The notes beneath the pieces are model-generated. The model was not told where the DNA came from and searched no databases. It saw only the letters and a program-made list of their open reading frames with translations. Both the position numbers and the translations under genes were made by a program. From Verrucomicrobiota bacterium (GTDB lineage: Bacteria; Verrucomicrobiota; Verrucomicrobiia; Chthoniobacterales; UBA10450): 37,817 nucleotides of DNA. Every line of letters begins with the position of its first letter. Position 1 is the stretch's first letter. Below, piece by piece: positions 1 through 37,817 of this stretch. Where the stretch lies: contig QHNV01000085.1 of the NCBI GenBank assembly GCA_003218535.1, positions 1-37,817 on the forward strand, read 5' to 3'.

Positions 1-465
1 CTGATGAGGAAAGTCGAGAGACAGGGGGGTTGTGATGGTGTAACCGCGCGCGCGAAGCACCGACTCGAAACGATCGAGTGGTCCGTAGGCGTAAATCAGG
101 TTGTGGCGGTCGTAAACGAGCATCCCGTCGTTCGAAGAGCGAACCCAAACGTTATGCCGACCATCGCTGTCCCAGAACTGCCCGAAGCGTTCGAACAATG
201 CATCGAGCTCGGCTCGCGAAAGCTGGCCACTCTGATAGCGCCCAGGTTCACTCTGGCCGCGTGGCACGACAAGCACGTAAAGCAAAAGAAACGGCGCTGC
301 GAGAGCGAGCGTTAGCTCGCGAAGCAGCGCGGTACCATCGAACGACGCGGCGATGCGAAGCCGGGGCTGCGTGGATGTGTGCTCAAGCGCATACACTTTG
401 CCAAAGTCGTGTGGCAACCACTTCCCGTCCTGTTCGGATGCAAACTTCGGGTCATCGCGCGCCAT
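1..465 (-). CDS. Unknown protein, 3' end cut by window edge
   Basis: An open frame of 155 codons runs from an ATG at 465-463 leftwards off the window with no stop. I do not recognise the family. The protein starts MARDDPKFASEQDGKW. It has a polar N-terminal 45 residues, one hydrophobic stretch (about residues 53-68, ALAAPFLLLYVLVVP) that could be a membrane anchor, then a polar part with LSRAELDALFERFGQFWDSD and VYDRHNLIYAYGPLDRFE. The start lies only 3 nt downstream of a GTTAGGT core site (475-469, minus strand), the normal place for a gene in an integron cassette. There is no clear Shine-Dalgarno sequence. The frame is open a further 25 codons upstream but without an ATG there. Reality is supported by the protein-like composition and the cassette context, and function is unknown. 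Confidence 0.6.
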   Translation of the reverse strand, partial: MARDDPKFASEQDGKWLPHDFGKVYALEHTSTQPRLRIAASFDGTALLRELTLALAAPFLLLYVLVVPRGQSEPGRYQSGQLSRAELDALFERFGQFWDSDGRHNVWVRSSNDGMLVYDRHNLIYAYGPLDRFESVLRARGYTITTPLSLDFPHQ

Positions 466-468
466 GAG

Positions 469-591
469 ACCTAACGAGAACAAGATGAGCGACGGCGACC
501 GAGACCGCGCTTGGATAACATGGCAAGCATCGTAGCTACTCTTGGCGTGGACTCAAGGCGGGGCGCCGTTCGCTCCATCGCATGGTTAGGC
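469..591 (-). other. attC: Integron attC-like recombination site (123 bp)
   Basis: Read on the minus strand, this stretch begins with GCCTAAC (591-585, fits RYYYAAC) and ends with GTTAGGT (475-469, fits GTTRRRY). Inside these are two complementary blocks, GATGGAGCGAACGGCG (left arm) and CGCCGTCGCTCATC (right arm). They pair except for two unpaired extra bases, both on the left arm, which is how the L'' box of real attC sites differs from L'. That polarity puts the site at the 3' end of the GFA gene, in the same orientation as both flanking genes. Length is within the usual attC range. No integrase is visible, so this is an isolated or terminal part of an array. What I see is the two core boxes and the imperfect palindrome. 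That it is active is inference. Confidence 0.72.
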
Positions 592-602
592 CAGCTCAAC
601 CT

Positions 603-1043
603 TCATTGCTCCAGATTCTCCGGAGGTCCACCTAGGCCAGAGGGGCCGCGCCTTCTAGGCAGCTTCGGGTCAAACGACCAGTAGTCTGCGCTCTCTTCCG
701 TCCAAGAGTGCACTGCCAATTTGAGACCAGTGGGCTCATTGAGCGATGCCGCAGAAATGGAGACGAACGGCCACTGATCTGAAACTCCAAACAGGCTGGA
801 GCCGCACTTGCCGCAGAAGCCACGCTTGTTGTACTTCGAGGACTTGAACCATTTTAAGGAGCCTTTCTTGGTGATGACGAGATGCTCCTTCCGGGCCGCA
901 GTGACGGTGAAGAGACCACCGGAGAAGCGACGGCAGTTTCTGCAATGACAGGCAATGACCGTAGGGCGGAGCGGGCCAGCAATGACGAACCTGACGGAAC
1001 CGCACAGGCAACGACCGGATTGACGACGCTTCCGCTTGCTCAT
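603..1043 (-). CDS. GFA/CENP-V family zinc protein
   Basis: The 146-residue product has the cysteine pattern of the GFA (glutathione-dependent formaldehyde-activating enzyme-like, CENP-V) fold: CLCGSVRF near residues 13-20, CHCRNCRRFSG near 32-42, and GFCGKCGSSLFG near 76-87. Together these bind structural and catalytic-type zinc. The domain fills most of the protein and the last 25 residues are proline-rich and unrelated. The family includes S-hydroxymethylglutathione synthase-like proteins, but most members have no proven substrate, so I assign only the family. The ATG lies 11 nt after a GTTAGGC core site, and an attC-like site starts 11 nt after the stop, so the gene fills one integron-type cassette. 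GFA proteins are common cassette passengers. Confidence 0.85.
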   Translation of the reverse strand: MSKRKRRQSGRCLCGSVRFVIAGPLRPTVIACHCRNCRRFSGGLFTVTAARKEHLVITKKGSLKWFKSSKYNKRGFCGKCGSSLFGVSDQWPFVSISAASLNEPTGLKLAVHSWTEESADYWSFDPKLPRRRGPSGLGGPPENLEQ

Positions 1044-1053
1044 CTGTCAGTGG

Positions 1054-1060
1054 GCCTAAC
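1054..1060 (-). other. Cassette-boundary core site GTTAGGC
   Basis: On the minus strand GTTAGGC fits the GTTRRRY recombination core and precedes the GFA start by 10 nt. It would be the 5' edge of the GFA cassette. To its right (1061-1280) I find no partner RYYYAAC box and no integrase gene. That 220-nt stretch holds only a 6-bp hairpin (1071-1085, GCAGAA-TTT-TTCTGC) and the leader of the next gene. The array therefore seems to end here, or the flanking site has decayed. A lone 7-mer is weak by itself. The distance to the full attC-like site gives it meaning. Confidence 0.45.
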
Positions 1061-1280
1061 ATCGTAATAAGCAGAATTTTTCTGCCTATTTCTTGAGGTT
1101 GCCTCTAATATCGGCTGCAAATGCAGAAGAGGAGTCGGCATTTTTCGCGAGTTCGTTCGGCCAAAATAGGCGCTTTCCCAAGGGAAGAAAAGCAATTTTC
1201 CCAGCCGTCGCCGCAGCCGCGCAAGTTGCTCGATCAGCGCGTAAAAGCTTCGCTCACGCGCCAGGAGTGACGTCCAGCTG

Positions 1281-1547
1281 ATGCACTATGTGTATGTGCT
1301 CCGCTCACTAAAAGACAGCGGATTTTACATTGGCTACTCAGCTAATCTTCGAAAAAGACTTACTGAGCATGTTACTGGCGAATCATTTGCTACGTCTCAT
1401 CATGGCCCTTGGCAGCTTGTCTACTACGAAGCTTACTTGAACCAAGCTGACGCGCTTGGACGCGAACGATACTTGAAAAGCAGTGCAGGGCGGCGATTTC
1501 TGAAAGCACAGCTAAGGCACTATTTGTCGGAAGAGCCGCTCAGTTGA
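1281..1547 (+). CDS. Small GIY-YIG domain protein
   Basis: This 88-residue protein is a single GIY-YIG nuclease domain of the YhbQ/UPF0213 type. The start reads YVYVLRSLKDSGFYIGYS, giving the two tyrosine blocks of the motif (YVYVL and FYIGY). It is followed by the conserved Arg in LRKRLTEH and the Glu in GRERYLKSS that should bind the metal. Full length for the family. These stand-alone proteins can nick or cut DNA in vitro and are often linked to repair or mobile DNA, but the role of this clade is not established. It lies alone between the end of the cassette region and the S23 element. An 8-bp hairpin (1549-1573) sits right after its stop. Confidence 0.85.
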   Translation: MHYVYVLRSLKDSGFYIGYSANLRKRLTEHVTGESFATSHHGPWQLVYYEAYLNQADALGRERYLKSSAGRRFLKAQLRHYLSEEPLS

Positions 1548-1548
1548 A

Positions 1549-1720
1549 AACGCGTAGCGAAGCTTTACGCGTTACACGCATGTCCTTAACAAACCGGGCA
1601 TCGGTGTGAAGAGTCCGCTGGACTGAGAAGTTCGCGAACGCGAGGGCGCGTTCGGTCCGAGCCGGACTGGCATTAGCACGCGAGGGCGCCCGCACACGGG
1701 CGGGCAGGCAGTGCGCTCGC
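1549..1720. repeat. Cluster of short intergenic hairpins
   Basis: The 225-nt gap after the GIY-YIG gene carries several small palindromes: AACGCGTA...TACGCGTT (1549-1573), AGTCC-GCT-GGACT (about 1612-1624), GTCCG-AGC-CGGAC (about 1656-1668) and GCCCG-CACA-CGGGC near 1690. Two copies of the phrase ACGCGAGGGCGC are also present. None has the T-tract of an intrinsic terminator in the direction of the upstream gene. I see no coding frame of protein-like quality here. They belong to the same kind of dispersed hairpin seen in many gaps of this window. Confidence 0.4.
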
Positions 1721-1730
1721 GCGCATGGGA

Positions 1731-1758
1731 TGAGGGTTGATAGTTGAGAGTTGAGGGA
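1731..1758 (+). repeat. Heptamer array left of the S23 gene
   Basis: Four tandem 7-mers in perfect phase: TGAGGGT, TGATAGT, TGAGAGT, TGAGGGA. The array ends 14 nt before the ATG of the S23 gene. The reverse complements of these 7-mers reappear in a second array that begins at the gene's stop codon (2129-2156), so the gene is bracketed by inverted short tandem repeats. Confidence 0.8.
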
Positions 1759-1772
1759 CTTATAAGTGCGGA

Positions 1773-2129
1773 ATGTTTAATTTTGAAAAACTCGATGTTT
1801 GGCAGGAAGCAATTCAGTTTGCTGATCTGGTGTATGAATTGACCGGTGATTTTCCGGACGGGGAACGTTTCGGATTGACCAATCAGATGCGGCGTGCCGC
1901 TGTGTCTATTTCATCGAATCTAGCGGAAGGAAGTTCACGCGTATCGCGGACCGATTTCGGCCGCTTCGTAGAAATTGCAACGGGATCTCTGTTCGAGGTT
2001 GTTTCGCAAACTACGATCGCGCTTCGCCGAAGAATGATCGCGCAAAACGATTATAAACGTATCTACGCGGCAGCTGAAAAACAGAGCAAAATGCTCAGCG
2101 GATTGCGCAGGTCATTGTCTGCGACGTAA
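1773..2129 (+). CDS. Four-helix-bundle S23/bAvd-like protein
   Basis: The 118-residue protein matches the S23 family (23S rRNA intervening-sequence protein, related to the accessory variability protein Avd of diversity-generating retroelements). It opens with the typical FEKLDVWQEAIQFADLVYEL helix. The second helix carries the hallmark QMRRAAVSISSNLAEGSSR, followed by FGRFVEIATGSLFEV and a last helix. Family members form basic pentameric four-helix bundles that bind nucleic acid. The role of free-standing copies is unknown. No rRNA and no reverse transcriptase are near it. The gene is set between inverted 7-nt repeat arrays whose inner edge touches the stop codon. The paralogue at 36211-36600 has the same layout with 8-nt repeats. 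Confidence 0.88.
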   Translation: MFNFEKLDVWQEAIQFADLVYELTGDFPDGERFGLTNQMRRAAVSISSNLAEGSSRVSRTDFGRFVEIATGSLFEVVSQTTIALRRRMIAQNDYKRIYAAAEKQSKMLSGLRRSLSAT

Positions 2130-2156
2130 CTCTCAACCCTCAGCCAAAGACCCTCA
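2129..2156 (+). repeat. Inverted heptamer array right of the S23 gene
   Basis: Units ACTCTCA (2129-2135), ACCCTCA (2136-2142), a diverged GCCAAAG (2143-2149) and ACCCTCA (2150-2156) keep a strict 7-nt period. They are reverse complements of TGAGAGT and TGAGGGT in the left array. The first base overlaps the last base of the S23 stop codon. Transcribed together, the two arrays could form a long imperfect stem enclosing the whole gene. Confidence 0.8.
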
Positions 2157-2164
2157 ACGGTCTG

Positions 2165-2746
2165 CTACGCTGGCGCGCCGCCGAGTGCGCCGGGCAGGGG
2201 CGGGGTGACGTCGGGTGCGGCGACAACTTGTTTGGGCGGTTTTTCTGCCGGCATTTTTTGACCGTCCGGGGGTGCAGTTCTGCCTGGCGGATTGATCAAG
2301 CGACCGTGCTCGACAATCTCTTTAAGTTGTGAGCCATCGAGAGTTTCGAATTCCAGCAGTGCCTTGGCGATTACCTCGAGCTTGTCCCGGTTGGCAATGA
2401 GTGTCTTTTTCGCCAGTTGATACGCGTCGTCGAGTAGTTTTTTCACTTCCTGATCGATCTGTTCCGCCGTCGCTTCGCTGTAATCGCGAGCGCGCGAAAT
2501 GTCGCGACCGAGGAAAACGTAATCTTCGTGGTCGCCATATTCGACCATGCCCATTTTTTCGCTCATGCCCCATTCACAAACCATCCGGCGCGCGATTGCC
2601 GTTGCCATTTTGATATCGCCGCGCGCGCCATTGGTAATGTCCCCGAACACTATTTCTTCAGCGACGCGTCCGCCCATGCTGACGGCCAGACCGGCGAGCA
2701 ATTCGTTTTTGCGATTTGTGTATTTGTCTTCCTCCGGCAACCACAT
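2165..2746 (-). CDS. ftsH: FtsH C-terminal fragment (M41 domain remnant)
   Basis: This frame encodes the back half of the FtsH M41 peptidase domain: [19 protein letters not shown], then [18 protein letters not shown] and the helical tail. Homology extends upstream of the ATG in the same frame (RGPSLGST, to about 2770), which is the end of the IPRG-ALG motif. The preceding 45 to 50 residues of the family, including the zinc site HEAGH, are absent. The upstream AAA+ part is in another frame. The conserved AEEIVFG region is present, including the Glu/Asp ligand neighbourhood. Without HEXXH no protease activity is expected. The C-terminal 40 residues are proline/alanine-rich. Whether this part is translated at all is doubtful. 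The break is either a real lesion or an assembly error. Confidence 0.8.
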
Positions 2747-4061
2747 TGTCGATCCAAGCGATGGGCCGCGTGTCGCGCGCTTCTTCCAGTTCCGCGAGCG
2801 TGATTCCTTTTAATCCGCGACGCGCGGCGAGCAACGCTGCTTCGTTGATCACATTGGCCAGTTCCGCACCGGAGTAACCCGGCGTCCCGCGCGCAACCAC
2901 GGCGAGATCGACTCCTTCGGCAAGTTTCACTTTCTTGGCGTGAACCCGCAGAATTTCTTCGCGTCCTTTCACGTCGGGCAAATTAACCGTAATCTGGCGA
3001 TCAAAGCGTCCGGGCCGCAGCAACGCCGGGTCGAGGACATCGGGCCGGTTAGTAGCTGCGATGATGATCACGCCTTCCTGCGTGTCGAATCCGTCCATCT
3101 CGACGAGCAACGCATTTAATGTTTGCTCGCGCTCGTCGTGGCCGCCGCCAACACCATGCCCGCGATGACGCCCGACCGCGTCAATTTCGTCGATGAAAAT
3201 AATGCAGGGCGCCGATTTCTTGCCTTGCTCGAACATGTCGCGCACGCGCGACGCGCCGACGCCGACAAACATCTCCACAAAATCCGAGCCGCTGATGGAG
3301 AAGAACGGCACATCCGCTTCGCCTGCGATAGCGCGTGCCAGCAATGTTTTGCCCGTGCCGGGCGGGCCAACCATGAGCACGCCCTTGGGAATGCGACCGC
3401 CCAGTTTTTGGAATTTTTTCGGATCACGCAAAAACTCGACGAGCTCCTGCACTTCGTCTTTTGCTTCCTCGACACCGGCGACATCCCGAAACGTGATCTT
3501 GTTTTTGTCCCGGGCGAGCATTCGCGCTTTCGATTTCCCGAAATTAAGCGCGCCCTTTCCAGCCATGCGGATTTGCTGGCGGAACAAAAAGTAAAGCACG
3601 AGCAGGAAAAGCGCGATCGGCAGAAAACCGACTACGGTCTGCGCCAGCACGTTGGATTCAGTTTTGATGGCTGGTTGAATACCCGCGGCAGCGAGCTTTT
3701 GCTGCAAATCATTCGTGAAATTCAGATAGACAGTGGTTTTGAACGGGACCTGCTGCGCGGGCGCGGCACCTACTCCCTGGCGAACGTAAACCCCGCGCAG
3801 CGTCTGAGTAGGCCGGCCATCTTCGACCACTAACTGAAGCGGATAATTCTTGTCGTTAACGATCTGTTTGTTCTCCAGCAGGTCGAGAAAACGGTTGTAG
3901 GGGACGTCCTCGAGCGGCTGCATTCCGCCGCGGAAATAAAGCATCGCCAGCGCGATGCAGCCGAACCCAATCGCTAGCAGAATGATGCCGCGCCAGTTAA
4001 AATTGGGTTCGTTCCCCCGGGATTTATTCTCCCGCTGAGGGTTACGATCGGATTGAGCCAT
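2658..4061 (-). CDS. ftsH: FtsH N-terminal/AAA+ fragment, frame broken before protease domain
   Basis: FtsH is the membrane-bound ATP-dependent zinc protease. This frame has an N-terminal TM (about residues 24-43), a periplasmic stretch, a second TM (about 140-165), and the AAA+ module: Walker A GPPGTGKT, Walker B IIFIDEID, and the second region of homology [20 protein letters not shown]. The family match ends at [11 protein letters not shown] and the last 35 residues (from TRPIAWIDN on) are a wrong-frame tail. The next recognisable block, [17 protein letters not shown], lies in another frame. Between them about 45-50 residues that should hold the HEAGH zinc motif are missing. A protein made from this frame would be an ATPase without protease. 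A possible promoter lies at 4083-4111. Confidence 0.88.
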
Positions 4062-4082
4062 AAGAATTATTAACGCTGTTAA

Positions 4083-4111
4083 AAATTACCATGAACAAAC
4101 TGGCAATGCAA
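4083..4111 (-). promoter_or_regulatory. Possible sigma-70-type promoter for ftsH
   Basis: Minus-strand TTGCAT (4111-4106), a 17-nt spacer and TAATTT (4088-4083) fit a weak housekeeping promoter. It lies 22 nt upstream of the ftsH ATG in the 147-bp gap between divergent genes. It is a pattern match only. Confidence 0.3.
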
Positions 4112-4162
4112 AATAGCCCGGGCCAGGGGTTTCATTTCCCGCCTATGTATCGTGGCGGCGCA

Positions 4163-4190
4163 TTGCGTCGCTCGTCGGTTCTGGTAACAT
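4163..4190 (+). promoter_or_regulatory. Possible promoter for the ABC transporter gene
   Basis: TTGCGT (4163-4168), a 16-nt spacer and TAACAT (4185-4190) fit a weak sigma-70 promoter 18 nt before the ATG at 4209. The leader would be very short and shows no clear Shine-Dalgarno sequence. It is a pattern match only. Confidence 0.28.
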
Positions 4191-4208
4191 TTCAACTCGA
4201 ACGTCGAC

Positions 4209-7200
4209 ATGACAGAACTGGTCTCATCGGTTGCGGATAGGATTGATCGCGCGGTGCAGCGCGTGACGCCCTTGGCCTATCGAGTGCGACGGACCGGTCG
4301 CCGTTTGGTGCGGCGCGCATTACGCAAGCCGCGAAGCGTCTCCGAGGGGCCCAATCTGCTGCCGCTACTGATTCAAGTTCTGGCGAGCTTCACCAAGGCA
4401 GATGGAGTTCTGCTCGAGGAAGAAATCGATTCCAGCCTCGGTTTTTTACGTTACGATTACCCCGACGCGGTTTATTCGGAGCTGCGACAATTATTCCGCC
4501 AGGCGCTCTACGAGCAGCAAGACCTCGCCGCCATGGCGCAAAAGCTTAGCGCTCAGCTGAGCACGGAGCGCAAAATCATGCTCGGGGTTCAGCTCTACGA
4601 TTTGATTTCGCAAGCTGGCCTGAAACAGGAACAGGTGGTCGCGTTTTATTCGTTCATGTCACAGTTGGGCATGGCGGCACAGGCGATCGATATCGTTTAT
4701 CAGCTCAACGCGTCGGAGGATTCCGACCCCGCCATCTACCAGCGCGGCGCGTCGCCGCTCGAATCGCTCTCTTTTGGAGCAGATCGACACACGGACGTGA
4801 TACTAAAGAACCTCACTAATAACGACCGCGTGATGGCTTTTCGTTATCACGACCTCATCTTGCTGAAAAATTACAGCGGACTGAATGTCTCGGTGCGCGG
4901 CAGACCACTGGTACGGGGTGGGTTTTGCCGAATTTATCCGGGGCAACGCATCTTGGTTGGCGATCAGGTGCTTACCTATCAGGAGGTGGCGCAATATTTC
5001 AACGCCAAGAAAAACGTTTCGTTGCCGCAGATTTTCATTCGGGTGAACAAAGACGCTGATGAAGTGGAGCTCGAGCGTTCGCGGACGCGCGAAAGCTCAC
5101 TTCGGGTTGCCTTCGGATTGAAAGTGCGCGTCAAGGCCCTGCGCGATGTCGATGCAGAGCTCAATGGAGTGCGACTCAAGGCCGGCACAAAAGTCGAAGC
5201 GACATTGGAAGATAAGATCGTTTTCCACAATGACACCGAGCTGGATTTCATGGATTTGCGTCGGCGAGCACGTGCACTGGGCGGCCGATTTCAGCTCAAG
5301 GCGGCCAAGTCGGAATATCTGGTCTCGAATGATCCGAGCCGGCTGCAAGCCGACGATATTTTGCTTTCGCCTGGAACCAGCGGTGACGTGTTATTGAAGA
5401 TTTTTTGCGATTACGACCAGCGGGTCGGTCTGCTGGAGGTGATTGAATCCGATCGTCCAATCCTGGTGGGTGAAACGCCTGTGCGTACTACAGCACCACT
5501 AAGGGATGGCGACACCATTCGAATCGACGTCGGGCAATTCCTGCGATGCAATTTTTCAGAACGAATCATTGAGGAAGAGCGCAATATCATTCGGACCCTT
5601 GAGGTAAACGAAGTCACGCACCGCTTTAACAAGGGCGAAATTGGGCTGGAGGGGATTTCCTTCAACGTGACGCGTGGCGAGCTGGTTTGCGTGATGGGCG
5701 CGAGCGGCTCTGGAAAAAGCACGCTACTGAAAGTGTTAGCCGGTCAACTTCAGTCCACCAGCGGCGACGTTCTGCTCAACGGCCAATCCCTCTATCGAAA
5801 TCTCGATGTGTTGAAGCACTACATCAGTTACATGCCGCAACAGGATGCCTTCGACGAGCATCTCACCATTGGTGAGAATTTGCAGTTCGCGGCTGCGATC
5901 CGTGCGCCGCATCTTTCACGGCGCGACCGCGTTCGGCGGTTAGATGCAAAGCTAATTGAGCTCGGCTTGAGCGAACGCCGGGATGCAGTGGTCGGCAGCG
6001 CGGACAGGAAACTATTGAGCGGCGGCGAGCGCAAACGTCTCAACATCGGGCTGGATATGATCGGCATGTCGGACGTGTATCTGTTCGATGAACCGACTTC
6101 GGGTCTCTCCTCGAAGGACTCGGAACATGTGATGGAGATCATCCGTGGGATGGCGCATAACAAGATCATCATCGTCACCATTCACCAGCCGAGCTCGAAG
6201 ATTTTTCAGATGTTTCATAAGGCCCTCCTGCTGGATAAAGGCGGCCGGCTCGTCTTTTTTGGCGCACCCTCGGAGATGCTGCGTTATTTTGCCGAGGCGG
6301 AACACCAGCATCAGTTCGGTGCAGAGTTGGGTGCGTGCCCAGCGTGCGGCACGACTCGTCCGGAGTTCATCTTTGATGTCTTGGAGACGCCGCTGCGCGA
6401 TTTAAGCGGCGACGTTATCTACGAGGAAAACGCTCGCAGCCAGCTTGTGCCTTCGCGTCGCTACTCGCCGGAATTCTGGCGCGACAAATACGAAGCGTTC
6501 CGATTAATCCAGGATGTCAAACAGGTCTCTTTGCGTCAGGAACCGGTCGTGCCTCTGCCCGTTGCGCCCGCCGAGAGGAAACGCCTCCCGTTTCGTTGGC
6601 ACGATCAGTGGACGCAGTTTCGCACGCTTTTGCGCCGGGCGTTCATAAGCAAATTGCGCAATCGTGCAAACCTTGTTATCACAATCTGCGTCTCGCCGGT
6701 GTTGGCGTTGCTCGTTGCCACGATTTTGCGCTACTCGGAAACTGGCACTTACGATTTCGCGTCTGCTTATCATATCCCCACATTTCTGTTCCTTGGCCTG
6801 ATCATTGCCATGTTCCTTGGTCTAACGAATAGCGCCGATGATATCATTCGCGACCGCGCGGTGCTCCAGCGCGAGCGCAATCTCGATGTGCGCCTATCCT
6901 ACTACGTGATCGCCAAGACGGTGACGCTTGGCGTATTCGCCCTCATCCAATGTGTGCTTTTCGTTCTAATCGGCAATTATGTCCTCGAAATCCGTGGAAT
7001 GTTCTGGATTTACCTAGGAATTATGTTCATGACAGCCATGAGCGGCGTGTCGCTTGGCCTGCTGATTTCCTCGCTGGTCGCGGATCCGAAAACGGCGGCC
7101 AACATTGTCCCGCTCGTTTTGATTCCGCAAATTATCATGGGCGGGGCACTCATTAAATATGAGGACATGAATCGGAACCTCGCGTTGCTTTATGCGCTTT

Positions 7201-7820
7201 CGCATTGGTTCTCCGAACATCCGAGCGCGGACAAAAGCAAGAAAATGGAGAGCAAGCTTCAAGTGCCATTTGTTTGTCAATTTATTGCCATGCGTTGGTC
7301 ATACGAAGAGATGGTTTTGGCGCAGGCGAAACTTAACCCACTTACACGCCGGCAAGAGCGAGCCCAGCGCGAGATCGATCGGATTGTCGCCAGGCATCTG
7401 CAAGATTCCGCGGAAAGTAAGCGACTCGAAGACCTGAAAGAAACGCTCGCGCTGCTTTCAGGATTGGAGGCGAAGTCGGTCGGCGAACTGGACCGGTATC
7501 TCGGCTTGGTAGATCAAATTCTCGATGGCAAACGGCCATTCGACCGCGACCTTTTCAAAGGCGCCAACGGCCCGATCACAGCCGAACAAATCTATGTCAA
7601 CCAAAAGATCTCGGATCTGATTTCGAACGCCGAGATGGAGCAAAACGATTATCGCCGTGGCAATCGGCCGAACGTGTTCTTTGGCGCACAGAAAGACTAT
7701 TTCGGGATCAAAATCGGCGCGTTTACTTTTAACACGACTGTACTGATTGTATCGACCCTCGGCTTGCTCGCGCTGCTTCATTGGATTTTGCGAAAACAAC
7801 TGCAAGTGCGAAGGAGCTAA
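4209..7820 (+). CDS. Giant ABCG-like ABC transporter with TerB-like N-terminus
   Basis: The 1203-residue protein combines several modules. Residues about 45-165 are helical and acidic (SFTKADGVLLEEEID, YSFMSQLGMAAQAIDIVYQL), resembling TerB/DjlA-like domains. Residues about 190-460 are beta-rich with FHA-like phrases (GDTIRIDVGQFLRCNF). The ATPase follows: Walker A GASGSGKST near 498, signature LSGGERKRLN near 602, Walker B VYLFDEPTSG near 620-630, and switch His in TIHQPSS near 658. A CPACG pair lies near 715. The ABC2-type membrane part begins about 815, with RDRAVLQRERNLDVRLSYY matching the cytoplasmic loop of ABCG half-transporters, about five TMs, a long soluble insertion and a last TM at the C-terminus. 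ATPase-before-permease order is that of White/ABCG. The substrate is unknown. The next gene starts directly after the stop. Confidence 0.85.
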   Translation: MTELVSSVADRIDRAVQRVTPLAYRVRRTGRRLVRRALRKPRSVSEGPNLLPLLIQVLASFTKADGVLLEEEIDSSLGFLRYDYPDAVYSELRQLFRQALYEQQDLAAMAQKLSAQLSTERKIMLGVQLYDLISQAGLKQEQVVAFYSFMSQLGMAAQAIDIVYQLNASEDSDPAIYQRGASPLESLSFGADRHTDVILKNLTNNDRVMAFRYHDLILLKNYSGLNVSVRGRPLVRGGFCRIYPGQRILVGDQVLTYQEVAQYFNAKKNVSLPQIFIRVNKDADEVELERSRTRESSLRVAFGLKVRVKALRDVDAELNGVRLKAGTKVEATLEDKIVFHNDTELDFMDLRRRARALGGRFQLKAAKSEYLVSNDPSRLQADDILLSPGTSGDVLLKIFCDYDQRVGLLEVIESDRPILVGETPVRTTAPLRDGDTIRIDVGQFLRCNFSERIIEEERNIIRTLEVNEVTHRFNKGEIGLEGISFNVTRGELVCVMGASGSGKSTLLKVLAGQLQSTSGDVLLNGQSLYRNLDVLKHYISYMPQQDAFDEHLTIGENLQFAAAIRAPHLSRRDRVRRLDAKLIELGLSERRDAVVGSADRKLLSGGERKRLNIGLDMIGMSDVYLFDEPTSGLSSKDSEHVMEIIRGMAHNKIIIVTIHQPSSKIFQMFHKALLLDKGGRLVFFGAPSEMLRYFAEAEHQHQFGAELGACPACGTTRPEFIFDVLETPLRDLSGDVIYEENARSQLVPSRRYSPEFWRDKYEAFRLIQDVKQVSLRQEPVVPLPVAPAERKRLPFRWHDQWTQFRTLLRRAFISKLRNRANLVITICVSPVLALLVATILRYSETGTYDFASAYHIPTFLFLGLIIAMFLGLTNSADDIIRDRAVLQRERNLDVRLSYYVIAKTVTLGVFALIQCVLFVLIGNYVLEIRGMFWIYLGIMFMTAMSGVSLGLLISSLVADPKTAANIVPLVLIPQIIMGGALIKYEDMNRNLALLYALSHWFSEHPSADKSKKMESKLQVPFVCQFIAMRWSYEEMVLAQAKLNPLTRRQERAQREIDRIVARHLQDSAESKRLEDLKETLALLSGLEAKSVGELDRYLGLVDQILDGKRPFDRDLFKGANGPITAEQIYVNQKISDLISNAEMEQNDYRRGNRPNVFFGAQKDYFGIKIGAFTFNTTVLIVSTLGLLALLHWILRKQLQVRRS

Positions 7821-8969
7821 ATGAAAATGAAAATCCGAAATCCGAAATCCGAAATCCGAAATCGTCTGATCGTTGCGGCCAGTGAGACTGATCCAGACAT
7901 GCTGTACGCCACGAAGTTTTGGGCGCCTGATCCCTTTATTTTCCTGGAGCGAAATGGCAAGCGCACGCTGGTCTTGAGCGATTTGGAAATCGATCGGGGC
8001 CGAAACCAAGCCGACGCCGATGAATTTGTTATGTTCAGTGAGATCGAGCGCGAAGTGCAGGGCAAATCCAAAAAAGCGCCGCCCTACGAAAAAGTGCTCG
8101 CGCATTTTCTGCGAAAGCGTGGCGTGAGATCGACAATCGTTCCGGCAAATTTCCCGCTTCGTTACGCGGAAGAACTCGCCGCGAACAAAATTCGTGTCCG
8201 CGCGACCAACGGCCTTTTCTGGCCGGAGCGCGAAGCGAAATCGAACAAGGAAATCGAGATGATCTGTGGCGGGTTGCGAATTACCGAAGCAGGGCTCCGG
8301 CGGGCAATTGAAATTCTAAAAGCATCGAAGCCCGGACCCGGGAAAAAACTGCGCTGGAATGGAAAAACTCTGACCTCGGAAATGCTGCGCGCCGAAATTG
8401 ATTCCACGATTTTGCGCGCAGGCGGCGTCCCGACCGGAACAATCGTCGCCGGCGGCGACCAGGCTTGCGATCCGCACGAACGCGGTCATGGTCCGCTTTA
8501 CGCGGACTCACTCATTATTCTCGATGTTTTCCCGCGCGACGCGAAGACCGGCTACTTCGGCGACATGACCCGCACGGTTTTGCGCGGGCGCGCCAGCGAC
8601 CCGCAGCGCAAGCTTTGGAACACCGTGAAGGCCGGACAAGCGCTTGCTTTGAAGAAGATCAAGGCGGGCGTCGACGGGATGGGAATTCATAAGGCGATCC
8701 AGGAATTTTTCGCGAAGCGCGGTTTCCCGACGGAGATTCGCAAAGGGCGGCGAGTCGGATTTTTCCATGGGACCGGTCACGGCCTTGGCTTGGAGATTCA
8801 CGAGTATCCGCGTTTGCAAAAAGTGACCCTGAAAGATCGACAAGTACTGACGGTTGAGCCCGGCTTGTATTACCCAGGACTCGGCGGCGTGCGGATTGAA
8901 GACGTAGTCCTGGTTACCAAAACGGGTTGCAGAATTCTGTCGCGGTTTCCAAAGCAATTAGAAATCTAG
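7821..8969 (+). CDS. M24 metallopeptidase (Xaa-Pro aminopeptidase type)
   Basis: The 382-residue protein has the creatinase-like N-domain and the pita-bread catalytic domain of M24 peptidases. All five metal ligands are visible: Asp235 (ILDVFP), Asp248 (GYFGDMTRT), His320 (FHGTGHGLGLEIHE), Glu346 (LTVEPGLYY) and Glu360 (GVRIEDVV). It should remove N-terminal residues preceding proline, or act as a related dipeptidase, in the cytoplasm. The gene starts 1 nt after the stop of the ABC transporter, with AAGGAG 5 nt before the ATG, so translation is probably coupled. The first 15 residues (MKMKIRNPKSEIRNR) are encoded by a tandem AAATCCG repeat, and family similarity begins only at LIVAASETDPDMLYATKF. 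Confidence 0.9.
   Translation: MKMKIRNPKSEIRNRLIVAASETDPDMLYATKFWAPDPFIFLERNGKRTLVLSDLEIDRGRNQADADEFVMFSEIEREVQGKSKKAPPYEKVLAHFLRKRGVRSTIVPANFPLRYAEELAANKIRVRATNGLFWPEREAKSNKEIEMICGGLRITEAGLRRAIEILKASKPGPGKKLRWNGKTLTSEMLRAEIDSTILRAGGVPTGTIVAGGDQACDPHERGHGPLYADSLIILDVFPRDAKTGYFGDMTRTVLRGRASDPQRKLWNTVKAGQALALKKIKAGVDGMGIHKAIQEFFAKRGFPTEIRKGRRVGFFHGTGHGLGLEIHEYPRLQKVTLKDRQVLTVEPGLYYPGLGGVRIEDVVLVTKTGCRILSRFPKQLEI
7831..7864 (+). repeat. AAATCCG heptamer array inside a gene start
   Basis: Four perfect AAATCCG units (7831-7858) plus a partial AAATCG (to 7864) form codons 4-14 of the M24 peptidase. Because 7 is not a multiple of 3, the array is read in all three phases and gives KIRNPKSEIRNR. No inverted partner array and no S23 gene are near it. 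It resembles in unit length the arrays around the two S23 genes. Confidence 0.85.
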
Positions 8970-8973
8970 ATGG

Positions 8974-8995
8974 AACGCGTTGTTTTCAACGCGTT
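8974..8995. repeat. Intergenic hairpin, 9-bp stem
   Basis: AACGCGTTG, loop TTTT, CAACGCGTT, starting 5 nt after the stop of the M24 peptidase. The stem is perfect. There is no T-run after it, so a Rho-independent terminator is not well supported. It resembles in sequence the hairpin at 1549-1573. The rest of the 169-nt gap shows nothing but a possible promoter at 9101-9129. Confidence 0.5.
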
Positions 8996-9100
8996 GGTAT
9001 ACTGATGTGCCTTGGGCGCCAAACTTGCATCGTCTTCGGATAAGCCGATCCACCGAATGAACACGCAACGTGATTGGGCGTCTAATTTTCCAGCGGCAAT

Positions 9101-9129
9101 GTGACAAGTTGCTTTGCCCGCATTAAATT
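9101..9129 (+). promoter_or_regulatory. Possible promoter giving a near-leaderless mRNA
   Basis: GTGACA (9101-9106), a 17-nt spacer and TAAATT (9124-9129) fit sigma-70 spacing. The predicted start of transcription (about 9136) is only a few bases before the ATG at 9139, and no Shine-Dalgarno sequence precedes that ATG, so the message could be nearly leaderless. It is a pattern match only. Confidence 0.28.
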
Positions 9130-9138
9130 AAGTCCCAC

Positions 9139-9837
9139 ATGTATTATCCTTACGGCTTTGGGCTGGGGTCTCATTGGTTACTTTATATCGGTGTTCCGTT
9201 GATCATTGGAATTTGGGCGCAAATTCGGGTTAGCGGTGCGTTCAGCCGATGGAGCAAGGTGCGCGACAGCGCAAACATCACTGGCGCGGAATGCGCGCGT
9301 GAGATCTTGCAAGCAGCGCAGATTCACGATGTCGATGTTGTGGAGACAAACGATTTCCTCGGGGACCATTATGATCCGACAAAGAAGAAACTTCATTTGT
9401 CGAGCAATGTTTATCACACGCCCTCGGTCGCGGCCGTGGGTATTGCCGCGCATGAGACGGGGCATGCAATCCAACACGCGAAGGCCTATGCACCGTTGAA
9501 GGCGCGCATGGCGATCGTGCCGGTAACAATGATTGCATCGCAAATGCTGCCTTTCATCATCATTGGGGGCTTGTTTTTTGGAATCACCGGCTTGATTACT
9601 CTTGGGATTTATTGCTACCTGATCCTGCTTGTTTTTCAGCTCATCACGTTGCCAGTAGAATTTGATGCTTCCCGACGCGCGAAAATTATCTTGCGCGAAA
9701 TGGGCATCGTGCAGCCCGGGCGCGAAGTGGCGGGCGTGAACAATGTGCTCAACGCGGCTGCGCTGACTTATGTGGCGGCATTTATCGCTGCGCTGGGGAA
9801 CTTGCTCTGGCTCATGTCGATCCGCGATCGGCGGTGA
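9139..9837 (+). CDS. YugP-type membrane zinc metallopeptidase
   Basis: The 232-residue protein belongs to the neutral zinc metallopeptidase family represented by Bacillus YugP. A glycine/tyrosine-rich start leads into a first TM (about residues 11-28). The catalytic motif is AAHETGHAIQHA, with His105, Glu106 and His109. The following region has two or three hydrophobic segments (about 125-165 and 205-225). The LPVEFDASRRAKIIL block typical of the family lies near residue 172 and probably supplies the third zinc ligand. Full length for the family. Its substrate is unknown. Predicted inner-membrane location fits the downstream sigma factor, membrane partner and HtrA-like protein as an envelope-related cluster. 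Confidence 0.88.
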   Translation: MYYPYGFGLGSHWLLYIGVPLIIGIWAQIRVSGAFSRWSKVRDSANITGAECAREILQAAQIHDVDVVETNDFLGDHYDPTKKKLHLSSNVYHTPSVAAVGIAAHETGHAIQHAKAYAPLKARMAIVPVTMIASQMLPFIIIGGLFFGITGLITLGIYCYLILLVFQLITLPVEFDASRRAKIILREMGIVQPGREVAGVNNVLNAAALTYVAAFIAALGNLLWLMSIRDRR

Positions 9838-9977
9838 TCAACGCGCGGTTCAAGAAAATGGATCGGGTTCTCGCCTTGTCCGCCACCGGACGGATTCGCC
9901 GTGGCGAACCTGCTCGCCGGATCTCCGATTTGTTATCGTCGGGTCTCGATGCGCGTGCTAAGTCTAAGCGACAGGCG

Positions 9978-10574
9978 ATGGATCAGCCGAGAACGGATGA
10001 AGATCAGGAGTTGTTGACGCGCACGAAATCCGGCGACGCCAGCGCGTTCGATCAACTCGTGATCAAATATACCCCGCGGCTTTACGGCTTGGTTTACAAC
10101 ATGACTGCGAACCATGAGGACACGAACGATCTTTTGCAGGATATTTTTTCCAAAGCTTACAAAGCGATCCGTGGATTCCGTGGTAAATCGACTTTTTACA
10201 CGTGGATCCACTCCATCGCGGTGAATATGACGCTGAATTTTCTCAAGAAACGCGGCCGCCGCTTTCAACTCAGCCTGGACGATGTCGATGCCAGCATCCA
10301 AAACGATAAGGAATTCCTCGAAGCGACAGCAACTTCCAGCCCGGTGCGGGAAGCAGACCTCTCCGAGCTGCAGCGAAGATTGAACGAGGCCATGATGAAA
10401 TTGTCTGATGATCACAGAGCCGTGGTCACGATGTTCCATATCCAAGGAATGCCCCACGCGGAGATCAGTAAAATCTTGCGTGTTTCGGAAGGAACGGTAC
10501 GTTCGAGGCTCTTCTACGCGAATCGACAACTGCAAAATTACCTGGACGAATTTCGAAAGAATCCCGTTTCTTAA
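9978..10574 (+). CDS. ECF-type RNA polymerase sigma factor
   Basis: The 198-residue sigma-70 family protein has region 2 (SAFDQLVIKYTPRLYGLVYN, then HEDTNDLLQDIFSKAYKAI and TFYTWIHSIAVNMTLNFLKK) and region 4 (LSDDHRAVVTMFHIQGMPHAEISKILRVSEGTVRSRLF). It should direct RNA polymerase to a small regulon. The frame is open back to a GTG at 9834, which overlaps the YugP stop by 4 nt. I chose the ATG at 9978 because family similarity begins about 12 residues later and the 48 upstream residues look like non-coding spill-over. The GTG start remains possible. It is followed 11 nt later by a single-TM protein and then by an HtrA-like protein, which suggests a membrane-signalling operon. Confidence 0.88.
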   Translation: MDQPRTDEDQELLTRTKSGDASAFDQLVIKYTPRLYGLVYNMTANHEDTNDLLQDIFSKAYKAIRGFRGKSTFYTWIHSIAVNMTLNFLKKRGRRFQLSLDDVDASIQNDKEFLEATATSSPVREADLSELQRRLNEAMMKLSDDHRAVVTMFHIQGMPHAEISKILRVSEGTVRSRLFYANRQLQNYLDEFRKNPVS

Positions 10575-10585
10575 CCGGCGCTGAA

Positions 10586-11077
10586 ATGGACGAGTTCAAC
10601 GACAACGAAATCTCGAAGCTTCTTCGGTTGAAACGCTACGAGCAACCGCCGCCCGGTTACTTCGAAAATTTCCTGCATGAATTTCATCGCCGGCAGCGTG
10701 ATGAATTATTGCGTCAGCCGCTGTGGCGAATCTGCCTGGATCGCGCTCACGAATTCAAGTTCCGATTCCCTGTTCGTTCCTTGGCTTCTTATCCGGCGGC
10801 TGTCGCTGCGGTGTTGGTCTGTGGGGCAATCATTTCGTTGAAGATTTATCAGCAACCGGAGACCACCCAGGTCGCGCTCCAGAGTCCCCCGGCATTATCG
10901 ACACCGACGAGTACGGACGCACAATGGACGCTGGCGTCTCCGGGAGCTACGCGGACCTTCCGGATGCAACCACTTCACCGTTTCGATGCCAGCACCCAAA
11001 CTCACTGGGCGACGACACCGCCCCGTTATGTGCTAGATAGCGTCCCTGTGAGTTATGAGCCGACGTTCAGATTCTAG
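10586..11077 (+). CDS. Single-TM protein, likely membrane partner of the sigma factor
   Basis: The 163-residue protein starts with a cytosolic helical part (SKLLRLKRYEQPPPGYFENF, FHRRQRDELLRQ). It has one clear TM at about residues 66-88 (YPAAVAAVLVCGAIISLKIY) and a Ser/Thr/Pro-rich outer tail. There is no zinc-type anti-sigma HxxxCxxC motif and I do not recognise a named domain. Position directly after an ECF sigma factor and the N-in single-TM topology suggest an anti-sigma role, which is inference. The last 23 nt overlap the start of the HtrA-like gene, so the two are probably co-translated. Confidence 0.75.
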   Translation: MDEFNDNEISKLLRLKRYEQPPPGYFENFLHEFHRRQRDELLRQPLWRICLDRAHEFKFRFPVRSLASYPAAVAAVLVCGAIISLKIYQQPETTQVALQSPPALSTPTSTDAQWTLASPGATRTFRMQPLHRFDASTQTHWATTPPRYVLDSVPVSYEPTFRF

Positions 11078-12176
11078 GAGCGCCAGTTGTCATCTTAAGT
11101 GGCGCGAAGGATTTCTCTTCGGCGCGTGCGGGATCGGAATCATTGCCGTGATCTTCTGCTCAGGCGAGAGCTTGCTTTATGCTCAAGAGCAGTCTGCCGC
11201 AGTCATTAGCCACGAGGTCAAGGAAATTTTTGAGCGCGCGGGCAAAGCAGTAGTTAAGATCCATGGACTCGATCAGCACAGCCCAATTTGCGGTACCGGA
11301 TTTTTTATTGACCCCACAGGCACGCTTTACACGGCCTACACAGTGGGCGGGGAAGCGGATAATTTCTCGGTCGAGTTCGCGGGTCAAAAATATCCCGCGC
11401 GTCAACTAGTGGCGGATATTCGCAGCGGCACTGCGATGTTAAAGATCGACGCCGCCACGCCCGTCTTGCCGATTGGAAAATCAGAGGAACTGGAAGTGGC
11501 GACGCCTGTGGTTGCAGTGGGTTTCCCGCTGGATTTGGCTCAAACGCCAAATTTCGGAATGATCGCCGGCTTCGATCACAAATATCTAGGTCGCTATTTT
11601 TCGACGACGCATCTGCGCGTCAATTTGCCCACTCAGCGAGGAGAGGCTGGCGCGCCGCTGCTGAACATGAAAGGCGAAGTCGTTGGCATCCTGGTCAGCA
11701 GTCTGGAAAACAATTCATCGTGTTATGCTGTGCCAATCGAAGCGGCGGAGAAAATCCGTAGGGATTTTGTTCGTTTCGGCGAGGCCAGACACGGCTGGGT
11801 GGGGATCAATGTTACCGAGGCCCCTCAACCGGTGGAAGGTTCGCGCGCGGAAATGGCACAGATCATGGACGGCACGCCGGCGGCCTATTCCGGAATCAAA
11901 CGCGGCGACATTCTCTTGTCAGTAGGACGAAAAAAAGTTACTCAGCCGGAAGACGTACTGGATGCTTCGTTCTTCATCACTGCTGGCGACATCGTGCCAA
12001 TCACAGTGATGCGCGGAAACAAGAAGCTGACATTCGAAGTGCAGGCAGATCTTCATCCGGCCAGCAAAAATCTGCCTGTACTGCCTGACGGGACGCAGCT
12101 TCCTGCAGCCGCGGCAGCAGACGGAAACCACGCTATTCCTCTCAAGTTGGACTCCGAAGCACAACGCACGCCGTAG
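11055..12176 (+). CDS. HtrA-like pseudoprotease with PDZ domain
   Basis: The 373-residue protein has a membrane anchor or signal segment (about 21-40, FGACGIGIIAVIFCS). A trypsin-like HtrA domain follows (about 55-245: KAVVKIHG, GTGFFIDPTGTLYTAYTV, VVAVGFPLD, GAPLLNMKGEVVGIL), then a PDZ domain (about 250-340: GWVGINV, TPAAYSGIKRGDILLSVG). All three catalytic positions are changed. The His of the usual TNAHV is Tyr95, the Asp of TDIAVLKI is Gly125 (SGTAMLKI), and the Ser of GNSGGPL is Ala198 (GEAGAPL). The fold appears kept, so it is likely a binding or sensing protein and not a protease. It overlaps the sigma-partner gene by 23 nt. An intact Do protease lies at 16831. Confidence 0.85.
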   Translation: MSRRSDSRSASCHLKWREGFLFGACGIGIIAVIFCSGESLLYAQEQSAAVISHEVKEIFERAGKAVVKIHGLDQHSPICGTGFFIDPTGTLYTAYTVGGEADNFSVEFAGQKYPARQLVADIRSGTAMLKIDAATPVLPIGKSEELEVATPVVAVGFPLDLAQTPNFGMIAGFDHKYLGRYFSTTHLRVNLPTQRGEAGAPLLNMKGEVVGILVSSLENNSSCYAVPIEAAEKIRRDFVRFGEARHGWVGINVTEAPQPVEGSRAEMAQIMDGTPAAYSGIKRGDILLSVGRKKVTQPEDVLDASFFITAGDIVPITVMRGNKKLTFEVQADLHPASKNLPVLPDGTQLPAAAAADGNHAIPLKLDSEAQRTP

Positions 12177-12193
12177 CGAGCAAAGCACCGAAT

Positions 12194-14476
<2,283 letters not shown>

Positions 14477-14490
14477 CTAGAATCGGAATA

Positions 14491-16275
14491 GTGAAAGTGG
14501 GCGAGCGAATTCTCGGCGTGGAAGGTGGCGGAACGAAAACCGCTTGGTGTCTCGTCGAACGGACGGAGGCGACCTTTAGCGTTATTGGGCAGGGAAAACT
14601 ACCGCCCTCGAACTTTCGCTTGGAAATGCCAGAACGCCTGAAAGCGATTTTTCGCGAACTCCCCAGTGAAATCGATCGCGCTGGAGTTTTTCTTGCGGGA
14701 TGTAGCACGGCCGAAGATCAACAATCGCTTTCACGGCTCTGCGCGGAAATCTGGCCGCATACCAGGATCATAACTGGCAGCGACCGCGAATCTGGGCTCG
14801 CCGTAGCTTTGGGGCATAGCGACGGAATTGTGGTGAGCGCCGGCAGCGGCTCGTCCGTTACGGCACGTCGTGGTGAGCGGACCGAAAAAGCCGGCGATTG
14901 GGGCCACATTCTGGGCGATACAGGCGGCGGATATTTTCTCTCGATCCAGACGCTTCGCCTGATCTTGCGCGAGCATGATCTGCACCGGGAGGAAATGCCG
15001 TTCACGCCGAAAATTTTGCAGGCACTCTCGTTAAACAATTTTGATGAACTTGTTCGCTGGGCACAGGCGGCCGACAAAATGGAAATCGCGCTGCTAGCTC
15101 CCGTGGTTTTCGAGGCCGCAGCTCGCGGTGAGCCCCGCATTGTCGAGATCATCGAAAATGGGGTTCAGGCTCTCTGCCATTACACCGAGGCGGTCGCCTC
15201 TCGTCTTCACTTGCTTGCGCCGAAAGTGGTGTTGATGGGTGGTCTCTTTTACCGGGACTCGATCTACACGCACGCGTTTCGACGTAGACTCAAAAAGAAC
15301 CTCCCCGACGCTCGTGTGACAATTGCGGAATGCGCTCCAGAGTTTGGAGCCGCGTGGCTCGCAGCGCAGACGCGTGATCACATTATTTTCGAGCCAAAAC
15401 TTTCTGATAAGGAGATCGATAATCTGGCGGCGGCGCTAACCGAACAACGCAACCCTCGCTCAGAGAATTTGGAAAAACTGAGTCCGCGCGAACTGGTCGA
15501 ACTTTTCGTCGAGGAGGAAAAATTTGTTCAAGAGGCCTTACGCGGGGCGATTGTCGATCTTACCTGCGCAATCGAGCTCGCAGCTGAATCGTTGCGAAAT
15601 GGCGGCCGGTTGTTTTATGTAGGTGCAGGCAGCAGCGGACGTATTGGGGTTCTCGATGCGAGCGAGATCCCTCCAACGTTCGGCGCGTCGCCCGATCTCG
15701 TGCAGGGATTGATCGCTGGTGGTGTGACTGCGCTTTATCGAAGTGTCGAAGGCGCTGAAGACGAAGAGAGTGCCGGCGCCTTAGCATTGGATGAGCGCGG
15801 AATTAAAAACAGCGATGTCGTGCTTGGAATCACGGCGAGCGGGCGAACGCCATTCGTTCTTGGTGCCTTAGTGCGCGCAAAGTCGTTAGGGGCAAAAACG
15901 ATTTTGCTCACTTGCAATCCAGCTGTAGTCCCGACTTGTCGGGATGACCCCGGTCAGCGGCGAACAGCGATCGCGGCTACAGTCGCCGATCTAGTGATCT
16001 CCCTTGTGGTTGGTCCGGAGCTTCTCACCGGCTCGACGAGATTGAAAGCGGGTACGGTAACGAAAGTCGCTCTCAATACCATTAGCACCGGCGCGATGGT
16101 GATGCTGGGTAGAGTGCGCGGCAATTTGATGATCGATTTGCGCACGACCAGCACAAAGCTACGCGATCGCGCTACGCGTGTCGTGGCCGAGTTAGCCCAG
16201 TGTGATTACGATTCCGCGCGCCAGCAGCTTGAAGCGGCTAACTGGAACTTGCGCGCCGTCGTGGACAAGTCGTAG
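14491..16275 (+). CDS. murQ: Amino-sugar kinase fused to MurNAc-6-P etherase
   Basis: This 594-residue protein joins two enzymes. Residues about 1-305 are a BadF/BadG-type sugar kinase (LGVEGGGTKTAWCLV phosphate loop, VVSAGSGSSV, GDWGHILGDTGGGYF), the family of GlcNAc kinases and Clostridium MurK. Residues about 315-594 are MurQ (LTEQRNPRSENL, YVGAGSSGRIGVLDASEIPP, VEGAEDEE, VVGPELLTGSTRLKAGT), which removes the lactyl ether from MurNAc-6-phosphate to give GlcNAc-6-phosphate. The fusion suggests phosphorylation and ether cleavage of recycled MurNAc in one polypeptide, which is inference. I use GTG 14491 because similarity starts at RILGVEGGG. A TTG at 14422 would include hairpin DNA. A 14-residue insertion carrying a palindrome lies near residue 480. 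Confidence 0.9.
   Translation: MKVGERILGVEGGGTKTAWCLVERTEATFSVIGQGKLPPSNFRLEMPERLKAIFRELPSEIDRAGVFLAGCSTAEDQQSLSRLCAEIWPHTRIITGSDRESGLAVALGHSDGIVVSAGSGSSVTARRGERTEKAGDWGHILGDTGGGYFLSIQTLRLILREHDLHREEMPFTPKILQALSLNNFDELVRWAQAADKMEIALLAPVVFEAAARGEPRIVEIIENGVQALCHYTEAVASRLHLLAPKVVLMGGLFYRDSIYTHAFRRRLKKNLPDARVTIAECAPEFGAAWLAAQTRDHIIFEPKLSDKEIDNLAAALTEQRNPRSENLEKLSPRELVELFVEEEKFVQEALRGAIVDLTCAIELAAESLRNGGRLFYVGAGSSGRIGVLDASEIPPTFGASPDLVQGLIAGGVTALYRSVEGAEDEESAGALALDERGIKNSDVVLGITASGRTPFVLGALVRAKSLGAKTILLTCNPAVVPTCRDDPGQRRTAIAATVADLVISLVVGPELLTGSTRLKAGTVTKVALNTISTGAMVMLGRVRGNLMIDLRTTSTKLRDRATRVVAELAQCDYDSARQQLEAANWNLRAVVDKS
15929..15944. repeat. Palindrome inside the murQ coding region
   Basis: TCCCGAC, TT, GTCGGGA forms a 7-bp perfect stem within the MurQ domain. 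It falls between the conserved CNP and VVGPE motifs, where this protein has about 29 residues and E. coli MurQ has about 15. The local peptide VVPTCRDDPGQRRTA is unlike the family. It looks like an in-frame insertion of about 42 nt. Confidence 0.6.
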
Positions 16276-16441
16276 CCACCGCTCTGTAAGCCCCCTAGCG
16301 AGGCTCGGTTGTTGATGCGACGGGGCACAGGCCGGTAGCCACAGCGAGCGATCGTCAGACTTTTACAGAAACTTTTGTTCTGATAAGCGCAACGGAACTG
16401 CCTCGCACGAAGCAAGGTATGACTTAACCGAAAGGAAACCT

Positions 16442-16591
16442 ATGCTCTGGACAATCTTTGTGATCCTGCTGATTCTCTGGCTGCTTGGATTGGTCAGCTC
16501 CTATACCTTGGGCGGATTCATTCACATCCTGCTCGTGCTTGCCATCATAGTGCTGATAATCAATTTGATCCAAGGCCGCCGGCCATTGTAA
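16442..16591 (+). CDS. lmo0937-type 49-residue membrane protein
   Basis: A 49-codon gene, ATG at 16442, with AAAGGAAA about 6 nt upstream. The product MLWTIFVILLILWLLGLVSS... has two hydrophobic helices separated by YTLGGFIHI and ends INLIQGRRPL. This is the pattern of the small lmo0937-family membrane proteins, widespread, often stress-linked and of unknown function. The 166-nt stretch before it (16276-16441) holds no gene or strong repeat that I can identify. Only 11 nt separate it from the next small membrane protein, so the two probably share a transcript. Confidence 0.82.
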   Translation: MLWTIFVILLILWLLGLVSSYTLGGFIHILLVLAIIVLIINLIQGRRPL

Positions 16592-16602
16592 AACTCGCTG
16601 TG

Positions 16603-16824
16603 ATGAAACCGGCCGGTATCGTCGGCATCGTTCTAATCATTGTCGGTGTCGTGTCGCTGGTATATGGCGGCTTCACTTACACCAAGCGCGAGAAGGTGCT
16701 CGAATTCGGTCCGATTCAGGCAACTGCAGAAAAGCAACACACTCTCGCGTTCCCGCCGGTGCTCGGCGGCATTTGCCTGGTCGGCGGGATAGTACTTGTG
16801 ATCGTCGGTAGCCGCAAAAGCTAA
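16603..16824 (+). CDS. Small two-TM protein (DUF3185-like)
   Basis: The 73-residue protein has two hydrophobic helices (PAGIVGIVLIIVGVVSLVYG and VLGGICLVGGIVLVIVG) around a polar loop, TYTKREKVLEFGPIQATAEKQHT. This layout is like small DUF3185-type membrane proteins, and no function is known. The start could also be the GTG at 16600 directly before the ATG. It ends 6 nt before the convergent Do protease gene. Together with the 49-residue protein upstream it forms a small membrane-protein pair. Confidence 0.75.
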   Translation: MKPAGIVGIVLIIVGVVSLVYGGFTYTKREKVLEFGPIQATAEKQHTLAFPPVLGGICLVGGIVLVIVGSRKS

Positions 16825-16830
16825 TTGCGC

Positions 16831-18297
16831 TTAGCCGTTGCCTACTTTCAGCACCGCGAAAGTCTTGCTGCCTTTGCGGTCGAGATAGATGAGAACACCG
16901 CGCCTCGGATCCGCCCTGTTGAGCGCCTCGCGGAAGGATTGCACGTCGGTAACCGGTTTGCCATCCACTTCGGTAATCACATCCTCGCGTTGAATATCTT
17001 GTTGCGCGGCAAGGCTGTTGTCTTCGACGTCGGTCACGATGACCCCTTGCGGCACAGCGAGGTGCAGACGCTCTGCAACGTCCTTCGTTAATTCCTGCAC
17101 CTGTAATCCAAATTTGCCGACCTCTTGCTGATTCCGTGGGATTGGCTGGATCGGCTCGTTGGAAGCGCGCGTGATCTCGCTCGGCAACTCCCCAGTCTTA
17201 ACGGGCACTTTGATCATTCGGCCTTTGCGCCAGACGCTCAGCTCGACATTTTGGCCAATTTTCTTTTTCAAGATCTGGTGCTGAAGCTGGGAATCGGTTT
17301 CCACCGCGGTTCCATCGACCTGCGTGATGACGTCGAATGGCCGCAAGTCGCTTTTGTAGGCCGGCGCGTTGGCTTCGATCGTGCGTACCACCACGCCTTT
17401 TTCTGCGCCCTTGAGTAGATCGCGGATTTCTGGGTCGTCGCCGAGCGTTTCGATACGGATGCCCAGCCAAGGTCTTACAATCTTGTGGCCCGCGATCAGT
17501 TCGGCGCCGATGTCTTTTGCCATATTAATCGGAATGGCGAAGCCGAGGCCGCGATTCATGCCGTTGATCAGCGTATTCATGCCTATCACCTTACCGTCGA
17601 TGTCGCACAACGGACCGCCACTGTTCCCTGGATTAATAGAGGCGTCCGTCTGCAAATAATCCGAAATGGAGTAGCCACTCGTTTGAAGTAATTTACTCCG
17701 CCCTTTTCCGCTGACGACACCGTAAGTGAACGTGTAATCCAGCTTGAATGGCGCGCCGATAGCAAACGCAAATTGCCCCACGCGCACAGCGTCGCTGTCG
17801 CCGAGTTCGACGACCGACAAATCTTTACTGTCAATTTTGATCACCGCGACGTCCGTCTTCTCATCGGTGCCCACGACTTTCGCCGGAAACTCCCGGCCAT
17901 CCCGCAGTTTCACGTCGATTTTGTCCGCTTCTTCGATCACATGGAAATTTGTGAAGATGTAACCGTCCGGCCGAACGATGAAGCCGGAACCTTCGCTTTG
18001 GAGCGGCCGCAGTGCGCCAGGGTTTTTCCGGGGGTTGTTTCCATCGGGTGGACCTTGGAAGAATAAATCGTCGAACGGCGAACTCTCGCTTCCGTCGTTT
18101 TTCTTGGAAATTTCAATGATCACAACACTTGGAGCTACCGTTTCGAAGACCTTCGCAAACGCGTTGTTCAATTGATGAACGACATCTTTGCCGGCTTCTG
18201 CTGCTGCAGCAGGAACGGTAGGAGTTGGGACGACCTCAGATTGCGCCGCAAACGATATACTGATGGCAGAAAACAGAACTAAAATGGACAAACGCAT
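16831..18297 (-). CDS. Do-family periplasmic serine protease (DegQ/HtrA type)
   Basis: This HtrA/Do protease of 488 residues degrades or refolds damaged envelope proteins. A signal peptide (MRLSILVLFSAISISFAAQS) precedes the trypsin-like domain with an intact triad: His119 (TNFHV), Asp149 (KTDVAVIKI) and Ser226 (GNSGGPL). Two PDZ domains follow, about 270-370 (RPWLGIRIETL, KSDLRPFDVITQVDG) and about 390-488 (FGLQVQELT, AAQQDIQREDVITEVDG). The frame stays open far upstream, but the signal peptide fixes the start near 18297. An ATG at 18318 is an equally acceptable alternative. It is the active counterpart to the dead HtrA-like protein at 11055. It is divergent from the ankyrin/L,D-transpeptidase gene. 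Confidence 0.92.
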   Translation of the reverse strand: MRLSILVLFSAISISFAAQSEVVPTPTVPAAAAEAGKDVVHQLNNAFAKVFETVAPSVVIIEISKKNDGSESSPFDDLFFQGPPDGNNPRKNPGALRPLQSEGSGFIVRPDGYIFTNFHVIEEADKIDVKLRDGREFPAKVVGTDEKTDVAVIKIDSKDLSVVELGDSDAVRVGQFAFAIGAPFKLDYTFTYGVVSGKGRSKLLQTSGYSISDYLQTDASINPGNSGGPLCDIDGKVIGMNTLINGMNRGLGFAIPINMAKDIGAELIAGHKIVRPWLGIRIETLGDDPEIRDLLKGAEKGVVVRTIEANAPAYKSDLRPFDVITQVDGTAVETDSQLQHQILKKKIGQNVELSVWRKGRMIKVPVKTGELPSEITRASNEPIQPIPRNQQEVGKFGLQVQELTKDVAERLHLAVPQGVIVTDVEDNSLAAQQDIQREDVITEVDGKPVTDVQSFREALNRADPRRGVLIYLDRKGSKTFAVLKVGNG

Positions 18298-18442
18298 GGG
18301 TTGGAACTTGGACAGCATGGAACATGCTACGTTCAACTGGTCGCGTCCACTCCCCGCTTGCGCCAGAGTGCACTCGCACTTTCGTCGAACCCCTGTTAAA
18401 TTCGCGGATAGGGCGTATAGAATTGCCAATCGGACCTCTTGT

Positions 18443-19735
18443 ATGCGCGGATCCAACAGGCGAGCCATCTTCCCAGTTGCAGTCGTGCTCTTAATCCTGG
18501 TTTGGGCGACGGCAATTGGGCCCGACCGATCGGCGCGGATCTCGATTTCACCCAGCGAGCTGGTTCGAGCTGTTACTCTGCACCGCGATGCTTTGATTAA
18601 CTTGTACCTGATGGATCGTGTCGATCCAAATGGCCGCGACACGGGCGGACGAACGCCACTGCTGATCGCGACATCGCAGCAGGATTGGAAAACTGCGCGG
18701 CGACTCGTCGATGCCGGCGCGCTTGTTGATCTCGCCGATACGAGCGGCTTCACCCCCCTGATGGCAGCTGCAGCGCACGGCAATATCGACATGTTCCGGT
18801 TGCTTCTCGTGCGCACAGCCACTCTTCATGCAGAAGCGCAGACCAATGATGGGCACGATCTTCTTGGAATGGCTCTGGATGGCGGTAACCCGCAGATCGT
18901 CGATACGGTGCTGGATCGCTTGCCCGCGATGCCGCAATGGACACGCAGTACGCACCGGGCGCTGAGCGCAGCGCTTCAAGCCGGGAATAAGCAACATATC
19001 CGATTGCTTCTTGGCAAACATTCAGCGCCTCCGACGCCCGAGGGCAAAAAGGTGCCGTTTCTTGCCTATGCCATTGCGGGCAACAACTCGTCTCTTTTCA
19101 ACATGCTGCTGGCTTGCGGGGCCGATCCTAACACTGTTCTTCCTTCTCAATGTGATAAGGATTTTCTGGCCATGCTCTCATCAAAATCGCTTTCGGGGTA
19201 CGTCGAAGAAGACAGGAACCTTACAGTGGCGATGCTTGCCGCCGGGCTTGGACAAGACGACTACCTGCGCGCGCTGCTCAATGCAGGTGCCAACCGGAAT
19301 CGACTGACGAGCCGGGACAAGATGTCTGCGTTGGATATTGCCGCAGAGACGGGTCACTGGCGCGCTGCACAAATTCTTCTTGGCGGGGGACCATCGCCGG
19401 ATCGGTTGCGCTTGGAAATTTCTCTCGGTTTGCAACGAGTCGCCCTCGTTAAAAACGGCGAGCCAGTGTATCGCACCCAATGTTCGACTGGCCGACCAGG
19501 TTATTCGACGAAAAGGGGCGAATTTGTGATCACCAATAAGGAACGATACCATCGTTCCACCATCTACCATGTGGACATGCCGTATTTCATGCGCCTGAGC
19601 TGTCTTGATTTTGGAATGCACGCGGGCTACGTGCCGGATCACCCCGCATCACACGGCTGCATTCGATTGCCGGAGGAAGCTGCTCGCAAATTCTTCTCCG
19701 AAATTCCGGTCGGCACGCTTGTGACGGTGCAATAA
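18443..19735 (+). CDS. Ankyrin-repeat protein with C-terminal L,D-transpeptidase domain
   Basis: The 430-residue protein starts with a signal/anchor segment (about 8-23, IFPVAVVLLILVWATAIG). It continues with several ankyrin repeats (GGRTPLLIATSQQDWKTARR, SGFTPLMAAAAHGNIDMFRL, VAMLAAGLGQDDYLRALLNA, SALDIAAETGHWRAAQILL) and ends with a YkuD domain. The catalytic motif is HPASHGCIRLP with Cys406, and an upstream His lies in FGMHAGYVPDH. YkuD enzymes form 3-3 crosslinks or attach proteins to peptidoglycan. The ankyrin part would bind a partner in the envelope, which is inference. I chose the ATG at 18443 because the frame upstream overlaps the protease N-terminus and reads as low-quality sequence. 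Confidence 0.85.
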   Translation: MRGSNRRAIFPVAVVLLILVWATAIGPDRSARISISPSELVRAVTLHRDALINLYLMDRVDPNGRDTGGRTPLLIATSQQDWKTARRLVDAGALVDLADTSGFTPLMAAAAHGNIDMFRLLLVRTATLHAEAQTNDGHDLLGMALDGGNPQIVDTVLDRLPAMPQWTRSTHRALSAALQAGNKQHIRLLLGKHSAPPTPEGKKVPFLAYAIAGNNSSLFNMLLACGADPNTVLPSQCDKDFLAMLSSKSLSGYVEEDRNLTVAMLAAGLGQDDYLRALLNAGANRNRLTSRDKMSALDIAAETGHWRAAQILLGGGPSPDRLRLEISLGLQRVALVKNGEPVYRTQCSTGRPGYSTKRGEFVITNKERYHRSTIYHVDMPYFMRLSCLDFGMHAGYVPDHPASHGCIRLPEEAARKFFSEIPVGTLVTVQ

Positions 19736-19751
19736 AAGTGCGCTGCTGTAG

Positions 19752-19770
19752 CGGCGGTCTGTGACCGCCG
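19752..19770. repeat. Intergenic hairpin CGGCGGTC-TGT-GACCGCCG
   Basis: A perfect 8-bp stem with a 3-nt loop in the 44-nt gap between the L,D-transpeptidase gene and the hydrolase gene. The flank GTAGCGGCG recurs after the glycerate kinase gene at 28856, where the palindrome is degraded, so this seems to be a dispersed family. There is no T-tract. Confidence 0.5.
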
Positions 19771-19779
19771 ACGGCGTGG

Positions 19780-20376
19780 ATGAACCCCTTGATCTTACTT
19801 GCTCCAGGCGCAGGAGCGGCTTCGTCGCATCCTTGGCTGCAAGAATGGAAAAAGCGTTTGTCTGGAATCGGCGCCGTCGAAACGTTCGATTACGACTACA
19901 TGCGCGAGAGGCGGAAGCGACCTGATCCTTTATCAAAATTGATCGCAGTCCATCGCGAAGCCCTCGCCAAAGCGCGCGAGAAACATATCGGCGCTAAAAC
20001 GTTTTTAATCGGGAAAAGCATGGGCGGACGCGTCGGCTGCCATGTTTCGCTCGAAGACAAGGTGGACGGTCTGATTTGCCTTGGCTATCCGCTCTGCGCG
20101 ATGGGCGACCGGACAAAACTTCGCGATGAAGTTTTGCGAGCACTCACCACACCGATCCTGTTTGTTCAAGGCACGCGCGACTCACTTTGCCCTTTGGATC
20201 TTTTAAAGCGCGTTCGCACCGAGATGAAAGGGCCCAACGCTTTGCATTTGGTTCAAGGCGGCGATCATTCATTGCGCGTGGCAAAACACCAACTGCAAGC
20301 AAGCGGCCAAACCCAGGAAGATATCGATCGGCAAATCCTGCAAGTCATTGCTGATTTCGTCGGCGACCTGGTGTAA
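19780..20376 (+). CDS. Small alpha/beta hydrolase (KANL3/Tex30-like)
   Basis: This 198-residue protein is a compact alpha/beta hydrolase. The N-terminal strand LILLAPGAGAASSHPW supplies the oxyanion region. The nucleophile elbow is GKSMGGR with Ser80, the acid is Asp134 in VQGTRDSLCP, and the base is His163 in GGDHSL. This layout is that of the KANL3/Tex30/dienelactone-hydrolase-like group. The natural substrate is unknown. It has no signal peptide, so it should be cytosolic. It follows the L,D-transpeptidase gene by 44 nt with a hairpin in between. Confidence 0.85.
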   Translation: MNPLILLAPGAGAASSHPWLQEWKKRLSGIGAVETFDYDYMRERRKRPDPLSKLIAVHREALAKAREKHIGAKTFLIGKSMGGRVGCHVSLEDKVDGLICLGYPLCAMGDRTKLRDEVLRALTTPILFVQGTRDSLCPLDLLKRVRTEMKGPNALHLVQGGDHSLRVAKHQLQASGQTQEDIDRQILQVIADFVGDLV

Positions 20377-20405
20377 CCGCTGTCACTGCCGCGGCTTTTA
20401 TTTTC

Positions 20406-20903
20406 TTACTCCGGCGGAACCAAAATGATCCGCGCAAACTGGAACATTGCGGTGATGATTTGGAAGACAATCCCAGTGAAGAATGGCCAGAACGCACCGA
20501 GGAAAGCAGTGTTGTACAATTGCAAGAAATTTGCGGCTATCCCGAGGGTCCCGAACAGATAAAAAACGAACCGGGTTCCGTGTTCACGTTGTATTTGTTG
20601 CAGATCCAAATGACGAAAGATTTTCATCATCGTCACGGCGAACAGCAAAAACATCACGAAAGCGAAGCCACTACACCACCTCCAGATGCCTGCCGGCGCG
20701 GGCCTGACCGTCAGCAGCAGCAGGCCGATCATACAAAATATGAGGGGGAGAATTGAATTACTCAGGAGCAGCCGCAGCCGGAGTTTGTCGATCGGCGACC
20801 ACTCATGGACGGATCCACTTCGAAAAACAACTACCACGCCGGCAAAACCAGCGAGCGCGACAGCGATCTGCGCGGCAATGCCAAGAGCTTCGCCCGGTTC
20901 CAT
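20406..20903 (-). CDS. Unknown four-TM membrane protein
   Basis: The 165-residue protein has four hydrophobic helices (about 8-27, 48-66, 75-92 and 115-160, the last probably two closely spaced segments) and short charged loops such as HEWSPIDKLRLR and RHLDLQQIQREHGTR. I do not recognise a named family. It resembles small uncharacterised membrane proteins with a conserved AVALAGFAGVVVVFR start. It stands alone, convergent with the hydrolase and divergent from the thioredoxin-like gene. Only the membrane location can be supported. Confidence 0.75.
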   Translation of the reverse strand: MEPGEALGIAAQIAVALAGFAGVVVVFRSGSVHEWSPIDKLRLRLLLSNSILPLIFCMIGLLLLTVRPAPAGIWRWCSGFAFVMFLLFAVTMMKIFRHLDLQQIQREHGTRFVFYLFGTLGIAANFLQLYNTAFLGAFWPFFTGIVFQIITAMFQFARIILVPPE

Positions 20904-21073
20904 GATTAGATGAGTTCAGCCCGTCGCCGTGAATTGTGGAAGCATTTTTTACGTCTGCCGTCACGACCGGCGAAGGCATGTACCTGTCGATTTTGCATTT
21001 GCTTGCCCGCTGCAGTCCTGCGACCGCGGGTCTGGTTCTTGAGCGAGCGTGGTTTCTCTCTATTTTAGGAGAG

Positions 21074-21583
21074 ATGTCGATTTCGCGGATATCGCTCGTG
21101 ATTCTTTTGCTCAGCGCGATAAGGGTTTTCGCCGAAGCAGCGCCAGCCGAACAGGAAGTTCTCGATGCAATCAAATCGCCGGGTTTAAGCGTGGTCCATC
21201 TCTGGGCGCCATGGTGCTCGAATTGCCAGGCCGAATTAAAAAGCGGCGGCTGGCTAAAAATGGTAAAAGACAATCCGCAGGTGCATTTTTATTTCGTTTC
21301 AGTCTGGAACAGCGGCGAGGATGGACGCGCGCTACTGAAAAAATTCGACATCGCCGATCAACCGAACCTGACGATTCTGGCCGATCCCGGTCCGCGCGGC
21401 AAAGATCACGTCAGGCGGTTTGCCGGGTTGCCGCTTTCGTGGATTCCTACGACGTGGGTCTATAAAGAGGGCGAGCTCCGTTATGCACTGAACTACGGCG
21501 AAGTTCACTTCCCAATCCTGCAACAATTTCTCGCGGACAGCCAGTCTAAGTGGTCACATATAGGCGAACCGCAAACCGAGTAA
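21074..21583 (+). CDS. Secreted thioredoxin-like protein
   Basis: The 169-residue protein has a signal peptide (MSISRISLVILLLSAIRVFA) followed by a thioredoxin fold with the redox pair WCSNC (Cys48 and Cys51) in VVHLWAPWCSNCQAEL. The cis-proline loop is likely WIPTTWVY. It should reduce or shuttle disulfides outside the cytoplasm. I chose the ATG at 21074 because AGGAG precedes it closely and a signal peptide starts there. The frame extends 46 codons upstream without support. It ends 10 nt before the cystathionine beta-synthase gene, so the two may share a transcript. Confidence 0.82.
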   Translation: MSISRISLVILLLSAIRVFAEAAPAEQEVLDAIKSPGLSVVHLWAPWCSNCQAELKSGGWLKMVKDNPQVHFYFVSVWNSGEDGRALLKKFDIADQPNLTILADPGPRGKDHVRRFAGLPLSWIPTTWVYKEGELRYALNYGEVHFPILQQFLADSQSKWSHIGEPQTE

Positions 21584-21593
21584 AAGCTTTCGA

Positions 21594-23009
21594 ATGATCC
21601 AGACTTCTGCTGCGCCAGCGATTTCGCCCAGCAAACCTCCTGCGATTCTTTCGCTGATCGGCGATACACCACTGGTGGAGATCACGCAGTTCGACACCGG
21701 GCCGTGCCAGTTTTTTCTCAAACTCGAAAATCAAAATCCGACTGGCTCCATCAAAGATCGCATCGGCTTGTCCATGATTGAGGCTGCTGAGCGCGATGGA
21801 AGTTTGGAGCCAGGCGGAACTGTGATCGAGGCGACGGCCGGCAACACCGGGCTTGGACTCGCGCTGGTGGCTGGCGCAAAAGGCTATCGTGTATTGCTGG
21901 TGATTCCAGACAAGATGTCGCAAGAAAAGATCTCGCACGTGAAAGCGCTGGGCGCGGAAGTGCGGTTGACACGCTCCGATGTCACGCGCGGCCATCCGGA
22001 GTATTACCAGGATATGGCCATGCGGTTAGCGGAAGAGATTCCCGGCGGATTTTATGTAAACCAGTTCGGCAACCCGGCAAATCCACTCGCGCATGAACGC
22101 ACCACCGGCCCGGAGATTTGGGAGCAAATGCGACACGACGTTGACGCGGTCGTCGTCGGAGTCGGGTCCGGCGGAACTCTGACCGGACTCGGCCGGTTCT
22201 TCAATCGCGTCAGACCACGTCGCGGCATCGAAATGATCCTGGCCGATCCAAAAGGCTCGGTGTTATGCGAATATGTCAGGACCGGCAAACTGGTTGAATC
22301 TGGGAGTTGGGCTGTTGAAGGAATCGGTGAGGATTTTGTTCCCGAAATCGCAGACATGTCTTTAGTGACGGATGCATTTGAAATTGATGACGAAGAAAGT
22401 TTTTCGACTGCGCGCGAGCTGCTAAATCGCGAAGGAATTTTTGGCGGCTCATCAACCGGCACGCTAGTGGCCGCTGCTCTCCGCTATTGCCGTGAGCAAA
22501 CTAAGCCGAAACGAGTGGTCAGCTTGGTTCCCGATACCGGCAACAAATATCTCTCCAAAATGTACAACGATTTCTGGATGGCCGAGCAAGGCTACATCCA
22601 TCGGCAGCCGCACGGCGATTTGAGCGATCTGGTTTCACATCGCTACGAAGCTGGCGAAGTAATCACTGTCGGTCCAGACGACACATTGCTGACCGCCTGT
22701 AAACGAATGCGTGACTCGGACGTTTCGCAGCTTCCGGTGGTCGATCAAAATGGGCGGGCCCTTGGCATTGTCGATGAATCCGATGTGCTCGTGAAAGTGC
22801 ACCGAGATCCAACGCATTTCAACGATCCTGTCAAAACCGCCATGACCAATAAGCTTGAGACGCTCAGACCCAAGGCAAAGATCAAGGATTTACTCGACGT
22901 GTTCGATCGCGGACGCGTAGCAATCGTAATGGAAGACGATAAATTTCTGGGTCTGATCACCCGCACCGATCTCCTCTCTTATTTGCGGTTGCACATGCCG
23001 AAACAGTGA
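21594..23009 (+). CDS. Cystathionine beta-synthase with CBS pair
   Basis: The 471-residue protein joins a PLP-dependent fold-type II synthase (about residues 18-330) to two CBS domains (about 345-470). PLP Lys54 lies in PTGSIKDRIG, the substrate loop is EATAGNTGLG, and the phosphate-binding loop is VGSGGTLTG. CBS enzymes condense serine and homocysteine to cystathionine, and the CBS pair usually binds an adenosyl ligand such as SAM for control. A cysteine-synthase activity cannot be excluded from sequence. The next gene is the matching gamma-family PLP enzyme, so together they form a transsulfuration module. Confidence 0.92.
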   Translation: MIQTSAAPAISPSKPPAILSLIGDTPLVEITQFDTGPCQFFLKLENQNPTGSIKDRIGLSMIEAAERDGSLEPGGTVIEATAGNTGLGLALVAGAKGYRVLLVIPDKMSQEKISHVKALGAEVRLTRSDVTRGHPEYYQDMAMRLAEEIPGGFYVNQFGNPANPLAHERTTGPEIWEQMRHDVDAVVVGVGSGGTLTGLGRFFNRVRPRRGIEMILADPKGSVLCEYVRTGKLVESGSWAVEGIGEDFVPEIADMSLVTDAFEIDDEESFSTARELLNREGIFGGSSTGTLVAAALRYCREQTKPKRVVSLVPDTGNKYLSKMYNDFWMAEQGYIHRQPHGDLSDLVSHRYEAGEVITVGPDDTLLTACKRMRDSDVSQLPVVDQNGRALGIVDESDVLVKVHRDPTHFNDPVKTAMTNKLETLRPKAKIKDLLDVFDRGRVAIVMEDDKFLGLITRTDLLSYLRLHMPKQ

Positions 23010-23095
23010 GGCGCGGATCGCAAGACAGATAGGAATCATTATCCGACTTCGCTCCTAAAATTTATCAGCGATATCCGCGGTTAGATTGGATCAAG

Positions 23096-24256
23096 ATGAA
23101 AAAGCAACAAGGCTTCGCCACGCGCGCGATACATGCCGGGCAGGAGCCGGATCCATCGACCGGCGCAGTGATGACTCCAATTTATGCGACATCGACGTAT
23201 GTCCAGGAAAGCCCGGGAAAGCACAAAGGCTACGATTATGCGCGCTCGATTAATCCAACGCGGCTTGCCTACGAACGATGCGTTGCCAATTTGGAAGGCG
23301 GCACGCGCGGGTTCGCATTTGCATCCGGCCTGGCCGCAATCGCCACCACGCTGGAGTTGCTCGAAAGCGGCTCGCATATTGTCGCAAGCGACGATCTTTA
23401 CGGAGGCACGTTCCGCTTGTTCGACAGAGTGCGCCGCCGTTCGGCCAATCTTGATTTTACTTATGTCGATCTGACCAACGGCAAAGATCTCGAGCGTGCC
23501 ATCAAACCAGATACGCGCATGGTTTGGATCGAAACGCCGAGCAACCCGCTGCTGAAGCTGATTGATCTCGAAGCGATCGCAAAGATCGCGCGCAAGCGCA
23601 AAATTATTTCGGTTTGCGATAACACATTTGCGACTCCGTGGATTCAACGCCCGATCGAAGCTGGCTTCGACATCGTCGTGCACTCCGCTACCAAATATCT
23701 CAATGGGCATTCTGATCTGGTCGGCGGTGTTGTCGTGGTCGGCGAAAACAAGGAACTCGCCGACCAGATCGCGTTCCTTCAAAATTCGGTCGGCGCAATT
23801 GCCGGCGCGTTCGATAGCTTTCTTGTGCTGCGTAGCCTGAAGACTCTGGCGTTGCGCATGGAGCGGCACTGCGCGAACGCGCTCGAAATCGCACGTTGGC
23901 TGGAGGAGCAGCGACAGGTCAAGTCCGTCCGTTATCCCGGTTTGAAATCACATTCTCAACATGATCTGGCCCGGCAACAAATGCGCGGCTTTGGCGGAAT
24001 CGTGACAATTACGCTGAAAAGCGATCTGGCAGGGACGAAACGCTTTCTTGAGAATACGCGTCTGTTCGCACTCGCGGAAAGTTTGGGCGGCGTCGAAAGC
24101 CTAATTAACCATCCCGCCATCATGACGCATGCTTCAATGCCCAAAGAGCTGCGCGAATCGCTTGGCATCACAGACTCGTTGATCAGACTCTCGGTTGGCG
24201 TCGAGGACGTGCGTGACTTAATCGACGATTTGAAAACCGCATTGGCCGCGATTTGA
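23096..24256 (+). CDS. Cystathionine gamma-lyase/gamma-synthase
   Basis: This 386-residue Cys/Met-metabolism PLP enzyme starts GFATRAIHAGQEPDPSTGAV. It carries the YARSINPTR substrate region and the PLP Lys200 in VVHSATKYLNGHSDLVGG, and ends with the usual LGGVESLINHPAIMTHASMP and LIRLSVGVEDVRDLIDDL. Lyases (to cysteine) and synthases (to cystathionine) of this family are hard to tell apart by sequence. The preceding cystathionine beta-synthase favours gamma-lyase and the reverse transsulfuration direction. Full length. The 86-nt gap before it contains no repeat I can name. Confidence 0.92.
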   Translation: MKKQQGFATRAIHAGQEPDPSTGAVMTPIYATSTYVQESPGKHKGYDYARSINPTRLAYERCVANLEGGTRGFAFASGLAAIATTLELLESGSHIVASDDLYGGTFRLFDRVRRRSANLDFTYVDLTNGKDLERAIKPDTRMVWIETPSNPLLKLIDLEAIAKIARKRKIISVCDNTFATPWIQRPIEAGFDIVVHSATKYLNGHSDLVGGVVVVGENKELADQIAFLQNSVGAIAGAFDSFLVLRSLKTLALRMERHCANALEIARWLEEQRQVKSVRYPGLKSHSQHDLARQQMRGFGGIVTITLKSDLAGTKRFLENTRLFALAESLGGVESLINHPAIMTHASMPKELRESLGITDSLIRLSVGVEDVRDLIDDLKTALAAI

Positions 24257-24265
24257 ATTCGGAGA

Positions 24266-24345
24266 ACAGGCAGCTTGCCTGTCTTGGCCGGCTGGCAGCT
24301 TGTCCGCCGAAGAGGAGCAGGCGGGCGCATGCTCGCCGAGGGACC
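24266..24345. repeat. Hairpin cluster before aroC
   Basis: ACAGGCA-GCT-TGCCTGT (24266-24282) is a perfect 7-bp stem. A related, degraded copy GGCA-GCT-TGTC follows near 24295, then GGCGGGC-GCAT-GCTCGCC near 24322. These fill most of the 113-nt gap between the PLP enzyme and aroC. No T-tract follows the stems. Confidence 0.5.
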
Positions 24346-24369
24346 TAGGCTGGCTATCTTCCATTCCAA

Positions 24370-24843
24370 ATGGGCAATACTTTCGGTCAGCTTTTCCGCG
24401 TCACGACGTTTGGCGAATCGCACGGCGGCGGTATCGGCGTAGTGATCGATGGCTGCCCGCCGCAGATCGAAATCAATGAAGGGGAGATTCAACATGAGCT
24501 CGACCGGCGTCGGCCGGGCCAAAGCAAAATCACGACGCAACGCAGGGAGGAAGACCGTTGCGAAATTCTTGCCGGCGTTTTCGAAGGCAAAACGCTCGGC
24601 ACGCCCATTGGGATTTTGGTGCGCAATAAAGATGCGCGGCCGGAGGATTACGCTGAGATCGCAGAGAAATTTCGGCCGTCGCATGCTGATTTCACCTACG
24701 AGGCTAAATACGGGATTCGAAATTGGAAGGGTGGCGGTCGCGCCTCGGCACGGGAAACGATTGGCCGCGTTGCAGCTGGTGCGGTAGCCAAAAAAATATT
24801 GTCGACCTTGTACCGCCGGCGGCGAAGAAGATGGAGTCGCTGA
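24370..24843 (+). CDS. aroC: Chorismate synthase N-terminal fragment
   Basis: AroC makes chorismate from EPSP with reduced FMN. This frame has the perfect family start [20 protein letters not shown], the [15 protein letters not shown] block, [16 protein letters not shown] and [20 protein letters not shown]. Similarity stops at AKKILSTL. The last 10 residues ([10 protein letters not shown]) are read in the wrong frame. The rest of the enzyme continues in another frame from about 24805. About 30-35 residues of the family, between AKK-L and the helix [10 protein letters not shown], are missing. A deletion with loss of frame explains this better than a single indel. Confidence 0.88.
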
Positions 24844-25346
24844 TCGAACAAATTCGTAGTGAAGGCGATTCAGTTGGGGGCTTAGTGGAATGTGTCATTC
24901 GCGGGATCCCGCCCGGACTCGGCGAGCCGGTCTTTGCCAAGCTGGAGGCGGATTTGGCCAAGGCAATGATGAGTTTGCCAGCAACGAAAGGATTTGAAAT
25001 CGGTTCGGGCTTTGCGGCGACGCGAATGCGCGGCTCGGAGCATAACGATCCATTTGAAGTTCGCGGCGGTAGAATCCGTACGGCGACCAATAATTCCGGC
25101 GGCGTGCAAGGCGGGATCAGTAACGGTGAAGAAATTTACTTTCGAGTGGCATTTAAACCGCCAGCGACGATCGCGCGGGAACAGAGGACGGTGACTAGCT
25201 CGCAACAGCAAACGAAGCTTGCGGCTCGCGGCCGCCATGATCCATGTGTGCTGCCGCGTGCCGTGCCGATTGTCGAGGCGATGGCCGCGCTGGTCCTTTG
25301 CGATCACGCACTGCGGCAGCGCGCAATGAGTTTTGCAAACAAATGA
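24831..25346 (+). CDS. aroC: Chorismate synthase C-terminal fragment
   Basis: This frame holds the back half of Aro[72 protein letters not shown] and [20 protein letters not shown], ending normally. The similarity begins before the chosen ATG (VPPAAKK, from about 24810). Apart from the missing piece at the break the sequence is well conserved, so the lesion must be young or artificial. The stop codon overlaps the start of the cvpA gene (ATGA), which points to an aroC-cvpA-gatB operon. Confidence 0.82.
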
Positions 25347-26236
25347 GCTCGCAGCCTCAAGCCGCAGCGGGTTCGCCACTTTGGCAGCTCGCTTTTGTTT
25401 CGTTTGCACTGGTTTTGATTTTGTTCGAAGTCTTGCGTGGTTGGCGTCGTGGTTTACCGCGCCAGGTCGCGCGTCTCGGAGCGCTCATCGCCGCCTATTT
25501 CGCCGCATTTTTTGGCGGCAAATTTCTCGCGTCGCTTCTGGGGATGTTTGTCAGAATGCCAGATGCGTTTTTGTCGATCTTCGCTGGCGCAATTTTCGCC
25601 GTCATCATTTACGCGCTCATCAGCTGGATCGGTTCCGCTCTTTTCCGCAGTACCAGCCAGCATGATTCATCCATCATTCGATTGATTTACGGATCGACTG
25701 GAGCGTTAATCGGCGTTTTTTTCGGACTGTTTCTGGTCTGGCTGCTGGTCGTCGCGGTGCGCTTAATCGGTTCGGTCGCGGACGCATCGGTGCGCGCACA
25801 TGCAAACGATTCGAATGTTTTGCACGCCGTCGATGTGCGGCGGCGACTGTTGGGCGCGAACGAAGCGTCGGCGACCACTTCGCTCGCGCGTCTGAAAAAT
25901 TCGGTCGAAATGGGCGTGATCGGCGACGCGGTCAAGAAAGTCGATGTCGTTCCACAAAAGACCTACGACCTGATCGAGGAAGTGGGAGTAATTGCGGCAA
26001 ATCCGCAGTACGCCGAGCGATTTTTGGAATTTCCAGGCGCGCGCGAATTAAGCGAGCACCCGAAGATCATCGCGCTGCGCAACGACCAGGAGATTGGGCA
26101 AATGGTTGCCCAGCGGCGCTGGCTCGAATTGATTCAGGACCATCGCATCATCGATGCAGCCAACGATCCGGACCTAAAGGCCCGCATGAAACGGTTCGAT
26201 GTGATGGCCGCTCTAAACTACGCCACGCAAAGGTAA
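25343..26236 (+). CDS. CvpA family membrane protein
   Basis: The 297-residue protein has the CvpA pattern. About four TMs lie in residues 15-165 ([78 protein letters not shown]), with the [15 protein letters not shown] loop after the first helix, as in CvpA. A soluble helical tail of about 130 residues follows. CvpA proteins affect colicin V export and envelope homeostasis in enterobacteria, and the role here is open. The start is the ATG overlapping the aroC stop by 4 nt. The stop overlaps gatB by 1 nt (TAATG), so coupled translation is likely. Confidence 0.85.
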
Positions 26237-27690
26237 TGAACTACGTCGCTACTGTCGGCCTTGAAGTGCACGTTCAGCTAAAGACGCGCTCGAAGATGTT
26301 CTGCGCGTGCCCGGTTGAATTCGGTGCGGAGCCGAACACGCATACCTGTCCTGTCTGCCTCGGCTTGCCGGGCGCGTTGCCGGTGATGAATCATCAAGCC
26401 CTGCGCATGACCGTGCTCGCCGGGCTCATGCTCGGGTGCGACATCGCGCCGATCAGCAAGTTCGACCGGAAAAACTATTTCTACCCGGACATGCCCAAAA
26501 ATTATCAGATTTCGCAATACGATATGCCACTTTGCACAAATGGCAGCGTACCCTTACACGATCTCGCTTATCCCAAGGACGCGCAGAAAAATATCCCTGC
26601 GCCGGACAAAGAAGTGCATCTGGTGCGGATACATCTCGAAGAAGACGTGGCGAAAAGTTTCCATTTCGAAAACAGCACAGGCATCGATTTCAACCGCGCC
26701 GGCACGCCATTGATGGAGATTGTCACCCAGCCAGAAATCAACTCGCCGGAGGAAGCGTTCGCGTTTCTCACCTGCCTCAAGCAAATTCTAATTTACGGCG
26801 GCGTAAGCGATGCCGATATGGAGAAAGGGCAGCTCCGGTGCGACTGCAACGTTTCTGTCCGACCCGAGAAGCAGGCTGGGCTTGGGGTAAAGATAGAGAT
26901 TAAAAACTTGAATTCCATCAGCGGTGTGCGGCGCGCTCTTGCCTATGAGATTCGGCGGCAGATCGGCGCGCTGCGAAACGGCGAACAACTCGAGCAGGAA
27001 ACTCGCGGCTGGGATGACGCTACCAGTGAAACGTTTCTCATGCGGACAAAAGAGTTCGCGCACGATTACCGCTATTTTCCCGATCCCGATCTAGTGCCGG
27101 TGAAGACCGAGATCCTGGCAGCCGACGTGCGTGCACGCATGCCTGAGTTACCAAAGGCCAAACGGGCGCGTTTCGTCGAGCAATATCAAGTAAGCGCATA
27201 TGATGCCGGCGTGCTCGCCGACGATCTCGACCTCGCACGTTATTTTGAAGCGGCTGCGAAAGGCGCAAAGAAACCGAAAAATGTGGCAAACTGGATCCTA
27301 AACGATCTGCAAAATGCGTTGAGCGACGCCGGCAAAACCATCAGCGCTTGTCCGATCCCGCCCGTGGCACTCGACGAGCTGGTCAATTTGATCGACACCG
27401 GCAAAATCAGTGGCAAACAGGGTAAAGAAGTTTTCGCGGAGATGTTCGCGACCGGCAAGCACGCCGCCGCGATTGTGAAAGAAAAAGGAATCGAGCAATT
27501 GAGCGACGTGGGCGCGATTGAAGCGCTCTGTGACGAAGCGATTGCCGCAAATCCGAAACCAGTCGCCGATTTTAAAGCAGGCAGCGTTGCGTCGCTGAAT
27601 TTTCTTAAAGGTCAGGTACTGAAATTGTCGAAGGGAAAGGCCAATCCACAGTTGGCCGGCGAAATTTTGGAAAAGAAGTTGAAAGGATAG
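26236..27690 (+). CDS. gatB: Asp/Glu-tRNA amidotransferase subunit B
   Basis: GatB is the tRNA-binding kinase/transamidase subunit of GatCAB, which converts Glu-tRNA(Gln) and Asp-tRNA(Asn) to the amide forms. The 484-residue protein has the start YVATVGLEVHVQL, the zinc-site cysteines MFCACP and HTCPVCLGLPG, then FDRKNYFYPDMPKNYQISQYD, and GTPLMEIVTQPEI. The C-terminal YqeY-like tail (GKISGKQGKEVFAEM, VASLNFLKGQVLKLSKGKANP) is complete. GatA and GatC are not in this window. It is the last gene of the aroC-cvpA-gatB set. Confidence 0.95.
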   Translation: MNYVATVGLEVHVQLKTRSKMFCACPVEFGAEPNTHTCPVCLGLPGALPVMNHQALRMTVLAGLMLGCDIAPISKFDRKNYFYPDMPKNYQISQYDMPLCTNGSVPLHDLAYPKDAQKNIPAPDKEVHLVRIHLEEDVAKSFHFENSTGIDFNRAGTPLMEIVTQPEINSPEEAFAFLTCLKQILIYGGVSDADMEKGQLRCDCNVSVRPEKQAGLGVKIEIKNLNSISGVRRALAYEIRRQIGALRNGEQLEQETRGWDDATSETFLMRTKEFAHDYRYFPDPDLVPVKTEILAADVRARMPELPKAKRARFVEQYQVSAYDAGVLADDLDLARYFEAAAKGAKKPKNVANWILNDLQNALSDAGKTISACPIPPVALDELVNLIDTGKISGKQGKEVFAEMFATGKHAAAIVKEKGIEQLSDVGAIEALCDEAIAANPKPVADFKAGSVASLNFLKGQVLKLSKGKANPQLAGEILEKKLKG

Positions 27691-27747
27691 GGACGCCGCG
27701 CTGCCTCGAAAGCGTTCGGGGGCCAGCGCAGCGGGCCGACCCTACCT

Positions 27748-28857
27748 ATGAACATACTTGTCGCTCCAGACAAATTCAAAGGCGCGCTAAACGCGCGCGA
27801 AGTCGCGGAAAACATCGCGAAGGGAATCCGCGATGCGCTGCCGGACGCGGAGATCGAGATTGTGCCGATGGCAGACGGCGGCGAGGGAACTGCAGAAGCA
27901 ATCTGTGATGCGCGCGGATGTTCGTGGTTAAAATGCAAAGCGCACGACCCACTGGGCCGTGAGATCAACGCGCGTTACGGCTGGATCGAGGATGAAAAAC
28001 TTGCCGTGATGGAAATGAGCGAGGCCGCCGGCATGCGGCGCATTTCCGAAAGCGAACGCGATCCGGTTTGCGCAACCACGTTCGGCGTCGGTGAGATGAT
28101 GTTGGATGCGGTGAAACGGGGCGCTAAGGAAATCATCATCGGCCTTGGCGGCAGCGCCACAAACGATGGCGGCTCCGGCATGGCGCGCGCGCTGGGCTTT
28201 GGGTTCGATTACGGGCCGCAACGCGAGCCTGAGCAGGCACGCGTCACCGATTTGCGTACGCTTAAGGGGATCAAGAAGCCCAAAGATTTAAAGTTGCCGA
28301 AGGTTGTCGCAGCGGTCGATGTAAAGAATCCGCTGCTTGGCAAGAATGGAGCCACTCGCGTGTATAGTCGGCAGAAAGGCGCCAACAAAAATGAGATCGA
28401 CGTTTTGGAGCGTGCGCTAACCAGATTGGCTGATGTCGTGGCCGAAGAATTTGGATGCGACTATCGCGACAAAGCCGGCGCCGGCGCGGCAGGCGGACTT
28501 GGCTTCGGCCTGCTGAGTTTTTGCGGCGCGAAAATCCGGCCGGGATTCGATGTTGTGGGAGAAGAAGTTGGGCTCGAAACGAAAATGAAAGATGCCGATG
28601 TCGTGATCACAGGGGAGGGAAGTTTGGATCGGCAGACGCTTCAGGGAAAAACGCCGGCCGGTGTGGCGCGGCTGGCGCAAAAACTCGGCAAGAAAGTTTT
28701 CGCAATTGTCGGTCGCACCGACGGAAATCGACAGGTGCACCAGTTGTTCGATCAAGTGTATGAACTCGCGGAGCGGGGAATGAGCGAGAAGGAACAGATG
28801 GAACGCGCTGCGGAATTATTGCGCGAACACGCACAGGAATTAGCGAAGGCACTGTAG
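27748..28857 (+). CDS. Glycerate kinase (GlxK/GarK type)
   Basis: The 369-residue protein is a class of glycerate kinase (GckA-unrelated, GlxK family) that phosphorylates glycerate to 2-phosphoglycerate. Visible motifs are MNILVAPDKFKGALNAREVA, VPMADGGEGTAEAI, IIGLGGSATNDGGSGMARAL, and GAAGGLGFGLLSFCGAKIRPG, with VVITGEGSLDRQTLQGKTP near the C-terminus. Full length. It stands alone, 57 nt after gatB. That gap holds an imperfect inverted repeat (GCCGCGCTG with CAGCGCAGCGGGC). The stop is followed at once by a degraded hairpin related to 19752-19770. Confidence 0.92.
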   Translation: MNILVAPDKFKGALNAREVAENIAKGIRDALPDAEIEIVPMADGGEGTAEAICDARGCSWLKCKAHDPLGREINARYGWIEDEKLAVMEMSEAAGMRRISESERDPVCATTFGVGEMMLDAVKRGAKEIIIGLGGSATNDGGSGMARALGFGFDYGPQREPEQARVTDLRTLKGIKKPKDLKLPKVVAAVDVKNPLLGKNGATRVYSRQKGANKNEIDVLERALTRLADVVAEEFGCDYRDKAGAGAAGGLGFGLLSFCGAKIRPGFDVVGEEVGLETKMKDADVVITGEGSLDRQTLQGKTPAGVARLAQKLGKKVFAIVGRTDGNRQVHQLFDQVYELAERGMSEKEQMERAAELLREHAQELAKAL

Positions 28858-28922
28858 CGGCGCTCGATGACCGCTGGCTGAAGAAAGGTTTCAAGTAAAA
28901 GCTCGCTGAAAACCTTGTTGTT
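28856..28922. repeat. Degraded hairpins after the glycerate kinase gene
   Basis: GTAGCGGCG, then TGACCGCTGG, is an imperfect version of the 19750 hairpin. Further on AAGGTTTCA and TGAAAACCTT can pair with one bulge and are followed by GTTGTTT, which might be a weak terminator. The rest of the 147-nt gap to the carbonic anhydrase gene shows nothing else. Confidence 0.35.
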
Positions 28923-29004
28923 TCGATGTGGTTTCACTCGTGGCCACGATGCAGGTGGAATGAGCTACATCACCTGAGTATTAGCGCGCGAAATCGCCTT
29001 GCCG

Positions 29005-29607
29005 TTAGCAGAGTTCGCGGAACTCTTTGGCCGTTTCGACGTAGCTCCACGCCCAGCGAGCAATGTCTTTCTGCTCGTCGGCATCGAGTTGCCGCCGGAT
29101 TTTCGCAGGCGATCCAAGCACGAGGGAGCCGGGCGGGATTTTCATCCCAATAGTGACCAGCGCGTTTGCGCCGATGATGGAACGCGCACCCACCTCGACA
29201 TCGTCGAGAATGATGGCGCCCATGCCGACGAGCACTTCGTTGTCGATTTTGCACGCGTGCACGACGGCGTTGTGACCAATGGTGACCAGCTCGCCTACGG
29301 TTGTCGGATAAGCCGTATCGACATGAACAACAGCATTATCCTGAATATTGGAGCGCGGCCCGATGATGATGCGATTGATGTCGCCGCGCACGACGGCGCC
29401 GTACCACACGCTCGATTCTTCTTCGAGAATCACATCGCCAAGCACCGTGGCGCCAGGGACGATCCACGCACTGGAATGAATTGTAGGGCCTTTTTTCAAC
29501 CGTGCAGCGAGGCCAGCGTGTCCGGTGGGCAGCGAATCGGGTTCGATGTGCATTTGGATCGACGTTGAATGTTCGACTTCGGTTTTGCAACCGGCGAATT
29601 CTTCCAT
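29005..29607 (-). CDS. Gamma-class carbonic anhydrase-like protein
   Basis: The 200-residue protein has a left-handed beta-helix of hexapeptide repeats (GATVLGDVILEEESSVWYGA, INRIIIGPRSNIQDNAVVHV, GARSIIGANALVTIG) with the three zinc histidines of gamma-carbonic anhydrases in NAVVHVDTAYP and TIGHNAVVHACKI. The family (YrdA/PaaY/CaiE) contains both true carbonic anhydrases and inactive relatives, so activity is likely but not certain. I chose the ATG at 29607. The frame extends 13 codons upstream and an inner ATG after HSTSIQ is also possible. The start relative to the domain is not decided by a clear Shine-Dalgarno sequence. Confidence 0.88.
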   Translation of the reverse strand: MEEFAGCKTEVEHSTSIQMHIEPDSLPTGHAGLAARLKKGPTIHSSAWIVPGATVLGDVILEEESSVWYGAVVRGDINRIIIGPRSNIQDNAVVHVDTAYPTTVGELVTIGHNAVVHACKIDNEVLVGMGAIILDDVEVGARSIIGANALVTIGMKIPPGSLVLGSPAKIRRQLDADEQKDIARWAWSYVETAKEFRELC

Positions 29608-29670
29608 TGAAGAGACACGCGGGTTACATGGCGACCTCTGACGCACGTTCGTCCAGAGTGAACGGTCCGA

Positions 29671-32600
29671 TTACACCGCGCGCAAAATGTGTTTGATACC
29701 GCGGATGGGGATCACGACCCAAGTCTGAAGAAAGACGCTGCTGATCTGGCGATACCAGAGATTGGCCCAGGTTTCTAGGAATGGCACGTCTTCCTTGCGC
29801 ATGGCCGGTTGCCAGAGCGCGCTGTATGCTGCGTATTGAAACGAGCGCATCATGCCGGCAACATCGCGCAAGGCGGAGCGTTTCAGTTTGCGCTCGCTCA
29901 ATGCGCGCGCGGGCTCGCCCTCGAAATCGGTGATTATGAAATCTTTCCCAGTGTAGAGGACCTGCCCGAGATGATAATCGCCGTGGATCCGGATTTTTGC
30001 GGCGTTGGTCTTTCGGTCGAGCAGCCGTTTTTCGCGTTCGTGAATCTCCTTCTCTGCGGCCAGGACGTCTTTTGCCTCTTCTCGCAATGCCTCAGGCACG
30101 TCGTGCAATCTCTTTTGTAACAAGGCGAAATTACGTCGCAGCAATGCTCGCATGTTTTGGTATGCGGAGCGCTGCGCCATGGCGTTAAATGGTTCGGGCG
30201 CGAACGCAGGGTCGTCGCTGCAAGAAGCGAGTGCGAGATGCAATTCACCGGTGCGCTGGCCGAGCAACATTGCCTTCTCAGGGTAAATGCCGCCGATTAA
30301 TTCATCGAGGAGCGCGGCGGGCGGCGTAGTTTGATTTTGCAAATCCACTTTGCGACTCAGCACGCGTTCGTAGTAGCGGCCTACGGAATCCAGCGTCAGC
30401 ATCCAAGCGTCCCGCTCGGCTGAGACCGCGCTTAGTAACAAGCAAATCACCGTCGGCTCCATTCTTGAGCGGCGATATTCGAGCGCACCGAAAAACACTG
30501 GGACATTAGAAAAATTCGCGCGCTCAGTGAGAAATCGGGTGATTTCAACATCGGGATTCACGCCGTCTTCAAGCTTCCGATAAAGCTTCAGGAAAAACCT
30601 ACTGTCGAAGACCATCGACGAATTACTCTGCTCGCCGCTGATAACATGCGATCGCAAGAGCTCCTGTGTGTCATCGCGAGAAAGTGCGCTCCCGGGATTT
30701 CCCATCAATACGCCGGAATTTCCACGGTACGTTTCGCGTTGCGCAATCGCCCGGAACAATTGCGATCGAGACCTTTCATCCCAGATCGCATCGTAAAGGA
30801 GTGTTTCTTCCGGTCCGCTAAGGCGAGCGATGATTGCAGCCGGGGCCGTTTGAGCGATAGCGCGGGCGGCATCGCCTGTCGCGATTTGGACCGGAAACGC
30901 GTAAATCTCAGTCGGGCCATCCAAATAACTAGTTTCGATCAGCCAGATTTGCCCGGCGCCCGGTTCGCCTGATATGGGCACCCGCTCGGACACGCGTATC
31001 TGGCGAAGAGTTCGCGCCTTGGATCCAAACCAGCGACAGGTCTGAACGTAGGACGGCAAGATTTCGCCTTCGAATCTTGCCCGGCTACCCTTATTTAACA
31101 GCGCTTCAAGCTGGGCCGGCGCTTCAACCACGGGGACACGCCGTTTTTGTGCGGCACGCGCGGCAGCTGGCTGCGGACGGATGGCAAACCAATAAAAGGC
31201 ATGCGGACCCAGCATGACCGAGTAACGCGATTTTCTGATTCGAGGGAAATAGTTCTGGCTAAAAATCTCCATGAGCCTGCTGCCGGCGAACCGGGAAAGA
31301 TCAAGCTCAGCAGCTTGCGCAAACCGCGAAAGATTTACGATAACGAGGATGGTCTCATTTTCATAACGCCGCAGAAAAGCCAACACTTTAGGATTGTCTG
31401 GGTAGAGGAATTCGAGCGAGCCGCGCGAGAACGCCCTGAAATTTTTTCGCATCGCGATCACGCGACGCATCCACCAGAGAAGCGACGACAAATTCTTCTG
31501 CTGCGTCTCGACGTTGATCGACTCGTAGTGGTATTCCGGATCGATGATGACCGGCAGGTGCAGCTGTTGCGGATTTGCTCTGGAAAAACCGGCGTTGCGA
31601 TCGGGGCTCCATTGCATCGGAGTGCGGCAACCATTTCGATCGCCGAGATAAAAATTATCGCCCATGCCGATTTCGTCACCGTAGTAAAGAATTGGTGTGC
31701 CAGGCATAGAGAAGAGCATGGTATTAAGGAGTTCGATCTTGCGTCGGTTATTGCCGAGCAATGGTGCGAGCCGGCGGCGTATACCTAGATTGATCCGGGC
31801 GTGCGGGTCATTGGCATAAACGCGCCACATGTAATCGCGCTCCTCGTCGGTCACCATTTCCAACGTCAGCTCGTCATGATTGCGCAGAAACATCGCCCAT
31901 TGGCAACTGTCGGGAACGGGTGGCGTTTGTTCGAGAATATCGATGATCGGAAACCGATCCTCCATTTGCAGCGCCATGAACATGCGTGGCATCAGCGGAA
32001 AGTGAAAACTCATGTGTGATTCATCGCCGTTTCCGAAGTAGGCCACCGCATCCTCAGGCCATTGATTCGCTTCTGCCAACAACATGCGACCGGGAAATTT
32101 CTGATCGACATGCGTTCGCAGCTTTTTCAAAAAGCCATGCGTCTCCTGCAAGTTTTCACAGCTTGTCCCCTCGCGCTCGTAAAGGTAAGGCACCGCATCG
32201 AGCCGCAGCCCGTCAACGCCCATGGCAAGCCAGAAATCACAGACTTTTTCGACCGCTTCGTGGACCGCGGGATTATCAAAATTCAAATCCGGCTGGTGCG
32301 AATAAAAGCGATGCCAGTAATACGCTTTTGCCACTGGATCCCACGCCCAGTTCGACGTCTCAAAATCTTTAAAGATGATACGCGCGTCCTTGAATTTCTC
32401 CGGCGTATCGCTCCAGACGTAAAAATCTTTGAAGGCAAGATCACCACTGGCGATTGTCGATTTGGCGCAGCCGGAATCGCCAACGCCATATGCAGCTATG
32501 GCTCGCCGTGATTTTTGGAACCATAGATTTTGGTCGGATGTGTGATTGATTACGAGTTCCGTGATCACCCGCAGATTCCGCTGATGCGCTGCGTCGAGAA

Positions 32601-32877
32601 ACGTCTGGAAATCACTCAGTGTGCCAAAACTCGGATTAACATCAAAGTAATCCGCGATGTCGTATCCGTCGTCGCGCATGGGCGAAGGATAGAAAGGCAG
32701 GAGCCAAATTGCGGTAACGCCTAGCTCCTGGAGATAATCTAGTTTTTCGATCAGACCACGGAAATCGCCCATTCCATCGCCGTCACTGTCGCAAAATGTC
32801 TTGACGTGCACCTCGTAGATGACCGCGTCTTTATACCATAACGGATCCAGAGTTGCTTCGCGCTCACTTCCTGCCAT
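29671..32877 (-). CDS. treS: Trehalose synthase-maltokinase fusion
   Basis: The 1068-residue protein joins TreS (GH13, residues about 10-560) to maltokinase (about 590-1068). TreS interconverts trehalose and maltose, and the kinase makes maltose-1-phosphate, the GlgE substrate. TreS motifs are YEVHVKTFCDSDGDGMGDF, nucleophile Asp227 (DGLRLDAVPYL), acid Glu269 (LLAEANQWPED) and Asp335 (FLRNHDE). The kinase part has GDYHLGQVLYT and FIITDFEGEPAR, its catalytic loop and metal site. I chose the ATG at 32877, since similarity begins at DPLWYKDAVIYE. Between FQKSR and DFYVWSD it has about 18 residues more than mycobacterial TreS, and this extra DNA holds inverted repeats. It is divergent from the sigma gene. 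Confidence 0.95.
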   Translation of the reverse strand: MAGSEREATLDPLWYKDAVIYEVHVKTFCDSDGDGMGDFRGLIEKLDYLQELGVTAIWLLPFYPSPMRDDGYDIADYFDVNPSFGTLSDFQTFLDAAHQRNLRVITELVINHTSDQNLWFQKSRRAIAAYGVGDSGCAKSTIASGDLAFKDFYVWSDTPEKFKDARIIFKDFETSNWAWDPVAKAYYWHRFYSHQPDLNFDNPAVHEAVEKVCDFWLAMGVDGLRLDAVPYLYEREGTSCENLQETHGFLKKLRTHVDQKFPGRMLLAEANQWPEDAVAYFGNGDESHMSFHFPLMPRMFMALQMEDRFPIIDILEQTPPVPDSCQWAMFLRNHDELTLEMVTDEERDYMWRVYANDPHARINLGIRRRLAPLLGNNRRKIELLNTMLFSMPGTPILYYGDEIGMGDNFYLGDRNGCRTPMQWSPDRNAGFSRANPQQLHLPVIIDPEYHYESINVETQQKNLSSLLWWMRRVIAMRKNFRAFSRGSLEFLYPDNPKVLAFLRRYENETILVIVNLSRFAQAAELDLSRFAGSRLMEIFSQNYFPRIRKSRYSVMLGPHAFYWFAIRPQPAAARAAQKRRVPVVEAPAQLEALLNKGSRARFEGEILPSYVQTCRWFGSKARTLRQIRVSERVPISGEPGAGQIWLIETSYLDGPTEIYAFPVQIATGDAARAIAQTAPAAIIARLSGPEETLLYDAIWDERSRSQLFRAIAQRETYRGNSGVLMGNPGSALSRDDTQELLRSHVISGEQSNSSMVFDSRFFLKLYRKLEDGVNPDVEITRFLTERANFSNVPVFFGALEYRRSRMEPTVICLLLSAVSAERDAWMLTLDSVGRYYERVLSRKVDLQNQTTPPAALLDELIGGIYPEKAMLLGQRTGELHLALASCSDDPAFAPEPFNAMAQRSAYQNMRALLRRNFALLQKRLHDVPEALREEAKDVLAAEKEIHEREKRLLDRKTNAAKIRIHGDYHLGQVLYTGKDFIITDFEGEPARALSERKLKRSALRDVAGMMRSFQYAAYSALWQPAMRKEDVPFLETWANLWYRQISSVFLQTWVVIPIRGIKHILRAV
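32448..32502. repeat. Inverted repeats in an extra segment of treS
   Basis: TGGCGATT (32448-32455) pairs with AATCGCCA (32475-32482), and GCCATA (32485-32490) pairs with TATGGC (32497-32502). They lie in the stretch of treS that encodes about 18 residues not present in well-known TreS proteins (AIAAYGVGDSGCAKSTIASG). The reading frame is kept. Confidence 0.5.
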
Positions 32878-32960
32878 GCGACTAATCTTTGCTGCACAAG
32901 GCGACCTATGCAATGCCAAGGATTGCACAACCGACCGACTTCCTTCAACTTGTGCCTTTC

Positions 32961-33611
32961 ATGCGCCGAAAAGCAAAGAAACGACCGCGTGTCCCAAAAC
33001 CGAAGACGCAGCGGTACTCCGCACCTCCGCAGCTTGAACCAGGAGCGTCAACCGATCTGGAGCTGATGCGCAGAATCCAAGCGGAAGACCCGGATGCGCT
33101 TTCTCTTCTCTACGATCGTTACAACGGGATTTTAAAAGCGCTGATTCTCCGTGTGATTCACAACGAAGCTGAGGCCGACGATCTTTTGCAGGAAATCTTT
33201 ATGGAAATCTGGAACCAGGCGAAAAATTTTTCTGCCCAAAAAGGCAAACCTCTGGGATGGATGGTCACACTGGCGCGGCGTCGAGCAATTGACGGGTTGC
33301 GTAAAAAACAGGCTTATGCCCGTGCAGAGGAACGTCTTCAGGTGGAAACTGAACAGCAACCTGATGCCTGGGTGCATAACGCAACTGAAGAAGAAATCGT
33401 CCTCGGCGACACCCGCTCTCTGCTTCGCAAGGTGATCAACGCGATTCCTCCCGCCCAGCAGCAGGCAATCGACCTCGCATTTTTTAAGGGGATGAGCCAG
33501 CGCGAAATCGCTGCCAAAACGAATACACCGTTAGGCACGGTGAAAACCAGGCTTGAACTGGGATTAAAAAAAATCTATGACGCGCTAAAGGAGCTGAAAG
33601 ATGAACTTTGA
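32961..33611 (+). CDS. ECF sigma factor (SigK-like)
   Basis: The 216-residue protein has a basic, proline-rich start (MRRKAKKRPRVPKPKTQR). Region 2 follows (DALSLLYDRYNGILKALILR, EAEADDLLQEIFMEIWNQA, PLGWMVTLARRRAIDGLRKK), then region 4 (IPPAQQQAIDLAFFKGMSQ, REIAAKTNTPLGTVKTRLEL). This is the SigK/RpoE-like ECF type paired with RskA-like anti-sigma factors. I chose the ATG at 32961. The frame is open to 32889 on weaker starts that would overlap the treS 5' region. The next gene overlaps its end by 11 nt and looks like the N-terminal part of such an anti-sigma factor. Confidence 0.9.
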   Translation: MRRKAKKRPRVPKPKTQRYSAPPQLEPGASTDLELMRRIQAEDPDALSLLYDRYNGILKALILRVIHNEAEADDLLQEIFMEIWNQAKNFSAQKGKPLGWMVTLARRRAIDGLRKKQAYARAEERLQVETEQQPDAWVHNATEEEIVLGDTRSLLRKVINAIPPAQQQAIDLAFFKGMSQREIAAKTNTPLGTVKTRLELGLKKIYDALKELKDEL

Positions 33612-33837
33612 GCAGTTCCAAAAACGGTCACGGCTCTACGTGATTGGTGCACTGGAGCCGGAGGAACTGGAGGAATTTGAAAAAGCACGAAAGAAATTCG
33701 GCAAAAAAGCCGAGGACTTCATCACAGAATGCTACGGCTTGCACGAAGCGTTCGCCCTTAGCTTGCGCCCGGCGAAAGCATCCGGCGCCATTAAAGAACG
33801 GCTCATGGCGATGGTACGGGAACGAAAACACGCCTAA
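33601..33837 (+). CDS. Small RskA-N-like anti-sigma domain protein
   Basis: The 78-residue protein has the pattern of the N-terminal anti-sigma domain of RskA: LYVIGALEPEELEEFEKARK, then AEDFITECYGLHEAFALSL and a final basic helix. It has no zinc motif and, unlike RskA, no TM or outer domain, so it is a stand-alone soluble domain. It overlaps the sigma gene by 11 nt, the usual arrangement for a cognate pair. What signal frees the sigma factor cannot be told from this sequence. Function is inferred from family pattern and position. Confidence 0.75.
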   Translation: MNFEQFQKRSRLYVIGALEPEELEEFEKARKKFGKKAEDFITECYGLHEAFALSLRPAKASGAIKERLMAMVRERKHA

Positions 33838-33858
33838 TCCGCACGGCCCGGTGTCCAA

Positions 33859-34347
33859 TTACCCCACTTCGCGCAGAATGCACTCTTGTAGAAACCCATA
33901 GAAGTTTACCTGGAATAAGCTTAGGTCTCGCCGCGATCCGATCGGCGAGCGAAAATGGTCGCCTAGCTCGGCATCCGAAAAATTATATTTTGCGGCGATC
34001 ACAAGTCGCGCCTGATTCAATGCGCTTAGCCAGGCGTCCGCGTGTTTCCATGGAATGCGTAGCACGCGATTAGCCAATGTTTTTTCGCTGCCATTTAGCT
34101 GCTGCAGATCGGTCGCCACGGTTTCCGTCGCAGTTTGAAAAAGTCGCCGCAGCTCCGGTTCAACATAGAGCTTCCACTCTTTGCAAAGATCCGTTTCGGT
34201 TTCATGCGCGGGCGGGCTAAAGAGCCGTTGCTCGGCAGCGGTTGTACCTTTTGGATCCGCACTGGCTGGGATTTGCCGCAGCAGTTCGGCCAAAAACGGA
34301 TCGAGCTCCGATATCTCGATTTCGTCATTGCAGCGGCGAATCTCCAT
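33859..34347 (-). CDS. DUF2017-type protein downstream of clpS
   Basis: The 162-residue protein starts MEIRRCNDEIEISELDPFLA and contains LFQTATETVATDLQQL and IPWKHADAWLSALNQARLVI, ending FYGFLQECILREVG. This fits the DUF2017 family, best known next to clpS in actinobacteria. It is helical with no TM and no known activity. I chose the ATG at 34347 because it begins 1 nt after the clpS stop and the extra upstream residues are out-of-frame clpS sequence. Close coupling to clpS suggests a function in the same N-degron or Clp context. Confidence 0.78.
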   Translation of the reverse strand: MEIRRCNDEIEISELDPFLAELLRQIPASADPKGTTAAEQRLFSPPAHETETDLCKEWKLYVEPELRRLFQTATETVATDLQQLNGSEKTLANRVLRIPWKHADAWLSALNQARLVIAAKYNFSDAELGDHFRSPIGSRRDLSLFQVNFYGFLQECILREVG

Positions 34348-34348
34348 A

Positions 34349-34729
34349 TCAAGCGGCCTTCTCCAATGTGGCCAGCAGAAGGTAGCCATGTAGTTGCTGC
34401 ACATAAAGTTCCGCGCGCTCCCGCATTCCGCTCCACAAAACCGATCGCCCTTTGTGGTGAACCTCCAGCATATGGCGTTCGGCTTTTTCACGCGGGTAAC
34501 CAAAAACACGCTGGAACACCATCGTCACATAGCTCATCAGATTTACCGGGTCGTTGTGGACTATGACCAACCAAGGAAGATCGAGATCTTCCTTGGAGCG
34601 CGTCTCCTTTTCAATGGCGGGTCGCTCAATCGTCGTCGCTCCACCCTTTTCCCATAACGCGCCAATTGGTTCCTTAAATTGCTTCTTTTGCGCCACCCGT
34701 GAACACTCCCGCCGTGGCATCCGACTCAT
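34349..34729 (-). CDS. clpS: ClpS protease adaptor
   Basis: ClpS hands proteins with destabilising N-terminal residues to the ClpAP or ClpCP protease. The 126-residue protein has a variable, charged N-terminal tail of about 50 residues and the ClpS core: LPWLVIVHNDPVNLMSYVTM, FQRVFGYPREKAERHMLEVH and RERAELYVQQLHGYLLLATL. The Asn-Asp pair in HNDPVN is the conserved N-degron-binding site. The start could also be the ATG three codons later. The following gene is a DUF2017 protein, 1 nt away. Confidence 0.9.
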   Translation of the reverse strand: MSRMPRRECSRVAQKKQFKEPIGALWEKGGATTIERPAIEKETRSKEDLDLPWLVIVHNDPVNLMSYVTMVFQRVFGYPREKAERHMLEVHHKGRSVLWSGMRERAELYVQQLHGYLLLATLEKAA

Positions 34730-34803
34730 ATTAAAATGCTATCATACGGCGCTTTCAGTTCAAACTAAGCCAGCGCCAATGACCGCCGATAATCGCACTC
34801 ATT

Positions 34804-35262
34804 CTACCAACCAGTTAGTTCTCGAAAAATTCTCTGCTGCACCTTTTCCATTTCTCGTGCACGGGCTTTCGTTCGGTCATCAAAGCCGTGCAGATGGAGC
34901 AGGCCATGCACCACATACAGCCGAATCTCATGGGTGAGTGAATTTCCGAATACCCGAGCATTCTGGCGCGCCGTCTCGGCACTGATAAAAATTTCGCCGT
35001 GCTCAAACGTCAGCACGTCCGTCGACCCCGCCTTATTGAGAAATTGTCGATGCAAACAGGTCATTCGTCGATCGGAGATAATCCAAATGAAAATCTCGCG
35101 AAGTCTCGTCAGGTCGGTGCCTTTTCGTTGGTGCAACGCCAAGCAACATCGCACCGCCATCCCGGCAAATTTCTTAAGATCTACGGTGTTGACTGTAATA
35201 GCTCGCTGGATGTTACGCACGCTAATTTTCGGAAACGCCGCAGGCTTTGAATTACCCCTCAT
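34804..35262 (-). CDS. ybeY: Endoribonuclease YbeY
   Basis: YbeY is a metal-dependent endoribonuclease used in rRNA maturation and ribosome quality control. The 152-residue protein shows NKAGSTDVLTFEHGEIFIS and the zinc region LTHEIRLYVVHGLLHLHGFDD. Two metal histidines are present, but the third of the usual HGxLHLxGYDH is Asp, a change also seen in some other YbeY groups, so activity is probably kept. The start is the ATG at 35262, which overlaps the panE stop by 4 nt (ATGA). The N-terminal half is less conserved, as is normal. The gene is transcribed after panE. Confidence 0.88.
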   Translation of the reverse strand: MRGNSKPAAFPKISVRNIQRAITVNTVDLKKFAGMAVRCCLALHQRKGTDLTRLREIFIWIISDRRMTCLHRQFLNKAGSTDVLTFEHGEIFISAETARQNARVFGNSLTHEIRLYVVHGLLHLHGFDDRTKARAREMEKVQQRIFRELTGW

Positions 35263-36194
35263 GATGATTGTTGCTCTTTGCGTTTTGTTTCGAGCGATTT
35301 GAGCAATGCATAAATAATTTCGAGCTGCGGTACATTTGCCCCGGCGGCGGTGGCGCGCCGGAGCGGCTCGCCCCAAATTGCCTCGATCTCAAGAGGTTTG
35401 CCCTTTTCCCAATCAGACAACGTGGAAGGTTTGAAGGCGCCCAGTTTCTCTGTCCGTTTGATTTGTTTCTGGGCTACCGCTTTATCCAAGGCGTGTCCGC
35501 ATGCATTGGCGGCATCGATCACTTCATCCATGAGCGCCAGCGTCGCGCGACGCAAACCGTCATCGGCCAGAATTTCGGCCGTGCTAATGCCGCCGGCGAG
35601 GACTGACAATGCGTTGAATGGAATGTTCCACACCAACTTCCGCCATCGTTCAAGCGCAAGATCGTCAGTGACACTGCAATCGATCCCGCACGCCGCAAAT
35701 TGCGATGCGATCGCGTGCGTTCGCCTGCTCGCGCTGCGTATGTACTCGCCGATCACGAGAGTGCCGGGGTCGTACGCTTTGACTTCAGTGGGCGAAATTC
35801 GATTCACACAAATGAAGCAGAGCCCGCCCAGCACGCGTTCCGCGCCGAAGTGCTCAGCAAGAAACTCTTCGTTGCCGAGACCGTTCTGCAATGTGAGTAG
35901 AGCCGTCTGCTCGTGCAGAAGTGGCGGGATGAGATTGAGAAGGTCGCCGTTCGACGTCGCCTTCACAGCGACGATCACCAGATCGCGCGGTCCGATTTCC
36001 TTGGTCGAGTTGTAACACGTCACGTTGGCGACTCGGAAGCTCTCGACTCTTCCACGGACGTAGAGACCGTTGTGCCGGACTTCACTCAGCTCGCCGCGCA
36101 TCAAAAATTGCACGTCCGCTCCGCCATGGGCCAGGTGCGCGCCGTAATAGGTACCGATTGCTCCGGAACCGACGACGACGATACGCAGACCCAT
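35259..36194 (-). CDS. panE: 2-dehydropantoate 2-reductase
   Basis: PanE reduces ketopantoate to pantoate with NADPH in pantothenate/CoA synthesis. The 311-residue protein has the nucleotide loop VVVGSGAIGTYYGAHL and the conserved LVIVAVKATSNGD. It continues with LTLQNGLGNEEFLAEHFG and the catalytic-domain signature WRKLVWNIPFNALSVLAGG, and the C-terminal helical part is complete. Related ketoacid reductases share these motifs, so the assignment is by family. The ATG overlaps the first repeat unit (ATTTAT) of the array beside the second S23 gene. The ybeY gene follows with a 4-nt overlap. Confidence 0.9.
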   Translation of the reverse strand: MGLRIVVVGSGAIGTYYGAHLAHGGADVQFLMRGELSEVRHNGLYVRGRVESFRVANVTCYNSTKEIGPRDLVIVAVKATSNGDLLNLIPPLLHEQTALLTLQNGLGNEEFLAEHFGAERVLGGLCFICVNRISPTEVKAYDPGTLVIGEYIRSASRRTHAIASQFAACGIDCSVTDDLALERWRKLVWNIPFNALSVLAGGISTAEILADDGLRRATLALMDEVIDAANACGHALDKAVAQKQIKRTEKLGAFKPSTLSDWEKGKPLEIEAIWGEPLRRATAAGANVPQLEIIYALLKSLETKRKEQQSS

Positions 36195-36198
36195 TTAT

Positions 36199-36230
36199 CG
36201 ATTTAATGATTTAGTGATTTAGCGATTTCG
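36199..36230 (+). repeat. Octamer array at the 3' end of the second S23 gene
   Basis: Four tandem 8-mers: CGATTTAA, TGATTTAG, TGATTTAG, CGATTTCG. The S23 stop codon (36213-36211) lies within the array, so the last residues (SLNH) are encoded by repeat units. The reverse complements of these units form the array at 36603-36634. Confidence 0.82.
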
Positions 36231-36600
36231 AACGACCGCTGGCGCGCTTTGCCGTGGCCAGAGACGCTGAAAATATTTTCAATAACTCAGCGCATTCCCA
36301 GAGCAACGGCGCGGCTAATTTTGGGCTGATCAAGTCGGCTTCGACTAGCAATTCAAACCAAAAGAGCGTTTCGTCGACCTCTTCGGTCACGATGCTCACC
36401 TTCGAAATGAAATCGGCCGCGGAACGCGCCCGACAAGCGGCCCTATAATTCGCAGCCAGGGAAGTCCCCGATCGAAGAAACTGCCGGCCGATTATACGCG
36501 CAGCTTCGTCCTTCGGAAGCCTGGCAAATGCCTCGATAATACGAATAGCGAACGCCTTTGTTCTAGCCTGCAATTGTTTAGCTCGATTGAGTGTGTTCAT
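36211..36600 (-). CDS. Four-helix-bundle S23/bAvd-like protein, second copy
   Basis: The 129-residue protein belongs to the S23 four-helix-bundle family: FAIRIIEAFARLPKDEAARI, IGRQFLRSGTSLAANYRAAC, FISKVSIVTEEVDETLFWFE, LLVEADLISPKLAAPLL. It is clearly diverged from the copy at 1773-2129 (RSGTSLAANYRAACRA against RAAVSISSNLAEGSSR), so the two are distant relatives and not a recent duplication. The ATG is 2 nt from an array of 8-nt repeats, which occupies the place of a ribosome-binding site. The stop codon lies in the inverted array on the other side. Function is unknown. Confidence 0.87.
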   Translation of the reverse strand: MNTLNRAKQLQARTKAFAIRIIEAFARLPKDEAARIIGRQFLRSGTSLAANYRAACRARSAADFISKVSIVTEEVDETLFWFELLVEADLISPKLAAPLLWECAELLKIFSASLATAKRASGRSKSLNH

Positions 36601-36602
36601 AG

Positions 36603-36634
36603 CTCAATCGTTAAATCATTAAGTCGGTAAATCG
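36603..36634 (+). repeat. Inverted octamer array at the 5' end of the second S23 gene
   Basis: Plus-strand units CTCAATCG, TTAAATCA, TTAAGTCG, GTAAATCG with strict 8-nt period. Their reverse complements (CGATTGAG, TGATTTAA, CGACTTAA, CGATTTAC) match the left array at about 25 of 32 positions, so the gene's transcript could close into a long imperfect stem. Confidence 0.8.
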
Positions 36635-36644
36635 TTAACTGTTT

Positions 36645-37817
36645 TCATGCCGGCGGTCTTTGCTCCGATTGGAAGTTGCGCGTGATCAATCGTGCGCCTT
36701 TGTCGAAGGTCAAATACGCCCAGGCCCATTGAAAGAGTACCAGCAACCGGTTGCGGAAACCGACCAGGAAAATGATGTGCACGAACAACCACGCCAGCCA
36801 CGCCGGAAGGCCGCTGAGATGCACGAACTTTAAATCTGCGACCGCTCTGTTCCGCCCAATTGTCGCCATCGTTCCTTTGTCGAAATAATGGAATGGCTCC
36901 GGGTTTTGTCCTCGAATCATTCGTAGAATGTTGCGCGCGGCGTGGCGTCCCTGTTGCATCGCTACTGGCGAGATTCCAGGCAACGGCTGTCCAGTTTGAT
37001 GCGAAAAATTTGCCAGATCGCCGATCACCTGGACTTCCGGGTGTCCTGGAATGGTGAGGTCGTCGTTTACAATAACGCGGCCGACCCGGTCCACGGGCGC
37101 GCGGAGCGTTTTTCCAACGAACGATGCATTGTTTCCAGCTGCCCAAATTTTCACACGGCAAGGGATAAATTCCCCGTTCACTTGCACTCCTGCCTCGGTA
37201 AGATTCGTTGCCCGTGCGCCGGTGCGCACTTCCACGCCCAGATCCACGAGCTGTTTTCGCGCGCTCGCCGATAAATCCTCCGGATAAGCGGCCAGCAGAC
37301 GTGGCTCGCCTTCTATGAGAATGACACGCGCCTCCGATGGATCGATGTGGCGAAAGTCTCTGGCGAGCGTGTAACGGGAGATTTCTGCGATCGCGCCCGC
37401 CATTTCGACACCCGTCGGTCCGCCGCCGATGATGACAAAATTCATCGCCGCTCTGCGCGCGGCTTCATCTGTGGTCTTTTCCGCATATTCGAACGCCATA
37501 AGAATCCGGCGGCGCAGCTCAATCGCGTCTTCGAGACTTTTTAATCCAGGGGCAAGTTTTTCCCACTCGTTATGGCCAAAGTAGGAATGTCGCGCACCGG
37601 TGGCGAGGATCAGATAGTCGTAATCGCTTTCCAGATCGAGCGTTTTGACTTTTTTTGCATCGACATCCACGGATTGCACTTCTGCAAGAATCACCTCAAC
37701 GTTCCTGCATTTGCTAAGGACTGCGCGCACCGGCGCGGCAATGTCGGCCGGTGAAAGTGCCGCTGTCGCGACTTGGTAGAGTAAGGGTTGAAAGAGATGG
37801 TAATTTGTGCGGTCGAT
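36645..37817 (-). CDS. Type II NADH:quinone oxidoreductase, 5' end cut
   Basis: The frame is open from 36645 to the right edge without a start, giving 390 residues of a type II NADH dehydrogenase (NDH-2). These single-subunit FAD enzymes pass electrons from NADH to quinone at the inner membrane without pumping protons. Visible are IDRTNYHLFQPLLYQVATAA, DYLILATGARHSYFG, the NADH loop FVIIGGGPTGVEMAGAI, VQVIGDLANF for FAD, and AMQQGRHAARNI. The C-terminal part has hydrophobic helices (LPAWLAWLFVHIIFLVGFRN) for membrane contact. The N-terminal FAD loop lies outside the window. Confidence 0.93.
   Translation of the reverse strand: MDRTNYHLFQPLLYQVATAALSPADIAAPVRAVLSKCRNVEVILAEVQSVDVDAKKVKTLDLESDYDYLILATGARHSYFGHNEWEKLAPGLKSLEDAIELRRRILMAFEYAEKTTDEAARRAAMNFVIIGGGPTGVEMAGAIAEISRYTLARDFRHIDPSEARVILIEGEPRLLAAYPEDLSASARKQLVDLGVEVRTGARATNLTEAGVQVNGEFIPCRVKIWAAGNNASFVGKTLRAPVDRVGRVIVNDDLTIPGHPEVQVIGDLANFSHQTGQPLPGISPVAMQQGRHAARNILRMIRGQNPEPFHYFDKGTMATIGRNRAVADLKFVHLSGLPAWLAWLFVHIIFLVGFRNRLLVLFQWAWAYLTFDKGARLITRNFQSEQRPPA

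What the first reader, a model, noticed from the sequence alone, without database searches (positions are those of the whole stretch)
36199..36634. A second, diverged S23 gene has the same layout with an unrelated 8-nt repeat
The units (YGATTTAR) have a different sequence and period from those at 1731, and the two proteins are only distantly related, yet the architecture is the same: array at the start, inverted array at the stop. The stop codon is inside the repeat. Independent recurrence in one window argues that the architecture matters, for example as a target preference for tandem arrays or as a required RNA stem. I know of no described system with these rules, but I cannot search.
Basis: partly seen in the sequence, partly recalled or inferred. 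Interest (0 to 1): 0.75.

Follow-up and report, generated by a model that had tools for sequence, protein, structure and literature searches.

The report
Gene bracketed by mirrored five-repeat arms
A small gene of a widespread but unexplained bacterial protein family is bracketed at both ends by mirror-image arrays of about five short repeats, and the same layout with different repeat sequences recurs across most bacterial phyla, which suggests a common, largely undescribed small selfish element related to the inserts found in some ribosomal RNA genes.

Summary
The gene at 36211-36600(-) encodes a divergent PF05635/TIGR02436 (S23, four-helix-bundle) protein. An 8-nt array lies over its stop codon and a mirrored array just upstream of its start (p=2e-4 against shuffles). 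It is not a coincidence of two genes: 97% of 95 S23 copies in related genomes and 91% of 98 across phyla carry mirrored arrays scoring above the 99th percentile of control ORFs. Three rules emerge. (1) Unit sequence and period (6-9 nt) vary with the S23 clade, but both arms share them, and spacers covary between arms. (2) Most arms hold five cores (four intervals) whatever the period; solved S23 relatives have five chains. (3) Elements sit between co-directional genes in sense orientation (112 of 118). At one recurrent site the S23 tree follows unit type, not host. Closest known: 23S rRNA intervening sequences (IVS); Coxiella's has GACAGAT heptamers before the S23 ORF. I infer a free-standing IVS-type selfish element: an operon-transcribed hairpin whose arms are read by a pentameric Avd-like protein. 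Excision and mobility are not shown; a wobble test (G-U 178, A-C 208) does not support RNA pairing.

The parts
36211..36600 (-). S23 / four-helix-bundle ORF (copy B), 129 aa
   Evidence: PF05635 E=3e-13, TIGR02436 E=2e-21; AlphaFold2 pLDDT 90.7, four helices; Foldseek best 2rld (S23 family), then 2gsc and DGR Avd 4dwl / 8ub7
36605..36638 (-). 5' arm: 8-nt array upstream of the start codon; read on the - strand TTAACGAT TTACCGAC TTAATGAT TTAACGAT TG = five TTA-like cores
36193..36228 (+). 3' arm, written on the + strand: TTATCGAT TTAATGAT TTAGTGAT TTAGCGAT TT = mirrored five-core array
36211..36213 (-). stop codon TAA inside the 3' arm (same in the G013 copy; overlap seen in 37 of 91 and 43 of 86 elements)
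35259..36194 (-). downstream gene (ketopantoate-reductase/PanE-like by my reading of the sequence); ATG abuts the 3' arm; empty-site boundary
36645..37730 (-). upstream gene (NADH dehydrogenase-like by my reading); stop codon 7 nt before the 5' arm; empty-site boundary
1773..2129 (+). second S23 ORF of the window (copy A), 118 aa
   Evidence: PF05635 E=3e-35
1727..1757 (+). 5' arm of copy A, 7-nt units (GTTGAGA/GTTGAGG)
2128..2158 (-). 3' arm of copy A, mirrored 7-nt units, begins at its stop codon
7831..7863 (-). solo array (ATTTCGG)4.7 without an S23 gene; same 32-33 nt five-core size as element arms

Best explanation
The feature is one copy of a free-standing S23 element, of the same kind as the intervening sequences (IVS) of 23S rRNA but lying between protein genes. 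Shown: one S23 ORF (Avd-like four-helix bundle) sits between two mirrored arms; each arm usually carries five short cores separated by four spacers, with a period of 6-9 nt that depends on the S23 clade; arms keep matching each other while the unit changes; insertion is between co-directional genes and in sense; empty sites lack the arms. Inferred: the element is transcribed with the host operon; the arms pair so that the S23 ORF is the loop of a hairpin, which RNase III or a similar nuclease may cut, as in rRNA IVSs; a pentameric ring of S23 protein contacts the five cores, one per protomer (TRAP-like wrapping), marking its own element; this protein-arm complex lets the element re-enter preferred sites, so that each clade keeps its own unit and its own sites. 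How strands are cut and joined is unknown; no reverse transcriptase is resident in this genome.
For: Architecture: 97% (n=95) and 91% (n=98) of S23 copies exceed the 99th percentile of 102 control ORFs for the weaker arm; inverted match median 35-37 vs 17-18 for mispaired arms. Five cores: four intervals in 73/121 arms of period 7, 25/41 of period 8, 4/6 of period 9; period-8 arms longer than period-7 arms, p=1e-4; 2gsc and 2rld each have five chains; Xcc0516 described as five four-helix bundles (Lin et al. 2006, cited in PMC4990558 and PMC3936711). Covariation: 26 double-sided cells vs 11.8 +/- 2.4, score 0.320 vs 0.126 +/- 0.023, 0 of 500 shuffles, lost on sliding; the GTGA cores are nearly invariant and spacers vary. 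Clade-unit coupling: above 80% protein identity 88-100% share the unit, below 40% none. Sense orientation 50:3 and 62:3. Empty sites. Incongruent S23 and host histories at site 2, rho=-0.10. Heptamers at the Coxiella IVS. Avd fold.
Against: Mismatches between arms show no G-U excess over A-C (178:208), so RNA pairing is not visibly selected. No excision, transposition, transcript or binding was observed. The host comparison at site 2 rests on one gene; in other same-site groups rho ranges widely and one group of nine gives 0.36, p=0.03, so part of the pattern may be vertical. No target duplication was resolved. In the wide sample many arrays are longer than five cores (41% have four intervals). 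Coxiella S23p appears not to be made in vivo (PMC4990558). A minority lie antisense (for example L102, L154, L157).
Confidence: 0.5

Rival explanations
1. DNA transposon-like element: the arms are terminal inverted repeats bound as double- or single-stranded DNA by S23, which recruits host nucleases and ligases; RNA pairing plays no part.
For: Matched ends, clean empty sites, solo arms and arm pairs without S23, no G-U bias, no resident reverse transcriptase.
Against: 112:6 sense orientation is not expected of a DNA transposon unless antisense copies are removed by selection; no known transposase or nuclease domain; no target duplication resolved.
Confidence: 0.22
2. Autoregulated gene cassette: the purine-rich five-core array just upstream of the start codon is an S23 binding site for translational autocontrol, as in TRAP; the 3' arm is an anti-sequestering strand; S23 has a host function and the cassette is not selfish.
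For: 5' arm is purine-rich in 137 of 157 elements and ends a median 14-16 nt before the first in-frame start.
Against: Does not explain patchy presence at the same intergenic sites, copy numbers of 0-13 per genome among congeners, clade-unit coupling with dozens of paralogues, or solo arms without S23.
Confidence: 0.13
3. The element inserts into pre-existing tandem arrays, which are its target.
For: Solo arrays of the same size exist; single arrays occur at the site in G009 and G012 where relatives carry an element with a similar unit.
Against: Empty sites without any array in nine genome/site combinations; arms are inverted, not direct; a relic in G003 keeps both inverted arms around another insert.
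Confidence: 0.05
4. Chance or plain replication slippage next to an ordinary gene.
For: Heptamers are the commonest short tandem repeats in bacteria (cited in PMC4679880).
Against: Mirroring between arms, fixed core number, covariation and near-universality in the family.
Confidence: 0.02

Closest known systems
23S rRNA intervening sequences (IVS) with S23p ORF (Leptospira, Coxiella burnetii; PMC4990558)
   Same: S23-family ORF bounded by complementary ends that form a stem; about 430 nt; sense orientation in the host transcript; Coxiella has 3-4 tandem GACAGAT heptamers directly before the ORF, with copy number differing between strains.
   Different: IVSs are in helices 9, 25 or 45 of 23S rRNA; this one and those examined here lie between protein genes. 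The rules found here (five cores, unit specific to the S23 clade, mirrored at the 3' end, periods other than 7) are not described there.
Avd of diversity-generating retroelements (4dwl; DGR ribonucleoprotein 8ub7)
   Same: Same fold as the window protein; pentameric accessory protein of an RNA-protein complex (own knowledge for the pentamer in the DGR complex).
   Different: No RVT_1 domain found in this genome or in S23-rich relatives such as G013, G015, G023; no template or variable repeat looked for or seen.
REP/REPIN elements and RAYT transposases
   Same: One or few protein genes flanked by inverted repeats, plus many solo repeats without the gene.
   Different: Protein is a four-helix bundle, not a Y1 transposase; the repeat is a tandem array rather than a palindrome.
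Heptanucleotide repeats of cyanobacteria (STRR), Xanthomonas GGGAATC arrays (PMC4692102), TAACTGA repeats (PMC4679880), Nostoc trnL P6b heptamers (PMC4476775)
   Same: Period 7, mostly about four units, often inverted pairs (70-75 in Xanthomonas) or hairpin stems; Xanthomonas campestris encodes S23 protein Xcc0516. Cyanobacterial plasmid S23 genes carry such heptamers as arms.
   Different: None of these papers links the repeats to S23 genes; the link is my inference.

Membership tests
23S rRNA IVS | inserted in an rRNA gene | tested here: not met
   Lies between two protein genes; no Rfam hit in the window; none of six conserved 23S motifs in any fetched locus
23S rRNA IVS | S23-family ORF | tested here: met
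23S rRNA IVS | complementary ends forming a stem around the ORF | tested here: met
   (complementarity and predicted stem, not a probed structure)
23S rRNA IVS | excision from the transcript by RNase III | not testable with these tools
   needs RNA
DGR (Avd) | Avd fold | tested here: met
   4dwl TM 0.74, 8ub7 TM 0.72
DGR (Avd) | reverse transcriptase | tested here: not met
   no RVT_1 in G000 at 90% completeness
DNA transposon / IS | transposase domain | tested here: not met
   only ORF is a four-helix bundle
DNA transposon / IS | terminal inverted repeats | tested here: met
DNA transposon / IS | target-site duplication | tested here: inconclusive
   junctions too diverged between species
RAYT/REPIN | Y1 transposase | tested here: not met
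TRAP-like repeat binding | ring protein binding regularly spaced motifs, number matched to subunits | tested here: inconclusive
   five cores and five-chain relatives agree; binding not testable

The most novel reading that the evidence does not exclude
S23 elements are a cross-phylum class of small selfish elements whose pentameric protein counts five cores in mirrored arms of otherwise free sequence, spread in sense orientation to preferred intergenic and rRNA sites, and are the source of the puzzling heptanucleotide repeats of cyanobacteria, Xanthomonas and others.
Probability: 0.4. Interest if true: 0.9.

Novelty: new variant of a known kind. Interest (0 to 1): 0.77.

Why it matters
S23/four-helix-bundle genes are extremely common and have no known function; heptameric repeats have been noted for decades without an origin. 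If the two belong together, both questions become testable with one binding experiment and one processing experiment. A protein that recognises a fixed number of repeats while the repeat sequence drifts with the protein clade would be an unusual recognition system.

Tried and rejected
Rfam on the window: nothing. Wobble test for RNA-level selection: no signal. Reverse-transcriptase dependence: no resident RT in most S23-rich genomes. Pre-existing array as target: rejected by empty sites. I first took same-site elements for vertical orthologues; the S23 tree of site 2 follows unit type and not host, so covariation there describes the element lineage, not change in place. S23 in phage records: no match. 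A first broad alignment was too diverse to scan the collections.

Full report
Observation. The window holds two genes of the 23S_rRNA_IVP / four-helix-bundle family: A at 1773-2129(+) and B at 36211-36600(-). B is the finding. On the + strand its 3' end lies in CGATTTAA TGATTTAG TGATTTAG CGATTT (array 36193-36228), the stop codon is inside it, and the next gene starts at 36194. Upstream of its start codon lies the mirrored, more degenerate array 36605-36638. The two arms match each other far better than shuffled flanks (p=2e-4; A: p=0.0016). The RNA fold closes both ORFs with the arms (z=-3.5 and -2.5).

Generality. The own genome has four S23 genes, and 50 of 58 relatives have up to 13 each. 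I read the flanks of 95 copies from the genus and order and 98 from ten cyanobacterial plasmids and 80 genomes of many phyla, two archaea included. The weaker of the two arms exceeds the 99th percentile of 102 control ORFs in 97% and 91%. Units differ widely (GTTGAGA, GTGACGA, GTGAGAA, ATTTCGG, GGATACT, CGGCGAAA, GTTGAAGC, GGAGTAAT, AGTCAGG, GGGAACA and others), but the same unit always stands at both ends, mirrored. Mispaired arms of different elements match no better than chance unless they share a unit.

Five cores. Arm length grows with the period: medians 32 nt for 7, 36 for 8, 37 for 9. Counted as intervals between cores, the mode is four in every period: 73/121, 25/41, 4/6. Solo arrays without an S23 gene have the same size, for example thirty ATTTCGG arrays, many of exactly 32 nt. 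Both solved relatives, 2gsc and 2rld, contain five chains, and Xcc0516 is described as an assembly of five four-helix bundles (Lin et al. 2006, cited in PMC4990558 and PMC3936711). One core per protomer is my inference. In the wide sample long expansions are common, so the rule is a mode, not a law.

Covariation. At one site used in eleven relatives, units are GTGAGAA, GTGATCA or GTGAATG. With eight elements aligned arm to arm, 92.5% of cells pair, double-sided changes are 26 against 11.8 +/- 2.4 in shuffles, and the score is 0.320 against 0.126 +/- 0.023, falling to 0.008-0.159 on sliding. The GTGA cores hardly vary while spacers change together. Unit and protein diverge together: above 80% protein identity nearly all pairs share the unit, below 40% none. 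Mismatches, however, are not biased to G-U over A-C, so the pairing constraint may act on DNA or reflect copying between ends.

Insertion. Site B between the NADH-dehydrogenase-like gene and panE is empty in G004, G005, G007 (4-7 nt between stop and ATG, no array), filled in G000 and G013, filled in the opposite orientation by an S23 gene with unit TTGCCAA in G010, and bears arms without S23 in G002 and G003. Site 2 is empty in six genomes and keeps a single arm in G012. Arms therefore belong to the element. The S23 tree of site 2 groups by unit and is uncorrelated with the neighbouring host gene (rho=-0.10): G015 and G029 are 94% identical in that gene but 69% in S23. Other same-site groups are small or mixed. 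Gain and loss cannot be told apart site by site. Elements lie in sense between co-directional genes 50:3 and 62:3 (longest-ORF heuristic; the annotated plasmid loci give 8:2), and the 5' arm is purine-rich in 137 of 157.

What it is. The protein of B folds as S23/Avd (2rld, 2gsc, 4dwl, 8ub7). The nearest described element is the 23S rRNA IVS: S23 ORF inside a stem, sense orientation, RNase III excision, and in Coxiella three or four tandem heptamers GACAGAT before the ORF (PMC4990558). B meets the ORF and stem criteria but not the location, so it is IVS-like rather than an IVS in the strict sense. It works, I think, as a hairpin element carried on operon transcripts and marked by its pentameric protein. 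The moving step is unknown; a resident reverse transcriptase is absent. DNA-level and autoregulatory rivals remain.

Limits. Relatives are unnamed draft genomes; S23 copies were sampled from the best PF05635 hits; the literature library is partial. No experiment on RNA, binding or mobility was available.

Noticed in passing
window 7831-7863: Solo array (ATTTCGG)4.7 without an S23 gene at the 5' end of the ORF at 7821; about eight solo arrays of 31-35 nt in 194 kb of this genome, and about ten ATTTCGG arrays in all of it, although no cognate S23 gene was found there.
   Followed up: partly
L159 and L161: S23 elements with heptamer arms between cas6 and cas4 on cyanobacterial plasmids; 23S_rRNA_IVP genes in cas loci (PMC3936711) may be insertions rather than cas genes.
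   Followed up: partly
L154 and L157: S23 elements lying antisense between two co-directional genes (ribonucleotide reductase subunits; secretion transporter genes) on cyanobacterial plasmids.
   Followed up: no
L108 (G003) between the two arms of the emptied site B, and site 2 in L327, L328, L335 and others: A different repeat, a hairpin with ends like CCCTCGACTTCGCTTCGCTCCGCTCGGGATGAC, sits in the same intergenic sites, sometimes with a small ORF resembling GIY-YIG by eye.
   Followed up: no
window about 1400-1547: End of a small ORF reading ..LVYYEAYLNQADALGRERYLKSSAGRRFLKAQLRHYL, GIY-YIG-like by eye, just upstream of S23 copy A.
   Followed up: no
PMC4476775 (Nostoc trnL P6b): A group I intron stem built of heptamers (TDNGATT or NNTGAGT) with repeated independent replacement of one motif by the other looks like S23-type arms without the gene.
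   Followed up: no
L201 and L243: Mirrored heptamer arms around S23 genes in two archaeal drafts (ANME-1 and Woesearchaeota); weaker than in bacteria.
   Followed up: no
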